From NCBI GenBank assembly GCA_017792365.1, contig CP051229.1, forward strand, positions 2,604,001-2,668,000: 64,000 nt of DNA, read 5' to 3'. Under the pieces are notes generated by a model. The model worked only from the letters and a program-made list of their open reading frames with translations. It searched no databases and was not told the DNA's origin. Position 1 is the stretch's first letter, and the number at the start of each line of letters is the position of its first letter. The stretch comes from Hyphomonas sp. (lineage in GTDB: Bacteria; Pseudomonadota; Alphaproteobacteria; Caulobacterales; Hyphomonadaceae). Of the stretch, positions 1 to 64,000 are shown piece by piece. The translations under genes and the position numbers were made by a program.

Positions 1-88
1 CCGCCGTGATCATGGTGGTGGACGGCGCGCCGGAATGCCTGGCAACAGACCTCCGGCCGCGGCTCCCTCTGGCTACAGGAGACCGTTG

Positions 89-256
89 ATGAATATGGAT
101 GCCCGCATTCGTGAGTTGAGTGAGCGTCACAAGCGCATCGAAGACGCAATCGCCTCTGAAATGAAGCACCCAACCGGAAATGACGCGCGTGTCCACGAAC
201 TCAAGCGACAGAAGCTCCGCCTGAAGGACCAGATCGCCCAGCTTCGAACCGGATAG
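89..256 (+). CDS. YdcH family small protein (DUF465)
   Basis: A 55-residue, highly charged protein predicted to be one helical hairpin or coiled coil (RIRELSERHKRIEDAI, then HELKRQKLRLKDQIAQL). Length and sequence fit the YdcH/DUF465 family, which is common in proteobacteria and has no settled function. The ATG at 89 is chosen because AGGAG lies at 77-81 with 7-nt spacing; the upstream in-frame extension is low-complexity and unlikely. The first 88 bases of the window show no other convincing gene. Family call is good; role unknown. Confidence 0.8.
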   Translation: MNMDARIRELSERHKRIEDAIASEMKHPTGNDARVHELKRQKLRLKDQIAQLRTG

Positions 257-408
257 CCGCTGCTTCGCGCCAGCTGCTCATAACACGCAGGAAACGATGA
301 GTATTGACGCCGATCGGCCGAAACGGTCGAATTGGCTGTCTGTATCTCGGACGCAGTACGGCGCGAGCACGAAAGGCTAGGACGGTGGCACAGAACTGGA
401 GCGACACG

Positions 409-762
409 ATGAAGGGCCTGTGGGATCAGGAGCGGCCCGTCTCACCCTCCATGGTCCGTACGTCCTTGACCTTCCTGGGCCTCCTGCTTGGCGCCCTGGC
501 GGTTCTCAATGTGCTGGGCGGATTGGGCGATCTCTTCACGCTGCGCATCGGATCGGCGCTCGTGAAGTTCACCTCGGGCGTCGCCATACCACTGGCGATC
601 TGGATCGGCCTGCGCCTGCTCGCGGACCTCGTCATCCTGCAGAACCAGGCTGTCGATCGTCTGTCCGCGATGCGCAACCCGCCAGACCCCGCACAAGCTG
701 CCGGAAAGCCCGCCCCAAAGACGGCCAAGGCCGACGAACCTACCGGAGTTGACGAGGCGTGA
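409..762 (+). CDS. Small inner-membrane protein (DUF4282-like)
   Basis: A 117-residue protein with two hydrophobic segments (about residues 18-38 and 55-80) and a charged, Ala/Pro/Lys-rich C-terminal tail. The pattern of two membrane spans with a cytoplasmic tail resembles DUF4282 proteins, but this is a weak family call. ATG at 409 follows GGAG at 397-400 by 8 nt. An in-frame GTG at 385 is the alternative and would add VAQNWSDT. Function is not known. Confidence 0.6.
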   Translation: MKGLWDQERPVSPSMVRTSLTFLGLLLGALAVLNVLGGLGDLFTLRIGSALVKFTSGVAIPLAIWIGLRLLADLVILQNQAVDRLSAMRNPPDPAQAAGKPAPKTAKADEPTGVDEA

Positions 763-789
763 CGCTGCCGAACCGCCCGGCAGGGCCGC

Positions 790-1494
790 CTAGTCCTCGT
801 CGCTGCCGCCCTTGAAGTTCGCGAACACTTCTTCGGCCGTAACTTCGCGACGGTTATCGTCTTCGTCGTCTGCGGTCTCGGCCGCAGGTTCGGGCTGAAC
901 CGGGGCAGGGGCCACCTTGCGAAGCGTGGGACCAGAAGGCCGCTCTGCCTTGGAGCCTTGCTCCTTGGCCCGCTTGGCCGCAGCCTTCGAAACAACCGCG
1001 TCGAGCTCGATCTGCGAACATAGACCCAGCGTGACCGGATCGACCGCCTTGAGATTGGCCGAGTTCCAGTGGGTGCGCGAGCGCACGCTCTCGATCGTCG
1101 ACTTTGTCGTCCCGATCAGCTTGGAGATCTGCGCGTCCGTGACTTCCGGGTGATTGCGTACGAACCACGCGATAGCATCCGGGCGATCCTTGCGGCGCGA
1201 AACCGGGGTGAACCGGGCGCCCTTGCGCTTGGGCTGGGGCACCGTCGCGTGCTTGGGCGCGGGCAGCTTGAGGCGGTACGAGGAATCGCCTTCGCCCTTC
1301 TGGATTTCCTCGCGCGTCAGCTCGCCGGACGCCACCGGGTCCGCCCCGCGCATGTTCTCGGCGACATCGCCATCGGCAATGCCTTTGACTTCCAGAGGGT
1401 GCAGCTCGCAGAAATCCGCAATCTGGTCGAACGTCAGGCCCGTATTGTCGATCAGCCATACGGCTGTCGCTTTCGGCATGAGGATCTTCGCCAT
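790..1494 (-). CDS. trcR: Cell-cycle transcriptional regulator TrcR (DUF1013)
   Basis: A 234-residue protein matching the alphaproteobacterial DUF1013/TrcR family end to end. It opens with MAKILMPKATAVWLIDNTGL, followed by a helix-turn-helix-like segment (LTFDQIADFCELHPLEVKGI) and a second one around residues 115-150 (DAQISKLIGTTKSTIESVRS). The C-terminus is a low-complexity, acidic tail ending in SDED. Family knowledge: a conserved DNA-binding regulator of the alphaproteobacterial cell cycle. GGAGACC precedes the ATG. The gene has its own likely promoter at 1577-1605 and an 80-nt leader holding a terminator-like hairpin (separate entries). Confidence 0.9.
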   Translation of the reverse strand: MAKILMPKATAVWLIDNTGLTFDQIADFCELHPLEVKGIADGDVAENMRGADPVASGELTREEIQKGEGDSSYRLKLPAPKHATVPQPKRKGARFTPVSRRKDRPDAIAWFVRNHPEVTDAQISKLIGTTKSTIESVRSRTHWNSANLKAVDPVTLGLCSQIELDAVVSKAAAKRAKEQGSKAERPSGPTLRKVAPAPVQPEPAAETADDEDDNRREVTAEEVFANFKGGSDED

Positions 1495-1515
1495 TTCGGT
1501 CTCCGATATGGAAAA

Positions 1516-1533
1516 CCCGGCGCTGGGGCCGGG
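1516..1533 (-). promoter_or_regulatory. Terminator-like hairpin in the trcR leader
   Basis: CCCGGC and GCCGGG form a GC-rich stem with a short loop; on the minus strand it is followed by TTTT. It lies between the proposed trcR promoter and its ribosome binding site, only 22 nt before the ATG. It could end read-through from the quinone oxidoreductase gene or act as an attenuator of trcR. Confidence 0.45.
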
Positions 1534-1576
1534 CTGTCCGTCTACCTGTAAGAAGGATTAGTCCTGTGCAAAGGAC

Positions 1577-1623
1577 CATATAGGCGGGAAATTGCCGTTT
1601 GTGAATTCGTTGTGAACGTCACA
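1577..1623 (-). promoter_or_regulatory. Putative trcR promoter with adjacent operator-like palindrome
   Basis: On the minus strand, TTCACA (1605-1600) and TATATG (1582-1577) are separated by 17 nt, a reasonable housekeeping -35/-10 pair. The start point would lie near 1570, giving a leader of about 75-80 nt. Just upstream is TGTGA-ACG-TCACA (1611-1623), a perfect 5-bp inverted repeat with a 3-nt spacer that could bind a regulator. Inference from sequence only. Confidence 0.45.
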
Positions 1624-1638
1624 GCCGACAAAAATCAG

Positions 1639-2631
1639 CTACTTCTCGGCGACTTTCAGGATGACCTTGCCGACGTGACCGCCAGAATCCATCCGCGCAT
1701 GCGCGTCGTCTGCCTTTGAAATATCGAAGATTTCCTCGACCACGGGCCGGAAGGTCCCTTCAGCGATCATCGGCCAGACATGCTGGCGCACCTTGGCGGC
1801 GAGCGCGGCCTTGTAGGCGTCTGTCCGGATTCGCAGCGTCGAGCCGGTGACCGTCAGGCGCTTCATCATGATGCGGGAGATATCGGCATTCTCCAGCTTC
1901 GCGCCGTGTAGGAAGGCGATGTAGACCAGTCGCCCGAGGTCGTTGAGGATCGAGAGGTTCTTGGCGAAGTAGGGCGCGCCGACCATGTCGAGAACGACGT
2001 CCACGCCGCCGGCTTCGTTGAGGACCGCCTCGAAGTCCTCTTCCCGGTAGTTGATCCCGCGTTTTGCGCCCAGCTGCTCGCATTGGCGACACTTGTCGTC
2101 GGTGCCTGCGGTGACGAATACCGTCGCGCCCCATGCGGCCGCCAGCTGGATCGCGGTCGTGCCGATGCCGCTGGCGCCGCCATGAACCAAGAGTCGCTCG
2201 CCCGGTTGCAGCCGGCCAATGTCGAAGACGTTGTTCCACACCGTGAAGACGGTCTCGGGAAGGCCAGCGGCTTCTTCCATCGTCAGCGGCTCAGGGACGG
2301 GCAGGACCGAGCCCTTGTGGGCGATCGCGTATTCGGCGTAGCCGCCGCCAGGCACAAGCGCGATCACCGGATCGCCGATCTTGAAACCTGCGTCCGCCGC
2401 GCCATCGCCGAGCGCATCCACCCAGCCCGACACCTCAAGCCCCAGGGTTTCCGGAGCGCCCGGAGGCGGCGGATACTTGCCGGCGCGTTGGATCATATCG
2501 GGCCGGTTGACGCCTGCCGCCGCCACGCGAATGAGAATCTGCTCCGGCCCGGCTTCCGGCCGGGGCAGGTCGTGCAACCCCAGCGGCTGGCCAACGACAC
2601 ACGAGACGGCTCGCATTGTAGCGTTCGACAT
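1639..2631 (-). CDS. NAD(P)H-quinone oxidoreductase, zinc-free medium-chain family (PIG3-like)
   Basis: A 330-residue MDR-superfamily oxidoreductase. It has an N-terminal GroES-like domain (VGQPLGLHDLPRPEAGPEQI onward) and a central Rossmann fold with the nucleotide-binding stretch VHGGASGIGTTAIQLA near residue 145. No structural-zinc cysteine cluster is visible, which fits the quinone oxidoreductase/PIG3 group. Expected reaction: NADPH-dependent reduction of quinones or other enone substrates in the cytoplasm. The start at 2631 is chosen over the upstream ATG because AAGGAG lies about 8 nt before it. Exact substrate unknown. Confidence 0.85.
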   Translation of the reverse strand: MSNATMRAVSCVVGQPLGLHDLPRPEAGPEQILIRVAAAGVNRPDMIQRAGKYPPPPGAPETLGLEVSGWVDALGDGAADAGFKIGDPVIALVPGGGYAEYAIAHKGSVLPVPEPLTMEEAAGLPETVFTVWNNVFDIGRLQPGERLLVHGGASGIGTTAIQLAAAWGATVFVTAGTDDKCRQCEQLGAKRGINYREEDFEAVLNEAGGVDVVLDMVGAPYFAKNLSILNDLGRLVYIAFLHGAKLENADISRIMMKRLTVTGSTLRIRTDAYKAALAAKVRQHVWPMIAEGTFRPVVEEIFDISKADDAHARMDSGGHVGKVILKVAEK

Positions 2632-2833
2632 TTGGCGACTCCTTGCCAAGTATGGTCTTCTGTAGCCCGCCTTCTTTGGTGGCTAGCGATGCGTCCGGTC
2701 AAGGCGGTAGGCTCGCAAACTACGGGAGTCCGGTGACGACGCAGCGCGAAGCCTGCCAGACGGGTCAGCCTGTTCACCAATAGAGGGGGTCACGCTCGCG
2801 TTGGACACGAGCAGCAGACGAGAGGATATGATG

Positions 2834-3004
2834 ATGGACGAGGAAGCCCTGCCGAAGAAGAAGCGCCTGCTGGAGGACATGTCGATCGAGGAGCTGACGG
2901 AACGCATCGCCTCGCTAACGGAAGAAATCGAGGCCTGCCGAGCCGCAATCGCGAAGAAGGAGGCGTCGCGGAAGGCTGCGGAGGCCGCGTTCTTCAAGAG
3001 CTGA
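2834..3004 (+). CDS. DUF1192 family small protein
   Basis: A 56-58-residue protein with MDEEALPKKKRLLEDMSIEEL followed by a charged coiled-coil helix. This is the usual form of DUF1192, a small alphaproteobacterial family of unknown role. Three consecutive ATG codons (2828, 2831, 2834) are in frame; the third is best placed relative to AGAGG at 2821-2825 (8 nt). It lies just upstream of rcdA in the same direction. Confidence 0.75.
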   Translation: MDEEALPKKKRLLEDMSIEELTERIASLTEEIEACRAAIAKKEASRKAAEAAFFKS

Positions 3005-3138
3005 CCCGGCCTGTATTTGACTGGCGCGGGACTTGCTCAACTATCGGGCGCCTGAAAGGTTGGGTTCGCGGCGTGGGATGTAATTGTCTTTCAATCTCCA
3101 GGGTTGACCCTGTCGCTCTGACACAACCGAGTATCCGT

Positions 3139-3687
3139 ATGCGTGACGCACTTTCCACATCGAAACCTTCATCCGGCGACTGGAGGGCGCGTGTGGACGA
3201 ATTTGCAGGCTCAGAAGTCTTCGACCGCCTGTTCAAGGATGGCATGGGGCTGGTGGAGGTCGCTGCAGCCTATCTCGATGGCCCCGGCCGCGAGGAGAGC
3301 CGCAAGCTCGATCGCGAACTGGCGTTGGTCTATGCAGCGGAAAGCATGGAAGTCACGACCCGGCTGATGCAGTCGGCCTCATGGCTCGTCGTCCAGCGCG
3401 CCGTACGCGAGAAGGACATGACCGCGGAAGAGGCGGGCGACGAGAAATATCGCATCGCGCCGATCGAAGAGATTCACCCGGTTGATCGCAAGGCGCTGCC
3501 TGCGCGGCTCTGTGACCTGATCGACCAGTCGCGCGCACTCTACGAGCGCGTGTGGCGGCTGGATGACGCTCTCTATTCGAGCGAAACCAAGCCGACGGAA
3601 AATCTGGTGATGAAGCAGATCGACCGGCTGCGGAATGCAGCAGAAGGCGGGGCGTTCGACCCTCTCGCGATCTGGCGCGAGAAGTAG
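3139..3687 (+). CDS. rcdA: RcdA-like protease adaptor (DUF1465)
   Basis: A 182-residue, largely helical protein matching DUF1465/RcdA over its full length: FAGSEVFDRLFKDGMGLVEV at the start, a central helix pair (ESMEVTTRLMQSASWLVVQR), and a disordered C-terminal part. In Caulobacter, RcdA works with CpdR and PopA to deliver CtrA and other substrates to ClpXP during the cell cycle; that role is taken from the family and not visible here. No strong Shine-Dalgarno is seen, so the start is the most family-like ATG. It sits with trcR and zapA in a window rich in cell-cycle genes. Confidence 0.85.
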   Translation: MRDALSTSKPSSGDWRARVDEFAGSEVFDRLFKDGMGLVEVAAAYLDGPGREESRKLDRELALVYAAESMEVTTRLMQSASWLVVQRAVREKDMTAEEAGDEKYRIAPIEEIHPVDRKALPARLCDLIDQSRALYERVWRLDDALYSSETKPTENLVMKQIDRLRNAAEGGAFDPLAIWREK

Positions 3688-3690
3688 AGC

Positions 3691-3912
3691 CTACTTCATA
3701 AAGCCCTTGAACTTGTCCTTGAAGCGGGACACCCGGCCGCCGCGATCCATCAGGTTGCGGTCGTTGCCGGTCCACGCCGGATGCGTCTTGGGATCAATAT
3801 CCAGCGCCAGCGTGTCGCCCTCTGACCCGTAGGTCGAGCGCGTCTGGTAAGTCGATCCATCCGTCATCGTGACGTTGATGAAGTGATAATCGGGATGGCC
3901 GTCTTTTTTCAT
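3691..3912 (-). CDS. rpmE: 50S ribosomal protein L31
   Basis: A 73-residue protein beginning [19 protein letters not shown] and containing [19 protein letters not shown], typical of alphaproteobacterial L31. No zinc-binding CxxC pair is present, so this is the zinc-independent form usual in this class. GGGAGC lies about 9 nt before the ATG. Its 3' end converges on rcdA with only 3 nt between them. Confidence 0.95.
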
Positions 3913-4067
3913 CGTACAAAGCTCCCGGGCGGCGCACGCTTTCCTTGGCGCGGTGAGGCCCAGCTGGAAATTGGAAGCGCGGCTCTTACCTGAAAGCCCG
4001 GGATCATGCAAGGCTGCCGCGGTTAATGGTCGGTCTGCGTGGATTCGCGGCGGGAGAGACGATCCAG

Positions 4068-5882
4068 ATGAGCGAAAACACCGCCGAATACGATCGCGCG
4101 GCCAATCAGCAGGAATGGGGCGGGGGAAGTCCGGATCGACCGCGCGGCAGGTCTTTGCGGCCGCTCGTCGGCCTGATGCCGTACGTGAAGCGCCATAGCC
4201 TGATTGTGTCGCTGGCGGCCTTCTTCCTCTTGCTGTCTTCCCTGTTGAACGTCGGGATCAGCTTGCCGCTTCGGCAGATCGACACGATCGATTTCGACAA
4301 TGTCAGCGCCAGCGACATCAACTCGATCGGCATCGCCTTCGTGGCGATCGCAATCGTCTGGGGCGTCTCATCCGCGATCCGGTTCTACTTCTTTTCGCGC
4401 TTCGGCGAGCGGCTGTCGGCCGACATTCGCTCGGACGTCTATGCCCACCTTCTCGGCTTGTCCCCGGCCTATTTCGCCCGGCTGCGGACAGGGGAGGCGG
4501 TTTCCCGGCTGACCGCTGATGTGACGCTGCTCGACACGTTCTTCGGGTCGACCTTCTCGATGGCGATGCGCTCGATCGTGACCTCGATCTTCGCGCTGGG
4601 CTGGATGATGCTGGTCAGCTGGAAGCTGACCTTGATGCTCTTCGTGGTCACGCCGTTCATCGTGCTGCCCGTCATCGCGATCGGCCGCCGCGTCCGCAAG
4701 CTGTCGGTCGCAGCGCAGGACCGGATCGCCGACGCGGCGTCTGAGGCGACGGAAACGCTGGACGCCGTGGACCTCGTCCAAGCCTATGGCATGGAGACCG
4801 AGCGGGAACACCGCTTCCGCGACGCGGTGGAACGTAGCTTCCAGGCGGCCCTGAAACGGATCAATGCACGCTCACTGCTCACCGGCGTGATCATCGTTCT
4901 GATGTTTGGCGGGCTCTCTGGCGTGATCTGGATCGGCGCTCTGGCTGTGCTCGGCGGGGAAATCCTGCTGGGCGAGTTCATCCAGTTCGTGTTCCTCGCC
5001 ATGATCGGCGTCGGCGGATTTGCGACGGTGGCGGAAGTGATGGGCGACGCCATGCGCGCCTCTGGCGCAGCGCAACGCATCACCGAGATACTGGAAGAGA
5101 GGCCTGACATTGCGGCGCCAGCCTCACCCGTCTCGCTCCCCGCGAAGTCTGAGGGCAGGGTGACGCTCGAGAACGTCACCTTCGCCTATCCTGGTGCGGA
5201 AGCGCCGATCATCTCTGGCGTTTCGATTGAAGCGAAGCCCGGCGAACTCGTGGCGCTGGTCGGGCCCTCGGGTGCAGGAAAGTCCACGATCTTCCGCCTG
5301 CTATTGAGGTTCTTCGACCCGCAGACCGGCTCCATCAGGCTGGACGGTATCGATGCGCGCGAAGTCGACCCTGCGGAGTGGCGCTCCCGCTTTTCCTATG
5401 TGCCGCAGGATGCGCCCGTGTTCTCGGGCGACGCTGCAGGCAACGTCAGGTTCGGACGAATGGCGGCCGGCGAGGAAGAGGTTCGCGCCGCGCTCGAGCG
5501 GGCCGAGGCGTGGGGCTTCCTCGAAGGGCGCGGGGGGCTGATGGCGGAAGTGGGCTCAAAGGGAAAGCAGCTCTCCGGCGGCGAACGCCAGCGCATCGCC
5601 ATTGCCCGTGCGCTGGTTCGCGGCGCGCCAGTCATGCTGCTGGATGAGGCGACCTCGGCCCTCGATGCGGCCAATGAGCGGCTGGTCCAGAAAGCGCTCG
5701 AACACGCCGCCCAAGGGCGCACCAGCTTCGTGATCGCACACCGGCTGGCCACCGTGCGCAAGGCGGACAGGATCGTGGTGATGGACAAGGGCAGGGTCGT
5801 GGAAGAGGGCGACCACGACAGTCTGGTTCGCGCTTCGGGCCTGTATGCAGAGCTGGCGGAGCTCCAGTTCACCAGCGGCTAG
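4068..5882 (+). CDS. ABC exporter, fused permease/ATPase (ABCB/MsbA-like)
   Basis: A 604-residue half-transporter. The N-terminal part has six predicted membrane spans (about residues 45-335); the C-terminal ATPase carries Walker [10 protein letters not shown], signature [12 protein letters not shown], Walker [13 protein letters not shown] and the H-loop IAHRLAT. It would act as a homodimer in the inner membrane exporting a hydrophobic or amphipathic substrate; the substrate cannot be read from sequence. GGGAGAG at 4052-4058 supports the ATG at 4068. Divergent from rpmE, followed after 9 nt by a cupin lipoprotein gene. Confidence 0.92.
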
Positions 5883-5891
5883 GGGAGAACG

Positions 5892-6296
5892 ATGATCAAA
5901 CCATGTCTCGCACTGGCGCCGGCCCTGTTCGCGGCGGCGTGCGCCAGCGCCGATCAGGCGGCCGGGGCACAATCGCTTCCCGATCCGCTGGCCGCCGGCT
6001 GGGAGGGCCAAAGCGTATGCGAGCAGCTGCAGGACAATGAGTTCATCCGGGTGATGCGTTGCACCTTTCCGCCAGGCGTTGGACACGAGCTGCACTATCA
6101 CGCGCCGCATGTCGGCTATGCCGTGAAGGGTGGGACGGCGCGGATACGCGATGCGGACGGCGAACGCGAGGCGACGACGCCCGACGGGTTCTCATGGTGG
6201 ACGCCAGAACATTCCGTCCACGAGAACCAGAATATCGGCGATGACACGTCCGTTTATCTGATCATCGAACCGAAGGCCGCCGCCCGGACGCCTTAA
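5892..6296 (+). CDS. Exported cupin-domain lipoprotein
   Basis: A 134-residue protein with a signal peptide and lipobox-like AAAC (MIKPCLALAPALFAAACAS), so probably a periplasmic lipoprotein. The rest is a single small cupin barrel with the metal-binding run HELHYHAPHVGYAVKGG and a second motif region ending in HSVHENQN. Substrate and reaction are unknown. It directly follows the ABC exporter on the same strand, suggesting co-transcription. Confidence 0.8.
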   Translation: MIKPCLALAPALFAAACASADQAAGAQSLPDPLAAGWEGQSVCEQLQDNEFIRVMRCTFPPGVGHELHYHAPHVGYAVKGGTARIRDADGEREATTPDGFSWWTPEHSVHENQNIGDDTSVYLIIEPKAAARTP

Positions 6297-6299
6297 CGC

Positions 6300-6662
6300 T
6301 CAGGCGGGCTGCCACAGCTGGATCGGATTGCCCTCAGGATCCTTGCACGTGGCGAAGCGCCCGTTGGGATAGACCTCGGTCTCGATGTCGACCTCGGTCC
6401 CGGCCGCGCGCAACTGCGCCGCCATCGCTTCGAGATCGCGGACGCGGAAATTGATCATCCACTGCTTGGATTCGTCGCCGAACATCGCGGTGTTCTGCGG
6501 AAACGGCGCGAAGACCGTTGCGCCTGCGTCAGTCGTCCACGGCGGCGTGTCGTAATCCTTGGGAACAGGATCGATCCCGAGGTTCTCGGCGTACCAGCGC
6601 CCCAACGCCTCAGGATCCTTGGACCGGAAGAAAAAGCCGCCGATGCCTGTTACTTTTTCCAT
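6300..6662 (-). CDS. VOC (glyoxalase/bleomycin-resistance fold) protein
   Basis: A 120-residue single VOC domain: GGFFFRSKDPEALGRWYAEN at the start and FATCKDPEGNPIQLWQP at the end, the usual beta-alpha-beta-beta-beta edges of this fold. Members are metal-dependent lyases, dioxygenases or binding proteins; no specific substrate is evident. The ATG at 6662 has GAAGG 8 nt upstream; a GTG at 6671 is an alternative. It converges with the cupin gene. Confidence 0.85.
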   Translation of the reverse strand: MEKVTGIGGFFFRSKDPEALGRWYAENLGIDPVPKDYDTPPWTTDAGATVFAPFPQNTAMFGDESKQWMINFRVRDLEAMAAQLRAAGTEVDIETEVYPNGRFATCKDPEGNPIQLWQPA

Positions 6663-6734
6663 GTCGATCACCTTCGCCCCGCGAGGAACTTTAGCGGGTG
6701 ATCCCGGCTTGGCAATGCAGCCGGCTTCAGCGGG

Positions 6735-7550
6735 CTATCTGCGTGCGCCCGGCGGACGCGTCGGCACCTTGCCTTCGATACGCTCAGCCAGTTTCGTCGC
6801 GATCGACGGGTTGCCGGCGACGAGATGGCCAGTCTCGGGTCTGGCGCCTCCGAGGCCGAGTACCGTGCCGCCTGCCTCCCGGACAAGAACGATCCCCGCG
6901 GCCACGTCCCACGCAGACAGTTTGCGCTCCCAGAACGCGTCGAAGCGGCCGGACGCCACCCATGCGAGATCAAGCGCGGCGGAGCCGAACCGCCGTATCG
7001 CCGCCACTTCGTGACGAACCCTCACCATCTCGTCGAGGAATTGCTCGAACCCGTCGACGCCGAGCTGCGGAATGCCGGTGACCACGACACAGTCCGACAG
7101 CCTCCGGCGCGCCGCCACCTTCAATCGACGGTTCTCGATCCATGCGCCTTCGCCGGTTTCCGCCCAGAAGATCTCGTTGCGCATCGGGTCGAAAACGACG
7201 CCGGCGCGCAACTCGCCCTCGCGTTCAAGCGCGATCGAGATCGCGAAGTGCGGCACCGAGTGCAGGAAGTTCAGCGTTCCGTCGAGCGGATCGATGATGA
7301 AACGGTGGGTCTTGTCGGACCCCTCGATGCTGCCGCCTTCCTCCATCAGGAAGCCGTAGCCGGGACGCTTCTTCTCGAGGAAGTCATGGATAATCTGTTC
7401 GGCTTTCTTGTCGGCGGCCGACACGAAGTCAGCTGGGCCCTTGCGCGACACCTGCAGGTTTTCGATCTCGCCGAAGTCGCGCACCAGCCGCCGGCCTGCA
7501 GCACGGGCTGCGTCGATCATCACAGATACGGTGGGGGAGGGCCGTGTCAT
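6735..7550 (-). CDS. Inositol monophosphatase family phosphatase (SuhB-like)
   Basis: A 271-residue Mg2+-dependent phosphatase with the family's metal-binding motifs in order: FLMEEGG, DPLDGTLNFLH and, near the C-terminus, SAWDVAAGIVLVREAGG. Length is close to SuhB/IMPase (about 260-270 residues). Expected to hydrolyse myo-inositol-1-phosphate or a related sugar phosphate; SuhB homologues may also assist rRNA transcription. Transcribed in the same direction as thiE, about 70 nt downstream of it. Confidence 0.88.
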   Translation of the reverse strand: MTRPSPTVSVMIDAARAAGRRLVRDFGEIENLQVSRKGPADFVSAADKKAEQIIHDFLEKKRPGYGFLMEEGGSIEGSDKTHRFIIDPLDGTLNFLHSVPHFAISIALEREGELRAGVVFDPMRNEIFWAETGEGAWIENRRLKVAARRRLSDCVVVTGIPQLGVDGFEQFLDEMVRVRHEVAAIRRFGSAALDLAWVASGRFDAFWERKLSAWDVAAGIVLVREAGGTVLGLGGARPETGHLVAGNPSIATKLAERIEGKVPTRPPGARR

Positions 7551-7617
7551 CGTCTACCTGAAGTCTGGTGCGGAAGGGCCGGTTAGGCGCAGCAGCGTTC
7601 CCGGTCAAGCTGCGGGC

Positions 7618-8295
7618 TCAATCGCCGGCAGCTTCGGCGACCCGGTCAAAAATCTCGTTGAATGCCTGTACGGCGCCTCGCGGCCCGTCCGGATGCGCCC
7701 AGACGCCGCCGGAAACCGCCAGGAAATCGGCGCCAGCCCGAACCAGCGGTTCGGCATTGTTTACCGTAATGCCGCCAATCGCGACGCAGGGTATCTCCAT
7801 CGTCTCCTGCCACCATTCCAGCAGCTCCGGCTCGGCGCGGTGCACGACATCCTTGGTCTGCGTTTGATTGAAGGCGCCGAACGCGACATAGTCGGCGCCG
7901 GCTTCACCTGCCTGCATGGCGAGGTGCCGGGAGTTATGGCAGGTGACGCCGACGATCGCATCGGGCCCGACCAGCCGCCGTGCCTCAGCGTACGGCGCAT
8001 CTCCCTGACCAATGTGGACGCCGTCCGCGCCCAGCGATGCAGCAAGGTCAGGCCGGTCATTGATGAGGACCGCGACATCGTTCTGCTGGCACAGCGGGAT
8101 CAGTCGTTGCGCAAGCGCGCGGATCACGTCGTCTGTCGGGGGTGATCCCTCAGCGTTCTTCAGACGAACCTGCAGACAGGCGACATCGCCGCCATCTAGC
8201 GCTTCGGCCGCCTGCACCAGAAACTTCTCGATGTCGGCGACGCTCGGCGGCGTGATCAGATACAGCCGGCAGCGATGGCTCTGGTTCTTTGGCAT
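7618..8295 (-). CDS. thiE: Thiamine-phosphate synthase
   Basis: A 225-residue TIM barrel with the ThiE hallmarks [20 protein letters not shown] and [23 protein letters not shown] (in pieces across residues 90-150). It couples HMP-pyrophosphate and thiazole phosphate to give thiamine phosphate in the cytoplasm. It sits last in the tkt-gap-pgk-fba block, an order also seen in other Caulobacterales. No TPP riboswitch is visible upstream; instead a long hairpin separates it from fba. Confidence 0.92.
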
Positions 8296-8374
8296 GTCTG
8301 GCTAGTCGCCTGAGTGCGATCGGGCGTCAAGCGACCCAGCCTTGGCTGAAATCGTCTGACGCCCAGATGGCGGT

Positions 8375-8424
8375 GCAGCACAAGCCGCGTTCGCGACCTG
8401 ACGTATTGGCGAACGCGGCGCTGC
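8375..8424 (-). repeat. Strong intercistronic hairpin between fba and thiE
   Basis: GCCGCGTTCGC (8384-8394) and GCGAACGCGGC (8409-8419) form a perfect 11-bp stem with a 14-nt loop. Outer GCAGC (8375-8379) and GCTGC (8420-8424) extend it past a 4-nt bulge. It begins at the fba stop codon. No U-tract follows on either strand, so it may protect the fba mRNA 3' end or attenuate rather than act as a simple terminator. Confidence 0.6.
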
Positions 8425-9316
8425 TAACCGGCGCGCGAGGCCTGGAAAATGCTGTCGATGGTCGCCGCCAGAGTCGCGTTGAATTCGTCGTCAGACTGCC
8501 GGGCTGACAATCCCTCGGTGAGGGCGCGGGAGAAACTCGCGATAACGCCGGTGTTGCGCGACAGGCGATCGTTGGCTTCCTCGCGGGAGTACCCGCCGGA
8601 CAGGGCGACAACACGCATGCAGCGCGGATGATCCACCAACGGCTTGTAGTGATTTGCCGTTTCCGGGAGCGTCAGCTTGAGCATGACCTGCTTGTCAGCG
8701 GGCAGGGCGTCCAGCTGCTTCGCGATCGCCGCCAGCAGCAGGTCTTCCGCCTGCGCCTTGTCGCTGATCGAGATCGTGACCTCGGGCTCGATGATCGGCA
8801 CCAGGCCATGACCGAGGATCTGATTGCCGACCTCGAACTGCTGGTCGACGACCGCGTTGACGCCGTCCCTGTCTGCAGCGTCAATCACCGAGCGCATCTT
8901 GGTGCCGAAGACGCCTTTGGCGACGGCGCGCTCCAGCAGGGCGTCGAGTTCTGGCATCGGCTTCATGACCTTCACGCCATTCGCCGAATCCGCCAGACCC
9001 TTGTCGACCTTCAGGAACGGGACGACGCCGCGCTTCTCCCAGAGGTAGGCGGCGGTCGGCACGCCATCGATCTCGCCGTCCATCGTCCGCTCGAACAGGA
9101 TGGCGCCCATGACCTTGTCGCCGCTGAACGCCGGCGACTTGATGATCCGCGCGCGCATCTCGTGGATCAGCGCGAACATCTCGTCATCATTCGAGAATGC
9201 GCCTCTTCGATCCCGTAGAGTTTCAGCGCCTTGGGCGTCGAGCCGCCGGACTGGTCCAGCGCTGCAATGAAGCCATCCTTCTGGGCCGCCTGTTGCGTCA
9301 TCTGAGGATTGGTCAT
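8424..9316 (-). CDS. Class I fructose-bisphosphate aldolase (apparent frameshift)
   Basis: The aldolase is split across two frames. The N-terminus [20 protein letters not shown] with [18 protein letters not shown] is in one frame, and [18 protein letters not shown] to the end (about 265 residues, including the Schiff-base region [11 protein letters not shown]) is in another. Adding one G at 9200-9204 restores a continuous 297-residue protein, the normal length for bacterial class I enzymes. It cleaves fructose-1,6-bisphosphate to DHAP and G3P. AGGAAAG precedes the ATG at 9316. The gene follows pgk by 38 nt. The single-base gap in a G run suggests sequencing error more than inactivation. Confidence 0.85.
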
Positions 9317-9354
9317 CTGTTCTTTCCTGTATCCGTACTTGCAATCAAACTGGG

Positions 9355-10548
9355 TTAGTTGGTCTTCAGGGCTTCCACGCCGGGCAGCTCCTTGCCTTCC
9401 ATCCACTCAAGGAAGGCGCCGCCTGCGGTCGACACGAAGGTGAACTGGTCTTTGACGCCAGCGTGGTTCAGTGCAGAGACTGTGTCGCCGCCGCCTGCGA
9501 CGGCGGTGAGGGCGCCGCTCTGCGCAAGGCGCGCGGCTTCCTGAGCGGCTTCAACCGTGCCCTTGTCGAATGGCGGGATCTCGAACACGCCGAGCGGGCC
9601 GTTCCAGATCAGCGTCTTCGAGTTCGCCATGGCGCGCTTGAGGCGCGCGACGGTTTCCGGGCCGGCATCCAAGATGCGTTCGTGGTCGTCGACAGCGCCC
9701 AGCGTTCGCACGCGCGTCGGTACGCCAGCGGCCATCTGTTCGGCCACCACGATGTCGAGCGGCAGGAACAGCTTGCAGTTATTCTGCCCGGCCAGCTTGA
9801 TGATCTCGCGCGCAGTGTCGGCGAGGTCCTTCTCGCAATACGAAGCGCCGACCTCGTGGCCCTGGGCGTAAAGGAACGTGTTCGCCATGCCGCCGCCGAT
9901 CGCCAGCTTGTCCAGCTTGGTGACGAGATTCTTCAGGAGGTCGAGCTTGGTGGAAACCTTCGAGCCGCCGACGATGCCCAGCACCGGCCGTTGCGGATTG
10001 CCAAGCGCTGCATCCAGCGCCTCAAGCTCGCGTTGCATGTTGACGCCGGCGTAGGCGGGCAGGGCGCGCGCCAGGCCCTCAGTCGAGGCGTGCGCCCGGT
10101 GAGCCGCGGAGAACGCGTCGTTGACGTAGATGTCGCCAAGCTTGGCGAGTTCTTCGGCGAAGGCCGGATCGTTCTGCTCTTCACCGGCGTAATACCGGAT
10201 GTTCTCCAGCATGCCGACGTCGCCATCGTTCAAGGATGCGATCATTGCAGCGGCAGGTTCGCCGACCGCGTCATCCGCAAACGCGACGGGCTTGCCAAGC
10301 AGGGCGGCGAGCGGTTCGACGACTGGCCGCAGGCTCATTTCCGGAACCCGCTTGCCCTTCGGCCGATCGAAATGCGCGATCAGGACTGTCTTGGCCCCTG
10401 CAGAGGAAAGCGCCTCGATTGTCGGGAGCGCAGCCTTCAACCGTGTGTCATCGCTGACTTTCCCGCCGTCCATCGGAACGTTGAAGTCGACGCGGACCAG
10501 CGCGGTCTTTCCGGCCAGATCCTGTCCCTCAAGTGTGCGGAAACTCAT
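9355..10548 (-). CDS. pgk: Phosphoglycerate kinase
   Basis: A 397-residue, uninterrupted PGK: N-terminal substrate region [11 protein letters not shown], hinge and nucleotide domain with [15 protein letters not shown] and a C-terminal [13 protein letters not shown]. Transfers phosphate from 1,3-bisphosphoglycerate to ADP in lower glycolysis or the reverse. It lies between gap and fba on the minus strand in a typical glycolytic block; a palindromic terminator-like sequence separates it from gap. Confidence 0.96.
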
Positions 10549-10582
10549 GAAGCTGCTACTCGTCAGATCGTGAAATGTGAAA

Positions 10583-10602
10583 GGGCCCGCAATTGCGGGC
10601 CC
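10583..10602 (-). terminator. Palindromic hairpin between gap and pgk
   Basis: A perfect 20-bp palindrome reading GGGCCCGCAATTGCGGGCCC. On the minus strand it lies just after the gap stop codon (10612-10614) and is followed by TTTCA. It is a plausible partial terminator or mRNA-stability element separating gap from pgk expression. Confidence 0.65.
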
Positions 10603-10611
10603 TCCTGGACT

Positions 10612-11617
10612 CTAGATAAGTTTGGCCATCGCGATCGCGGTGTCGGACATGCGCGTGGAGAAGCCCCACTCGTTGTCATACCGACAGGATCGAGACCAGC
10701 GTGCCGTCCATCACCTTCGTCTGGTCCATGTGGAAGATCGACGAGTGCGGGTTGTGGTTGAAGTCGGTCGAGACGTTCTTGAGGTCGGTATAGCCAAGAA
10801 TGCCCTTCATCGGGCCGTCGGCCGCCGCCTTGATCGCTTCGTTGATTTCCTCGACCGATGTGGCGCGCTTGGCGATGAACTTCAGGTCGACGACGGAAAC
10901 GTTCGGGGTCGGCACGCGCATGGCGAAGCCGTCAAGCTTGCCATTGAGCTCCGGCAGCACGAGGCCGACAGCCTTGGCGGCGCCGGTGGAAGTGGGGATC
11001 ATCGACAGGGCGGCGGCGCGGCCCCGATAGAGATCCTTGTGCATCGTATCCAAGGTCGGCTGGTCGCCGGTGTAGGAGTGAATGGTCGTCATCATGCCTT
11101 TTTCAATGCCGATGGCGTCGTGCAGCACCTTGGCGACCGGCGACAGGCAGTTCGTGGTGCAGGAAGCATTGGAGACGACCGTGTCTTTGGCCGTCAGCGT
11201 GTCGTGGTTGACGCCGTAGACGATCGTCTTGTCGGCTCCGGTGGCCGGGGCGGACACCAGCACACGCTTGGCGCCTGCCGTGAGGTGAGCCGAGGCTTTT
11301 TCCTTGTCGGTGAAGATGCCGGTGCATTCCATCGCGACATCGACGCCATTCTCGCCGTGCGGGAGTTCAGCCGGGTTACGGATCGCGGTAACCTTGAAGG
11401 ACTGGCCGCCAACCTTGATCGTGTCGCCTTCGACCTCAACTTCCATGGGGAGCGTGCCGTGCACGCTGTCGAACTTGAGAAGGTGAGCATTCGTCTCGAC
11501 CGGGCCGAGATCGTTGATGGACACAACCTCAATGTCCTTGCGGCCGTGTTCCAGAATGGAGCGAAGGACATTCCGTCCGATCCGACCGAAACCGTTGATT
11601 GCGACGCGCACAGCCAT
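10612..11617 (-). CDS. gap: Glyceraldehyde-3-phosphate dehydrogenase, type I (apparent C-terminal frameshift)
   Basis: Reads in one frame from [19 protein letters not shown] through the catalytic [11 protein letters not shown] to [10 protein letters not shown], then shifts. Restoring two bases at about 10680 gives [20 protein letters not shown] and the family's normal end at a TAG at 10612-10614, for 335 residues. The lost part contains the conserved WYDNEWG motif, which the enzyme needs. As written, the frame would end three codons later. Sequencing error is the likeliest cause, since the enzyme is expected to be essential or near-essential. Downstream of tkt, upstream of pgk. Confidence 0.92.
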
Positions 11618-11761
11618 TGAAGTGTCCTCTGGTGCTGAAATTTGGGTTCTCGTGTGCAGAATCGGGGCCGTTCGCCCCGGAATTCAGGGCGTCATAGGTC
11701 CATTTATTCCAAAAGTGGAGGGAGACGGCTGGAAAAGTGAGACGAGACGGACCCAACCGCC

Positions 11762-13726
11762 TCAGATCAGCGACTTGACCTTCGCGGCAACGGCCTCCGG
11801 CGAGATGCCGAAATGCTCAAACAGCGCCTTGGCCGGGGCTGATGCACCGAAGCTGTCCATTCCGACGAACCCGCCTTCCGGCCCGATCCAGCGGTCCCAG
11901 CCCTGACGCACGCCTGCCTCGACAGCGACCTTCGGCAGGTCACCGAGCACCTCAGCCCGATAGACGTCTGGCTGGGCTGCAAAGCGCTCGAACGACGGCA
12001 TCGAGACCACACGAACGCCAATGCCGTCCGCCTCAAGCGCAGTCTGCGCCTTGATCGCCACTTCCACTTCGGACCCGCTCGCGAGAATGACCGCCTTCGC
12101 GGGAGATTTCGCCTCGGACACGACATATCCGCCTTTGGCGCACAGATTTTCACTGACATGGCTGCCGCGGACAGGTCCGACATTCTGCCGCGTCAGCACC
12201 ATGACGCTTGGGCCGTCTGACGATTGCAGCGCCAGCTCCCAGCATTCGGCCGTCTCAACGCCGTCGGCCGGGCGGAAGACGTTGAGGCCCGGGATCGTAC
12301 GCAGCGAGGCGACATGCTCGACCGGCTGGTGAGTGGGGCCATCTTCCCCAACGCCGATGGAATCGTGCGTCATCACGTGGATCACGCGCAGCCCCATCAG
12401 TGCGCCAAGCCGGATCGCCGGCCGCGAGTAGTCGGAGAAGACCAGGAACGTGCCGGAATAGGGGATGATCCCGCCATGCAGCGCCATGCCGTTCATCATC
12501 GCGGCCATCGCGTGTTCGCGCACGCCGTAGTGGATATAGCGGCCGCCAAACGCCTCCGGCGTCAGCGGAGACAGCGATTTGGTCTTAGTATTGTTAGAAC
12601 CGGAAAGGTCTGCCGATCCGCCAACCATCTCGGGGATCAGCGCTGTGAGCGGCTCAAGCGCGGCGCCTGACCAGGCGCGCGTCGCTTTCGCTTCGCCGCC
12701 TTCGGCGACCTTTTTCTTGTGGTCGGCTACAGCTCTGGCCACGCCATCGGGCAGTTCGCCGGCAACCGCCGCCTTGAATGCCGACGCCTGGTCCGAGCCG
12801 GAAAGCCGTGCTTCCCATTCGGTGCGCGCTGGCCGGGACCGCTCTCCAGCCTTTCGCCAGGTTTTGAGGATGTCTCCAGGAACTTCGAAGGGCTGGTGGG
12901 GCCAGCCAATGTTTTCGCGGATTCCTGCGATTTCCTCGGCGCCATAAGGGCCGCCGTGGGCAGGGCCTGTGCCGGCGAGCTTGGGCGCGCCGTATCCGAT
13001 GATCGTCTTGCACGCGATCATGACAGGCCGGTCGCTGGACTTCGCGTCGGCGAGCGCCTTGCGGATGTCATCCGGATTGTGCCCGTCCACCCGCGACACG
13101 CGCCAACCCGAGGCTTCGAAGCGCTTCAGCTGGTCGGTGCTGTCCGCAAGATCGGTCGAGCCGTCGATGGTGACAGCGTTGTCGTCGAACAGGACGATCA
13201 GTTTGTTCAGCTTCAGGTGCCCGGCGAGCGTGATTGCTTCCTGCGATATGCCTTCCATGAGGCAGCCGTCACCGGCGATCACCCATGTGTGGTGATCGAC
13301 CAGCTCGTCGCCAAACCGGGCATTGAGATGCCGCTCGGCCAGGGCCATGCCGACCGCGTTCGCCAGGCCCTGTCCCAGCGGTCCGGTGGTTGTCTCCACC
13401 CCCTGTGTGTGACCGTATTCCGGGTGTCCGGGCGTCTTCGAGCCCAGCTGCCGGAAGTTCCGGATCTCATCCACGCTGACGTCAGAATAGCCGGTCAGGT
13501 GCAGCAGGGCGTACAGAAGCATCGAACCGTGCCCGGCGGACAACACGAACCGGTCACGGTCGGCCCAGTCCGGGGCTGCAGCGTCGAACTTGAGGATTTC
13601 ACCGAACAGGACCGTCGCGACATCGGCCATGCCGAGGGGAAGGCCGACATGCCCGCTCTTCGCCTTCTCGACAGCGTCCATGGACAGCGCGCGGATGGCG
13701 TTGGCGAGATCGGAGTGTGAAGGCAT
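11762..13726 (-). CDS. tkt: Transketolase
   Basis: A 654-residue, intact transketolase with the thiamine-diphosphate motif (GDGCLMEGISQEA region, residues 150-165), the central pyrimidine-binding domain with DSIGVGEDGPTHQPVEH, and a C-terminal domain. It moves two-carbon ketol units in the pentose phosphate or Calvin pathway. No RuBisCO or phosphoribulokinase is visible here, so the non-oxidative pentose phosphate role is more likely. First gene of the tkt-gap-pgk-fba-thiE run. Confidence 0.96.
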   Translation of the reverse strand: MPSHSDLANAIRALSMDAVEKAKSGHVGLPLGMADVATVLFGEILKFDAAAPDWADRDRFVLSAGHGSMLLYALLHLTGYSDVSVDEIRNFRQLGSKTPGHPEYGHTQGVETTTGPLGQGLANAVGMALAERHLNARFGDELVDHHTWVIAGDGCLMEGISQEAITLAGHLKLNKLIVLFDDNAVTIDGSTDLADSTDQLKRFEASGWRVSRVDGHNPDDIRKALADAKSSDRPVMIACKTIIGYGAPKLAGTGPAHGGPYGAEEIAGIRENIGWPHQPFEVPGDILKTWRKAGERSRPARTEWEARLSGSDQASAFKAAVAGELPDGVARAVADHKKKVAEGGEAKATRAWSGAALEPLTALIPEMVGGSADLSGSNNTKTKSLSPLTPEAFGGRYIHYGVREHAMAAMMNGMALHGGIIPYSGTFLVFSDYSRPAIRLGALMGLRVIHVMTHDSIGVGEDGPTHQPVEHVASLRTIPGLNVFRPADGVETAECWELALQSSDGPSVMVLTRQNVGPVRGSHVSENLCAKGGYVVSEAKSPAKAVILASGSEVEVAIKAQTALEADGIGVRVVSMPSFERFAAQPDVYRAEVLGDLPKVAVEAGVRQGWDRWIGPEGGFVGMDSFGASAPAKALFEHFGISPEAVAAKVKSLI

Positions 13727-13850
13727 GCCGAGGGCCTCTTGAGCGGAGAATCGGCCAAGTGGTTAGTCATTCCGCGCCAGCTTGCAAGGCGCATGAGGCC
13801 GCTTTTGGGAGATTGCGCCGACATGCGCCTTGCCACAGACTGTGGATCGA

Positions 13851-14138
13851 ATGAGCGAGATTGACCCTTCCGGCCCTGATCTGCAGGCGGCGGCTGACCG
13901 GCTGGCCACGGCGATCGAACGCCTGGAAGTGCGGATCGACGGCCTTTTCGAGCAGCTTGAAACCGGCGGGGCCGCTTCAGGGGAGGCGGCGGCGCTCAAG
14001 ATGGACCGGGCGCGCCTGGCGCGGGACCTCGACGCTTCGCGCGCCCGCGAACGCGAGCTGCAGCGGCTAGCGGATGAAGCGTCCGAAGCGTTGGGCGCAG
14101 CAATCAGTGAAGTGCGCGATGCGCTTGGTAAGGTATAG
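13851..14138 (+). CDS. DUF4164 family coiled-coil protein
   Basis: A 95-residue, Ala/Glu/Arg-rich helical protein with heptad character (LQAAADRLATAIERLEVRID and later DRARLARDLDASRARERELQ). DUF4164 proteins commonly precede zapA in alphaproteobacteria, as here (30 nt upstream). A link to cell division is inferred from this position; no direct function is known. Confidence 0.7.
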   Translation: MSEIDPSGPDLQAAADRLATAIERLEVRIDGLFEQLETGGAASGEAAALKMDRARLARDLDASRARERELQRLADEASEALGAAISEVRDALGKV

Positions 14139-14168
14139 TCCAACCAGATAGACGATCGGGAGGAGCAC

Positions 14169-14495
14169 ATGGCGAAGGCTGAGCTGACCGTAAACGGTCG
14201 CAGGTACGCGCTGGCCTGCGCGCCGGGACAGGAGGAGCGACTGAGCGAACTGGGCGAGCAGTTTGATCGCCGTGTCAGCGAACTGGTCGACGCCTTTGGC
14301 GACATCGGCCCTGAGCGATTGTTTCTGGCCGCCGGGATTTCGCTGCTCGATGAGCTTGAAAGTACAGACGCTGCAGCCGGCGGCAACGCGCTGGACGCGC
14401 GGATAGAGACCCTGGAACGCAAGGCGGCGACCGCCCTGATGGAGGCGGCGACGAGAATCGAAGCCATCTCGCGCCGTGTCGACGAAGCAAGTTGA
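14169..14495 (+). CDS. zapA: Cell division protein ZapA
   Basis: A 108-residue ZapA: N-terminal beta-rich domain with LTVNGRRYALACAPGQEERL, then a long coiled-coil helix for tetramerisation. ZapA bundles FtsZ filaments at midcell. GGGAGGAG at about 14157 gives a strong ribosome site. Unlike many proteobacteria, no 6S RNA or 5-formyltetrahydrofolate cyclo-ligase gene follows; a tRNA-Thr gene on the opposite strand lies there instead. Confidence 0.88.
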   Translation: MAKAELTVNGRRYALACAPGQEERLSELGEQFDRRVSELVDAFGDIGPERLFLAAGISLLDELESTDAAAGGNALDARIETLERKAATALMEAATRIEAISRRVDEAS

Positions 14496-14540
14496 ATGCG
14501 ATGGCGGCGAACGACGTCCGGAATATGTCATGGGGAGTGG

Positions 14541-14613
14541 TGCCGCCTAGGTGACTTGAACACCTGACCCCCGCATTACGAATGCGATGCTCTACCAGCT
14601 GAGCTAAGGCGGC
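14541..14613 (-). tRNA. tRNA-Thr (anticodon CGT)
   Basis: The minus strand folds into a complete cloverleaf: acceptor GCCGCCT/AGGCGGC, D stem GCTC/GAGC, anticodon stem TCGCA/TGCGG with loop TTCGTAA, and T stem AGGTG/CACCT with loop TTCAAGT. Anticodon CGT at positions 34-36 reads ACG (Thr). Discriminator base A. The CCA end is not encoded. Confidence 0.96.
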
Positions 14614-14686
14614 CTGACTTGTGCGTCAGAGGAGGGCGCTATACCGCAACTGGACCGCAAAGCGCAAGCCGCGCGGACCAGCCGGT

Positions 14687-16177
14687 TCAATCCTCCGGCG
14701 CATAGTCGGGCGCCGGCGGCTTGTAGGACCGCAGCAGCGATTCTGCCTCATCGGAATCAGTCTTGCGGCCCCGGCTTCCGGGGCTTTTTTTCTTCTGTGG
14801 CGGCGTTGCATCTGTCTCGCGCGGCGCCGGCAGGGCGACGCGGGCCAGGGCCCCCAATTCGCGGCCATAGGACTCGTAGCGCGGATGGATTAGCTGCGCG
14901 GCGTCGCCAAACGTGTAAACCAGCCGCGACCATTCCTCGACCGAGTAGTTGAAGGCGCGGCCATCAGGATCGAGGTCCGACCAGTCCGGCTCGCGCGGGG
15001 CCGATGCAGCCTGGTGCGCCCACCGGTGAGCGTCTTCGCGATCCCCACGCCCGCGCGCAACCGCCTCCATCAGCGAACAGAGCCGGGCGGACGGCGATTC
15101 CGTCACCAGCGGCAGCAACGCCTCATACGCTGAAGGCCAGTCGCCGTCGGCGATCGCGGCCTCCGCGATCAGGATACGGCTTTCGCGATGCTCGGGATTG
15201 AACTCTGCAAGCGTCCGCAATCGCCGAGCCCGGACGCGCTGGTCCTCGTTTGGTTTGAGGTCCGACCACAGGATCGTGAGGGCAGGGTGCGGACGGTTGC
15301 GCCATGCGGTCTCAAGCACCGACTGCGCCTTGGACGCCCGGCCCGCGTTCAGCGCCAGCCTGGCTGCGATGACTGCGGCGGGCGGGAAACCTGGCGCCGC
15401 CTTGAGCGCTTCTAGCGCAAGCCGCTCGGCTTCGGCCGCATCCGTCGAACGCTTCTGCGCGGCTTCGGCGGTCAACAGAACGGCGCGTCGCCGCCGGGAT
15501 GCGTCCGACGTCAGGATCGCTCGCTTCTCGCCATCCGCCAGCGTTGCAAGCGCCCCATTCCAGTCAGCCGACTTGGTCTGGAACTCCAGCATCGAAAGGA
15601 ATGGCCATGCGGCAGAAGACTTGAGCGCGGCGGCCGACTGGGCGTGAATGATCGCGGTGCGATGATCGCCACGTTTGACGGCAGCCGCGGCAAGGCCCCG
15701 TAGCCCTGCAAGTTCGCCGCCCTTTTCGCGTGCGAGGTCCGAGTAGGCGCGCTCCGCTTCAATCCAGTTCTCGTTCGCCTCGTGCGCACGGGCGCGCAGC
15801 AACATGGCGAGCTTTCGCGAACCGATACCGTCTTCACTGACCTCAAGCAGCCGCCCAGCCGCACGCGCCGCCGCCGCGGCGTCGCCGCCTTCGGCAGCGA
15901 GCAGCCCTTCGGCGATCGATTCCCGCGCTCGCTTGTTGCGCAGCTTCCTTGCCGTCCGTGAGATGCGGCCGGGCAGGTCCCAGATCCAGGCCAGCACCCA
16001 CCACGCCAGAGCCATCACCGCGCCAAGCAGAACCGCGACCAGCGCGAGCGCGGCGCGCGATGTCGATCCTTCGAACCCCGGCCCCGTGAATGAGATCTCG
16101 TCAGGCGATTGCACCGCCCACAGAACAACGCCCATGGCGACGACGACAATGACGATCAGACCTGAAAACCGCGCCAC
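14687..16177 (-). CDS. hemY: HemY-like TPR membrane protein
   Basis: A 496-residue protein with two N-terminal membrane spans (residues 5-25 and 42-62), a basic linker, then helical repeats typical of HemY_N/TPR proteins and a disordered Lys/Pro-rich tail. Despite the name, this family is not the oxygen-dependent protoporphyrinogen oxidase; it is linked to haem synthesis mainly by gene order. Here it ends the hemC-hemD-Mic60-hemY run, 2 nt after the mitofilin-like gene, indicating one operon. Confidence 0.85.
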   Translation of the reverse strand: MARFSGLIVIVVVAMGVVLWAVQSPDEISFTGPGFEGSTSRAALALVAVLLGAVMALAWWVLAWIWDLPGRISRTARKLRNKRARESIAEGLLAAEGGDAAAAARAAGRLLEVSEDGIGSRKLAMLLRARAHEANENWIEAERAYSDLAREKGGELAGLRGLAAAAVKRGDHRTAIIHAQSAAALKSSAAWPFLSMLEFQTKSADWNGALATLADGEKRAILTSDASRRRRAVLLTAEAAQKRSTDAAEAERLALEALKAAPGFPPAAVIAARLALNAGRASKAQSVLETAWRNRPHPALTILWSDLKPNEDQRVRARRLRTLAEFNPEHRESRILIAEAAIADGDWPSAYEALLPLVTESPSARLCSLMEAVARGRGDREDAHRWAHQAASAPREPDWSDLDPDGRAFNYSVEEWSRLVYTFGDAAQLIHPRYESYGRELGALARVALPAPRETDATPPQKKKSPGSRGRKTDSDEAESLLRSYKPPAPDYAPED

Positions 16178-16179
16178 GA

Positions 16180-17502
16180 TCAGTTCCCGTTTTCACCGGC
16201 AGGCGAGAGCAGGCGCTCGTTGATTGACGCCAGCCGGTCATCCAGTTCCGCGCGGCGGTTGGCGTTCGTGAGCCAGCCGTTCATCGCCCCCGCAGCTTCA
16301 CCCTCGAGCCTTTCAATAGTCTCAACGGCCTCGGCGACTTCCCCTCTGGAGAGCGCGGCGCGCGCGCTGGAGATGATCTGGAGCGTCGCTTCATCGGCGT
16401 CCGTACGCCGGACCGTCACGATCCCCGACATGGCGCCGCGCAGCCACCCCCAGCCGTCATTGACCTGACCGGCGGCGATCTGTTCCGCCCGGTCTGCAGC
16501 GCGAGAAAACTCTGTACGGAGCTGTTCCACGGTCGGCGCCCCGCGTCGCGCGATTTCCCTCATCGCTTCAACGTCCGGATCGTCGGGAAACAGGCCGGCA
16601 AGCGTCCGGTGCTGCTGGACGAAGGCGCCGCCCTTGTTGGCCGCAGCCTCGACAGCGGCGACAGCGCGGATGGCGCGCGATTCCTCGGCGGCGGCGATGA
16701 TCGGCGCCCGGTCGGCTTCGGCCGATTCTGCAAGCGCGGTGACGGACTGGCGCACGGCGCCGATCTCGCTCTCCACGTCCTCGACGCTGGCGAACTGTTC
16801 GCGCATCGAGTTGAATTCCGCCTGTATCCGCTCAAGCCCCTGTTCAAGCGCAGCGATGGACGCCCGCCGTCTTTCTGATGCGGTGGACAGATCGACGCTC
16901 GCCTCGTCCAGCGCTTCGACGCGCTGCGTGAGATTGCGAAGGCTGCGTTGCATCTGTCGCGTGGTTTGCGGCGACGACGCTTCCTCGTTGATCGTCTCTT
17001 CCAGCGTGTCGATCCGGGCCAGCAGACGGCCAAGCGGCGTGTTGCTGGAGACGGCGGTCACATCGCCGCTTTCGCCTTCGCCGGTGAGCACCCCGATCTG
17101 GTCCATCGCCTCATTGAGTTCCTGACGCATTTCCTGGTCGCCCGACTGGAGGCTCGCCAGTTGATCGGCCTGTGCGTCGACGCGCGCACGCAATGCGACA
17201 AGCTCCTGCGAGACCTGATCAGCGCGCGCGACCAGGGCTTGCTGCTCCGTCGAAAGGGAGTTCACGTCCCGCGCCAATGGACCTGTTGACGATCCGGTCG
17301 TGCCGCCGGTCATCACCGTCGCGATACCCGCCCCCGCAAGCGCAGCGACCACCATGCCGCCGCCCAGCTCGACCCAGCCGACCTTGCGCCGCCTTGCAGC
17401 CTTCACGCCCCTGGCGTCCGTTGAGGTATTGCCCGCTGCGCCGGTTGGCTCGAACTCGGCTTCGATCGGTTCCGGTTCAGGGTTGTTCGGGTCGCTGCTC
17501 AT
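16180..17502 (-). CDS. Mitofilin/Mic60-like inner-membrane protein
   Basis: A 440-residue protein with a cytoplasmic N-terminus, one membrane span (residues 42-64, GGGMVVAALAGAGIATVMTG) and a long coiled-coil (residues 70-270). A helical C-terminal part with the mitofilin-type signature follows (TLAGLFPDDPDVEAM through ERIEGEAAGAMNGWL-like helix). Alphaproteobacterial homologues of mitochondrial Mic60 lie in exactly this place between hemD and hemY and help shape inner-membrane invaginations. That role is taken from the family; the call rests on topology, coiled coil and context. Confidence 0.82.
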   Translation of the reverse strand: MSSDPNNPEPEPIEAEFEPTGAAGNTSTDARGVKAARRRKVGWVELGGGMVVAALAGAGIATVMTGGTTGSSTGPLARDVNSLSTEQQALVARADQVSQELVALRARVDAQADQLASLQSGDQEMRQELNEAMDQIGVLTGEGESGDVTAVSSNTPLGRLLARIDTLEETINEEASSPQTTRQMQRSLRNLTQRVEALDEASVDLSTASERRRASIAALEQGLERIQAEFNSMREQFASVEDVESEIGAVRQSVTALAESAEADRAPIIAAAEESRAIRAVAAVEAAANKGGAFVQQHRTLAGLFPDDPDVEAMREIARRGAPTVEQLRTEFSRAADRAEQIAAGQVNDGWGWLRGAMSGIVTVRRTDADEATLQIISSARAALSRGEVAEAVETIERLEGEAAGAMNGWLTNANRRAELDDRLASINERLLSPAGENGN

Positions 17503-17596
17503 GTTCCGCCTGGCGTCTGCTGCACTCGTGCCGACTAGTCTTCGATCTGCTCCGTCAGATCATAGTAGTCGGCATCTTAATGCCAGTAAAACCCCG

Positions 17597-18296
17597 CTAG
17601 GAACCTGACAGCAGGCGATCCATCGCATTCAACAGCTCGTCCTCAGTCGGACGCGCAGCCGTCTCGATCTCGGCATCCAGTCCGGCGAGTTCGTTACTGG
17701 TGTTTAAGGAAATGGTCGCGACCTTCAACGCCGGACTGTCGAGCTCGCGCGCAAGCCGCGCCAGCACGCGCGCGCCCTTCGGCGAATGGATCAGCACGCA
17801 GGCGACCGCATCAGGTTCTGTGAGGGCCTGCGCAAGGGCAGGGGGCGGCGTCTCCAGCTCGACCGACCGGTAGATCGGCAGGAAGGACGCATTCCAGCCG
17901 CTCCGTTGCAACTCGCCTGCAAGATCCCCCCGGCTTTCCTCATTGCCGGCATGAAGAAGGGCGGCCTCGGGCGGCAATTCCCGAAGCAACATGTCGGTGA
18001 GGTCTTCAATGGATCCGTCCGCCGAGCGCACGTCCTGATAGCCGCTGTCACGCGCTTCCGCCGCTGTGCGATCGCCTACGCACCAGACCGGCCCGTCACG
18101 CCATGCAGATATCTCGCGAAAGCGCCTGACGCCATTGAGGCTGGTAAACGCGAGCGCATCGAACGCCGGCGTTTCGGCGGCGATGGCCTCAATCGATATC
18201 AGCGGTTCAATGACCGGCTCGATCCCGCGATCCCGTAGCTTTGCCGCCGTCGCATCGGCGCGGCTGAGAACGCGTGACCAGAACACGATGCGTCAT
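17597..18296 (-). CDS. hemD: Uroporphyrinogen-III synthase (apparent N-terminal frameshift)
   Basis: The body RADATAAKLRDRGIEPVIEP through NAMDRLLSGS is HemD-like. The family N-terminus MTHRVLVTRSQP is encoded just upstream in another frame, starting at an ATG (18296) that overlaps the hemC TGA as ATGA, the usual translational coupling. Restoring two bases in the CGCGCC stretch at 18257-18263 joins them into a 233-residue protein. Without that, translation would need a GTG at 18286 with no ribosome site and would lose the first beta strand. HemD cyclises hydroxymethylbilane to uroporphyrinogen III. Confidence 0.82.
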
Positions 18297-19249
18297 GGGG
18301 CCGACGCCCTTTGCGCCGCGATGTCTTCTGCGACGATGAGGCCGAGCTCCTCCGCGTCCCGTTCGCTCGGCCGGCGCGGTATCTGACCCATCGCCTGCCA
18401 TCGCTTGGAGCCGTCGAGGGCAAGGACTTCGCCCTGCATCTCGGCGCCTTCAGCGGTCAGCCTGAAATAGGCGGCGAACGGCGTCCGGCACGATCCATCA
18501 AGCCTGCGCAGGAATGCCCGCTCGGCAGCGGCGGCCAACCGTGCGTCCGCATCATCAGCGGCGGCGCAGGCGGCATGCAGCCAGTCCGGTGCGTCCTTGC
18601 GAATGGTGGCCGCCACGATCCCCTGACCAGCGGCAGGGAGGACTTCATCGACGGACAGCACGCCGGCGGCGACCTCCATCTGGTCTAGGCGATTGAGCCC
18701 TGCCGCAGCCAGCAGTGTCGCGTCGGCGACCCCGTCTCTGAGCTTGCCGAGCCGCGTCTGCACATTCCCGCGGAACTCAACGATCTTCAGGTCCGGGCGC
18801 AGCGCCAGCAGCTGAGCGCGCCGTCGCACGCTGGAGGTGCCAACCACCGCGCCCTCCGGCAGATCGGCAATTCGCGGCGCGGGGCCGATCAGGCAGTCAC
18901 GCGGGTCCTCCCTAGGAAGAAAGCAGGCCAGCGTGAGGTGCTTGTTCAGTTTGACCGTCACGTCCTTGAGGGAGTGGACGCCGATATCGATCAGCTCGTG
19001 CTTCTGCGCGCGGTCCAGTTCCTTGGTGAACAGGCCCTTGCCGCCAGCATCCTGAAGCGGGCGGTCCTGGATCCGGTCGCCCGTCGTTTTGAACGTTTTG
19101 ATTTCAGCGACAATCATGTCGCCGGTGACCTGCGACAGCCGTTTTGCAAAGGCCTCCGCCTGTGCGACCGCCAGCGGAGATGCGCGCGAACCGATCACGA
19201 CGGTATGCCGCGACTTGTCCGCTCGTTTTGGACGCTTCGATTTGGGCAT
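18293..19249 (-). CDS. hemC: Hydroxymethylbilane synthase (porphobilinogen deaminase)
   Basis: A 318-residue enzyme with VIGSRASPLAVAQAEAF near the start, the substrate-binding KDVTVKLNKHL region, TSSVRRRAQLL, and the dipyrromethane-cofactor cysteine in FLRRLDGSCRTPFAAY. It polymerises four porphobilinogens into hydroxymethylbilane. ATG at 19249 (MPKSKRPKRAD) is preferred over the longer upstream reading, which would run toward the divergent tsaD start at 19328. Overlaps hemD by 4 bp. Confidence 0.95.
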   Translation of the reverse strand: MPKSKRPKRADKSRHTVVIGSRASPLAVAQAEAFAKRLSQVTGDMIVAEIKTFKTTGDRIQDRPLQDAGGKGLFTKELDRAQKHELIDIGVHSLKDVTVKLNKHLTLACFLPREDPRDCLIGPAPRIADLPEGAVVGTSSVRRRAQLLALRPDLKIVEFRGNVQTRLGKLRDGVADATLLAAAGLNRLDQMEVAAGVLSVDEVLPAAGQGIVAATIRKDAPDWLHAACAAADDADARLAAAAERAFLRRLDGSCRTPFAAYFRLTAEGAEMQGEVLALDGSKRWQAMGQIPRRPSERDAEELGLIVAEDIAAQRASAP

Positions 19250-19327
19250 CCGTAGTGCTCCGGCCAGCCGATTGAGGCGGGCGATTACCTTGCCAGCCAG
19301 CGCGAGCGGCCTACAAGCGGGGCCAAC

Positions 19328-20419
19328 ATGATGCAAGACACCCTGATGGTTTTGGGAATTGAGAGCAGCTGCGACGAGACTGCGGCCGCTGTCGTTCGCC
19401 TGTCAGGGGAGGGCGTTGAAGTCTTGTCGGACCGCGTCGCAAGCCAGATCGAAGAGCATGCGCTCTATGGCGGCGTCGTGCCGGAGATCGCGGCGCGCGC
19501 CCATGCCGACCGGATTGACGGGCTGATCACGCTCGCGCTTGAGGACGCAGGTCTGGACGTTGCCGAGCTCTCGGGCGTCGCGGCGACTGCGGGACCTGGC
19601 CTGATCGGGGGCGTGATGGTCGGCCTCTCAGCGGCCAAGGGCATCGCACTCGGGGCCGGGTTGCCCTTCGTGGCCGTCAATCATCTTGAGGGTCATGCGC
19701 TGTCGCCAAGGCTCTCCGGCGAGCTTCCGTTCCCGTACCTGCTGCTGCTGGTTTCCGGCGGCCATTGCCAGTTCATCGCGGTGAACGGGCTCGGCGATTA
19801 CCAGCGCATGGGATCGACCATTGATGACGCCGCTGGCGAAGCCTTCGACAAGACGGCGAAACTGCTTGGCCTGCCGGCGCCTGGCGGCCCGGCGATCGAG
19901 CGGGAAGCGCGCACGGGAGACCCGACCGCCATTCGTTTCCCCCGGCCGCTGCTGGATCGCCCAGGTCTCGACATGTCGTTTTCAGGTCTGAAGACTGCGG
20001 TCCGTCGAGAGGTGCAGTCGCAGGACATGAACCCCCAGCGGCTGGCCGACGTATGCGCCAGCTTTCAACGCGCGGTTACGGATTGCCTCGTCGAGAAGTC
20101 GCGCCGCGCAATGCAGCTCTTCGCTGGCGGTGGTCCTGAGAATCTCGCGTTTGTGGTCGCAGGTGGTGTGGCGGCGAACGCCGTGCTGCGCGCGGAACTC
20201 GAAGCGGCGGCTGCTGAGCTGGGCTATGCCTTCCAGGCGCCGCCGCAGAAATGGTGCACCGACAACGCTGCGATGATCGCCCTCGCGGGCGCCGAGAGGC
20301 TCCGTGCCGGTCTCGCATCTCCCCTCGACGCCCCCGCACGCCCCCGCTGGCCGCTCGACGAGGAATCTGCTGCAGCCAATCCAGTCTATGGCGCGGGGCT
20401 GAAGGGGGCGAAGGCCTGA
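19328..20419 (+). CDS. tsaD: tRNA N6-adenosine threonylcarbamoyltransferase
   Basis: A 363-residue Kae1/TsaD protein with [16 protein letters not shown] at the start, the metal-binding [10 protein letters not shown], and [10 protein letters not shown]. It transfers the threonylcarbamoyl group to A37 of ANN-decoding tRNAs with TsaB and TsaE. Start may be 19328 or the next ATG (19331). Divergent from hemC, the classic alphaproteobacterial gcp-hemC arrangement. The usual next gene, gpsA, is absent. Confidence 0.95.
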
Positions 20420-20443
20420 ACGAACCTCGGGCTTGTCAGGCCG

Positions 20444-21019
20444 TCAGTCGAGCACGCGCGTGACCGAATATGCGCCCCCAAGTTCGTACGCGAAATAGCC
20501 GGTGGCCTCGTCGTTGGGATATTCCTCAACGAGGAGATCGAGGACTTCGATCGGGATGGTCTCGCCGTGACAGACCAGGCACGGTTCGGTCATCATGATC
20601 GGGCGGATCCAGCGGAAGATCCGCTGTCCGGAATCATCGATGGTCACTTCAGCAAATTCCAGCAGGGCAGGGTCGAGACCCGCATCGATCGAGAACGCGA
20701 ACGCTTCAAGCTGGTCGAACTCCCAGTCATCGGCTGTATTCTGACGATTGCGGACACGTAGCCCGGTGCGTCGCATCGCGATCTCGTGTTCACTCGCAAC
20801 TTGCTGAACGAGTTCGGGAACTTCGCGTCGATATCGCAGGTACATCGCAGCTGCCGGCGTCTGCTCGAGTTGGCCAAGGACCTCGCGGTGAAGTCTCGAC
20901 TCAACCTGCATCGCGGCCTGACGGGCCGCCTGAATGTCACGGGGATCGGGCGCTTCTTCAGGCGCAGCGCACGCGATCAGACATGAGAGGGTTGCGATCC
21001 AAACGGCGCTGCGTCTCAA
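20444..21019 (-). CDS. Exported c-type haem protein of the DUF3365 (Tll0287-like) family
   Basis: A 191-residue lipoprotein (LRRSAVWIATLSCLIACAAP) with a DUF3365-like body ending in MTEPCLVCHGETIPIE; CLVCH is a haem-c attachment motif. FAYELGGAYSVTRVLD closes the domain. The family is a PAS-like haem sensor or redox domain in the periplasm. The start is a TTG at 21019 that overlaps the upstream TGA stop (TTGA), so its translation is probably coupled to the chagasin-like gene; a longer reading would run into that gene. Confidence 0.75.
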   Translation of the reverse strand: MRRSAVWIATLSCLIACAAPEEAPDPRDIQAARQAAMQVESRLHREVLGQLEQTPAAAMYLRYRREVPELVQQVASEHEIAMRRTGLRVRNRQNTADDWEFDQLEAFAFSIDAGLDPALLEFAEVTIDDSGQRIFRWIRPIMMTEPCLVCHGETIPIEVLDLLVEEYPNDEATGYFAYELGGAYSVTRVLD

Positions 21020-21729
21020 CGCGCCGTCACCGTGATGCGGAAACTGTCGACTGCCGGCTCGCTCTCGTCTTCCCAGGGACGCCGCTGCTCCAGGACAAGG
21101 TCTCCCGCGCCAGCCTGGAGCGCCTCGAATACCAACACCTCCCAATGGTTCCCGCCGGTGTAGCCCGGCAGGTACTGGGCTGTGGACGTCGCGCCGCCGG
21201 CCTCGTCCACGAGCTTGAGGAAGGCCGGGAGGCCAGTCAGCGCCCATTCATATCCTGCTGTCGGCACGCCGACGAGCGAGACCGAGAACCGCTCGCCTGC
21301 GGCAATGTCGAGAGTTGAGCCGGCATCGGCGCTGCGCAGATCGCGCACAACATCCGGCGCACCCGGCGGCGGTACGGCGCGACTCACGCCCTCGCACTCC
21401 ACCGCTGAGCCGCTGCGAACAAGCCGGGCGTCGCCGGGGCCGACGACGAGCGACATGTCTGCGTTCGTATATGTTTCGAATTCGGCGCGCTCCGACAGCG
21501 CCCAGTCGTTGAGGTCTTCTCCCAGAAGGACGCTTGCGCTTGCCGGCTGGTGATTGAAGCGAACCTGAAGCACAGTTCCATCCGTGCATTCGTAGACCGC
21601 TGCGCCGTCCAGCCGCGAGACTGCTTGCGCTTCATCCTCTGGCGCGACCGCTTCCATTCGATCACCCGCAGCGCAGGCCGCGAGCGCAGACAGGCAGGAT
21701 ACGATTGCAGCCGATCGTTGGATACGCAT
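21016..21729 (-). CDS. Chagasin-like (I42) protease-inhibitor lipoprotein
   Basis: A 237-residue lipoprotein (lipobox LAACAAGD) with an uncharacterised N-terminal domain and a C-terminal inhibitor I42/chagasin domain. Its three loop motifs are visible: PTAGYEW, GYTGGNHWE and QRRPWE. Chagasin-type proteins inhibit papain-like cysteine proteases; in bacteria they probably protect the envelope or act on host or competitor proteases. The target is unknown. The central cysteine-containing segment (residues 30-130) is not recognised. Translationally coupled to the haem protein downstream. Confidence 0.78.
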   Translation of the reverse strand: MRIQRSAAIVSCLSALAACAAGDRMEAVAPEDEAQAVSRLDGAAVYECTDGTVLQVRFNHQPASASVLLGEDLNDWALSERAEFETYTNADMSLVVGPGDARLVRSGSAVECEGVSRAVPPPGAPDVVRDLRSADAGSTLDIAAGERFSVSLVGVPTAGYEWALTGLPAFLKLVDEAGGATSTAQYLPGYTGGNHWEVLVFEALQAGAGDLVLEQRRPWEDESEPAVDSFRITVTAR

Positions 21730-21857
21730 GCGACCCCTGTGAACAAAAATCGAACGACAGTCGCCAGAATGGCGCAGCGCCGATTTCATGTCGATGGAAT
21801 CCGTTCAGCGAAGATTGCAGGTGCGTAGACGCGCCGAATCCGTTTAGTGCGCCATTG

Positions 21858-22277
21858 ATGCCGACTTTGGATCAGATCTTTCAGGCAATCGCCGCGCTGG
21901 CCGCCGGGGGCGCCGCCGCCTCTGGCTGGAACGTCGGCGTCATCGGCGCAAACGTCCTGTACGATGGTCTGGACGCAGGACGCGCAGATCGGGTGTTGCG
22001 CAAGCTGATGGTGTCGTCGGCAACCTTTCAGGCTGTCCTCCTGGTCATCGCAGCCAGCTTCGCCATCCTGTCCCAATCCGTGGCCGCCTTCACGACGTCG
22101 ATTCTCGCGGCGCTCGGGTTCTTCTCGAATGTGTGGACATTGTCGCCGCGCAAGGACAAGGCGTTGCCGGGAGCCAGACGTAAAAACTCCACCCGCAGGG
22201 TCGTCGCCGTGGCGCTGACCCTGATGATGACGAGTATTGCTTTCGCCGCGGCCGTTCTGGCCGTGATGGGCGTCTAG
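21858..22277 (+). CDS. Small membrane protein, unknown
   Basis: A 139-residue protein with about four hydrophobic segments (IFQAIAALAAGGAAASGWNV, the AVLLVIAASFAILSQSV region, a span near SILAALGFFSN, and a C-terminal one) and a basic loop (PRKDKALPGARRKNSTRR). No family recognised. No clear ribosome site precedes the ATG, so the start is uncertain. Overlaps the 3' end of the next, convergent gene by 4 nt. Confidence 0.5.
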   Translation: MPTLDQIFQAIAALAAGGAAASGWNVGVIGANVLYDGLDAGRADRVLRKLMVSSATFQAVLLVIAASFAILSQSVAAFTTSILAALGFFSNVWTLSPRKDKALPGARRKNSTRRVVAVALTLMMTSIAFAAAVLAVMGV

Positions 22278-22588
22278 GCTGGCGCGACGCACGCAGTGTT
22301 GGCGTCGGATACGACCATCCTGAATTCTCGATCGGTACGAATGGGCCCGGGAATCCAGTCCCCCGCAAACCGCCGATTGTCATGCACGGCTTTTGACAGG
22401 CGGGCGAATTGGTCCGCCGACAGCTTGGATTCAAAAGACGTCACGAAGCAATCGCAGAGCTCGGTTCTTCCGCCGAACTTGTCCAGGCAGGCGTCTGTCA
22501 TTTCGGTTTTGCCCGCGCTGGCGCCGCATCCCGAAAGACACGCAGTAGCGACGACGAGGGACGCAACTGCGGATACTCGGTGATCCAT
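22274..22588 (-). CDS. Small cysteine-rich lipoprotein, unknown
   Basis: A 104-residue protein with a lipoprotein signal (ATACLSGCGAS) and four further cysteines (DACLDKF, ELCDCF, NTACVAP). These could form disulphides in the periplasm. The ATG at 22588 has GGGAGA 6 nt beyond a leading ATG; MTMDHRV is the alternative start. Function unknown. Confidence 0.65.
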   Translation of the reverse strand: MDHRVSAVASLVVATACLSGCGASAGKTEMTDACLDKFGGRTELCDCFVTSFESKLSADQFARLSKAVHDNRRFAGDWIPGPIRTDREFRMVVSDANTACVAPA

Positions 22589-22699
22589 TGTCATTCTCCC
22601 TGTTGGTCCGGAATTATTGAATCGATCCGGTAGCAACAATGACGACAGGAGTGGCTTCTATTGTCAAATCCCCGTCAGGCATGAATGAAAGATTTGATC

Positions 22700-22718
22700 A
22701 CGGCCTCCGGAGGGCCGT
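22700..22718 (+). promoter_or_regulatory. Hairpin ahead of the DUF350 gene
   Basis: ACGGCC and GGCCGT enclose a 7-nt loop and are followed by TTTAG, then the strong ribosome site AGGAGGAGGGG of the next gene. It may be a weak terminator or a leader structure. Confidence 0.4.
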
Positions 22719-22737
22719 TTAGTAGGAGGAGGGGACG

Positions 22738-23169
22738 GTGGAGCCTGCGGTCAGCGCATTCGTGCAGGGGTTCCCGCACTTTCTGCTTCAGGGCGGTGTA
22801 ACGCTCATTATGCTCATTCTGGGCGTGACGGTGCATGTGCTCATGACGCCGATGAAGGAGCTGAAGCTCATCCGCGAGGGCAACGCCTCGGCGGGAGTCG
22901 GGCTGGCCGGCATCGTGATGGGTCTGGCGATCCCGATGTCCGCCTGCCTCGCTTCGTCGACCTCGATCTACGATCTTGTTATATGGGGCGTCGTCGCCAT
23001 CTTGTTGCAGATGATCGCGTTTCGCGTCGCCGACCTGATCCTGAGGGACCTCCCCGGCCGTATAGAGAAAGATGAAATGGGCGCGGCGATTGTCCTTGTT
23101 TCGGTGAAGCTCGCCGCGGCCCTCGTCATGGCGGCCGCACTCTGGGCGCCGTTTATCGTGGGGGTGTAG
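22738..23169 (+). CDS. DUF350 family membrane protein
   Basis: A 143-residue integral membrane protein with four spans. It shows the DUF350 repeat architecture: two similar two-helix units, each beginning with a GXXL-type turn (GVTLIMLILGVTVHVL and the later IVLVSVKLAAALVMAA). GTG start with a very strong GGAGGAGGGG ribosome site. Function of DUF350 is unsettled. It is followed closely by a membrane-anchored serine protease gene and pyrF, and the three read as one operon. Confidence 0.8.
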   Translation: MEPAVSAFVQGFPHFLLQGGVTLIMLILGVTVHVLMTPMKELKLIREGNASAGVGLAGIVMGLAIPMSACLASSTSIYDLVIWGVVAILLQMIAFRVADLILRDLPGRIEKDEMGAAIVLVSVKLAAALVMAAALWAPFIVGV

Positions 23170-23199
23170 CGCGCGGATGCGCAAGGACGTGAACCTCTG

Positions 23200-24054
23200 A
23201 TGCGCATACCCGACTGGCTCGTCTATTCCCTTGTTCTCGCCGTCATCGTGTTCACGCTCTTTGTCAGCGAGAACACGAGAGACGAGATCGCTGCGCCGGA
23301 AACGACCTACGGCGAAGTCATCATCCCCGCGCCGTCTGATGCGCCGTCCGGTCCGCCGCTTCCGGAAACCAATCCGTTTGACGAACGCATCCTCGTGCAG
23401 GTCGGCGAGGTCGAAGACGGGATCGGAACGGCGTTCGCCATCAACGAAGCTGGCCTGTGGCTCACGGCCCGGCACGTCGTCGATGGCTGCTCCGAGGTTG
23501 GTCTGGCGATCGGCAATGGCCGGATGGTCCCGGTAGAGGAAGTGGTCCGTTCGCCGGATTCAGATCTCGCGATCCTCTATACCGACCGTGCGCCGCGTAC
23601 GCTGGGTGTCGATTTCAACAAGCAGATGCGTGTCGGCGAGGCCGGCTATCACGTCGGATTCCCGCAGGGCAATTCCGGCGAGGTCTCCTCGCGCCTCCTG
23701 GCGAGGAGCCGGCTGGTGACGCGCGGTCGCTACTCTCTGGAGGAGGGCGTTCTGGCGTGGGCCGAAACCGCGCGGACGACAAACGTACGCGGAACGCTCG
23801 CGGGCATGAGCGGCGGACCGGTCTTTGACGCCGACGGATCCGTCGTCGGTGTGACGGTGGCTGAAAGCCCGCGCCGCGGGCGCATCTATACGGCGGCCCC
23901 AAGCTCCGTTATCCGGTTCCTGGATGAGCATTCCGCCGTCGCCGTCAGCGGCGACACGGTCCCGCTGTCGCCCGAAACATATGCCAGCGAGGCGAACCGG
24001 CTGCGCAGCGAGCGGGCGATCGTGAAAGTAATCTGTCGAGTGACCCCATGGTGA
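23200..24054 (+). CDS. Membrane-anchored trypsin-like serine protease
   Basis: A 284-residue protein with an N-terminal membrane anchor (residues 6-25), a Pro-rich linker, and a trypsin-like domain. The catalytic triad is visible as H in LTARHVVDGC, D in PDSDLAIL, and S in LAGMSGGPVF. The active site would face the periplasm. No PDZ domain follows, unlike DegP. A Cys next to the His (VVDGC) may pair with another residue. Its end overlaps the pyrF start by 7 nt. Confidence 0.85.
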   Translation: MRIPDWLVYSLVLAVIVFTLFVSENTRDEIAAPETTYGEVIIPAPSDAPSGPPLPETNPFDERILVQVGEVEDGIGTAFAINEAGLWLTARHVVDGCSEVGLAIGNGRMVPVEEVVRSPDSDLAILYTDRAPRTLGVDFNKQMRVGEAGYHVGFPQGNSGEVSSRLLARSRLVTRGRYSLEEGVLAWAETARTTNVRGTLAGMSGGPVFDADGSVVGVTVAESPRRGRIYTAAPSSVIRFLDEHSAVAVSGDTVPLSPETYASEANRLRSERAIVKVICRVTPW

Positions 24055-24962
24055 AGCCCGTATTTGCTGATCGACTGCTGAAGGCAACGCGGGAATACGG
24101 TCCGCTCTGCGTCGGCATCGATCCCCATGAAGATATGCTGCCGGCGCTGTTCGGACCGGTCGGCGCAGCCAGCATCACCCGCTGGGGGCAGGCGGTTGTC
24201 GAACAGTGCACCGGTCGCGTGGGCATCGTGAAGCCGCAGGCGGCTTTGTTCGAGCGGTGGGGATCCAAAGGCGTCGCAGCGCTGGAGAAGGTGTGCGAGG
24301 CCGCCACGAAAGCAGGCCTCATCGTGCTGCTGGATGCGAAGCGCGGCGATATCGGATCGACGGCTGCAGGATATGCGCGGGGCTATCTGTCGTCGTCCGC
24401 CTGCTGCAAGTGCGACGCCATTACGGTCAACCCGTATATGGGCGTCGAGACGATCGAACCGTTTGTCGAAGAGGCCGAGAAGGCGCGCAAGGGCGTCATC
24501 GTTCTCGCCCGCACGTCCAACCCTGGCGCCGCTGATTTCCAGGCGGCCACAAACGATGGCGAACCCGTCTTTCAGCGTGTCGCGCGCAGCCTCCAACCCC
24601 TCGCCGAACGGCTGATGTCGAAGGAAGGCAAATGGTCGGGCCTCATGCTGGTCGTGGGCGCCACGAGCCCCGACGAAGCGCGCAAGGTCCGCGAAGTGGC
24701 GCCGAAATCGCTGTTTCTTGTCCCTGGTTACGGAGCGCAAGGCGCAAGCGCCGGGGAAGCGATGAGCGGTTTTCGGCGGGGGCCCGGAGGCATGGAGGGC
24801 GGCGTGGTGAATGCGTCACGCTCCGTCACCTATCTGCCGGGCACAGACGAAGCCGAAACCGCCGACCAGTGGGATGAGGCGATCGCAAAGGCGATCAACG
24901 CTGCGCAAAACGATCTTCGCGCGGCGGCGGGCTACCCAGACGACGAGCCTTCGCAACGCTGA
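24048..24962 (+). CDS. pyrF: Orotidine-5'-phosphate decarboxylase, type 2
   Basis: A 304-residue TIM barrel with the catalytic LLDAKRGDIGSTAAGYA motif (Asp-Lys-Asp tetrad) and the longer length of the type 2 (PyrF2) form, about 270-310 residues. It makes UMP from OMP. Reads VGIDPHEDMLPALFG at the start and VPGYGAQGASAGE at the phosphate-binding loop. Overlaps the upstream protease gene by 7 nt, so probably co-transcribed. Confidence 0.93.
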   Translation: MVKPVFADRLLKATREYGPLCVGIDPHEDMLPALFGPVGAASITRWGQAVVEQCTGRVGIVKPQAALFERWGSKGVAALEKVCEAATKAGLIVLLDAKRGDIGSTAAGYARGYLSSSACCKCDAITVNPYMGVETIEPFVEEAEKARKGVIVLARTSNPGAADFQAATNDGEPVFQRVARSLQPLAERLMSKEGKWSGLMLVVGATSPDEARKVREVAPKSLFLVPGYGAQGASAGEAMSGFRRGPGGMEGGVVNASRSVTYLPGTDEAETADQWDEAIAKAINAAQNDLRAAAGYPDDEPSQR

Positions 24963-25031
24963 ACAGTCTCCCGGCTGCCGTGGGGACAGGCTGACCGCCG
25001 GCGTGCACGTCGGGCAATGCCGGATCGCGGG

Positions 25032-25060
25032 CTGACATCCTCAATGCGCAACCCTATGCT
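25032..25060 (+). promoter_or_regulatory. Putative promoter of the alcohol dehydrogenase gene
   Basis: CTGACA (25032-25037) and TATGCT (25055-25060) are spaced by 17 nt. A hairpin follows at 25061-25092 (GGCGGC/GCCGCC and AGCTC/GAGCT) and ends 2 nt before the GGGAGGAAAG ribosome site. Confidence 0.45.
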
Positions 25061-25106
25061 GGCGGCAAACGGAGCTCCCCGGAGCTGCCGCCTACGGGAG
25101 GAAAGC

Positions 25107-27251
25107 ATGAGAATTCAGTCGGTCGCAGTCGCGGCGCTTGGCGCCATCGCGCTTTCGGCTTGCACGGAGCAGGGCGCCGACACCGCGCCGCCCGCACTCG
25201 AACCGATCACCGCCGCGCAGGTCGACGGCGAGGCGATCGGCGCAGCTGACCAGCGGCCCGGCGTATGGCTCTCCCATGGACGAACCTATTCCGAACAGCG
25301 CTTCTCGCCGCTTGAGCAGGTCAACGCATCGAATATCTCGCAACTCGGCCTGACCTGGACCGAAGAGCTCGACACGATGCGGGGCATGGAATCGACGCCC
25401 ATCGTCGTGGACGGCGTGATGTACGTGACTTCAGCATGGTCGGTCGTCTACGCGCTCGACGCCAGGACGGGCGAACGCCTCTGGAAGTTCGACCCCGAAG
25501 TGAACAAGGCGCGCGGCGTCTACGCTTGCTGCGATGTGGTGAACCGCGGCGTCGCCATCTGGAACGGAAAACTGTTCGTCGGAACGATCGATGGCCGCCT
25601 GATCGCGCTCGACGCCGCCTCCGGTGCGCCCGTCTGGGAAACCGTCACGGTCGACCAGTCCCGGCCCTACACCATCACCGGCGCGCCGCGCGTCGTGAAA
25701 GGCAAGGTCCTCATCGGCAATGGCGGCGCCGAACTCGGCGTGCGCGGCTACGTGACCGCATACGACGCCGAAACGGGCGAGCAGGCCTGGCGCTTCTTCA
25801 CGACGCCCAATGCCGACAAGCAGCCTGATGGCGCAGCATCCGACGCGGTCTTCGCCGAGCTCGCCAACGAGACCTGGGATGACGAGGGCGCATGGCGCGA
25901 TACCGGCGGCGGCGGCACGGCGTGGGACGCCATGGCGTATGATCCCGAACTCGACATCCTCTACATCGGCGTCGGCAACGGCACGCCATGGAACCGTCGC
26001 CTGCGTTCGCCGTCCGGCGGCGACAATCTGTTCCTGTCGTCCATTCTGGCGCTGAAGCCTGACACTGGTGAATACGTCTGGCACTACCAGACAACGCCGG
26101 GCGAAACCTGGGACTATACCGCAACCCAGCACATCATCCTCGCAGACCTCGAGATCGATGGCGCGACCCGCAAGGTCGCGATGCAGGCGCCCAAGAACGG
26201 CTTCTTCTACGTGCTCGACCGTGCGACCGGCGAACTGCTGTCAGGCGACATGTACCAGCCGGTCACCTGGGCGAGCGGCATCGACACGGCGACCGGGCGA
26301 CCGATCGAAACGACGAACGCGCGCTACGACGCAGAGCCGCAGCTCACCTATCCCGGACCGCTGGGCAGCCATAACTGGCACCCGATGGCCTTCAGCCCCG
26401 ATACGGGTCTCGTCTACATCCCTGCGCACACGCTGCCGGCCATCTACGCCGACGATGAAACCTTCACTTATCGGCCGGGCTTCTGGAACACCGGAACCAG
26501 CAGCCTGCCGGGCGCGCTGCCGGGCGACCGCGATGAACGCATGCAGGTCGTGAAAGACCTGAACATCAGCGGTCAGCTGGTGGCGTGGGACCCCGTCGCC
26601 AAGGCGCCGCGCTGGACGGTGGATTACCCATCGCCGTGGAATGGCGGCGTCCTCGCCACGGCGGGCAATCTCGTCTTCCAAGGCGGGATCGACGCCAAGT
26701 TCCGCGCCTACAACGCCGAAACCGGCGACACGGTCTGGGAATCGAGCGCGATGTACCCCGCGCTCTCTGGCCCGGTCTCCTACGAACTCGACGGTGAGCA
26801 GTATATCGCCGTCACCGCAGGGTGGGGCACGGTGCTTCCGCTGCTCGGCGATTTCGGCATCCCGGCGACAGGGCTGCAGGAGCGCGGCATGGTGCTCGTC
26901 TTCAAGCTCGGAGGCACAGCCGAGATCGAGGAATACGAGGCCTTCCCGATGGAGAACGTTCCTGCCGGCGACCAGTTCGGGAGCGAACAGGTCATCGCGC
27001 GCGGCAAGGAAGTCTACTACGCGAACTGCATGGTCTGCCACGGCGAGGCGGTGGTCTCGGGCGGCGTCATCCAGGACCTGCGCTGGGCCCAAGCGCCCGG
27101 CTCGAAGGAGGACTTCGCTGAGGTCGTCCTGAACGGCCGCTACGAATCCGCCGGGATGGTCAGCTTCGCAGACGTCATGACCGAGGATGATGCCGAGGCG
27201 GTTCGCGCCTATATCCTGCAACGGGCCCACGAAGACGCCGACCCACAATAG
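25107..27251 (+). CDS. PQQ-dependent quinohaemoprotein alcohol dehydrogenase (type II-like)
   Basis: A 714-residue periplasmic enzyme. A lipoprotein-type signal (IALSACTEQ) is followed by the eight-bladed PQQ propeller. This carries the adjacent-cysteine ring (YACCDVV) that stacks on PQQ and several tryptophan-docking repeats, such as ALDAASGAPVWETV. The C-terminal cytochrome c domain carries CMVCHG (near residue 645). It oxidises primary or secondary alcohols, passing electrons to its own haem and on to the respiratory chain. The substrate is unknown. GGAGGAAAG precedes the ATG. No PQQ synthesis genes are in the window. Confidence 0.92.
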   Translation: MRIQSVAVAALGAIALSACTEQGADTAPPALEPITAAQVDGEAIGAADQRPGVWLSHGRTYSEQRFSPLEQVNASNISQLGLTWTEELDTMRGMESTPIVVDGVMYVTSAWSVVYALDARTGERLWKFDPEVNKARGVYACCDVVNRGVAIWNGKLFVGTIDGRLIALDAASGAPVWETVTVDQSRPYTITGAPRVVKGKVLIGNGGAELGVRGYVTAYDAETGEQAWRFFTTPNADKQPDGAASDAVFAELANETWDDEGAWRDTGGGGTAWDAMAYDPELDILYIGVGNGTPWNRRLRSPSGGDNLFLSSILALKPDTGEYVWHYQTTPGETWDYTATQHIILADLEIDGATRKVAMQAPKNGFFYVLDRATGELLSGDMYQPVTWASGIDTATGRPIETTNARYDAEPQLTYPGPLGSHNWHPMAFSPDTGLVYIPAHTLPAIYADDETFTYRPGFWNTGTSSLPGALPGDRDERMQVVKDLNISGQLVAWDPVAKAPRWTVDYPSPWNGGVLATAGNLVFQGGIDAKFRAYNAETGDTVWESSAMYPALSGPVSYELDGEQYIAVTAGWGTVLPLLGDFGIPATGLQERGMVLVFKLGGTAEIEEYEAFPMENVPAGDQFGSEQVIARGKEVYYANCMVCHGEAVVSGGVIQDLRWAQAPGSKEDFAEVVLNGRYESAGMVSFADVMTEDDAEAVRAYILQRAHEDADPQ

Positions 27252-27259
27252 GAGCTTGC

Positions 27260-27550
27260 TTGAGCGATCTCGATATCAAACGCGAAGACGGTGAAACCGG
27301 CGGCCGCTATGTCGTGAACGTCGACGGCCACGAGGCCGAGATGACGTATTCGCGGGCGGGGAAGGGGCTGATCATCATCGACCACACCGGCGTGCCGGAA
27401 GCGCTGGGCGGGCAGGGCGTCGGCAAAGAGCTGGTGCTGAGAGCGATTGAGGACGCCCGGTCCGAGGGCCTCAGGATCATTCCGCTCTGTCCCTTCGCGA
27501 AGGCGCAGTTCGACAAGCACCCTGAATGGGCTGACGTGCTGAAGAGCTGA
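27260..27550 (+). CDS. Small GNAT-type N-acetyltransferase (YjdJ/CTD1-like)
   Basis: A 96-residue mini-GNAT with the YjdJ-type core: MTYSRAGKGLIIIDHTGVPE, GGQGVGKELVLRAIEDARSE (acetyl-CoA loop) and a final LCPFAKAQFDKHPEW. The start is a TTG at 27260 with AGGAGC at 27250-27255, just after the alcohol dehydrogenase stop. Substrate unknown. Confidence 0.8.
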   Translation: MSDLDIKREDGETGGRYVVNVDGHEAEMTYSRAGKGLIIIDHTGVPEALGGQGVGKELVLRAIEDARSEGLRIIPLCPFAKAQFDKHPEWADVLKS

Positions 27551-27568
27551 CGCCCGACCCGAATGGAA

Positions 27569-27593
27569 AACGGCGGCTCATCGAGCCGCCGTT
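27569..27593. terminator. Bidirectional terminator between convergent genes
   Basis: AACGGCGGCTC and GAGCCGCCGTT form a perfect 11-bp stem around ATC, with A-rich sequence upstream and CTTCTGT downstream on the plus strand. It separates the convergent GNAT and lipoprotein genes. Confidence 0.85.
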
Positions 27594-27614
27594 CTTCTGT
27601 CCGGCTGTCGAAGC

Positions 27615-28220
27615 CTATTTCGGGTTGCAGAACACCAGGAATTCCTGGGTCGCCATGTCGATATTGCTCAGCGAGCCGATGTACTTCGCCGATACCTGCG
27701 TCGAGGGATCGGAGACGAAGGCCCATTGCGGCTCGGCGTTCGCATCCAGGATGGTGACGGTGTCCAGCGTCGACATCTGACGGAGCGCCGATGATTCCAT
27801 CGGGAACACGAATTTGGTGTCGCCGCTCGCATCCGTGACAAACGACCCGTTGATGCGATCCGCGCGCCCGCCGAGGCGGATACGGTACTCGGCTTCCGAG
27901 CCGGCCTTGTCGGCGGGCTGCATGCCGAGGTGGCCCGTGAGCGAACCATTGTCCGGGTTGCACGTCACGGCGAAGCCCTGGGGGCTGTCCACGGAGCCGC
28001 CGGTCTGCACCATCGCCAGGATCGGCTCCTGCGGCAGGAGGCGCTCCTCGCTCACCCATGTCGTCGTGCCTGCCATGTTGGCGATGGCGGCAGTAGCGGC
28101 GGGGGTCAGCGCGGTCGCGCCGGTGCTGCTCGCGCCAGCGCTGGATGTGCTGGCCGGCTGGCTTGCGCACGCAGCGGCCAGCAATCCTGTCGCGGCCAGC
28201 GCGCCAAGGCGAATGCTCAT
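27615..28220 (-). CDS. Lipoprotein of unknown function
   Basis: A 201-residue protein with a lipobox (LLAAACASQ), a Ser/Thr/Ala-rich linker (residues 20-50), then a globular beta-rich domain ending FLVFCNPK. Two cysteines (VTCNPDN and VFCNP) may pair. No family recognised. ATG at 28220 (MSIRLGALAATG) is the natural signal-peptide start. It lies downstream of the quinone oxidoreductase gene on the same strand. Confidence 0.65.
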   Translation of the reverse strand: MSIRLGALAATGLLAAACASQPASTSSAGASSTGATALTPAATAAIANMAGTTTWVSEERLLPQEPILAMVQTGGSVDSPQGFAVTCNPDNGSLTGHLGMQPADKAGSEAEYRIRLGGRADRINGSFVTDASGDTKFVFPMESSALRQMSTLDTVTILDANAEPQWAFVSDPSTQVSAKYIGSLSNIDMATQEFLVFCNPK

Positions 28221-28254
28221 GAACTCGTCCTCCGAATCAGGTCGTCTCGAATGA

Positions 28255-29250
28255 TCAGTCGATCTTGACGACAACTTTGCCCTTCGCGCGGCGCTCAGAT
28301 AGCTCTTTTATGGCGTCAGCAGCCCGTTCCAGCGGATACGCGTTGGAGATATGCGGCCGAATAGCGCCTTCGCGATACAGGCGAAAGAGGTCCTCGAGGT
28401 TTTCCGCATGACGATCCGGAAAGGCGCGGACGAACGCCCCCCAGAATACGCCGACGATCTGGCATGACTTCAGGAGCGTCAGGTTCAGCGGCGGTCTCGG
28501 GATCCCCGCGGGGAAGCCGATGACAAGATAACGGCCGTCCCAGTTCATCGCCCGCAGCGCAGGTTCGCAATAATCGCCGCCCACGCCGTCATAGATGACA
28601 TCAACGCCGCCGCCGCCCAGCTCCTTGATCTGGTTGGACAGCTCTTTCTGCTGGTCCTTGTCGAGCGGGTTCTGCGGATAGACGAGACCTTTCGCGGCGC
28701 CCTTGGAGATCGCGAAATCCACCTTCTCCTGTGAAGAGGCCGCGGCAATCACGGTTGCGCCCATCGCCACGCCAAGCTCGACTGCGGCGAGACCGACACC
28801 GCCGGCGGCGCCTAGCACGAGCAGCGTTTCGCCAGCCTTGAGTTCGGCGCGATCCTTGAGGGCGTAATGCGACGTGCCGTAGGTCATCAGGAGGGCTGCG
28901 CCTTCCTCGAACGGCATGCCCTCCGGCAGCGGCGTCATACGCCCGGCTTCGGTGACGACTTCTTCGGCCATGCCGCCCCAGCCGCACGAACCGAAGACCT
29001 TGTCGCCGGGCTTGTACGTGGTGACGCCTTCGCCCACGGCCTTGACGACGCCGGCGATCTCGCCGCCGGGCGAGAACGGACGCTCCGGTTTGAACTGGTA
29101 CATGTCCTGGATGATCAGGAAGTCCGGGAAATTGACCCCGACGGCTTTGACGGAGATGACGATCTCACCGGCTTTGGGTTCCGGCGCGGGCACGTCCTCC
29201 ATAACCAGAGTGTCGGGCAGGCCCGGGGCTTTGGAAAGGACGGCTTTCAT
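28255..29250 (-). CDS. NADPH-quinone oxidoreductase (MDR family)
   Basis: A 331-residue zinc-free medium-chain oxidoreductase with VKAVGVNFPDFLIIQDMYQ in the GroES-like domain and the Rossmann loop VLGAAGGVGLAAVELG near residue 150. Close in type to the gene at 1639 but clearly a different subgroup. Likely reduces quinones or alpha,beta-unsaturated carbonyls. Divergent from the RNA methyltransferase gene. Confidence 0.88.
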   Translation of the reverse strand: MKAVLSKAPGLPDTLVMEDVPAPEPKAGEIVISVKAVGVNFPDFLIIQDMYQFKPERPFSPGGEIAGVVKAVGEGVTTYKPGDKVFGSCGWGGMAEEVVTEAGRMTPLPEGMPFEEGAALLMTYGTSHYALKDRAELKAGETLLVLGAAGGVGLAAVELGVAMGATVIAAASSQEKVDFAISKGAAKGLVYPQNPLDKDQQKELSNQIKELGGGGVDVIYDGVGGDYCEPALRAMNWDGRYLVIGFPAGIPRPPLNLTLLKSCQIVGVFWGAFVRAFPDRHAENLEDLFRLYREGAIRPHISNAYPLERAADAIKELSERRAKGKVVVKID

Positions 29251-29349
29251 GTTCTCAACTCTCCGCTATGCAGCTGTCTCGATTTGCGCGGGCGACCCTA
29301 ACGACCCCGCGCGCGGCTGGAAAGATTGCGAATTGAACGGACAGGGCTG

Positions 29350-29868
29350 ATGCGCGGATATTTTGGAATTGGGGCCGAGGGCATCTCCAAGCCGATGAAT
29401 CTCGGCGCCCTGATGCGCACCGCACACGCCTTCGGGGCGAGTTTCACCTTTTCGGTCGAGGCCGAACAGCGCATCCGGCAGGCCTACAAGTCGGATACGT
29501 CGAAATCGGCGGAACACGTGCCGTATTACTCCTGGGCTTCGATCGACGAGATGGTGCTGCCGAAAGGCTGCGATCTGGTCGGCATCGAGCTGACCGACGA
29601 CGCTGTCGACCTGCCGGCGTTCAAGCACCCGCTGAACGCCGCCTACGTGCTCGGCCGCGAGAAGGGGGACCTGTCGCAGGACATGCTCAGCCGCTGCGCC
29701 CATGTCGTGAAGATCCCGACGCGCTTCTGCATCAACGTCTCTCTCGCCGGCGCGCTGGTGATGTACGACCGCATCATCTGCTTTGGCGGCTATCCAGCTC
29801 GCCCGATGATGCCGGGCGGCCCCAAGCCTCAGCCGGACAAGGCGCGCTCGCGCAGTGACAAGCGCTAG
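29350..29868 (+). CDS. TrmH/SpoU-family RNA methyltransferase
   Basis: A 172-residue SPOUT methyltransferase. It has the knot motifs: FGIGAEGISKPMNLGALMRT at the start (N-terminal Asn-Arg catalytic region), AAYVLGREKGDLSQ in the middle and the SAM-binding IPTRFCINVSLAGALVMYDR at the end. It would 2'-O-methylate ribose in tRNA or rRNA; the target is not deducible. A Pro/Lys-rich tail (ARPMMPGGPKPQ) follows. ATG at 29350 is preferred; the longer ATG at 29326 is the alternative. Confidence 0.87.
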   Translation: MRGYFGIGAEGISKPMNLGALMRTAHAFGASFTFSVEAEQRIRQAYKSDTSKSAEHVPYYSWASIDEMVLPKGCDLVGIELTDDAVDLPAFKHPLNAAYVLGREKGDLSQDMLSRCAHVVKIPTRFCINVSLAGALVMYDRIICFGGYPARPMMPGGPKPQPDKARSRSDKR

Positions 29869-30365
29869 CGCGTCCGCTTCCTGCGCAGCGTCAGCCCGTA
29901 GACGACCAGACCAAGGCTTACCGTTACGCTCAGCAGGAACTGGCTGAGCGCCCATGCCCCTCCGCGTCCCGTCTCGTCGAACAGCGCCATGAAGAAGATG
30001 GCGATGGCCGTGAAGGCGCCGATCACCCCCACAACGGGCAGTACGTAGGAGCCTGCGAACGCCATCGGCGCCTGCGTGGTCCAGCCGCCGAACAGCCAGC
30101 GGCCGGCGGCCGCAAACAGCGCTCCCAAGAGGATCGCAGGCCCGCAGACCATCAGGACGGTGGCAAGGCCGTCCAGCGCGGCCCTCCAGTCGATGAACGT
30201 CAGCGTTACGGTCACACCCAGTGCGGCGAACACCGCGACAATCAGGCCGCCGAGCCCCATCAGGATCCCGCCCGGTATGCGCCGCCACAGTGGAGGGAGC
30301 GGCGCGACCACCGGAGTATCGTACGCCTCGGAGGAGGGGGGATAGATTTCCGCTTCTGCCGCCAT
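29865..30365 (-). CDS. Four-span membrane protein, unknown
   Basis: A 166-residue protein with a Pro-rich N-terminus (APLPPLWRRIP), four hydrophobic spans and a basic C-terminal end (LTLRRKRTR). No family recognised. It overlaps the 3' end of the methyltransferase gene by 4 nt (convergent) and is divergent from the response regulator gene. Confidence 0.6.
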   Translation of the reverse strand: MAAEAEIYPPSSEAYDTPVVAPLPPLWRRIPGGILMGLGGLIVAVFAALGVTVTLTFIDWRAALDGLATVLMVCGPAILLGALFAAAGRWLFGGWTTQAPMAFAGSYVLPVVGVIGAFTAIAIFFMALFDETGRGGAWALSQFLLSVTVSLGLVVYGLTLRRKRTR

Positions 30366-30425
30366 TACTCACTCACGCTGGCGCGACCGCCGTCCTGAAT
30401 GTCTTTAGCATCCCGCAGCATCTGG

Positions 30426-30577
30426 CCAATCTCCAGCAGGGAAAACGTCCCTGATTGGGCCGGAATCTGCCCGTCTTAACGCTAACGCAGCGAATTCACC
30501 GGTCCGGATTAAGCGCAATTTCAGCTGTTCGTGCCAGTTTGATCCGTAATTGAGAGGCGACCGGCAAAGAGTCGCCT
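30426..30577. repeat. Two hairpins in the divergent region before the response regulator
   Basis: CAGGGA/TCCCTG (30437-30453) sits inside a wider, imperfect CCAATC/GATTGG pair (30426-30458). A separate 7-bp stem, AGGCGAC/GTCGCCT (30555-30577), lies 21 nt before the ATG of the regulator. They could be operator or leader structures. No sigma-54 type -24/-12 promoter is convincing. Confidence 0.4.
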
Positions 30578-30598
30578 ACGGTGAGATGGTGTGGTGCA

Positions 30599-32046
30599 AT
30601 GGCTAAGACGGTCCTCGTCGTAGATGACGATCCTACCCAACGCAGGCTGATGCAGGCGGCTGCCGAGAAGCAGGGCTTCCGCGCCCGTGTCGTCGATTGC
30701 GGCGAGCGCGCGCTGGAAGAAGCCTCCGACGCCCGCAACGGCGTCGATGTCGTTCTCCTCGATCTTGTCATGCCGGGCCTTGATGGCATGCAGACGCTTG
30801 AACAGCTGATGCAGCGCCGCCCGGATCTCCCGGTCATCGTTCTCACCGCAACCGGCGGCATCGACACGGTCGTGCGCGCCATGCGCACTGGCGCCGTCGA
30901 CTTCTTCGTCAAGCCGGCAAGCCCCGAGCGTGTCGGCGTATCGATCCGCAACGCGCTCAAACTGTCCGACCTGCGCGGCGAAGTGAAACGCCTGTCGAAG
31001 AAGTCGGGCGGCTCGATGAGCTTCAACGACATGATCGCGGGCGCCGCCTCGATGCGCCAGTCGTGCGGCTCGGCCAGCGCGCCGCGGCCTCGACCATCCC
31101 GATCCTGATCCTCGGCGAAAGCGGCGTCGGCAAGGAAGTTCTCGCCCGCTGCATCCAGGGCGACTCGGACCGCTCCGGCAAGCCGTTCGTCGCCGTCAAC
31201 TGCGGCGCCATACCGGAAAACCTCGTCGAGTCGATCCTCTTCGGCCACGAGAAAGGCTCGTTCACCGGCGCTGTCGACAAGAAGCTCGGCAAGTTCGTCG
31301 AGGCCGACCAGGGCACGCTCTTCCTCGATGAGGTCGGCGAACTGCCGCTGGACGTTCAGGTCAAACTCCTGCGCGTCCTGCAGGAGGGCGAGGTCGACGC
31401 CATCGGCTCGCGCCGCCCGACCAAGGTCGATGTCCGCATCATTTCGGCGACCAACCGGGACCTTGCGCAGCTGGTCAAGGAAGGCTCGTTCCGCGAAGAC
31501 CTCTACTATCGCCTCAACGTCTTCCCGATCGAAGCGCCGCCGCTGCGCGAGCGCAAGGAAGACCTGCCGGCCCTGATCGATCACTTCATCAACCGCTTCA
31601 ACGCGGAAGAGGGCAAGTCCATCCCGGGCGTCGAAGCCGACACGATGGCGATGCTCGAGAACTATGACTGGCCGGGCAACGTCCGCCAGCTCGAGAACTC
31701 GATCTTCCGCGCTGTCGTCCTGTCGGAAGGCGAGGCGCTGCGTCCCGACGACTTCCCGCAGATCTCCGGCGTGATGCCGGCCGATCTCGTCGCCGAACCG
31801 GTTGCCCAGGCCGAGGCGGAAGAAGCGGAAGACGGCGAAACGCCGGCAAGCTTCACGGATGCGTCCGGCGACCTGCGCACGCTGGAAGCAGTGGAGCGCG
31901 ACCTGATCCAGTTCGCGATCGACCACTATTCCGGTCACATGTCGGAAGTCGCCCGCCGCCTCGGCATCGGCCGCTCGACGCTCTACCGCAAGGTCCGCGA
32001 GTACGACCTCAAGGTCCGCGACGAGGACGAGCTGAAGGCGAGCTAG
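30599..32046 (+). CDS. Sigma-54-dependent response regulator, NtrC family (apparent frameshift)
   Basis: A receiver domain ([20 protein letters not shown]; phospho-acceptor D in LLDLVMPG; K in FFVKPASP) is followed in another frame by an AAA+ sigma-54 activator domain: Walker A GESGVGKE, the L1 loop reading GSFTGA, and Walker [14 protein letters not shown]-terminal Fis-type helix-turn-helix ends it ([20 protein letters not shown]). Adding one G at about 31060 restores a 482-residue protein, the normal layout. No histidine kinase gene is adjacent. Ser instead of Ala in GAFTGA is a known minor variant. Confidence 0.88.
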
Positions 32047-32952
32047 GGCCGCGCAATTATCACTCTGCCAAGAGGACGCTGGCGCGTCCTGCCCGGATCC
32101 CCGCCTGCGCGGGGAAAGCGGCGGAGAGACATGCGCCAAAAGCTCCATCGCCTTGAAGCGTGGAGGTATCCGTTCTGGTTCGGCCGGTTTGATCGCGCGA
32201 GGGAGTCCCGAGCGCGTGAATCAAACCGCCAGACGAAAATGAAGGGCGCGGGGCGCGTCTTTCTTGTCCGTCGTGCCGGTAGTCGGCGATTTCAAGTGGA
32301 CGCGAAAGTCGCGCCCCGCGCGGCGGGATGACGTCTGGGTCCGGCGTCCTTACAGGGGCCCTTCCGCAAGCAAGGCTCACGATTACCCAAGCCGGGGCTG
32401 CGGATTTCCACCGTATCCCGGATGCCCTTTGACACCTCCAGCGCCTCAAGCCGGTGCGGGACCGTTATTCCCGTCCATCGCTTCAGGACCGCCGCACGCC
32501 GCCCCGGATCGGTCGGTCCGGACCCGCCCTTCGTGGGGCGGCGATGAGGGGAATGTAGTGTGGCGGGCGGGGTGGGGGATAATTTCCGGGTTGTCCCGCA
32601 ATCTCCACCACCCGCCTCATTCCGGCGAAAGCCGGAATCCATGTTGAGGCAGGCAGCTGCAGGCGGGCTCCGCCCGAATCTATCCCTGGGACTGGATCCC
32701 GGCTTTCGCCGGGATGAGCGGGATATTTGGCATGAGCGGGATGTTCTGGGTCATTCCGGGCGGAGGCGCGCAGCGGCGCAGACCCGGAACCCAGTGACCA
32801 GAGTAATGTCGAGGACTGGGTTCCGGCTCTGCGCTGCGCTTCGGCCGGAATGACAGGCGGGGTCACGGGCGCGGGCGCATTCACTTCGACGCTGCGCTGG
32901 CCAGGCGGCCTTTTGTGTAGGCAGGCGGCGCCTGCTCGCCTAACCTCGGAGA
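32047..32952. repeat. 0.9-kb non-coding region of REP-like inverted repeats
   Basis: No credible gene is seen. Instead several GC-rich palindromes of the ATTCCGGCGAAAGCCGGAAT type occur. Examples are 32619-32638, 32696-32715 (ATCCCGGCTTTCGCCGGGAT), a CCCCGCCTGCGCGGGG hairpin near 32096-32115, and a 100-bp inverted repeat at 32751-32853 with TCATTCCGG/CCGGAATGA ends. Minus-strand translations yield the stock phrase PAEAQRRAGTQ seen in spurious proteins from such repeats. A related element is at 42817-42922. Confidence 0.8.
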
Positions 32953-33522
32953 ATGTTCTTACGCATCACTGCTCTTGCGCCGCTGGTTCTCCTGTCGTCG
33001 TGCGCGTCTGGCGCTGAGGATGAGTTCTGGGACCGTCTCAGCCTGCTGTGCGGCAAGGCGTTCGAGGGTGAGATCGTCAGCACGGACGCCGTCGATGACG
33101 ACTGGCGGGCGCAACGGGTGGTCATGCACGTGCGCGATTGTTCGGAATCGGAGATCCGCATTCCGCTGGCCGTGGGCGAGGATCGCTCGCGCACCTGGGT
33201 GCTTAGCCGCAATGCCGGGGGCCTCGCGCTCCACCATGTCCACCTGCATGAAGACGGAACGGAAGACCCTGTCACGGGCTATGGCGGCGCGGCCTCGGAG
33301 AATTCCAGCGGCTCTCGCCAGACCTTTCCGGCCGACGACGCCACCAAGGCCCTGTTCGACCGCGAAGGCATCCCCGTTTCAAAGGCCAACACCTGGGCGA
33401 TCGAAGTGCGGCCGACGCATTCCCTGTTCGCTTACGAGCTGGAGCGGCCGGAGCGCTTCTTCCGTGTCGAGTTCGACACGTCCGCCCCCGTGGACCCTCC
33501 GCCCCCGCACTGGGGCGAATGA
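32953..33522 (+). CDS. Lipoprotein of unknown function
   Basis: A 189-residue protein with a lipobox (VLLSSCASG). The globular part contains DEFWDRLSLLCGKAFEGEIV, RVVMHVRDCSESEIRIPLAV and ends in a Pro-rich tail (SAPVDPPPPHWGE). Homologues of this type are widespread as unnamed exported proteins in Caulobacterales and sphingomonads. Function unknown. A bidirectional terminator follows 29 nt after its stop. Confidence 0.7.
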   Translation: MFLRITALAPLVLLSSCASGAEDEFWDRLSLLCGKAFEGEIVSTDAVDDDWRAQRVVMHVRDCSESEIRIPLAVGEDRSRTWVLSRNAGGLALHHVHLHEDGTEDPVTGYGGAASENSSGSRQTFPADDATKALFDREGIPVSKANTWAIEVRPTHSLFAYELERPERFFRVEFDTSAPVDPPPPHWGE

Positions 33523-33551
33523 CCGTCTGGGTCTTAAAGCCTCGGGATACG

Positions 33552-33590
33552 AAAAAAGCCGGACGCGCTCTCGGGGCGTCCGGCCTTTTT
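33552..33590. terminator. Bidirectional terminator between the lipoprotein gene and rpsU
   Basis: AAAAAAGCCGGACGC and GCGTCCGGCCTTTTT make a 9-bp GC stem with A-tract and T-tract on either side. It would stop both the plus-strand lipoprotein mRNA and the minus-strand rpsU mRNA. Confidence 0.92.
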
Positions 33591-33616
33591 CAAATCCTGC
33601 GCGCAGCGCAGATCGT

Positions 33617-33835
33617 CTAGCTCTTCGGCAGCAGGCCTTCGCGCTGGGCGCGTTTGCGGGCGAGCTTGCGGGCGCGGCGAACGGCTTCAGCCTTTTCGCG
33701 GGCGCGTTTTTCCGAAGGTTTCTCGAAGTGATTGCGGCGCTTCATCTCCCGGAAGAGACCTTCACGCTGCATCTTCTTCTTAAGCGCTTTCAATGCCTGC
33801 TCGACATTGTTGTCGCGGACAACGATCTGAACGAT
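33617..33835 (-). CDS. rpsU: 30S ribosomal protein S21, with ATC at the start position
   Basis: The minus strand encodes a complete alphaproteobacterial S21: [20 protein letters not shown], then a central [20 protein letters not shown] and the basic C-terminus ending EGLLPKS, 72 residues. The codon where the family has ATG (MVQI...) reads ATC, with GGAGAG 6 nt before it (33842-33847). No ATG, GTG or TTG in this frame precedes the domain. Either ATC is used (as infC uses ATT), or there is a base error, or translation starts from a nearby GTG after a frameshift. S21 joins the 30S subunit near the anti-Shine-Dalgarno region. COQ9 lies divergently, a common arrangement in this class. Confidence 0.88.
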
Positions 33836-34034
33836 GGGACACTCTCCAAATTCTGTTCGGCTTCAACGCCGTAGTATACCACAAAAGCCCCACACCGCGG
33901 AACCGCTCCGCGGCGAGGCGTTGAACTGCCGTTTGATTGTCTCAGCCCATGACGGGCGTGCGGCGATCCGATACCATAAAGGATTGCAGGCGCCTACTGG
34001 TTGAATGCCAACTGGAGGATGATGGGTTCGCAAA

Positions 34035-34697
34035 ATGCCGGATTCAAGAAAAACGACTGAAAATCAGGCCCAGGGACAGGCGCCGAGCGATGCAGCGCGG
34101 GAGCGCCTGCTGGACGCGATGCTCAAGATCGCAGCCGAACGCGGGTGGACCGAGGGGGCGCTGAGGGCGGCGGCGGAGGAGGCAGGCCTGTCGCAAGGCG
34201 AGGTCGAACTGGCCTGTCCGGGCGGCGTCGCAGACCTTCTCGAGGCGCTGGCCGTCCGCGCCGCGAACGCTGCTGAAGAGCGCATGGCGGCCGCCGACGT
34301 GAAGGAGATGAAGATCCGCGACAAGGTGGCCGCAGGGGTGAGGGCCTATATCGCCTTCCTCGACCCGCACAAGGCGGCGATGAAACGGGCGGCCGGTTCG
34401 CCCTTCAACCTCTTCGCCGGGCCGACCGCTCTCTGGAAGGCCGCCGACGCGATCTGGGTCGGGCTTGGCGACAAGTCGACCGACTTCAACTGGTACACCA
34501 AGCGCATGACCCTTTCGGCGGTGATCGGCTCGACGCTCCTCGCCTGGCTCGGGACGGACGACGAGGACGAGGTCCACGAGTTCCTCGACCACCGCATCGA
34601 GAACGTGATGCAGTTCGAGAAGTCGAAGAAGCAGGTGCAGGACTTCGTCGCCCGCATGCCCGACCCGTTCGACATTCTCGGATCGCGCCGCTCGTAG
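34035..34697 (+). CDS. COQ9 family ubiquinone biosynthesis protein
   Basis: A 220-residue protein with an N-terminal TetR-like helical part (ARERLLDAMLKIAAERGWTE, AALSQGEVELACPGG region) and the C-terminal COQ9 signature: DFNWYTKRMTLSAVIGSTLL and FLDHRIENVMQFEK. COQ9 binds isoprene lipids and helps present ubiquinone precursors, probably to a COQ7-type hydroxylase. Divergent from rpsU, as in many alphaproteobacteria. Confidence 0.9.
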   Translation: MPDSRKTTENQAQGQAPSDAARERLLDAMLKIAAERGWTEGALRAAAEEAGLSQGEVELACPGGVADLLEALAVRAANAAEERMAAADVKEMKIRDKVAAGVRAYIAFLDPHKAAMKRAAGSPFNLFAGPTALWKAADAIWVGLGDKSTDFNWYTKRMTLSAVIGSTLLAWLGTDDEDEVHEFLDHRIENVMQFEKSKKQVQDFVARMPDPFDILGSRRS

Positions 34698-34706
34698 GGC
34701 GGGGGA

Positions 34707-35795
34707 CTAGCGTGGCGACAGCCGGGTGACGTGGCCCATCTTGCGGCCGTCCAGCGCCCGCCGCTTGCCGTAGAGATGGACCCTGGCGCCGTCGGTCAGG
34801 TGCTGCGGCCAGTCGTGAACTTCCGCGCCCAAGAGGTTGAGCATCTCGCCATCGGAATGCCGGGCGGGATCGCCCAGCGGCCAGCCGCACACGGCCCGCA
34901 CATGCTGTTCGAACTGTCCGACATGGCAGGCGTCCGACGTCCAGTGCCCCGAATTGTGGACGCGCGGCGCAAACTCGTTGGCGAGGAGCGAGCCGTCTTC
35001 GCCGACGAACATTTCGAGCGCCAGCACGCCGGCATAATCGAGCTTCTCGGCAAGCGTGCGCGCAAGCCCGGTCGCCGCCGCCAGCACATCGGCGCTCAGC
35101 GGGGCAGGGAAGATCGAGCGGCGCAGCACGCCTTTCTCGTGAATGTTTTTTGGCGGATCCCATGCCCGGAAATCGCCGTCGGCGCTGCGCGCGCAGACGA
35201 CCGAAATCTCGTGCGCGAACGGCACGAAGGCTTCCATGATCGCGCGCTGGGCCCCGATCTCGGACCATGCCGCAACCGGATCGGCCCCGGTCTCAAGAAC
35301 GACCTGGCCCTTGCCGTCATAGCCTGAGAACCGTGTCTTCAGAATCGCCTTGCCGCCCAGCGCCTCGAGCGCCGGCAGGATGTCGTCAGCCTGATCGATG
35401 CGACGGAATTCAGCAGGCGCGATGCCGTTCTCCCGGAAGAAGGTCTTTTCCGCCAGCCGGTCCTGCGCCACCGCGAGGGCGCGAACGCCCGGGCGGACCT
35501 GTCGGCCCAGCGTCTCGAGGGTGTCGACCGTGCGGGTCGGCACATTCTCGAATTCCAGCGTCACGACCTTCGTGTCGGCGATGAAGTCGGCCAGCGCGGC
35601 TTCGTCGTCCCATTCCGCGACCCAGGTCCTGCGGGCGACGCGCGAGGCGGGGCTGTCCTTTTCCGGGGTGAAGACGTGGACATCGAGGCCGAGCTCAGCC
35701 GCCGCGCAGGCCAGCATGCGGCCAAGCTGGCCGCCGCCGAGAATGCCGATCGCTTCCCCGGGTTTCGCCAGTACGCCGGACGGCGCGTCGCTCAT
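34707..35795 (-). CDS. purK: 5-(carboxyamino)imidazole ribonucleotide synthase
   Basis: A 362-residue ATP-grasp enzyme with an N-terminal nucleotide-binding [31 protein letters not shown] in the grasp domain, and [14 protein letters not shown]. It uses ATP and bicarbonate to make N5-CAIR from AIR in purine synthesis. Overlaps purE by 4 nt, so the two are translationally coupled and work in sequence. Confidence 0.95.
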
Positions 35796-36310
35796 TCGCC
35801 AACCGCGTCGTCAGGAACCGAAGCGGTCTGTTCGGCTCGCCACGCATCGATCCGTTCGGCCAGCTCAGCGTCCGTTGTCGCAAGGATCGATGCGGCGAGC
35901 AGTCCGGCGTTTGCGGCGCCGGCCTCGCCGATGGCCAGCGTGCCGACCGGAACGCCCTTCGGCATCTGCACGATCGACAACAGGCTATCGAGACCGGAAA
36001 GCGAAGACGATTTTACCGGCACGCCGAGCACGGGCAGGGCGGTCATCGACGCGACCATGCCGGGAAGGTGGGCCGCGCCGCCTGCGCCCGCCACGATTAC
36101 CTTGATGCCGCGGTCGCGGGCGCTCTTGGCGTAATCGCACAGGCGGTCCGGCGTGCGGTGCGCGGAAACGACCTTCGCTTCATAGGGAACGCCCAGCGCA
36201 TCCAGTATCTCGGCGCAGGCCTGCATGGTGGGCCAGTCCGAACGGCTGCCCATCACGATTCCTACGACTGGCCCCCCGTCCGGTGCAGTGTCCGGCCCTT
36301 TAGACGCCAT
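35792..36310 (-). CDS. purE: N5-carboxyaminoimidazole ribonucleotide mutase
   Basis: A 172-residue class I Pur[27 protein letters not shown] with the active-site His, and [15 protein letters not shown]. It converts N5-CAIR to CAIR. First gene of a purE-purK pair. Confidence 0.95.
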
Positions 36311-36465
36311 TTGAAAGCTCCCCGGCGGCCCGCCGTCTCCAGAAAGCGGTGCACTATAGGCGCCCGCCGCCCGTCCGCAACGCGGTCTTTCACTTAACGC
36401 GCCGGATACCTTAATCAGATGATAACGTGATTGGGGCCTGATGGCCTCCGGAGTCCTTAGAACAG

Positions 36466-37179
36466 ATGCGCTTCCTCTCCATCTTCGCCGCGCGCGAGCC
36501 GGATCACGATCCCGACACGTCCCCCGAAGTGGAGGACGGCGCCGAGCGTGCGGCCCGGCTGTTCGGCATCCCCGCGAACCAGATGACGCGGCAGGTGAGG
36601 GCGGGCTTCAAGGCGCTGATGGGCGAAGTCGACGCGCTGCGCCTCGATGTCGATGAGCTGAAGTACGCGCTGGCGGAGGCTGAATCCGCCGCCGACCACG
36701 ACGCGCTGGTGCCGGTCTACAACCGCCGCGCCTTCATGCGCGAAGCCCAGCGCATCATCGCCATGGTCCGCCGTCACGAGGTCGAGGCTAGCCTGATCTT
36801 CTTTGACCTGAACAACTTCAAGCAGATCAACGACGTCCACAGCCATGCGGCTGGCGATGCGGTCCTGCGTGCGGTTGGCGAGGTGCTGATCCGCCAGACG
36901 CGGGAGACGGACATTGTCGGCCGGATCGGCGGCGACGAATTCGCCGTTGTCCTGACTCACCTGCCGAAGACGGCGGCCCGGTTGAAGGCCGAAGCGCTGG
37001 AAGGCGCGATCCGCAGCGAACGCATCCTGCACGACGGCGAACGGCTGAAGGTCAGCGCCTCGATCGGCGTGATCCCGTTCAATGCGAAGGATTCAGCCGA
37101 AGCGCTGCTGGCGCAGGCGGACGAAGCCATGTTCGCCAACAAGGCGCGCAGCCGCAAACCGAAAAAGTCGCAGCGCTAG
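36466..37179 (+). CDS. Diguanylate cyclase (GGDEF)
   Basis: A 237-residue cytoplasmic protein. The N-terminal part (residues 1-75) has a coiled coil but no recognised sensor domain; a full GGDEF domain follows with [20 protein letters not shown] and the active site [14 protein letters not shown] lies five residues before GGDEF, which fits the allosteric inhibitory (I) site. It should make c-di-GMP and be feedback-inhibited. The signal input is unknown. Its end overlaps the convergent DUF1194 gene by 4 nt. Confidence 0.9.
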
Positions 37180-38156
37180 CGCGGCGGCGGAAAGCTGCGG
37201 AAGTCCTCGAAGCCGCCGCCGCCCCAGCCGCGGCTGCCCCACACGCGCTCTCCGATCATGCAGTCGATTTCCTCTTCGGGGATCTTCAACTGCACGCGTT
37301 GAAGGAGGCCGCTGTCCGCATCGGCTTCGGCAAACTCGATCGGCGCGGTGTTGGGCGGCGCGACATCCAGTGACGCGATCTCCATCACCAGCTTCTTGCG
37401 GATCGTCGCCGCGAAGTGGCGGAGGTCGTAGACCGGCGCGATGAAGGCCGCTTCGCCGCCGATCACGCACTGCTTGTAGTAGCGGTCGAGGTGGTCGATG
37501 TCGTAATACTCGCGCGGCTTGTTGAGCATGATCGGCAGGCCGTTGATCACGATGCCGCGTTCCAGCACCTGATCGCGGATCGGCTCGACCGGCGGTCCCG
37601 CATTGTTGGCGCCGTCGCCGGACACATCGATCACCTGCCGGTACGACGTGATGCTGTTGCGCTCGATGCTGCGTGTGGCGGTGATCAGCGCCCGCGAGAT
37701 CGAGGTGCGCTGCTCGCCGAAGACAGGCTCCGACGCCAGCCGGTCGGCGAAGGCGTTGGCGGATTTCTCGCCATCGATGATCGTCCACGGGATGGTTTCC
37801 CACGGCTCGAAGTCGCCCGCCCACTCGATATAGGTGACGGCGATGCGCCCGGTCGGACCCGAGGTGATGGCGCTGATGACATCGTCATGCCGGAAGGCGT
37901 CGACATAGCCGTTGCGCTGCAGCTCATGTTCATCGGGGCTCATTGACCGGGAAATGTCGACCGCCAGCACCAGCTCCAGGTCGACGCGCTGTTCGGCCTG
38001 CTCCTGGGCGATCGCCGAGGTTCCGAGGACGCCCATGGCGATGGCGGCCAGACCATTGCGCAGGCCGGAGATCAACCGGCCGCGCCCGCCGGGCATTGTT
38101 CCTGGCGTGCCGCCAGAGTCCCGGTCAGAACCCCTGTTTGAGGCCCGTGACGTCAT
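37176..38156 (-). CDS. Exported DUF1194 (VWA-like) protein
   Basis: A 326-residue protein with a signal peptide (MGVLGTSAIAQ, preceded by a basic N-terminus) and a DUF1194 domain. This includes the MIDAS-like VLAVDISRSM, SRALITATRSIERN and VIDVSGDGANN motifs of von Willebrand A folds. Probably periplasmic. The role is unknown. ATG at 38156 has GGGAGA 5-7 nt upstream. C-terminal tail is Gly-rich (SRGWGGGGFEDF). Confidence 0.85.
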   Translation of the reverse strand: MTSRASNRGSDRDSGGTPGTMPGGRGRLISGLRNGLAAIAMGVLGTSAIAQEQAEQRVDLELVLAVDISRSMSPDEHELQRNGYVDAFRHDDVISAITSGPTGRIAVTYIEWAGDFEPWETIPWTIIDGEKSANAFADRLASEPVFGEQRTSISRALITATRSIERNSITSYRQVIDVSGDGANNAGPPVEPIRDQVLERGIVINGLPIMLNKPREYYDIDHLDRYYKQCVIGGEAAFIAPVYDLRHFAATIRKKLVMEIASLDVAPPNTAPIEFAEADADSGLLQRVQLKIPEEEIDCMIGERVWGSRGWGGGGFEDFRSFPPPR

Positions 38157-38276
38157 GCGCGTCTCCCTTGTCATCGGCCCAGCTTGCAGTCGAGACCACT
38201 TGCAAGCAAGCTACACCATATCACGAAGTCACGAGGCGAGTCCGGCGAAGTCTCGCCCGCATCAGGGGAGGCCGGC

Positions 38277-39299
38277 ATGTTGCCGAAAACCGTCGCGATC
38301 GCGGCGTCTATCAGTGTGTGCGTCTGGCTAAGCGCAGCGCCGTCCAGTGCGCAGACAGCCGACTACCAGCCGCCGCTGTCCAACGATGGACATCCGGACC
38401 TGCAGGGCGTCTGGACCAACGCTTCCATCACCACGCTGGAGCGCAACGAGCGCTACAAGTCCAACGTGCTCAGGCCGGACGAGGTCGAAGCGGCGACCGC
38501 AGCCCACCCCCAGGTCGTACGGCAGGCGACGGATGACAACCAGAAGCTCTCCGATGGCCTGCTGGACGGATCGGACCTCGCGCGCGGGCGCGGCTACAAT
38601 GCGTTCTGGATCGATCCCGGCATGCGCTTTGGCGTCGTGAAGGGCGAGACCCGGACGGCGTGGATTGTCGATCCGCCGGACGGGCGCATTCCATACCACG
38701 AAGCGGGCCGCAAGCTGGCGGCGGCGGGCGATGCGCGTCTAGGGTATTCGGATCCCGAATCCCGGCCGCTCAACGACCGCTGCCTCGCCACCGGCGGGCG
38801 CACCGGTCCGCCTATGGTCAACGGCCTCTACAACAACCACTACCAGATCGTGCAGACGCCGGAGCACGTGATGATCCATACGGAGATGATCTCGCACGCG
38901 CGCGTCATCCCGTTGCGAGGCGCCCACACGACCCCTGCGACGCAACCGCTGTTCGGCGATTCCATCGCCAGCTGGCAGGGCGATACGCTGGTGATCGAGA
39001 CGACGAACTTCAGCCCCTACCATTCATGGCAGGACCATCCGGCCTACCTCTCGCCGGATGCAAGGGTCACCGAACGCTTCTCGCGCGTCGCGGATGACGA
39101 GCTGCTATACGAATTCACGGTCGAGGATCCCGCCTATTACGCCCAGCCGTGGAGCGGCGAGGTCACCTGGCGGCGCGACGACGAGCGGATCCACGAATTC
39201 GCCTGCCACGAGGGAAATTACTCGATGGAGGGCATCCTGATGGGCGCCCGCGTCCGCGAGAAGCGGGGCGAGGTGCTGGAAGCGGCGAATGAGGAATAG
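38277..39299 (+). CDS. Exported protein of an uncharacterised family
   Basis: A 340-residue protein with a cleavable signal (LSAAPSSAQ). The mature part starts DGHPDLQGVWTNASITTLER, a form found in numerous unnamed exported proteins of Caulobacterales and sphingomonads, and includes GNYSMEGILMGAR near the end. No catalytic motif recognised. GGGGAGG precedes the ATG. Function unknown. Confidence 0.7.
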   Translation: MLPKTVAIAASISVCVWLSAAPSSAQTADYQPPLSNDGHPDLQGVWTNASITTLERNERYKSNVLRPDEVEAATAAHPQVVRQATDDNQKLSDGLLDGSDLARGRGYNAFWIDPGMRFGVVKGETRTAWIVDPPDGRIPYHEAGRKLAAAGDARLGYSDPESRPLNDRCLATGGRTGPPMVNGLYNNHYQIVQTPEHVMIHTEMISHARVIPLRGAHTTPATQPLFGDSIASWQGDTLVIETTNFSPYHSWQDHPAYLSPDARVTERFSRVADDELLYEFTVEDPAYYAQPWSGEVTWRRDDERIHEFACHEGNYSMEGILMGARVREKRGEVLEAANEE

Positions 39300-39314
39300 G
39301 GGCGGCCTGAACGC

Positions 39315-40028
39315 CTAGGAGACCGGGCCGTCATAGACCGGCTGCTGCCAGCCATAGCTCAGCGGATCGACTTTCTGGCCGTTGATCTCGACTTCGTAGT
39401 GGAGATGCACGCCGGTCGCGTTTCCGGTCCGGCCCATCAGGGCGATGACCTGTCCGGCGTCGACATAATCGCCGACCGCGAGGAAGGGATGCGGCTTGTC
39501 GAGGTGGGCGTAGAAGGTCTTCACGCCGCGCCCGTGATCGATCTCGATCACCTGGCCATAGGCGCTTTGCCAGCCATTGGCCGTCACCCGGCCTGCGCCA
39601 GCTGCATAGATGAAGCCGCCGGCAGGATTGGCGAGGTCGAGCCCCGTGTGGTTGCGCCCGCCGCCAATGGCGCGGGAGCGAAATCCGTAGCCCGAAGACA
39701 TGCACGCAGACTGCGTCGGGTTGCGGAGCAGGGCGCCGGCATGGGTCTGGATGTAGGGCGTATAGAGCTGGGCTTCGCCGCGTGCGCCGATCGGCCCGGA
39801 ATTGGAAACCCTGCCGCCGCACACGAAGAGCTCGCCGTGCACCGGCGCCCAGCCGGCGTTGGCGAACGGTCCGTGATCGACGCGCGGCGCGACCGGCTGC
39901 GGCGGTGCATAGCCGGGCTGCGGCGCATAGCGAACCTGCGCCTGCTGGGGCATGTTGGCGGCGCATCCGACCGTCCCGAAGGCGGCAATGGCTGTGGCGG
40001 CAAACGTCCGGAGCATATTGCGTCCCAT
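39315..40028 (-). CDS. M23 family peptidase lipoprotein (LytM/Gly-Gly endopeptidase fold)
   Basis: A 237-residue lipoprotein (GTVGCAAN) with a Pro/Gln-rich linker and a C-terminal M23 domain. It has all zinc ligands: H and D in NHTGLDLA, and H in VHLHYEVEING, plus AHLDK. The family cleaves peptidoglycan cross-links or acts as an activator of amidases. Zinc residues are intact, so it is probably active. No strong ribosome site (GAGAAG). Confidence 0.88.
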   Translation of the reverse strand: MGRNMLRTFAATAIAAFGTVGCAANMPQQAQVRYAPQPGYAPPQPVAPRVDHGPFANAGWAPVHGELFVCGGRVSNSGPIGARGEAQLYTPYIQTHAGALLRNPTQSACMSSGYGFRSRAIGGGRNHTGLDLANPAGGFIYAAGAGRVTANGWQSAYGQVIEIDHGRGVKTFYAHLDKPHPFLAVGDYVDAGQVIALMGRTGNATGVHLHYEVEINGQKVDPLSYGWQQPVYDGPVS

Positions 40029-40192
40029 CAACTTCTCGGCGTCCGGTAACCATAACTGCGTCACATGAATGCCCGCTGAAAGGGATTTGCGCAGTTTCAC
40101 CCTGTGCAGTTAAGGCTCCGGCAAGCAGGCGAGGCCAGCCCGCACACTTTAGGGGCGAGAAGCTTGGGCCAGGGGATCGGGCGAGGCGTACC

Positions 40193-40221
40193 TTGACCTT
40201 TCCACAGGAGCGGCCTATCGG
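40193..40221 (+). promoter_or_regulatory. Putative promoter ahead of a structured intergenic element
   Basis: TTGACC (40193-40198) and TATCGG (40216-40221) are spaced by 17 nt. The start would be near 40228, just before a run of stable hairpins. Confidence 0.4.
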
Positions 40222-40227
40222 ACGCGC

Positions 40228-40320
40228 TCTTCCGCGCAGATTTGTATCTGCGCCTTGACCGGGACCAGAGCCCGGCGAGGTCCCCGCCCGGCGCGTTGCG
40301 CTCAGCGGGCGCTACCGGTT
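40228..40320 (+). ncRNA. Candidate structured RNA or leader element, unknown
   Basis: The 344-bp divergent region between the M23 gene and the TagO-like gene holds no open frame of note but folds strongly. GCGCAGAT/ATCTGCGC forms an 8-bp hairpin (40234-40253). GACCGG (40257-40262) can pair with CCGGTT (40315-40320) to enclose two hairpins, GACC...GGTC and GCCCG...CGGGC with an inner GCGC-GTT-GCGC. No match to 4.5S, 6S, tmRNA or RNase P RNA is recognised. Confidence 0.35.
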
Positions 40321-40372
40321 TGTGCGGAAGTTATACGTATCTGGGACGGATGCTTTGGAACGAGGGTTGGAA

Positions 40373-41035
40373 ATGAGAGCGGTATCAAGTTTGGTGGTTT
40401 CGAGCGCTACCTTCGCAGTAGTGGGAAGCTTTGAGTTGGTCGCCTTGGCGCAGACCGTGCCGGATCACGAGATAAAATCTTGTGCAGCGGAAAAAAACAC
40501 AGTCCGGCGGGGGGCTTGCTTCGACACGCTCGCCGACAAATACAAGATGACAACGGTTTCGAGAACGACCACCAGCCGAGGTTCAGGCGATTGGAGGGTC
40601 TCGGATTCCACAAACCCGCTCGATGATACTCGCACGGTGGTTGTGTCCATCACGGCGAAATCCGGGAAATCTCGTTTCGGCGAGCCAATCACGATGATCG
40701 CACGCTGCAAGTCCGACAAAACGGAACTTTACATCAACTGGTCAGACTATCTAGGAAACGACAGCACTAGTATCTATTCGGACTTCAAGCTCGTTACGAC
40801 TCGTATGGGCTCCTCGTCGGCCGAGGAAAATCGTTGGAGTCTGTCAACCGACTCGAAGGCGACCTTTTCGCCGGGTTGGGGTGGCGATTGGATCAAGCGG
40901 ATCGCCAAAATCGACGAGTTCGTCGCGCAGGTTACACCTTATGGTGAGAACCCAGTCACTGCTGTGTTCGATGTCAGAGGTTTGCGGGAGGCTGCATCCC
41001 CTCTAGCCGAAACCTGCGGTTGGAATTTCGACTAG
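40373..41035 (+). CDS. TagO/VasI-like (type VI secretion-associated) exported protein, AT-rich
   Basis: A 220-residue exported protein (signal ending near ALAQT). The body strongly resembles the T6SS-associated TagO/VasI proteins: RFGEPITMIARCKSDKTELY, INWSDYLGNDSTS, WSLSTDSKATFSPG and a C-terminal FDVRGLREAASPLAETCGW. No other type VI genes are in the window. Base composition is clearly lower in GC than its neighbours and codon use is unusual, so it was probably acquired. ATG at 40373 follows GAGGG; a GTG at 40322 is possible. It sits 10 nt before ffh. Confidence 0.75.
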   Translation: MRAVSSLVVSSATFAVVGSFELVALAQTVPDHEIKSCAAEKNTVRRGACFDTLADKYKMTTVSRTTTSRGSGDWRVSDSTNPLDDTRTVVVSITAKSGKSRFGEPITMIARCKSDKTELYINWSDYLGNDSTSIYSDFKLVTTRMGSSSAEENRWSLSTDSKATFSPGWGGDWIKRIAKIDEFVAQVTPYGENPVTAVFDVRGLREAASPLAETCGWNFD

Positions 41036-41045
41036 GAGAAGTGAC

Positions 41046-42515
41046 GTGTTCGACGCGCTGACAGACAAGCTTTCAGGCGTATTCGACAGCCTGACCGGCC
41101 GCGGCGCGCTGTCGGAGAAGGACGTCACCGACGCCCTGCGCGAGATCCGCGTCGCGCTGCTCGAAGCCGATGTCGCGCTCCCGGTCGTCAAGCAATTCAT
41201 CGACGACGTGAAGCCCAAGGCCGTCGGCGACAGCGTCATCCGCTCGATCAAGCCGGGCCAGCAGGTCGTCAAGATCGTGCACGACGCGCTGGTCGACATG
41301 CTGGGCGGCGACAAGGAACCGCCGGCGCTGAAGATCGACAGCCCGCCCGCCGTCATCATGATGGCCGGCCTGCAGGGCTCGGGTAAGACCACCACCACCG
41401 GCAAGATCGCCAAGCGGCTGAAGGACGTCGAGCGCAAGAAGGTGCTGGTCGCCTCGCTGGACACGCGCCGTCCGGCGGCGATGGAACAGCTGAAGGTTCT
41501 GGCGGGGCAGGCGGGCGTCGACGCGCTGCCGATCATCGAGGGCCAGCTCCCGGCGGACATCGCAAGGCGCGCCCTGAACGCCGCCAAGCTGTCAGGCTAT
41601 GACGTCATCATCCTCGACACGGCGGGCCGCACCACGCTCGACGAGCAGATGATGAACGAGGCGGCCGAAATCGCCTCCATCGCACAGCCCAAGGAAACCC
41701 TGCTGGTCGCCGACGCGCTGACCGGTCAGGACGCGGTCGAGACCGCCAAGCGTTTCAACGACCGCCTGCCGCTGACCGGCCTCGTGCTGACGCGGATGGA
41801 CGGCGACGGGCGCGGCGGCGCGGCGCTCTCGATGCGCGCGGTCACCGGCCTGCCGATCCGCTTCATCGGCATGGGCGAGAAGCTCGACGGCCTCGACGTG
41901 TTCGACGCCAAGCGCATCGCCGGCCGCATTCTTGGCCAGGGCGACATCGTCAAGCTGGTCGAGAAGGCCCGCGAGCATGTCGACGAGGAAGAGCAGGCGC
42001 GCCTCGCCAAGAAGATGGCGAAGGGCAAGTTCGACCTTGAAGACCTCGCCAGCCAGCTGCGCCAATTACAGAAGATGGGGGGGCTCGGCGGCCTGATGGG
42101 CATGATGCCGGGCGCCAAGCAGGCCAAGGCCGCGATGGCCGCCGGCAACATGGACGACAAAGTGCTCAAGCGTCAGGAAGCGATCATCTCGTCGATGACG
42201 CCGAAGGAGCGCGCCAAGCCGGAAATCCTGCAGGCCTCGCGCAAGCGCCGCATCGCGGCGGGCGCAGGCGTCGACGTCGCCGAGGTCAACCGCGTCCTCA
42301 AGATGCACAAGCAGATGTCCACCATGATGAAGAAGATGGGCAAGGGCGGCATGAAGAACCTGATGAAGTCCATGGGAGGCGGCGGCGGCATGCCCCCCGG
42401 CGGCATGGGCGGCCTTGGCGGCGCAGGTGGCGGCGGGCTTCCCGGTCTCGGCGGCGGCGGCATGCCCGGCGGACTGCCCGGCCTGGGCGGACCCGGGGGA
42501 GGGAAGAAGAAGTGA
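41046..42515 (+). CDS. ffh: Signal recognition particle protein Ffh
   Basis: A 489-residue SRP54: N domain, GTPase G domain with GLQGSGKTTTTGKIA, DTAGRTTLDEQM and TRMDGDGRGGAA, and a methionine-rich M domain. The C-terminal tail is extremely Gly/Met/Pro rich (GGGGMPPGGMGGLGG), typical of alphaproteobacteria. It binds 4.5S RNA and signal sequences and targets nascent proteins to FtsY. Start of an ffh-chorismate mutase-rpsP-GNAT-rimM run. Confidence 0.96.
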   Translation: MFDALTDKLSGVFDSLTGRGALSEKDVTDALREIRVALLEADVALPVVKQFIDDVKPKAVGDSVIRSIKPGQQVVKIVHDALVDMLGGDKEPPALKIDSPPAVIMMAGLQGSGKTTTTGKIAKRLKDVERKKVLVASLDTRRPAAMEQLKVLAGQAGVDALPIIEGQLPADIARRALNAAKLSGYDVIILDTAGRTTLDEQMMNEAAEIASIAQPKETLLVADALTGQDAVETAKRFNDRLPLTGLVLTRMDGDGRGGAALSMRAVTGLPIRFIGMGEKLDGLDVFDAKRIAGRILGQGDIVKLVEKAREHVDEEEQARLAKKMAKGKFDLEDLASQLRQLQKMGGLGGLMGMMPGAKQAKAAMAAGNMDDKVLKRQEAIISSMTPKERAKPEILQASRKRRIAAGAGVDVAEVNRVLKMHKQMSTMMKKMGKGGMKNLMKSMGGGGGMPPGGMGGLGGAGGGGLPGLGGGGMPGGLPGLGGPGGGKKK

Positions 42516-42802
42516 CAACCGATCCCCAAACCGAACTCAATCGCCTGCGCGCCTCGATCGACAACATTGATGCGGCGGTGGTCCACATGCTGGCCGAGCG
42601 CTTCAAGTGCACGCAGGCGGTCGGAAGGCTGAAGGCCGAACACGCCATGCCGCCTGCCGACAAGGACCGCGAGGCGCGCCAGATCGAACGCCTGCGCACC
42701 GCGCGCGACGCCGATCTCGACCCCGACTTCGCCGAGAAGTTTCTCAATTTCATCGTGACGGAGGTGATCCGCCACCATGAGAAATTGCAGGAGGGCAAAT
42801 GA
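42512..42802 (+). CDS. Chorismate mutase (AroQ class)
   Basis: A 96-residue all-helical protein with LRASIDNIDAAVVHMLAERF, KCTQAVGRLKAE, and DPDFAEKFLNFIVTEVIRHH, the three-helix AroQ core that forms an active dimer. It converts chorismate to prephenate for Phe/Tyr synthesis. Its GTG start overlaps the ffh TGA (GTGA), so it is coupled to ffh. A chorismate mutase here is common in alphaproteobacterial ffh operons. Confidence 0.9.
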   Translation: MTTDPQTELNRLRASIDNIDAAVVHMLAERFKCTQAVGRLKAEHAMPPADKDREARQIERLRTARDADLDPDFAEKFLNFIVTEVIRHHEKLQEGK

Positions 42803-42816
42803 CCCTCCGCACTCCC

Positions 42817-42922
42817 TTCGTCATCCCGGGGCGCGAAGCGAACCCGGGATCCGGAAACGTTCTCCGGCCCCCGCATGTGGCCGGATCCCGGATTGCGCTG
42901 TGCGCCTCCGGGATGACGACAA
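42817..42922. repeat. REP-like inverted repeat inside the ffh-rpsP operon
   Basis: GTCATCCCGG at the left end and CCGGGATGAC at the right are inverted copies, with further pairing inside (CCCGGGATCCGG region and CCGGATCCCGG). It is related to the repeats at 32.1-32.85 kb. It lies between the chorismate mutase gene and rpsP and would form a long hairpin in the mRNA. Confidence 0.75.
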
Positions 42923-42973
42923 CCCAGACCTGAAAACAAACCGAACTTACGTATCCACTGAAAGGCTAGACAC

Positions 42974-43414
42974 ATGTCACTGAAAATCCGGCTCGCCCGC
43001 GGCGGCTCGAAGAAACGTCCCTACTACCGCATCGTCGTCGCTGACTCGCGCTATGCGCGTGACGGCCGCTTCATCGAGAAGATCGGCGCCTATGACCCGC
43101 TGCTCGCGAAAGACGACGAGAAGCGCGTCATCCTCGACTTCGACAAGGCCAAGGAATGGATCGCCAAGGGCGCCCAGCCGACCGACCGCGTTGCGCGCTT
43201 CCTCGGCGCCGCCGGCGTGGTGAAGTGGGTGCACGGCAACAACCCGCAGAAGGCCGAGCCCGGCGAGAAAGCCAAGGAACGCGCCGCCGAGAAGGCTGAG
43301 AAAGCCGAAGCCGCCAAGGCCGCCGCCGAAGCGCCTGCCGAAGAGCCGGCTGAAGAAGCTGCCGCCGAGGCACCTGCCGATGAAGCAGCCGAAGAAGAAA
43401 AAGCGTCCGAGTAG
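42974..43414 (+). CDS. rpsP: 30S ribosomal protein S16
   Basis: A 146-residue S16: [34 protein letters not shown] and the family's [14 protein letters not shown]. The C-terminus carries an Ala/Glu/Lys-rich extension of about 55 residues ([17 protein letters not shown]), common in alphaproteobacteria. It assembles early into the 30S subunit. GNAT and rimM follow. Confidence 0.96.
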
Positions 43415-43420
43415 GATCGC

Positions 43421-43918
43421 TTGCCGACGACGATCCGCGACTACGGACCCGGCGATGAGGCGTTCATTCTGCGCCTCAACGCCGACTGTACGCCGGAGGT
43501 CGGCGACATGGATGCAGGCCGCTTCGCGCAGATCTGCCAAGCGGCGCATCGCATCCTGATTGCGGAAGCCGGCGGCGGCCCCGTCGGCTTTCTCATTCTG
43601 CTGCGCGCTGGCGCGTCCTACGACAGCGACAACTACGCCTGGTTCGAGGAGCGGTTCGACAGCCATCTCTATGTCGACCGTGTCGCGATCGATGAGATGT
43701 CGCGAGGCGAGGGGATCGGCGCGGCGCTCTACGAGGCCGCCTTCCAGCTGGCCCGCGAGGCCGGCGAGGCGCGCGTCACCGCCGAGGTCAACGAGATGCC
43801 GCCCAATCCTGCAAGCCTCGCCTTCCACGACCGCATGGGCTTCATCAGCCTCGGCACGCGCTTTTCGAACGCAGGCAAGACCGTCGTGCTCCTCGAACGT
43901 CCGGTCGCTGCATCATGA
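43421..43918 (+). CDS. GNAT family N-acetyltransferase
   Basis: A 165-residue GNAT with ILIAEAGGGPVGFLILLRAG, the acetyl-CoA loop RGEGIGAALYEAAFQLAREA, and a final NPASLAFHDRMGF (beta-bulge region). TTG start with AGGAT a few bases upstream, directly after the rpsP stop. Between rpsP and rimM, overlapping rimM by 4 nt. A ribosomal substrate is possible but only by position. Confidence 0.82.
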   Translation: MPTTIRDYGPGDEAFILRLNADCTPEVGDMDAGRFAQICQAAHRILIAEAGGGPVGFLILLRAGASYDSDNYAWFEERFDSHLYVDRVAIDEMSRGEGIGAALYEAAFQLAREAGEARVTAEVNEMPPNPASLAFHDRMGFISLGTRFSNAGKTVVLLERPVAAS

Positions 43919-44469
43919 GCAAGCCGCGCGAAGACCTGATCGTGGTCGCCCAGATCGCCGGCGCGTTTGGCGTGAAAGGCGAGGTCCGGGTCCGCTCGTT
44001 CACCGAAGACCCCGAAGCCTGCCTTGGCTACGGCCCGCTGATGGACGAGACCGGCAAGGTCATCCTCACGCCGAGGCGCCACAGGCCCCTGAAGGACGTG
44101 TTCGGCGTGGTCGCCGACGAGCAGCTGCAGCGCGAGGAATGGGAAGCGCTGAAGGGCACCGACCTCTACGTCCCGCGCGATGTCCTGCCGGCGCCTGACG
44201 AGGATGAATTCTACATCGTCGATCTCATCGGCTGTTCGGTCGTGCACGCGGACGGACGTGAGCTGGGCGTGGTGCGCAACGTGCCGGACTTTGGCGCCGG
44301 ATCGCTTCTGGAGATCACGCCGCCCGCGGGCGCAGGCTTTTACCTGCCGTTCGATCCGGAAACCGCGCCCGGCGTCGACCTCGACGCGCGCCGCATCACG
44401 GTGGCGCCGGACGAGGCGCTGCTTCCAGAGGCGCTTCAGCGGCAGCCTTCGGACGGCGGCACGAACTGA
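43915..44469 (+). CDS. rimM: Ribosome maturation factor RimM
   Basis: A 184-residue RimM: VVAQIAGAFGVKGEVRVRSF at the start, a PRC-barrel second half with DEFYIVDLIGCSVVHADG and LGVVRNVPDFGAGSLLEI. It helps assemble the 30S head and binds S19. The usual following genes trmD and rplS are missing; instead a glycosyltransferase gene converges, overlapping by 34 nt. Confidence 0.94.
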   Translation: MSKPREDLIVVAQIAGAFGVKGEVRVRSFTEDPEACLGYGPLMDETGKVILTPRRHRPLKDVFGVVADEQLQREEWEALKGTDLYVPRDVLPAPDEDEFYIVDLIGCSVVHADGRELGVVRNVPDFGAGSLLEITPPAGAGFYLPFDPETAPGVDLDARRITVAPDEALLPEALQRQPSDGGTN

Positions 44470-46040
44470 AAATACAGCGTCGACGCCTTGGTGAGGCTCT
44501 GGCGCAGGTTGCGGCGGATGGCGCCCTCCGGCCCGCGGTCGCGCGGCTGGGCGCCAAGTTCGATCACCAGATAGTCGGCGAGGTCCTGCGGCATCACCGT
44601 TTCGTTGCGCCACACGGCGAGACATGCCCCGTTCGTCGAGGGCATCGGATAGGCGTCGGGCGCATGGCTGGCGTCGAGGACGCGCGCATTCGGGAACGCC
44701 GCCCGGAGGTTGCCGGTCAGATGAACGTCCGACCCGACGATGGTGCCGACTGAAAATCCGCTGTCGCGAAGCTCGGCCTCCCATGCGGTCATCGGCGTAT
44801 ACGGCCGGCAGCCGTCCTCGCTGCACATCGCGATCTCGTAGCGCCACTCGATGAAGCGGCCAATCACGACGCCGGAGGTCACGATCAGGAAGATGGCGGC
44901 GAACGCCCGCGCCATGACCGGGAACTCGCCGGCGCGCTTGACGTGCGCCGCCATCCAGATCGGGATGGTGAAGATCGCGGGCAGCATCCAGTACGTCTTG
45001 AACACCTGCACGCCCGCCGCCACGCCGCCCAGCATCAGGAGGGTTGCAAACAGCGGCGTGCGCGCCAGCACGCCGCGCCAGGCTGCCTCGTGCGGCTCCT
45101 CGTTCGTCGACCGGCGCTGAAACACCGGATAGAGCAGCGGCAGCCAGATCGACCAGAACAACGTCGCCCAGAACAACGAGAGGGGCAGGGTGGCGAGGAA
45201 TAGCGTTTCCGCCATGTCCAGGCCGCCGCGCAGCACCCGGTCGAACCAGACGGGATCCATCGTCCAGCTGTCGGCGAAGTCCCGGAACGCTTCGGGGACG
45301 CGGTCCACATGGGTGAAGAACCAGAAGATGTAGACGCCCTTGATCGCGACAGCGATGACCAGCGCGAGCCCAAGATAACGGAACTTTACAGCGTCGCGCA
45401 GGAAGGGGGACAGGAGCGCCGCCGCCACCAGGGCGACCGGGAAAATCATGAACAGGTGGCTAGTGAGCAGCCCTGCGCCCATTGCAACGCCCAGATAGAC
45501 CCAGTCGCGCCAGCGCCGCCATGTCAGGATGCGCGTCAGCGCGTGCAGGCTGAGCGACATGCAGGCCATCAGGCCGACGGCGTTCAGCATGTCTTCGTGC
45601 ATGCCCCATCCGACCATGTAGGTCAGCGCCAGTCCGGCGAGCGCCCCCGCGGACGCCGTGGAAGAGGTCAGGATATTGCGCGCCGAGAGGTAATAGAAGC
45701 TGAGCCCGACGCACAGCAGGATGTATTTGACGGCGAACACGAGCGGCGCGCTCAGCCCCGGCCAGATCGACAGCCCGGCATAGATCCAGGTGATCAGGGG
45801 CGGCGCGGCCGCCGAATAGCCAAACTGCAAGGACTGCGACAGCAGCAGGTGCTCGGCTTCTTCGACCGTGAACACCGGCGCGATCAGCACGCGGATCACG
45901 TAGTGCACCAGGCAGTAGAGATAGATCAGCAACAGTACCGACGACTTTTCCAGCCGTGCGATCGATCCAGGCGATATGCGCGAGGGGCGTCGTTCCTTCA
46001 GACCGGCCGGTCGCCGTGCTCGCCTGGGCAATATGCTCAT
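44436..46040 (-). CDS. Glycosyltransferase family 39-type membrane protein (ArnT/PMT-like)
   Basis: A 534-residue polytopic membrane protein with about 10-12 spans. The first periplasmic loop contains FTVEEAEHLLLSQSLQFGYS, in the position of the acidic catalytic motif of GT39/PMT_2 enzymes. A periplasmic C-terminal domain follows (cysteines in MCSEDGCRPYT). Such enzymes transfer a sugar from a lipid carrier to lipid A, another lipid or protein. The substrate is unknown. ATG at 46040 (MSILPRRARRP) chosen; no strong ribosome site. Confidence 0.8.
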   Translation of the reverse strand: MSILPRRARRPAGLKERRPSRISPGSIARLEKSSVLLLIYLYCLVHYVIRVLIAPVFTVEEAEHLLLSQSLQFGYSAAAPPLITWIYAGLSIWPGLSAPLVFAVKYILLCVGLSFYYLSARNILTSSTASAGALAGLALTYMVGWGMHEDMLNAVGLMACMSLSLHALTRILTWRRWRDWVYLGVAMGAGLLTSHLFMIFPVALVAAALLSPFLRDAVKFRYLGLALVIAVAIKGVYIFWFFTHVDRVPEAFRDFADSWTMDPVWFDRVLRGGLDMAETLFLATLPLSLFWATLFWSIWLPLLYPVFQRRSTNEEPHEAAWRGVLARTPLFATLLMLGGVAAGVQVFKTYWMLPAIFTIPIWMAAHVKRAGEFPVMARAFAAIFLIVTSGVVIGRFIEWRYEIAMCSEDGCRPYTPMTAWEAELRDSGFSVGTIVGSDVHLTGNLRAAFPNARVLDASHAPDAYPMPSTNGACLAVWRNETVMPQDLADYLVIELGAQPRDRGPEGAIRRNLRQSLTKASTLYFQFVPPSEGCR

Positions 46041-46219
46041 GACTGACTTTCGACAGGCAGTTCCGTTCCGCAATTGGTCCACACCAAAGCGGATCGGCGT
46101 ACACGACAACAAGGAAGCTCAACCATCCGCACAAGCCACAACATTCGCCGGAGGTCCACCTCCCTCAGATGAATTCGCAGCACCTGCCGTCAGCCTGTTC
46201 ACCTGACCTGACGGAAGGA

Positions 46220-46261
46220 CTGAACATTCCGGCACAAAGTGCTATATTGACGCTTACGTCA
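46220..46261 (+). promoter_or_regulatory. Putative P450 promoter with operator-like palindrome at the start point
   Basis: CTGAAC (46220-46225) and TATATT (46243-46248) are spaced by 17 nt. TGACG-CTTA-CGTCA (46248-46261), a perfect 5-bp inverted repeat with a 4-nt spacer, covers the expected transcription start. A repressor bound here would block initiation. Confidence 0.5.
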
Positions 46262-46291
46262 GTAGACGAACTCGACTTGTGGAGAAACATC

Positions 46292-47596
46292 ATGGCGGAC
46301 ACAGCGAGCCCGGCCCCAGCCCCCAGCGCAAGCAGCGGAGAAGCCTATCGCGAAGGCGGATACGCGCGCGACGCCGAAATTCCGCCAGCGTCCGAGATTG
46401 ATCTCGCAACCTTCGACATCACCGACCCGGAAATCTGGCGGCAGAACGCCTACTGGGACAAGTTCGAGCGGATGCGGAAGGAAGATCCGGTCCATTACTG
46501 CCCCGGCAGCCCGTTCGGCCCGTATTGGTCGATCACCCGCTTCGAAGACATCATGGCGGTCGACACAAATCACGAGGCGTTCTCGTCGGCCTCCGGCATC
46601 ACCATCGTCGATCAGGACGAGGAATTGCCGCTGCCGATGTTCATCGCGATGGACCCGCCAAAGCACGACGTGCAGCGCAAGACGGTGCAGCCGATCGTCG
46701 GCCCGGAGAATCTCAAGAGCTTCGAGGGGCTGATCCGCGAACGCACCAGCAATTTGATGGACACCTTGCCCAAGGGCGAAGCGTTCGACTGGGTCGATAC
46801 GGTGTCCGTCGAGCTCACCACGATGATGCTGGCGACCCTGTTCGACTTCCCGTTCGAGGAGCGCCGGCGGCTGACCCGCTGGTCGGACGTCGCAACCGGC
46901 AAGGCCAACCCGGAAATCTGCCCGGGCGGCGATGAACAATGGCGCCGCGAGCTGATGGAATGCGGCATGTATTTCACCCAGCTGTGGAACCAGCGCGTCA
47001 ACGCCGAGCCCACGGGCGACCTCATCTCCATGCTGGCCCATGGCGAACACACCCGGGAGATGTCGCCGCAGGAGTTCCTCGGGAACATCATCCTGCTGAT
47101 CGTCGGCGGCAACGACACCACCCGCAACACGATGACCGGCTCGGTCTACGCCATGAACCGCTGGCCGGAACAGTTCGCCAAGCTGAAAGCCGATCACGGG
47201 CTCATCCCGAACATGGTCTCCGAGGTCATCCGCTGGCAGACGCCGCTGGCCCATATGCGCCGCAACGCAACGCGCGATTTCGAGATCGGCGGCAAGACGA
47301 TCCGGGCCGGCGACAAGGTCGTGATGTGGTACGTCTCCGGAAACCGCGACGAGGACGTCTTCACGCGCGCCGACGAGGTCTGGATCGAGCGGCCCCAGGT
47401 GCGCCGCCACCTGTCGTTCGGCTTCGGGATTCACCGTTGCGTCGGCAACCGCCTCGCAGAACTGCAACTGCGCATCCTCTGGGAGGAAATCCTCAAGCGG
47501 TTCGACCGCATCGAGGTGCTGGAAGAGCCGGAGCGCGTGCCGTCATCGTTCGTGAAGGGCTATACGCGCATGCCCGTCATCATCCACCCGAAATAA
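46292..47596 (+). CDS. Cytochrome P450, CYP153-like (alkane/fatty acid hydroxylase type)
   Basis: A 434-residue soluble P450 with the I-helix GGNDTTRNTMTGSVYAMN, ExxR as EVIRWQTP and the haem loop FGFGIHRCVGNRLAEL. These motifs and EFLGNIILLIVGGNDTTR match the CYP153 group, which terminally hydroxylates alkanes and fatty acids using ferredoxin and ferredoxin reductase; these partners are not in the window. GGAGAAAC precedes the ATG at 46292. Followed by a clear terminator. Confidence 0.88.
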   Translation: MADTASPAPAPSASSGEAYREGGYARDAEIPPASEIDLATFDITDPEIWRQNAYWDKFERMRKEDPVHYCPGSPFGPYWSITRFEDIMAVDTNHEAFSSASGITIVDQDEELPLPMFIAMDPPKHDVQRKTVQPIVGPENLKSFEGLIRERTSNLMDTLPKGEAFDWVDTVSVELTTMMLATLFDFPFEERRRLTRWSDVATGKANPEICPGGDEQWRRELMECGMYFTQLWNQRVNAEPTGDLISMLAHGEHTREMSPQEFLGNIILLIVGGNDTTRNTMTGSVYAMNRWPEQFAKLKADHGLIPNMVSEVIRWQTPLAHMRRNATRDFEIGGKTIRAGDKVVMWYVSGNRDEDVFTRADEVWIERPQVRRHLSFGFGIHRCVGNRLAELQLRILWEEILKRFDRIEVLEEPERVPSSFVKGYTRMPVIIHPK

Positions 47597-47640
47597 CGCT
47601 GCCGCCGCAGCGATCGCTCGGCACCAGACAACACATGCAA

Positions 47641-47670
47641 AGGCCGGCTCCTGAACGAGCCGGCCTTTTT
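47641..47670 (+). terminator. Rho-independent terminator of the P450 gene
   Basis: AGGCCGGCTC and GAGCCGGCCT pair perfectly over 10 bp around a 6-nt loop, followed by TTTT. It lies 45 nt after the stop codon. Confidence 0.93.
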
Positions 47671-48263
47671 CGTTTTCGGGCGTCGCGGCAAACCGGGCTG
47701 AGGGGGCAGGGCGTGCAACGTGCGCCGCGCGACCCGTCTGCGCTTCACGTCGTCGGCGGCGCCTCGGCGCAATGGGCGACAAGGGGAGACATCGCCACGT
47801 CCGCACAAAGACAAAACCGGCGCGTCGCGAATCGGGTTTACGATGCGCGTTGCGATGCGCGTTGCGATGCGACTCGAAAATTGCGCGTTGTCATTTGCTT
47901 CACCAAAAAAATTTTCGCGGCGCGTTTCGCGATGCATGCGCGCGCGGCGCCAAAAACCCATCGAACGATTCACGACGCGCGAACTTCGCAACGCACGCGC
48001 AGAGTCAAAACACCCAACAAACACGAACGTTTTGTCATGCGTGGTGTATTTGCATCGTCCAGTTTTCTGTCCGATAAGCATCACAAGGTTCCGCGCAAGT
48101 GCAGTGTGCTGACGAGTGTGCGTGGAAACTTTGTCTTCAGTTCTTGAAAACGTTGTCTTCAGGAACGCCGTGCAAATTGACTGCATCGAGACACAAGATT
48201 CTCGGCGGCAAGGCGAACGATCAATTCCGATCCGCCACACAGACAAAACTACGGAGACTTATC
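47671..48263. promoter_or_regulatory. Long non-coding region before the H1-like gene, with repeats and GANTC sites
   Basis: About 590 bp with no credible gene. It holds 2.6 copies of the 12-bp unit CGATGCGCGTTG (47841-47871), many GCGC runs, an AAAAAAATTTT tract and five GANTC sequences (47829, 47871, 47967, 48002, 48197). In alphaproteobacteria GANTC is methylated by CcrM and often marks cell-cycle-controlled promoters. The gene's ribosome site is ACGGAGAC just before the ATG. Confidence 0.55.
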
Positions 48264-48898
48264 ATGGCTACCAAGACGAAGAAGAAACCCGCGGCGCGAA
48301 AACCAGCTGCGAAGAAAACCGCAACCCGCAAACCCGCGGCGCGCAAAACGGCTGCGGCGCGCAAGCCCGCCGCTCGCAAGACGGCTGCCAAGAAGCCGGC
48401 CGCCAAGAAGGCGCCGGCTCGCAAGGCTGCAGCCAAGAAGACGACCGTGAAGAAAACGACCGCGCGCAAGCCGGCCGTGAAGAAAGCCCGGCGAAGAAGC
48501 CTGCGGCCAAGAAGGCGCCTGCCAAGAAGGCCCCGGCGAAGAAAGCTCCGGCGCGCAAGCCCGCAGCGAAGAAAGCCCCGGCCAAGGCTGCGGCGAAGCG
48601 CACGAGCACCGCGCGCAAGCCGGCTGCGAAGAAGACCGCAGCCCGCAAGCCTGCGGCGCGCAAGGCTCCGGCCCGCAAGGCTCCGGCCCGCAAGTCGGCC
48701 GCCAGCCGTCGCACGTCGACCGCCCGCAAGGCGACGACTGCCCGCAAGCCCGCAGCCCGCAAGGCCCCGGCGCGCAAGACGGCCGCCAAGCGCGCCGCTG
48801 CGTCCAGCCGTCCGAAGGCGATCCGCGCTCCGGCCCGAAAAAAGGCCGTGCGGAAAGCCCCGGCCCGCAAGCCGGCGGCGCGCCGCACGAAGCGCTAG
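48264..48898 (+). CDS. Histone H1-like Lys/Ala/Pro-rich DNA-binding protein (apparent frameshift)
   Basis: A protein of about 211 residues built almost entirely of KKPAARKPAAKK-type repeats, like AlgP or histone H1 C-terminal tails. It starts MATKTKKKPAARKPAAKK. After the first 75 codons the reading frame shifts: adding one C to the CCC at 48486-48489 continues the same repeat (APAKKPAAKKAPAK) to the stop at 48898, ending ARKPAARRTKR. Such proteins bind and compact DNA without sequence specificity. The repeats make indels or sequencing errors likely. Unusually long upstream region. Confidence 0.85.
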
Positions 48899-48925
48899 AA
48901 ATCTGAGGCGAAAGCCCTGATTTTA

Positions 48926-48959
48926 TCGGCCGGCGTGATTGCCTGATCGCGCCGGCCGA
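48926..48959. terminator. Hairpin between the H1-like and amidase genes
   Basis: TCGGCCGGCG and CGCCGGCCGA form a perfect 10-bp stem with a 14-nt loop between convergent genes. U-tracts are weak (TTTTA upstream on the plus strand), so it is a likely but not classic terminator. Confidence 0.6.
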
Positions 48960-48982
48960 ATTGCGTCTGGATCACCGCGTCG

Positions 48983-50476
48983 TCAGCCGGCCCACACGGG
49001 CGGCCGCCGCTCGATCCAGGGCCGCGCCGCCTCGAGCTGGTAGGCCAGCTCCAGCAGCCGGCGCTCCTCGCCGCCGCCGGCGCAGAACTGCATGCCGATC
49101 GGCAGGCCGTCGGCGGACCAGGCGAGGGGAACGCTCATCGCCGGCGTACCGGCGACATTGTGGATCAGCGTGTAGGCGACTTCGGCGCGCAGGCGCTCGA
49201 TCAGCTCATCGAACGCGACATCGCCACGAAGATAGCCAAGCTCTGCGGGCGGCGAGGTGAACACGGGCGACAGCACGACATCGTAGCCCGCGATCCACTC
49301 ATTGTAGGCGGCCTCATCCGCCAGAAGCCGCGCCTGTATCTGTTCGATATCCGACGGCGACAGGGCTGCAGCGTTCTCCGCCATGCGCAGGCTGAACGGC
49401 TCGAACATGGTTTCGTCCGGCGCGCGGCCGAGGTGCTTTGCGCCTTCAGCGACATCGTAAGCGGCGCCCAGCGACCAGAAGGCGAGGAAGTCGTCGGAGA
49501 AGGTCGCCGACGTCGGCCATGCAGTCTCCTCAAGCGAGTGCCCGAGCGATTCAAGCAGCGCGACCGTGTCGTTCACCGCGCGCATCACTTCCGGACTTGC
49601 CGGATTGCCGATGAAGCCGGTCGTGACCAGACCGATCCGCAGCGGCCGGTTCGTTGGCGTGCTGACCATGCCGACCGGCGGGAAGACGGCTGCGCCGCCC
49701 GTCGCCTCCGTGACGGCAAGCAGGCCCGCCGTGTCGCGCACCGTCCGCGAGACGCACCCCTGCACGGCGATGTCGAGAGGACGCGCGCCGGGATTGTCGT
49801 CGATCAGCCGGCCGCGCGATGGCTTCAGTCCGAACAGGCCGCAATTTGCCGCCGGGAAGCGGATGGATCCGCCGCCATCGTTTGCGTGCGCCATCGGAAC
49901 GACCCCCGCCGCCACCGCCGCAGCGGCGCCGCCCGACGAGCCGCCGGAAGAACGCGTCGTGTCCCACGGATTACGGGTCGGCCCGAACGCCAGCGGCTCC
50001 GTCGTCGGCAGGTAGCCCTTCTCGGGCGTGGCCGACTTGCCGATGCAGATCAGGCCGCTGCCGAGCGAGGCGCGCACATACGCCATCTCCTCGGTCGCGG
50101 GCGGCAGGCCCTCCGTCCACCTGGCGCCATGGCGGGTATGCGCGCCGACAACGTCGTTGAGGTCCTTGATGAGATAAGGCACGCTGGCGAACGGGCCGGT
50201 GACCGATCCTGCCGCGCGTGCGCGCGCGAGGTCGTACGTATCCTCGACCATGAAGTTGATCTGCGGCTGCACCTTTTGCGCGCGCGCGATCGCCGCCTCC
50301 ACGGCTTCGAGCGCGGTCATCTCTCCACTGCGGATCATGGCGGCGGTCGCGGTCGCATCGGGCAGGGCGCCTGTGCCTGCGGATGGAGCTGCAGCTGTGC
50401 CCGTTGCGCGACTGGCGCAGCCCGCAAGCGCAGCAGCGCTGGTCCCGAGCAGCATCTGGCGTCTGGATAATGTCAT
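48983..50476 (-). CDS. Exported amidase-signature enzyme
   Basis: A 497-residue amidase. It begins with a twin-arginine-like lipoprotein signal ([20 protein letters not shown]). The catalytic Ser-cisSer-Lys triad is visible: K in [10 protein letters not shown], the [16 protein letters not shown] glycine-rich core and the nucleophile Ser in [15 protein letters not shown]. It would hydrolyse an amide in the periplasm; substrate unknown. 80 nt downstream of a VOC gene on the same strand. Confidence 0.88.
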
Positions 50477-50556
50477 GGCCGCCTCTCCCTTTGTTGTCCC
50501 TGCGCGCAGTTGAGCGCATCACGCGGGGGCAAGGCAAGCAGGGAAGACGAGGTCGG

Positions 50557-50949
50557 CTAATTGGTTGCGGGCTGTAGCAGGTCCCAGCGGTTGCCGTAGA
50601 GGTCGCGGAACACGGCGACCAGCCCGTAGGGTTCGTCACGCGTCGCTTCCTCGAACGCAACGCCGTTCGCCTCCATGCGCAAACGCAGTGCGACAAGATC
50701 ATCGGTCTCGAGGAAGAGAAAGACACGGCCGCCCGTCTGGTCGCCGATCCGGCTTTCCTGTGCCGGCGTCGTCGCCCTGGCGAGGAGCAGGCGAACACCG
50801 CCGCCGCTGGGACGCATCACGACCCAGCGCTTGCCGCCGCCGCGATCCTCATCGGCTTCAAGCAGAAACCCCAGCCGGTCGCGGTACCAGTCGATCGCTT
50901 CATCGTAGTCGCGAACAACGAGGGCGAGGGTGGCGATGCGTTCGGCCAT
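50557..50949 (-). CDS. VOC family protein
   Basis: A 130-residue VOC domain with ALVVRDYDEAIDWYRDRLGF at the start and VAVFRDLYGNRWDLLQPA at the end. Likely glyoxalase-type fold; reaction unknown. Lies 13 nt after the acyl-CoA dehydrogenase stop on the same strand, so probably in the same transcript. Confidence 0.85.
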   Translation of the reverse strand: MAERIATLALVVRDYDEAIDWYRDRLGFLLEADEDRGGGKRWVVMRPSGGGVRLLLARATTPAQESRIGDQTGGRVFLFLETDDLVALRLRMEANGVAFEEATRDEPYGLVAVFRDLYGNRWDLLQPATN

Positions 50950-50961
50950 CTTGAAATGACC

Positions 50962-52125
50962 CTAGACCGGTTCGCCGGCCTTCGCCTTGCGGTGCAGTTC
51001 GCGGCCCACGATCATCTGCTGGATCTGCGTCGTGCCTTCATAGAGGCGCAGGATGCGCACATCCCGGTAGAAGCGCTCGACGGCGCAATCCGCGATGTAA
51101 CCCGCCCCGCCATGGACCTGCACGGCGCGGTCGGCGACGCGGCCAACCATTTCGGTGCAGAACATCTTGGTGGCGGCGGCCAGAAGCGTCACGCCCTCGT
51201 GGCGATCGAACCGCTGTGCGCCGTCCATCACCATCGCCCGCCCGGCATGGGCCTCGGCATAGCTGTCGGCGATCAGCGCGGTGACCAGCTGGTGCTCGAT
51301 GATCGGCTTGCCGAACTGCTTGCGCTCGGAGGCGTAGGAAACCATTTCCTCGATCAGGCGCTGGGCGATGCCGCAGGAGAGGGCGGAGATGTGAAACCGT
51401 CCGCGATCCAGCACCGACATCGCAACCTTGAAGCCTTCGCCTTCTTCCCCGATGCGGTTGGTGATCGGCACGCGCACACCGTCGAAATTGACGTCGCAGA
51501 CATTCGCGCCCTGTTGGCCCATCTTTTTCTCGGGCTTGCCGACCGACAGGCCTTCGGAATTACGCTCGACGATGAACGCCGAAAGGCCCTTCGGCCCGGG
51601 CGTGTCGGGATCGGTCCGCGCCATCACCGTGAAGAGGTCGGCCTTGTCGGCATTGGTGATGTAGCGCTTGGCGCCGGTCAGGACGTAATGGTTTCCATCG
51701 CGCACCGCCTTGGTGCGAACGGAGCCCGCGTCGGACCCGGCTTCCGGCTCCGTCAGCGCGAAAGATGTGACGACCTCGCCGGTCGCGATCTTCGGCAGCC
51801 ACTCCGTCTTCTGGTCTTCATTGCCGAACATCACCAGCGCCTGGCTGCCGATGCCGACATTGGTGCCGAACGTGGAGCGGAAGGCGGGGGAGGTGCGTCC
51901 CAGCTCGAACACCACCAGCGCCTCTTCCTCCATCGTCAGGCCAAGGCCGCCATAGTCCTCGCTGATGGAGATGCCGAACAGGCCCAGCTCCTTCATCTGG
52001 GCGACGACATCGTCCGGCATGGAATTGGTCTGCGAGACCGTTTCCTCCAGCGGGATGCAGACGTCTTCCACAAAGCGGCGCACCGTGTCGATCAGCTGCG
52101 CGCGGGTGTCGAGATCGAGGGCCAT
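50962..52125 (-). CDS. Acyl-CoA dehydrogenase
   Basis: A 387-residue flavoenzyme with the FAD/substrate signatures FALTEPEAGSDAGSVRTKA and QVHGGAGYIADCAVERFYRDVR, the latter carrying the usual C-terminal acyl-CoA binding. It oxidises an acyl-CoA to the trans-2-enoyl form, passing electrons to ETF. The catalytic Glu region RILRLYEGTTQIQQMI is intact. A strong hairpin overlaps its ribosome site (next entry). Confidence 0.94.
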   Translation of the reverse strand: MALDLDTRAQLIDTVRRFVEDVCIPLEETVSQTNSMPDDVVAQMKELGLFGISISEDYGGLGLTMEEEALVVFELGRTSPAFRSTFGTNVGIGSQALVMFGNEDQKTEWLPKIATGEVVTSFALTEPEAGSDAGSVRTKAVRDGNHYVLTGAKRYITNADKADLFTVMARTDPDTPGPKGLSAFIVERNSEGLSVGKPEKKMGQQGANVCDVNFDGVRVPITNRIGEEGEGFKVAMSVLDRGRFHISALSCGIAQRLIEEMVSYASERKQFGKPIIEHQLVTALIADSYAEAHAGRAMVMDGAQRFDRHEGVTLLAAATKMFCTEMVGRVADRAVQVHGGAGYIADCAVERFYRDVRILRLYEGTTQIQQMIVGRELHRKAKAGEPV

Positions 52126-52132
52126 AACGAAA

Positions 52133-52163
52133 CAGTCTCCGGAAGCGGGGCTCCCGGAGACTG
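52133..52163 (-). promoter_or_regulatory. Perfect hairpin that buries the acyl-CoA dehydrogenase ribosome site
   Basis: CAGTCTCCGG and CCGGAGACTG pair perfectly over 10 bp with an 11-nt loop. On the minus strand the 3' arm contains GGAGAC, the only Shine-Dalgarno-like run before the ATG at 52125, and TTTCGTT follows. It may terminate the upstream gene and also sequester the ribosome site. Confidence 0.55.
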
Positions 52164-52211
52164 CTAATTCAGACCGTCAGCGCGTCAAGCCGCGCCAATG
52201 GAGCAGAAGAT

Positions 52212-52544
52212 CTACTCGTTGATCTTGATGGTCACTTCGCCCTGGTCGCCAGAGATCGTGAACTCATCGCCCGGGCCTTTGCCTTCCGGGTATTCCGTGC
52301 AGGTCTCTTCAGGCTGCATGTCGTTCGACGAGCACAGGCTGGCGCCTTCGATGCGCCACTTGCCGTTGATCGTCTGGCCCATGGCGTCGGCCGTGTAGGT
52401 GCCGTCCGCATTGTAGGTGACCGGGATTTCCATGCCCATCATCGACAGGACCACGCCCTTGGACGTGACGGCTTCCAGCGTGTCGGCCATCGCCGGCGCC
52501 GCCAGACCAGCGGCGAGCGCCGCAGAGATAAGAAGTTTGCGCAT
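52212..52544 (-). CDS. Small exported protein, unknown
   Basis: A 110-residue protein with a clean signal peptide (LAAGLAAPAMA) and a small globular body with two cysteines (SLCSSND and ETCTEYPE). The length and repeats of YTADAMGQTINGKW type suggest a beta-rich fold. ATG at 52544 is the natural start. No family recognised. Upstream of the acyl-CoA dehydrogenase on the same strand. Confidence 0.65.
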   Translation of the reverse strand: MRKLLISAALAAGLAAPAMADTLEAVTSKGVVLSMMGMEIPVTYNADGTYTADAMGQTINGKWRIEGASLCSSNDMQPEETCTEYPEGKGPGDEFTISGDQGEVTIKINE

Positions 52545-52812
52545 TTGGGGAGTCTCCTCAGACCTGTTGAATTCCGGCCCGGACATTACCAGCACGGATT
52601 TCAGCGACAAGCGCCCATGGCACAGGAATCTGCAGCCGCATCAATAACATGACCGACATGTAATGCGCAGCTGCGGGCGCGCGTCGCCCGCGCTCGTCGG
52701 GAAGAGGGCGGCGAGATCGCCAGCGATTGCCCACAATCGCCCATGGGCAGACTCTGGTTGAGTTGCCCGGCGCTTGCGACTAGCGTCCGCCGCGATCCAT
52801 GGAGACTTCGGG

Positions 52813-54001
52813 ATGTCAGGTAGTTACCGCCTCTTCGGTGCGGAATCGTCGGCCTATTCAACCAAGATGCGCGCCTTCATGCGCTATAAGGGGGTCGACT
52901 TCGACTGGGTGCCGCGCACGGCGGACAGCGAGCAGGAGCTGCGCAAGGTCTCGCGGTTCTCCACGCTGCCCGTCCTCGTCACCGCCAGCGGCTTCGCCGT
53001 TCACGACACGACGCCGATGATCGAGGCGCTGGAGGCCGACAAGCCCGAACCAAGCGCGCTGCCGGATGATCCTGCACTCGCCTTCCTCGCCAACGTGCTC
53101 GAGGAATACGCCGACACCTGGCTGGCCAAGGCCGCCTTCCAGTTCCGCTGGACGCGCAAGAAGGACCAGAAGGAAGCCGCCAAGCGCGCGATCAGCGAAT
53201 ACTATGGCGACAGCGAGCCGGATGACCGAAAGGCGATGGAGGCCGCCGCCATCGAGCGGATGACGGAGCAGCTGCCGTCTGTCGGCCTCGAAGGCGATCT
53301 CGGGCCCGCCATCGAAAAGTCATTCAAGAAGTTCGTGAAGCTGCTGAACGAGCATCTGCGCCGCCACCTCTTCATCTTCGGCGGACGCCCGTCGATCGCC
53401 GACTTCGCCATCGGCGGCCAGTTGATCCAGATGCTGCGCGATCCCACGGCGGCCAAGATCATCGAGAAGGACGGCGAATTCGTCACGAAGTGGTGCGAGT
53501 TTCTGGGCGACGCAAAGCCTGGCGGGCCGTTTGAATCGCTCGAGGACCTGCAGGAAACCCTGATCCCGATCTTCAAGAACGATCTTTCGCGCTACTTCCT
53601 GCCATGGGCGGCGGAGAACCTCGAAAGCGCCGGCCGGCCACGAGACCTTCGAGGTCACGCTCGGCAAGGACAAGTTCACGCTGCGCCCGCTGCGCTCGGC
53701 GTCGCGTTCCTTCCGCGAACTGCGCAAGCGCTTCGTCAAGGCGCAGGAGATCGAGACGCTGAAGGCCTTCACCGACGCCGGCGGGGCGACAGAGTATCTC
53801 CAGCGCCCGGCCTCGATCCGCCAGCGCGACAACGATGATGCAGACGGCGAGGGCGAAGACGAGGGCGGCGGTCGTCGCCGCCGCCGCCGCCGTCGCGGAC
53901 GCAATCGCTCATCGGAAGCCGATGCAGGTAAGAAAGAGACCGCCGCGGAAGGCGACGACAGCGATTCAGGGGACAATGATACGGGAGCCGACGACGATTA
54001 G
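52813..54001 (+). CDS. Glutathione S-transferase with basic/acidic tail (apparent frameshift)
   Basis: A GST: thioredoxin-like N-terminal domain (YRLFGAESSAYSTKMRAFMR, FSTLPVLVTASGFAVHDTTP) and helical C-terminal domain (FIFGGRPSIADFAIGGQLIQ). In frame to about residue 275 (PWAAENLESA), then a shift near 53630-53640. The downstream frame continues HETFEVTLGKDKFTLRPLRS and ends with an Arg-rich stretch (RRRRRRRRGRNR) and an acidic tail (DSDSGDNDTGADDD) at 53999-54001. Total about 395 residues. The tail is unusual for a GST and could bind RNA or another partner. Confidence 0.78.
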
Positions 54002-54031
54002 ACCCCCGCCTCGTCCGGACTGTCCGCCGCA

Positions 54032-54649
54032 ATGATCCAGCAACTTCTCAGCGCCCACGTGACGCTCGCGCTGCTCGCGGCGAACATCCTCATCTCGATC
54101 GCAGCCTTCAACGATCCAAGGCTGCTGGAACGCGCGCTGTTCCATATCGGGGCCATGCGCCGGCGCGGCGAGTGGTACCGCATGATCTCGTCCGGCTTCA
54201 TCCACGGCGGGCCCGGCCACCTCTTCATGAACATGATTACGCTGTTCTTCTTCGGCCCGGCGCTGGAGAACGGCCTCGGCTCGACCAACTTCGCGATGAT
54301 CTATTTCCTGTCGCTGCTGGCGGGATCGGCATGGGCGCTGATGGAGAATTATCGCGACCTCAACTACCGCGCGCTCGGCGCGTCCGGGGCGATCTCCGGC
54401 GTGACGGTCGCGTTCGCCATGTTCGCGCCGTTCGCATTGCTGTTCGTGTTCTTCATCCCGATGCCCGCCATCGTGTTCGCGGTCGTCTATATCGTCTTCT
54501 CCGCCTACGCCTCCGGCAGCGGGCGCCAGGACGGCATCGGACACGGCGCACACCTCGGCGGCGCGCTGATGGGGGTGGTGCTGGTCTGCATCTTCTGGCC
54601 GCAGGCCATTCGCGACATGTTCGACCAGGTCACCGGATTCCTTCCCTGA
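54032..54649 (+). CDS. Rhomboid family intramembrane serine protease
   Basis: A 205-residue, six-span rhomboid. It shows the loop-1/TM2 motif HGGPGHLFMNM, the catalytic Ser in LGASGAISG, and the catalytic His in HGAHLGGALMG. It cleaves transmembrane helices in the inner membrane. Substrate unknown. Confidence 0.92.
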   Translation: MIQQLLSAHVTLALLAANILISIAAFNDPRLLERALFHIGAMRRRGEWYRMISSGFIHGGPGHLFMNMITLFFFGPALENGLGSTNFAMIYFLSLLAGSAWALMENYRDLNYRALGASGAISGVTVAFAMFAPFALLFVFFIPMPAIVFAVVYIVFSAYASGSGRQDGIGHGAHLGGALMGVVLVCIFWPQAIRDMFDQVTGFLP

Positions 54650-54669
54650 GCCTCGCCCGGATGTGCTGA

Positions 54670-54730
54670 CGGCGCGACCCCGGGAGGGAGGCCGCGCCGC
54701 CAGTCTTTCAGCCCGGGGCAAAACGGGCTG
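54670..54730. terminator. Hairpins in the convergent gap between rhomboid and hsp20 genes
   Basis: GGCGCG/CGCGCC (about 54672-54700) and AGCCCG/CGGGCT (54711-54730) are stable stems, but neither has a clear U-tract. They probably contribute to termination from both sides. Confidence 0.4.
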
Positions 54731-54741
54731 TCGGGAAGTTG

Positions 54742-55233
54742 CTAGGCTGCAGAAACCGGCTTGGCCGATTTCGCCTTGCCGCCCTCAATCACCTTGGTCG
54801 AAGGCCGCTGGTCGCCGATCGCCACTTTCCGTGGCTTCATCGCTTCGGGCAGCTCGCGTTTCAGATCGATCCGCAGCATCCCGTTGGTCAGGTCGGCGCC
54901 GGTGACGACGACATGATCGGCAAGCTGGAAGCGGCGAATGAAGCCGCGTTCGGCAATCCCACGATGCACGAACTTGCGGGTTTCATCGCTCTGCGTTTTC
55001 TTGCCGACGACGATCAGCTGGCCTTCATTGACCTCGATATCGAGGTCCTCACGCGCGAACCCGGCCACCGCCAGTTCGATCGCATAGACATCGTCATCCT
55101 CGACGGACTGTTCGATGTTGTAGGGCGGATAGCCCTGCGCGCCGTCGAGGCGCGCTGCGGTGTCGATCAGGCTGGCCATGCGGTCAAATCCCACGACGGT
55201 TCGGTAGAGAGGCGAAAAATCAAAAGAGCTCAT
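54742..55233 (-). CDS. Small heat-shock protein, Hsp20 family
   Basis: A 163-residue alpha-crystallin-domain protein with PPYNIEQSVEDDDVYAIELA, GFAREDLDIEVNEGQLIVVG and the dimerisation loop YVHRGIAERGFIRRFQL-like run (FVHRGIAERGFIRRFQ). It holds unfolding proteins in a foldable state. Regulation is visible: a sigma-32-type promoter and a ROSE-like RNA thermometer lie in the 117-nt leader. Confidence 0.92.
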   Translation of the reverse strand: MSSFDFSPLYRTVVGFDRMASLIDTAARLDGAQGYPPYNIEQSVEDDDVYAIELAVAGFAREDLDIEVNEGQLIVVGKKTQSDETRKFVHRGIAERGFIRRFQLADHVVVTGADLTNGMLRIDLKRELPEAMKPRKVAIGDQRPSTKVIEGGKAKSAKPVSAA

Positions 55234-55238
55234 GTTCA

Positions 55239-55279
55239 CTGTCCTCATTCAAAGCAACAGAACGGCCGGCAAAGGCCGT
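55239..55279 (-). promoter_or_regulatory. ROSE-like RNA thermometer in the hsp20 leader
   Basis: The last hairpin before the start (55239-55260; CTGT...ACAG ends) places TTGCT opposite AGGA, the ribosome site, with the G opposite G that is the hallmark of ROSE elements. A second hairpin, ACGGCC/GGCCGT (55262-55279), lies just upstream. ROSE elements melt at heat-shock temperature and free the ribosome site of small heat-shock genes in alphaproteobacteria. Confidence 0.7.
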
Positions 55280-55356
55280 CTTGGTTCGGTTTTCCAGGAG
55301 CGCGACTTGTGTCCACACCCCTTTGTCGAGGCCCGGTGACCGGCGCCTCAGACAAG

Positions 55357-55384
55357 ATTTGGGAAGGCGTTTTGGGGTTTCAAG
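55357..55384 (-). promoter_or_regulatory. Putative RpoH (sigma-32) promoter of hsp20
   Basis: On the minus strand CTTGAA (55384-55379) and CCCAAAT (55363-55357) are spaced by 15 nt, close to the heat-shock consensus CTTGAA-N13-17-CCCCAT. The start would be near 55350, giving a leader of about 117 nt that includes the ROSE-like element. Confidence 0.6.
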
Positions 55385-55448
55385 ACTGCCGCAAAGGGAT
55401 GGCGATCGCCGTTGTCGTCGATATGGTGGGCGCAACGAACGAACGGAG

Positions 55449-56379
55449 ATGGCATTGCGCGTGAACACTGTTGCCGGGTTGGTTAAGATCGCTGCCGCGA
55501 CGGCGGCGCTGGGGTTGTCGGCGTGTAGCGGGGAAGAGACAGCCGGGCTCGCCGAAACGCCCGGCGCCGAAGCCGCCGCCGGACCGGTGGCCGCAGCCGT
55601 CGCCAGCGCCGCACGCGAGCAGGTCGGAACCAGTGGCGCCACCCGGTCGAGACGCTGGAATTCTTCGACGTCCAGCCCGGCGACACCGTCGTCGAGCTGT
55701 TTCCGGCGCCGGCTGGTATACCGAAATCCTTGGCCCCCTGCTGAAGCGCGGCGGCGGCAGGCTTGTCGCCGTGATCCCGGATCCCGAAGCGTCGGACTAT
55801 TACAGGCAGGCTGCGGATGCGTATCGCGCCGCCTATGTCGACCGCGTCGAGACCTATGGCGACATCACGATCACGCCGTTCGTCGCCGATGGTCCATTCG
55901 GTCCCGAGGGCAGCGCCGACAAGGTGCTGACCTTCCGGAACGTCCATAACTGGATGGCGGCAGGCTACGCCGACCGCATGTTCGAGAACGCCTTCAACGT
56001 CCTCAAGCCCGGCGGCGTGCTGGGTGTGGTCGAACACCGTCTGCCGTCGGCGTGGGACCAGGACCTGTCCGCCCGCACGGGATATGTCCACGAAGCCTAT
56101 GTCATCCAGCTCGCCGAACGCGCCGGCTTCGAGCTGGAGGCCGAATCCGAGATCAACGCCAATCCGAACGATCCCGCCGATCACCTGCTCGGCGTCTGGA
56201 TGCTGCCGCCGCGCCTTCTGGCGCCGGAGGAGGGCAGCACGCTGGCCGCTGACTACGATCCGCAGCGCTACATCGACATTGGCGAAAGCGATCGCATGAC
56301 GCTGAAATTCCGCAAGCCGCTTGCCGCCGCCGGCGATCAGATGGAAACAACAGATGAGGCGGAGGGCGAAACGGAGTAG
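55449..56379 (+). CDS. Exported class I SAM-dependent methyltransferase (COG4798-like; two apparent frameshifts)
   Basis: A lipoprotein-type signal (AAATAALGLSACSGEE) is followed by an exported methyltransferase of the type with HPVETLEFFDVQPGDTVVEL and AGWYTEILGPLLKRGGG. These segments lie in three frames. Indels near 55622-55630 (1 or 4 bases missing) and 55703-55706 (one G missing) rejoin them. The SAM-binding core and VHNWMAAGYADRMFENAFNV are then continuous to 56379, about 311 residues. The starts ATG 55449 and TTG 55455 are both possible; the second has better spacing to GGAG. Substrate unknown. Confidence 0.75.
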
Positions 56380-56418
56380 GATCGCGCCGTCCGCCGCATG
56401 AAGGGAAAGACCAGTCAG

Positions 56419-57378
56419 ATGTTCGCAGCGCCATCGGTCCGGTCCGCTATCAGCATGCTCGTCCTCGCCGCAGCGCTGACAGCCTGCAGCGCGCCAGAAC
56501 CGGCAAGCGACGGGGCGGCTTCAGAAGATGTCGGCGCGGTCCCGCCGCCTCCGCCTCCGCCGCCGCCGCCCCCTCCACCGCCTCCGCCGCCACCTCCGCC
56601 TCCGCCGCCATCGCCAACGCGGCCAGATCAGGAACCCGCATCGCAGGTCGGCGGCTCATCAGAAACCGCTGCTCCGGGATCGGCTTCGCAGCCCGGCGTC
56701 GCGCTGCCGGCCGATTACGAGATCGTCTCCAGCGTTCTCTTGCCGACCCAGTCCTACCTGCCGGGCGCCGACAACATGCCCACCGGCGTCGTCCTGCTCG
56801 ACGCCCGCGCAAGCGATCGCAACGAGGCGCTGTGCCTCGCGCTGCTGGGCGAACGAACCGCCACGGTAAGGACCGAAACCGAAGCGCGCGCGGACGATCC
56901 CGACGGCGATTATCTCGTCACCCACTGGCTGACGCGGTCGGCCGTGGCCGACGAGGGCAATTGCGGCCAGCTCCTCGCCGGGTACGATTTCGAACGCGCC
57001 GCGCGCATCAAGCAGACCTACGCCCTCAACAACTCGCGCGGTCCCGTCTTCCTCGCGCTCGATCCAACCGGCGCGATCATGTTCCTTGACCTCGAGGACG
57101 CCAGTTCAAACCAGGTCTTTCAGGCAACAGCCGACTGGATGAGCCTCGCGCTGAAGGCGCCGCAGACAGGACCCGATGCCGGCAAGCCGCCGCAGGCGCG
57201 CGGCATCGCCGCCAGCGCCAACCGCCTGTTCGCCAGCATCGCGGGAGGCTTCGCGTCGTTGGTCGGCAGCGAGGAGCCGACGCTCGTGCGCTTCAATGAC
57301 CCGGTCACCGGCACGGCGCGCGAGTTCCGCATCTATCGCGCGGGCGTCTATCTGATCGGCGCGACTTTCATTCTCTAG
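56419..57378 (+). CDS. Lipoprotein with 23-residue polyproline tract, unknown
   Basis: A 319-residue lipoprotein (LTACSAPEP). An uninterrupted run of 23 prolines (codons at 56542-56610) joins the lipid anchor to a globular domain of about 240 residues. That domain has LPTQSYLPGADNMPTGVV, two cysteines (EALCLALLG and EGNCGQLL) and RAGVYLIGATFIL at the end. No family recognised. The tract would make a rigid spacer across the periplasm and would need EF-P for translation. ATG at 56419 is the best signal-peptide start; 56398 is the alternative. Overlaps the convergent esterase gene by 4 nt. Confidence 0.7.
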   Translation: MFAAPSVRSAISMLVLAAALTACSAPEPASDGAASEDVGAVPPPPPPPPPPPPPPPPPPPPPPPSPTRPDQEPASQVGGSSETAAPGSASQPGVALPADYEIVSSVLLPTQSYLPGADNMPTGVVLLDARASDRNEALCLALLGERTATVRTETEARADDPDGDYLVTHWLTRSAVADEGNCGQLLAGYDFERAARIKQTYALNNSRGPVFLALDPTGAIMFLDLEDASSNQVFQATADWMSLALKAPQTGPDAGKPPQARGIAASANRLFASIAGGFASLVGSEEPTLVRFNDPVTGTAREFRIYRAGVYLIGATFIL

Positions 57379-58742
57379 CGCGCCAGCTTGCTCGTCAGGA
57401 AATCGAGGATGGCGCCAAGATCGCTGGGCGCCGAACCATGCCCGCCCTCGTGGATGAAGTAGCGCAGGTCATCGCCAACATGCGCGTCGAGGTCAGGGAA
57501 GGGCGCGTCCTGCGCGAAACCCTCGCCGCCCGTCAGTGTCCAAGCTGGTGACGCCGCGCGCGCCGACAGGAAGGCGCCATACGGGTCGGCCCAGCTATCC
57601 TCATGCCCGTTGATCAGAAGCACAGGCCGCGGCGCCGACATGGCCAGCAGGAAGTGCGCATCGAACGGAGCAGATGACGGGTCGTCGGCGTAGCCCGCAA
57701 ACGTCGGCGCGAACCAGTAGGCATACGCCCCCGGCGCGACGATGTGGGCGATGGTCTCGCCGTAATTGCGACGGAACAGGGATTGCCCGCCGAGACCCGA
57801 GCAGCAGTCAATGACGGCGGCAAAGCGCGGATCCTGCGCCGCCGCCCACAGCGCCGTCTTGCCGAGGCGCGAGAAGCCCATGACGCCGATGCGCCGGGAA
57901 TCCACGGCGAGGTCGGACTCAAGATAATCGACAATCCGCGAGGCGCCCCAGGCCCAGGCCCCGATCGCGCCCCACTCGTCCGGCGCGCGCACATCGTCGG
58001 CCCGCGCCCCGGTCAACGCGCGAACGCCCAACGGCGCGCCGCCATCGAAGTCCGGTTCGATCTGTCCGTAATAGACCATCGCCAGGCCGACGCCCGCGTC
58101 CATGTAGGCGGCGACATCCGTCTTCCCGAATGAGCGCGCCTCGCTGGCGGGCACCCGGCGCGGATCGCCGTCCGTGGTGATCCATCCCTCGACTTCCTTC
58201 ACCCCCTCATCCTCGACGCTGAGCACGACCGGGTTGAACAGGAGGCTCAAGAGAACCGGGACCGGTCCGTCCGCTTCAGCGGGCAGGTAGGTCACGACAT
58301 CGATCGCCGCTTCGCCATGCTCATTCGACAGGTTGATCACCGCCTGTTTGCGGATCGCCTTGCCGTCATAGGCCGGGGTCCCGTCGTCCCACACATCGAA
58401 CGACACCTGCACGTCGATATCCGGCGTCCGCCCGAATTGCTGTGAGGCCAAGAGCTCCATGATCTCCGGCCGCCGCACTTCGCGCCAGTCTTCGCGCGTA
58501 CCGGCGAGTCGTCCTGCACTGGTCTTGAACAGGGACGGGAGGTCGGCGTCGCCGGCGGCGGCCTGCGTAAGGTTGGTGGTGACGCCGCGCTCCTCGCGGT
58601 CGGGCGCATCGGCGAGAAAGGCTGGCGGCGCCGGCGTTTCGGGCATCACGAACTCCTCCTCCACTGGCTCGGGCTCCACTGGCTCGGGCGTACACGCGGC
58701 GATCGCAAGCACGAGCATCGCAAGAACGCCGCGCGCGATCAT
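57375..58742 (-). CDS. CE15-like alpha/beta-hydrolase lipoprotein (glucuronoyl esterase-type)
   Basis: A 455-residue lipoprotein (AIAACTPEP) with a Pro/Glu-rich linker and an alpha/beta-hydrolase. The nucleophile elbow is GVMGFSRLGKTALWAA, very like the bacterial CE15 motif (GxSRxGK), followed by VIDCCSGLGG and a catalytic His in FIHEGGHGSAPSD. CE15 enzymes cut glucuronic-acid esters in plant cell walls. Substrate here is inferred from motif only. Its ATG overlaps the carboxylase TGA (ATGA), so the two are coupled. Confidence 0.78.
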   Translation of the reverse strand: MIARGVLAMLVLAIAACTPEPVEPEPVEEEFVMPETPAPPAFLADAPDREERGVTTNLTQAAAGDADLPSLFKTSAGRLAGTREDWREVRRPEIMELLASQQFGRTPDIDVQVSFDVWDDGTPAYDGKAIRKQAVINLSNEHGEAAIDVVTYLPAEADGPVPVLLSLLFNPVVLSVEDEGVKEVEGWITTDGDPRRVPASEARSFGKTDVAAYMDAGVGLAMVYYGQIEPDFDGGAPLGVRALTGARADDVRAPDEWGAIGAWAWGASRIVDYLESDLAVDSRRIGVMGFSRLGKTALWAAAQDPRFAAVIDCCSGLGGQSLFRRNYGETIAHIVAPGAYAYWFAPTFAGYADDPSSAPFDAHFLLAMSAPRPVLLINGHEDSWADPYGAFLSARAASPAWTLTGGEGFAQDAPFPDLDAHVGDDLRYFIHEGGHGSAPSDLGAILDFLTSKLAR

Positions 58743-60284
58743 GGCCGCATTCCGAAGCTGCGCCGTCCCGGCTTCAGGATGCGATAGGCATGATGCGCAA
58801 AGTCGCAGAGCAGGGGACGCGTGTCGCGCGGATCGATGATCTCCTCCGCGATGAAGGCGTCCGCCGTCCGGAACGGCGACCGCATCGCCTCGAACTTCGC
58901 ATACAGCTCCTTCAGCTCCCTTTCGGGGTCTTCGGAAGCCTCGAGCTGGCGCTTGTAGGCCGCCTCGATGCCGCCCGCCATCGGCAGGCTGCCCCAGTCG
59001 CCCGACGGCCAGCAATACCGCCAGCGCGTGCGCGTCGGATTGAACATCGCAGATCCCGCAAGCCCATACGCCTTACGGATAACGACAGGGCAGATCGGCA
59101 CGCTCGCCGGTACATCGCGGCCATCACCCTGACGCCCATCCGCGTCACGCCCGCACGTTCGTGTTTCACGCCGACCGCAAAGCCCGGACAGTCCACAAGG
59201 TGCACGACGGGCAGGTGGAAGGTCTCGGCGATATCCACGAGGCGAATGATCTTCTCGCAGGCATCCGCCGTCCACGCCCCGTCCATGAAGAAGGGATCGC
59301 CCGCAATCACCGCGACCGGATAGCCGTCGATGCGCGCAAAGCCGGTCACCACCGGGCGGCCCCAGAATTCCCCCGTCTCGAAGAAGCTGCCCTTGTCGAA
59401 CACGGCCTCAATGATCCGGCGCGGCTTGTACGGCGTCTTGCCGTCCTTCGGCACGATATCGATCAGGAAATCCTCGCGCCGCTCCGGATCGTCACGCGGC
59501 TCGATGCGCGCCGGCAATTCATCGGCGTTCGACGGCAGGTAGGACAAAAACCGCTTGGCTGCGGTGAACGCCTCGCCCTCGCTGTCGACGACGTTGTCGA
59601 CGGTGCCGTTGCGCGCCTGGATTTCCCAGCCGCCCAGACCTTCCTTGTCGATCTCTTCGCCGATCGCGCGCGCCACCGGCGGCCCCGCCACGAACACCTG
59701 GCTCAGACCCCGCACCATCACCGAGAAATGGCTCGCCGCCACGCGCCCGGCGCCCAGCCCGGCGCACGGCCCCAGCGCCAACGACACCACCGGCGACCGC
59801 GCCATGTTGTCGACGATCCATTCCCACGCCGGCGTCGTCGGAATGTAGGTCCTCGGATTGGCCTCCAGCGATTTCACCGACCCGCCGCCGCCCGTACCAT
59901 CGATCATGCGCACGATCGGCAGGCCGTATTCGTGCGCCATCTGCTCGGCCATCAGCATCTTGCCGGCGATAGACGCATCCGACGCCCCGCCGCGCACGGT
60001 GAAGTCGTCGCCAAGGATCACGGCCGGCCGCCCGTCCAGCGTCGCGCGGCCAAACACCATCGTCGCCGGCAGGAAGCTCTCGATCTCGCCATCCGGGCCG
60101 TACTCGGCCTTGCCGGCCGTCTTGCCGATCTCATGGAAGGAGCCGGGATGCGAGAAACGCCACGCGCTCGCGCACCGTCAGCTTGCCCTGCGAACGCTGG
60201 CGCGCCACGCGCTCCCTCGCCGCCCATGCCTTCCGCAAGCCGCTCGCGCGCCCGCAATTCCTCGATGCTCGGCTTCCAGCTCAT
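58739..60284 (-). CDS. Acyl-CoA carboxylase, carboxyltransferase subunit (three apparent frameshifts)
   Basis: Starts MSWKPSIEELRARERLAEGM at 60284. Frames must be rejoined at about 60215 (one extra G), 60150 (two bases missing) and 59110 (one base missing). The protein is then a continuous 515-residue biotin-dependent carboxyltransferase: LTVRERVAFL, VILGDDFTVRGGASDASIAG, RMIDGTGGGGSVKSLEANPR, a second half with AGDPFFMDGAWTADACEKI and VPICPVVIRKAYGLAG. It carboxylates an acyl-CoA such as acetyl-, propionyl- or methylcrotonyl-CoA, with a biotin-carrier partner not seen here. Three hits in one gene could mean decay, but error is likely given its neighbours. Confidence 0.8.
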
Positions 60285-60453
60285 GTACGTATGGGTCCTC
60301 CCGGGGCTGAAACCTAGCCGCGCCCGCGCCAAAGCGCGAGAGCGCAATCGCCGCGCACGGGCGCATGGCGGACGCCCGCTTCGCTTCCCGATACCGGTTG
60401 CGCCCGCCCGCCGAGTGCGCGACAAGATGGTTCAGAAAGACAGGAGAAATCTC

Positions 60454-60755
60454 ATGGACCGGCAGGCGTCACACAGAAAGTTCAGGCGGCTCTCGCGGGC
60501 GGCTCCGACTTCAACAAGTCGGTGAAGTTTGACTTCGGCTCGGTGGGCAAACTGTTCATTGATGGCGCCAACAACGTCGCGAACAACGAGGACAAGCCCG
60601 CCGACGCGACGGTCAAGGTCGATTTCGAGGACTTCAAGGCGCTCGCCCAGGGCCAGCTCGACCCGATGCAGGCCTTCATGTCGGGCAAGCTCAAGGTCGA
60701 CGGCGACATGTCGGTCGCGATGAAGCTGCAATCGCTGCTGTCAAAGCTGTCCTGA
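60454..60755 (+). CDS. SCP2-type sterol/lipid carrier protein (apparent frameshift near start)
   Basis: A 100-residue SCP2 domain: KFDFGSVGKLFIDGANNVAN, KVDFEDFKALAQGQLDPMQA and FMSGKLKVDGDMSVAMKLQS. The N-terminus TQKVQAALAGGSDFNKSVKF is encoded in the same frame, but the only good start (ATG 60454 after AGGAG) is one base out; a missing base between 60457 and 60470 would fix it. A GTG at 60522 gives an incomplete domain. It carries fatty acids, acyl-CoAs or sterols. Confidence 0.8.
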
Positions 60756-60774
60756 GGTGACTGCGGAGCCGGCC

Positions 60775-61716
60775 ATGGCCGAGAGCCAGACGGCTCCGGA
60801 ATTCCTCTCGGCTGAGGGGTTTCCGCCGCCCGACGGCGCTGAGACCATCTGGCTGAAGAACGGCGCCCATGAGGTCCGCATGGTCTTCGCGCCCGCGCCA
60901 TCGGGCGCAGCGCGCGGCGCCGTTCTCCTGTGCACCGGCTATAACGAATACATCGAGAAGTATTTCGAGACCGCGCGCGACTTCCAGGCGCGCGGCTTTG
61001 CGGTCGGCCTGCTCGACTGGCCCGGGCAGGGCGCTTCCGACCGGCTGATCGAATCGCCGCGCCTTGGCTATATCCGCACCTTCGATACGGCCGTCGCAGC
61101 CCAGAAGCTGGCGTTCGAGACGCTCAAGTCGAAAGCTGGCGGGCCGTACATTGCGGTCGCGCACTCGATGGGCGGGGCCATCACGCTTGAGGCGCTAAGG
61201 CAGAACGCGATCGATCCGATCTTCGCACTGCTTTGCGCCCCCATGCTCGGCCTCAAGGTTGGACCGATGGAGGTCGCCGCCGCGCGCATCGCCCGCACGC
61301 TCGGGTTTTCAAAACTGCCGCTGGGCGCGGAATCGAAGAACACCACCTTCGAAACCAACATCTTCACGCACGACGAACGGCGCTGGAAGATGAACCGCGA
61401 AATGCAGGCGCAGAAGCCCGACTACCTGTTGAAGTCGCCGACCGTCGCCTGGGTCAACGCCGCACTCGATCTCTACGAACGCTGGCGCAAGCCGGCGGCG
61501 TTCAGGAACCTCAGCGTACCGCTGCGCATCGCCAGCGCCGGCGGGGAATCCCTCGTCAGCAATGAGGCGCAGCACAAGATTGCAGAGCGGCTTGGCGACA
61601 AGGCCGACATCGTCACGATCCCCAACGCCCGCCACGAGATCTGGATGGAGGCGGACCAGATGCGCAATCTACTCTGGAAAGAGTTTGACGAGATGTGCGC
61701 CGCGCACGGCGTCTAG
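60775..61716 (+). CDS. Alpha/beta-hydrolase (lysophospholipase/monoacylglycerol lipase-like)
   Basis: A 313-residue serine hydrolase with AHSMGGAITLEALR (nucleophile elbow), LLDWPGQGASDRLIE at the oxyanion position and ARHEIWMEADQM with the catalytic His. The PldB-type sequence suggests cleavage of a lysophospholipid or monoglyceride. GGAG 7 nt before the ATG at 60775. Follows the SCP2 gene, so both may handle lipids. Overlaps the convergent hisN gene by 4 nt. Confidence 0.85.
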   Translation: MAESQTAPEFLSAEGFPPPDGAETIWLKNGAHEVRMVFAPAPSGAARGAVLLCTGYNEYIEKYFETARDFQARGFAVGLLDWPGQGASDRLIESPRLGYIRTFDTAVAAQKLAFETLKSKAGGPYIAVAHSMGGAITLEALRQNAIDPIFALLCAPMLGLKVGPMEVAAARIARTLGFSKLPLGAESKNTTFETNIFTHDERRWKMNREMQAQKPDYLLKSPTVAWVNAALDLYERWRKPAAFRNLSVPLRIASAGGESLVSNEAQHKIAERLGDKADIVTIPNARHEIWMEADQMRNLLWKEFDEMCAAHGV

Positions 61717-62528
61717 CCGGACCAGCTTGTCGCTGATCGACGCAGCGAGATTAGCGCCTGGTCGAGAATCTCCTGCGAGGCCGCCGCCACGATCTGTCCG
61801 CCCAGTTGCGGCGGACGGCCCATCCAGTCGGTGACCACCCCGCCAGCGCCCTCGATCACCGGGAACAGCGCCGCCACGTCGTGCGCCTGCAGGCCGCTCT
61901 CCGCCACCATGTCGATCGTGCCCGCCGCCAGACGCGCATAGGCGTAGGCGTCCAGTCCGTAGCGTGTCAGGCGGGCGGTTGCCCGCAAATGCTCGAACGC
62001 GCCGCGTTCGGCAGGGGTCAGGATGAAATAGTCGGTGGTCGACAAAACCGCATCGGTGAGCTTCGCGCAGCCGCTGACTTTGAGCGGCGTCCGCACGCCG
62101 CGCGCATCGAGCCATGCTTCGCCCGGCGCGCCGATATAGCGCTCGTCGATCCAGGGCTGGTCGATCACGCCAAGCACCGGCCGTCCGCCGACCGCCAGCC
62201 CGATCAGCGTCGTCCAGCTGGCCAGTCCCGCCACAAAGGCGCGGGTGCCGTCGATCGGATCGAGATACCAGATAAGGTCGTTGCGGCCGGCCTTGACGCC
62301 ATACTCCTCGCCATTGATCCCGTCGTCGGGACGCTCGGCCTCGATCAGGGCGCGGATCGCGCGCTCGGCGGCCCGGTCGGCTTCCGTCACCGGATCATAG
62401 CCGTCGGTCAGCTTGTTCTCCGCCGCGGCGGCGTCGGTCCGGAAGAGGGGAAGGATGGCTTCCCGCGCGGCGTCGGCCAGCCGGTTGGCGAACGGGATCA
62501 GGGCGCGAATCTCATCGGCATCGGTCAT
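61713..62528 (-). CDS. hisN: Inositol monophosphatase family protein, likely histidinol-phosphatase
   Basis: A 271-residue phosphatase with the family motifs GEEYG, YLDPIDGTRAFVAGLASW and, in place of WDxAAG, QAHDVAALFPVIEGAGG. The HDVAALxPxIEGAGG form is characteristic of histidinol-phosphatase HisN, so it probably makes histidinol. The second such enzyme in the window (6735-7550) lacks this signature. GGAGGCGAG precedes the ATG. Confidence 0.85.
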   Translation of the reverse strand: MTDADEIRALIPFANRLADAAREAILPLFRTDAAAAENKLTDGYDPVTEADRAAERAIRALIEAERPDDGINGEEYGVKAGRNDLIWYLDPIDGTRAFVAGLASWTTLIGLAVGGRPVLGVIDQPWIDERYIGAPGEAWLDARGVRTPLKVSGCAKLTDAVLSTTDYFILTPAERGAFEHLRATARLTRYGLDAYAYARLAAGTIDMVAESGLQAHDVAALFPVIEGAGGVVTDWMGRPPQLGGQIVAAASQEILDQALISLRRSATSWSG

Positions 62529-62669
62529 GACCTGCTTCTCGCCTCCGCCCGCCGCGCCCGCAAGTGCGCGGGCCGTTCGCCAGGCGCAAGACATGAGAAA
62601 TCCCGCCTCCCGGTTCGGGGAGAGGCGGGATTGGTCTCGAATGGCTGGCCTTTATGGGCCCTTCGGAGT

Positions 62670-63068
62670 TTAGGCGGCGCCTGCGTCCGAATTGTCGTCC
62701 TCGAGCGCTTTCGCAAGGTCAAGCAGGCGGCGGCGCGGACGTTCCGACAGGCGGTAGTAGGCGCGCACCAGCTCAAGCGTTTCCTTCTGCGAAAGGATGT
62801 CGCCCGACAGGCGGTCGGCGGAATCGTTGGCCGGGGCCGGCTGGCCGTCGGCGGCGAGACCGTCGAAGAAATAGTTGATGTTGACGTTCAGCGCGTTCGC
62901 GAGCGCGAACAGGCGGCTCGAGGTGATGCGGTTCGCGCCACACTCATACTTCTGAATTTGCTGGAACCGCACGCCAACCTGGACCGCGAGGTCCTGTTGC
63001 GTGAGCCCAAGCAGACGGCGACGGCGACGAAGCCGCTTGCCGACATAGATATCCACGTCCGTGGCCAT
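62670..63068 (-). CDS. XRE family helix-turn-helix regulator
   Basis: A 132-residue protein with an N-terminal HTH (KRLRRRRRLLGLTQQDLAVQ, then VGVRFQQIQKYECGANRITS) and a C-terminal helical domain (LVRAYYRLSERPRRRLLDLA). This is the short SinR/PopR-like type common in Caulobacterales. The role is unknown. It lies divergent from the candidate small RNA. Confidence 0.88.
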   Translation of the reverse strand: MATDVDIYVGKRLRRRRRLLGLTQQDLAVQVGVRFQQIQKYECGANRITSSRLFALANALNVNINYFFDGLAADGQPAPANDSADRLSGDILSQKETLELVRAYYRLSERPRRRLLDLAKALEDDNSDAGAA

Positions 63069-63309
63069 TTACTCTACTCCCGATCCGTCGGCCCGTACCA
63101 ATTCGAGACCGTCGCTGGGGAGGGAGCAAGCGGCGCGCCAACCATCGGGCGAACCGCCGGGCGAACCGGATTCAACCCATGCGTGCTGCAGCGCAGCATC
63201 GGCGTCCTCAAAGGCGCCTCGGGGCTGCTCATGCCTGACTGAAAAACTTGCAGAACTTCGCGTTTCCGTCGCGCACTGCGCAGTTTCGCCGCACTGCAGT
63301 AAAATGCCC

Positions 63310-63337
63310 TTGCTTGTTTTGCGGTGCAGCGTAAATT
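63310..63337 (+). promoter_or_regulatory. Putative small-RNA promoter
   Basis: TTGCTT (63310-63315) and TAAATT (63332-63337) are spaced by 16 nt. The transcript would begin near 63344. Confidence 0.45.
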
Positions 63338-63343
63338 GGAGAT

Positions 63344-63425
63344 GTGGCGCTTAGGCGTCACTGCCCTTTTTGGGCGTTTCCTCCCTAATACCTTTGGCCG
63401 CGCCGGCTACGGCGCGGCCTTTTTC
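63344..63425 (+). ncRNA. Candidate small RNA with exposed CCTCCC and intrinsic terminator
   Basis: About 82 nt from the putative start to a strong terminator. It has a small GCCC-TTTTT-GGGC hairpin (63363-63375), an unpaired stretch holding CCTCCC (63380-63385), an anti-Shine-Dalgarno sequence, and the terminator GGCCGCGCC/GGCGCGGCC (63396-63419) followed by TTTTT. No plus-strand protein gene precedes it. The terminator loop overlaps the stop codon of the gene on the other strand. Confidence 0.5.
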
Positions 63426-64000
63426 TTTGCCTGAACGCCGCCGTCGCCAAACCCGGGCCGTCCCGAAACGCCCGCCGCGGCCCGCGTGAAGTCGCACAAT
63501 TCCTCTGCAATTTCAGACAGGTGACGCCTCAGGCGCACGATCCCGTCATGCGGCTCGACCTCGTACTCGTCGAGATAGAGGCTGCGCTTGATCTCGATCT
63601 GCAGGGCGTTGCGGCCACGCCCCGGCTGGCCGTGCTTCAGCGTCGCGAACCCCCCGGCGTACGGTGTGTTCCGATTGGTTGAATACCCGCGCTCGCGGAA
63701 CAGCGCCTCGACGAAATCGACGAAATCGCCGTCGCAGGACGCGCCATAGCGGTCCCCGAGCACGATATCAGCGCCGCCGCCGGCCTGCTGGCTCTCGCTC
63801 GGCATCGAATGGCAGTCGACCAGCCAGGTCTTGCCGAACATGGCCTGCGCCCGCCGGAGCAGGGCGTCGAGCGCCTGGTGGTATGGCCGATAGACGTCAT
63901 CCAGCCGCGCCGTCGCCTCCTCGGCGGCGAGCCGTCCGCGATAGATTCTGACGCCCCTGTGCGCCGTCCGCGGAATGCAGCCGAGCCCCGCCGCGACGCG
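63407..64000 (-). CDS. N-formylglutamate amidohydrolase-like protein (5' end beyond the window)
   Basis: The C-terminal 197 residues are visible; the start lies past position 64000. FGase motifs are present: GLGCIPRT at the edge, MFGKTWLVDCHSMPSE with a zinc-binding CH, and LQIEIKRSLYLDE. Such enzymes hydrolyse N-formylglutamate in histidine degradation or related formyl/acyl amino acids. The end is a short basic tail (GVQAKKKAAP) whose codons run into the plus-strand terminator. Confidence 0.85.
   Translation of the reverse strand, partial: RVAAGLGCIPRTAHRGVRIYRGRLAAEEATARLDDVYRPYHQALDALLRRAQAMFGKTWLVDCHSMPSESQQAGGGADIVLGDRYGASCDGDFVDFVEALFRERGYSTNRNTPYAGGFATLKHGQPGRGRNALQIEIKRSLYLDEYEVEPHDGIVRLRRHLSEIAEELCDFTRAAAGVSGRPGFGDGGVQAKKKAAP

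Follow-up and report, generated by a model that had tools for sequence, protein, structure and literature searches.

A probable αr8 (MmgR/SisA-type) small RNA in Hyphomonas sp., with a PhaR-type box in its predicted promoter

Near the end of the 64,000-nucleotide stretch of Hyphomonas sp. DNA analysed here (the window, on contig CP051229.1), a promoter-like sequence is followed by a compact unit of hairpins that closes with a T-run. Does this unit encode a regulatory RNA, is such an RNA new, and how may it act and be controlled? Our reading is that it is the genome's single αr8 trans-acting small RNA (sRNA), which would silence mRNAs through Hfq and anti-Shine-Dalgarno (anti-SD) pairing and would itself be repressed by PhaR; our overall confidence in this explanation is about 0.9, with the PhaR part as its least certain element.

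Family membership and genomic context

A cmscan comparison with Rfam 15 returned a plus-strand match to RF00519 (suhB, described as MmgR) at 63356-63434, which reaches 67.6 bits (cutoff 41; E 8.5e-12), covers the model from end to end (positions 1-77 of 77) and is the sole member of the family in this genome. The unit at 63344-63424 (+) is almost certainly a member of the αr8 (MmgR/SisA-type) family, and it is an ordinary member of an already known family rather than the founder of a novel one; a new RNA family is ruled out by the match to RF00519. The original prediction had presented the RNA as novel, a claim that falls because the suhB element was first published in 2005 (Corbino et al., PMC1273637), is catalogued as RF00519 and has functionally characterised representatives, namely MmgR of Sinorhizobium meliloti and SisA-D of Caulobacter crescentus (PMC12559287). 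The locus resembles the published suhB element (PMC1273637) in being an sRNA with a promoter, a short 5' helix and a terminator, in its many alphaproteobacterial copies and in the conserved residues of its unstructured regions, with no difference of substance. Members above the cutoff occur in 54 of 61 genomes from the same family and order, and in 179 of the 389 genomes of a sample drawn from the class.

Other known RNAs were also considered. Weak cross-matches to BjrC1505, RcsR1, SorX and others were rejected, since even the best of them attained no more than roughly half of the respective gathering score. AbcR1 and AbcR2 (αr15) share with the RNA described here a CU-rich anti-SD motif and, by inference for the latter, Hfq dependence, but they are longer (114-120 nt) and occur as tandem copies near lsrB; where an AbcR RNA is expected to have about 115 nt and two anti-SD motifs, the present unit has about 80 nt and one, and a permissive cmscan of the locus gave no AbcR-named match. 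The only other Rfam match in the window is a tRNA gene at 14541-14613 (-).

The RNA is convergent with a gene for N-formylglutamate amidohydrolase (FGase; 63407-64000, minus strand, running off the window; PF05013, E 4.5e-46). This neighbour adjoins 28 of the 30 best αr8 loci of the order, and a single αr8 copy beside the FGase gene is the state found in most species (PMC12559287). The closest counterpart in C. crescentus is SisA, the αR8 copy beside the FGase gene, which is alike in family, neighbour, 10-mer and Hfq; C. crescentus, however, has four siblings (SisA-D), whereas this genome has a single copy. The upstream neighbour encodes an HTH (XRE-type) transcriptional regulator (62670-63068, minus strand; PF01381, E 9.1e-13) whose nearest named relatives belong to the Hyphomonadaceae. 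A gene of the SuhB-like inositol-phosphatase family lies two genes from the sRNA, as for the suhB element (PMC1273637), and close relatives likewise have the HTH gene upstream and, beyond it, the inositol-phosphatase gene. Between these two genes lies a strong inverted repeat, ATCCCGCCTCCCGGTTCGGGGAGAGGCGGGAT, at 62600-62631, which is probably a terminator or a processing hairpin; it also includes CCTCCC, but placed where pairing is possible.

Transcript and promoter

The predicted transcript spans 63344-63424 (+), that is, about 78-81 nt; its start was placed from the -10 element and from S. meliloti mmgR, with a precision of about 3 nt. It folds at -45.3 kcal/mol, against -27.3 kcal/mol for shuffles of the same composition (z = -6.0), and this fold together with the bit score against a curated RNA family confirms that the observed elements exceed chance. 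Two hairpins precede the linker, and not one as had been proposed. Stem-loop 1 (63344-63361, 7 bp) lies mostly outside the RF00519 model, which begins within its 3' arm. Among 20 distinct relatives, both sides have changed in six of its seven pairs, and 90.6% of the cells are paired. Covariation scores 0.813, whereas shuffled sequences give 0.197 and sliding the arms gives at most 0.186. This covariation is stronger evidence than the stem counts, because the stem of at least 5 bp seen in this part of 36 of 38 relatives is also reached by 47% of shuffles. It also argues against an alternative start at 63347, with which the predicted stem-loop 1 would keep only 4 bp. Stem-loop 2 (about 63362-63376, TGCCC/GGGCG) is the weak hairpin of the family and appears both in the RF00519 consensus structure and in the minimum free energy fold.

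Downstream lies the 10-mer UUUCCUCCCU (63377-63386), the predicted seed, which is unpaired in the predicted fold and identical to the αR8 10-mer of PMC12559287; the CCTCCC within it (63380-63385) is likewise unpaired, in keeping with the single-stranded state proposed for it at the outset. The intrinsic terminator (63396-63424) consists of a stem at 63396-63419 and TTTTT at 63420-63424; the T-run was correctly predicted, while the stem has 10 bp instead of the 9 bp initially counted. The stop codon of the FGase gene (63407-63409) falls inside this terminator, which thus overlaps the final codons of that gene, as had been anticipated. With stem-loop 1, which is conserved and covaries strongly, the number of stem-loops in the transcript comes to three; this agrees with published accounts of MmgR, and stem-loop 1 is not a new feature. 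S. meliloti MmgR (αr8, RF00519) is alike in its length of about 78 nt, its three stem-loops, its anti-SD motif and its terminator. More generally, family membership, conservation and covariation back the proposal of a plus-strand sRNA of the base-pairing type that has its own terminator and leaves a C/U-rich anti-SD segment exposed. The candidate also passed the suggested check, which asked whether relatives conserve the hairpin, the CCTCCC and the terminator.

The promoter-like TTGCTT-N16-TAAATT that had been pointed out is present (TTGCTT at 63310-63315, 16 nt, TAAATT at 63332-63337), although the -35 element is better read one position earlier, as CTTGCT (63309-63314, +), which makes the spacer 17 nt long. 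This reading aligns with the CTTG that most αr8 promoters in the order have, and the -10 element TAAATT (+) aligns with a TA-rich hexamer in relatives, whose promoters combine a CTTG-type -35, a TA-rich -10 and a spacer of about 17 nt. As a generic sigma-70 consensus scan of the region found no promoter, the promoter call rests on this conservation.

The predicted promoter also carries a candidate site for PhaR (AniA), a repressor that senses granules of stored carbon. The spacer holds the box TGCGGTGCA (63320-63328, +, within a 21-mer at 63314-63334), which fits the YGCRNYGCR core of the PhaR motif from S. meliloti, and two further PhaR-type boxes, CGCACTGCG (63272-63280, +) and CGCACTGCA (63290-63298, +), lie upstream; such paired boxes are also seen in several other αr8 promoters of the class. 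In S. meliloti, purified PhaR binds the site in the mmgR promoter, which ends 13 nt upstream of the transcription start, and a change in its palindrome abolishes binding (PMC12542648). The spacer box is placed here as that site is, between the -35 and the -10. The core motif is short and common, with 101 matches within the window; of the six matches of the exact 12-mer pattern TTTGCRNTGCAG in the genome, only that in the αr8 promoter lies outside a long open frame. Of 38 αr8 promoters taken from the order and its surroundings, 32 have the PhaR-type box, where dinucleotide shuffling predicts 2.9; of 33 from class genomes that possess PhaR, 25 have it, where 3.5 are predicted. These counts were drawn from related sequences and hence not from independent trials. 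In genomes without PhaR, three of seven αr8 promoters still have the box, a sample too small to weigh either way. Whereas the four sis promoters of Caulobacter have no common motif (PMC12559287), the FGase-linked copies examined here share the PhaR-type box. Judging from this conserved box, direct control of the αr8 promoter by PhaR in this strain seems likely. The annotated locus represents a conserved regulator outside the two model species, with its predicted promoter, full transcript and likely control.

Mode of action and alternative readings

By analogy with characterised relatives, the αr8 RNA would bind Hfq, whose gene is present in this genome, and the 10-mer UUUCCUCCCU would, as has been shown for SisA, pair with purine-rich ribosome-binding sites (here of the GGGAGGAAA type), thereby blocking translation and promoting the decay of mRNAs for carbon metabolism and transport. 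Such Hfq-dependent anti-SD pairing is highly probable. The conserved box further suggests that PhaR would repress the αr8 promoter in the absence of polyhydroxybutyrate and that granules, by sequestering PhaR, would release the promoter, so that the RNA would rise as carbon is stored. A listing of exact or near-exact 10/11-mer sites in this one genome gave, unranked, candidate target sites directly before the starts of three genes, whose products are a PQQ-dependent dehydrogenase (GGGAGGAAACGAATG, contig positions 2881308-2881318, minus strand), a membrane protein with DUF6644 and an unassigned protein of 273 aa. Sites of the target pattern number 69, against 25 for the reversed pattern, an excess that carries no weight as evidence because ordinary Shine-Dalgarno sequences predict it.

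Three other readings of the locus deserve consideration. An as yet undescribed sRNA might resemble αr8 only through a shared anti-SD-like segment, given that CU-rich segments of this kind turn up repeatedly in alphaproteobacterial sRNAs that are unrelated, AbcR among them (PMC7143759). The RF00519 match, however, is full-length and takes in hairpin, spacing and terminator, the FGase neighbour is typical of the family, and stem-loop 1 and the promoter box are conserved; the covariance-model match and the synteny refute this reading, to which we give hardly any credence. No more credible is that the hairpin and T-run merely terminate an upstream plus-strand gene or serve the convergent FGase gene, with no separate RNA. 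The terminator does overlap the FGase 3' end, and an open frame of 97 codons on the plus strand ends at 63354, but this frame overlaps the start of the HTH gene in antisense and ends within stem-loop 1, and a conserved promoter lies directly upstream of the RNA. The entire 80-nt unit is conserved, and not the terminator alone, stem-loop 1 covaries, and this whole-unit conservation rules out a plain terminator.

The remaining alternative accepts the αr8 RNA but supposes that it chiefly titrates, or is titrated by, another RNA instead of silencing mRNAs. This has a precedent in Caulobacter, where the αR8 core 10-mer pairs with targets as well as with the sponge RNA CrfA, and CrfA antagonises SisA-D through that same 10-mer (PMC12559287). 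SisA, however, represses mRNAs directly as well, and the genome holds only three exact AGGGAGGAAA sites, of which one is simply the RNA's own antisense and another lies directly before a start codon. We regard a sponge pair as very unlikely, and retain the reading of an mRNA-silencing αr8 RNA.

PhaR and αr8 across the class and in this genome

The most useful by-product of the analysis is an association of αr8 with PhaR across the class. The survey took in 389 genomes of the class with a completeness of at least 95% and scored αr8 at E ≤1e-6 and PhaR by PF07879. Both were detected in 168, the RNA only in 12, PhaR without a strong αr8 match in 82 and neither in 127 (Fisher p = 2e-31), and among 61 relatives the corresponding numbers are 53, 2, 1 and 5 (p = 2e-5). 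These p-values overstate the association, because the genomes share ancestry and because the small ones often lack both. The co-occurrence across the class is a lead only. It is conceivable, if somewhat doubtful, that the link between PhaR and αr8 seen in S. meliloti goes back to the ancestor of the class and that PhaR and αr8 have tended to be kept or lost together; if so, αr8 RNAs would generally serve as an output of PhaR, the sensor of the storage polymer. Were the class-wide box and co-occurrence upheld, one could test for a general role of αr8 RNAs in coupling carbon storage to translation, in species other than S. meliloti.

In S. meliloti, MmgR also has an NtrC input and an effect on phasins. 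The latter may not apply here, because a search of this genome for phasins (PF09361) found none. The genome does encode PhaC and two PhaR-type loci. One of these lies beside phaB (contig positions about 1676400-1677100), and appears split, with its PF07879 and PF05233 parts in different reading frames, probably as a result of assembly indels or sequencing error; a PhaR-type box, GTGCAGTGCAGC, is found upstream of this split phaR. The other encodes a second, divergent PhaR-type protein of 190 aa, which scores 99.5 against the TIGR01848 cutoff of 109.45. Its locus (contig positions 3378164-3378337) adjoins an alpha/beta hydrolase gene near phaC, and several close relatives also have a second PhaR-type match of similar score.
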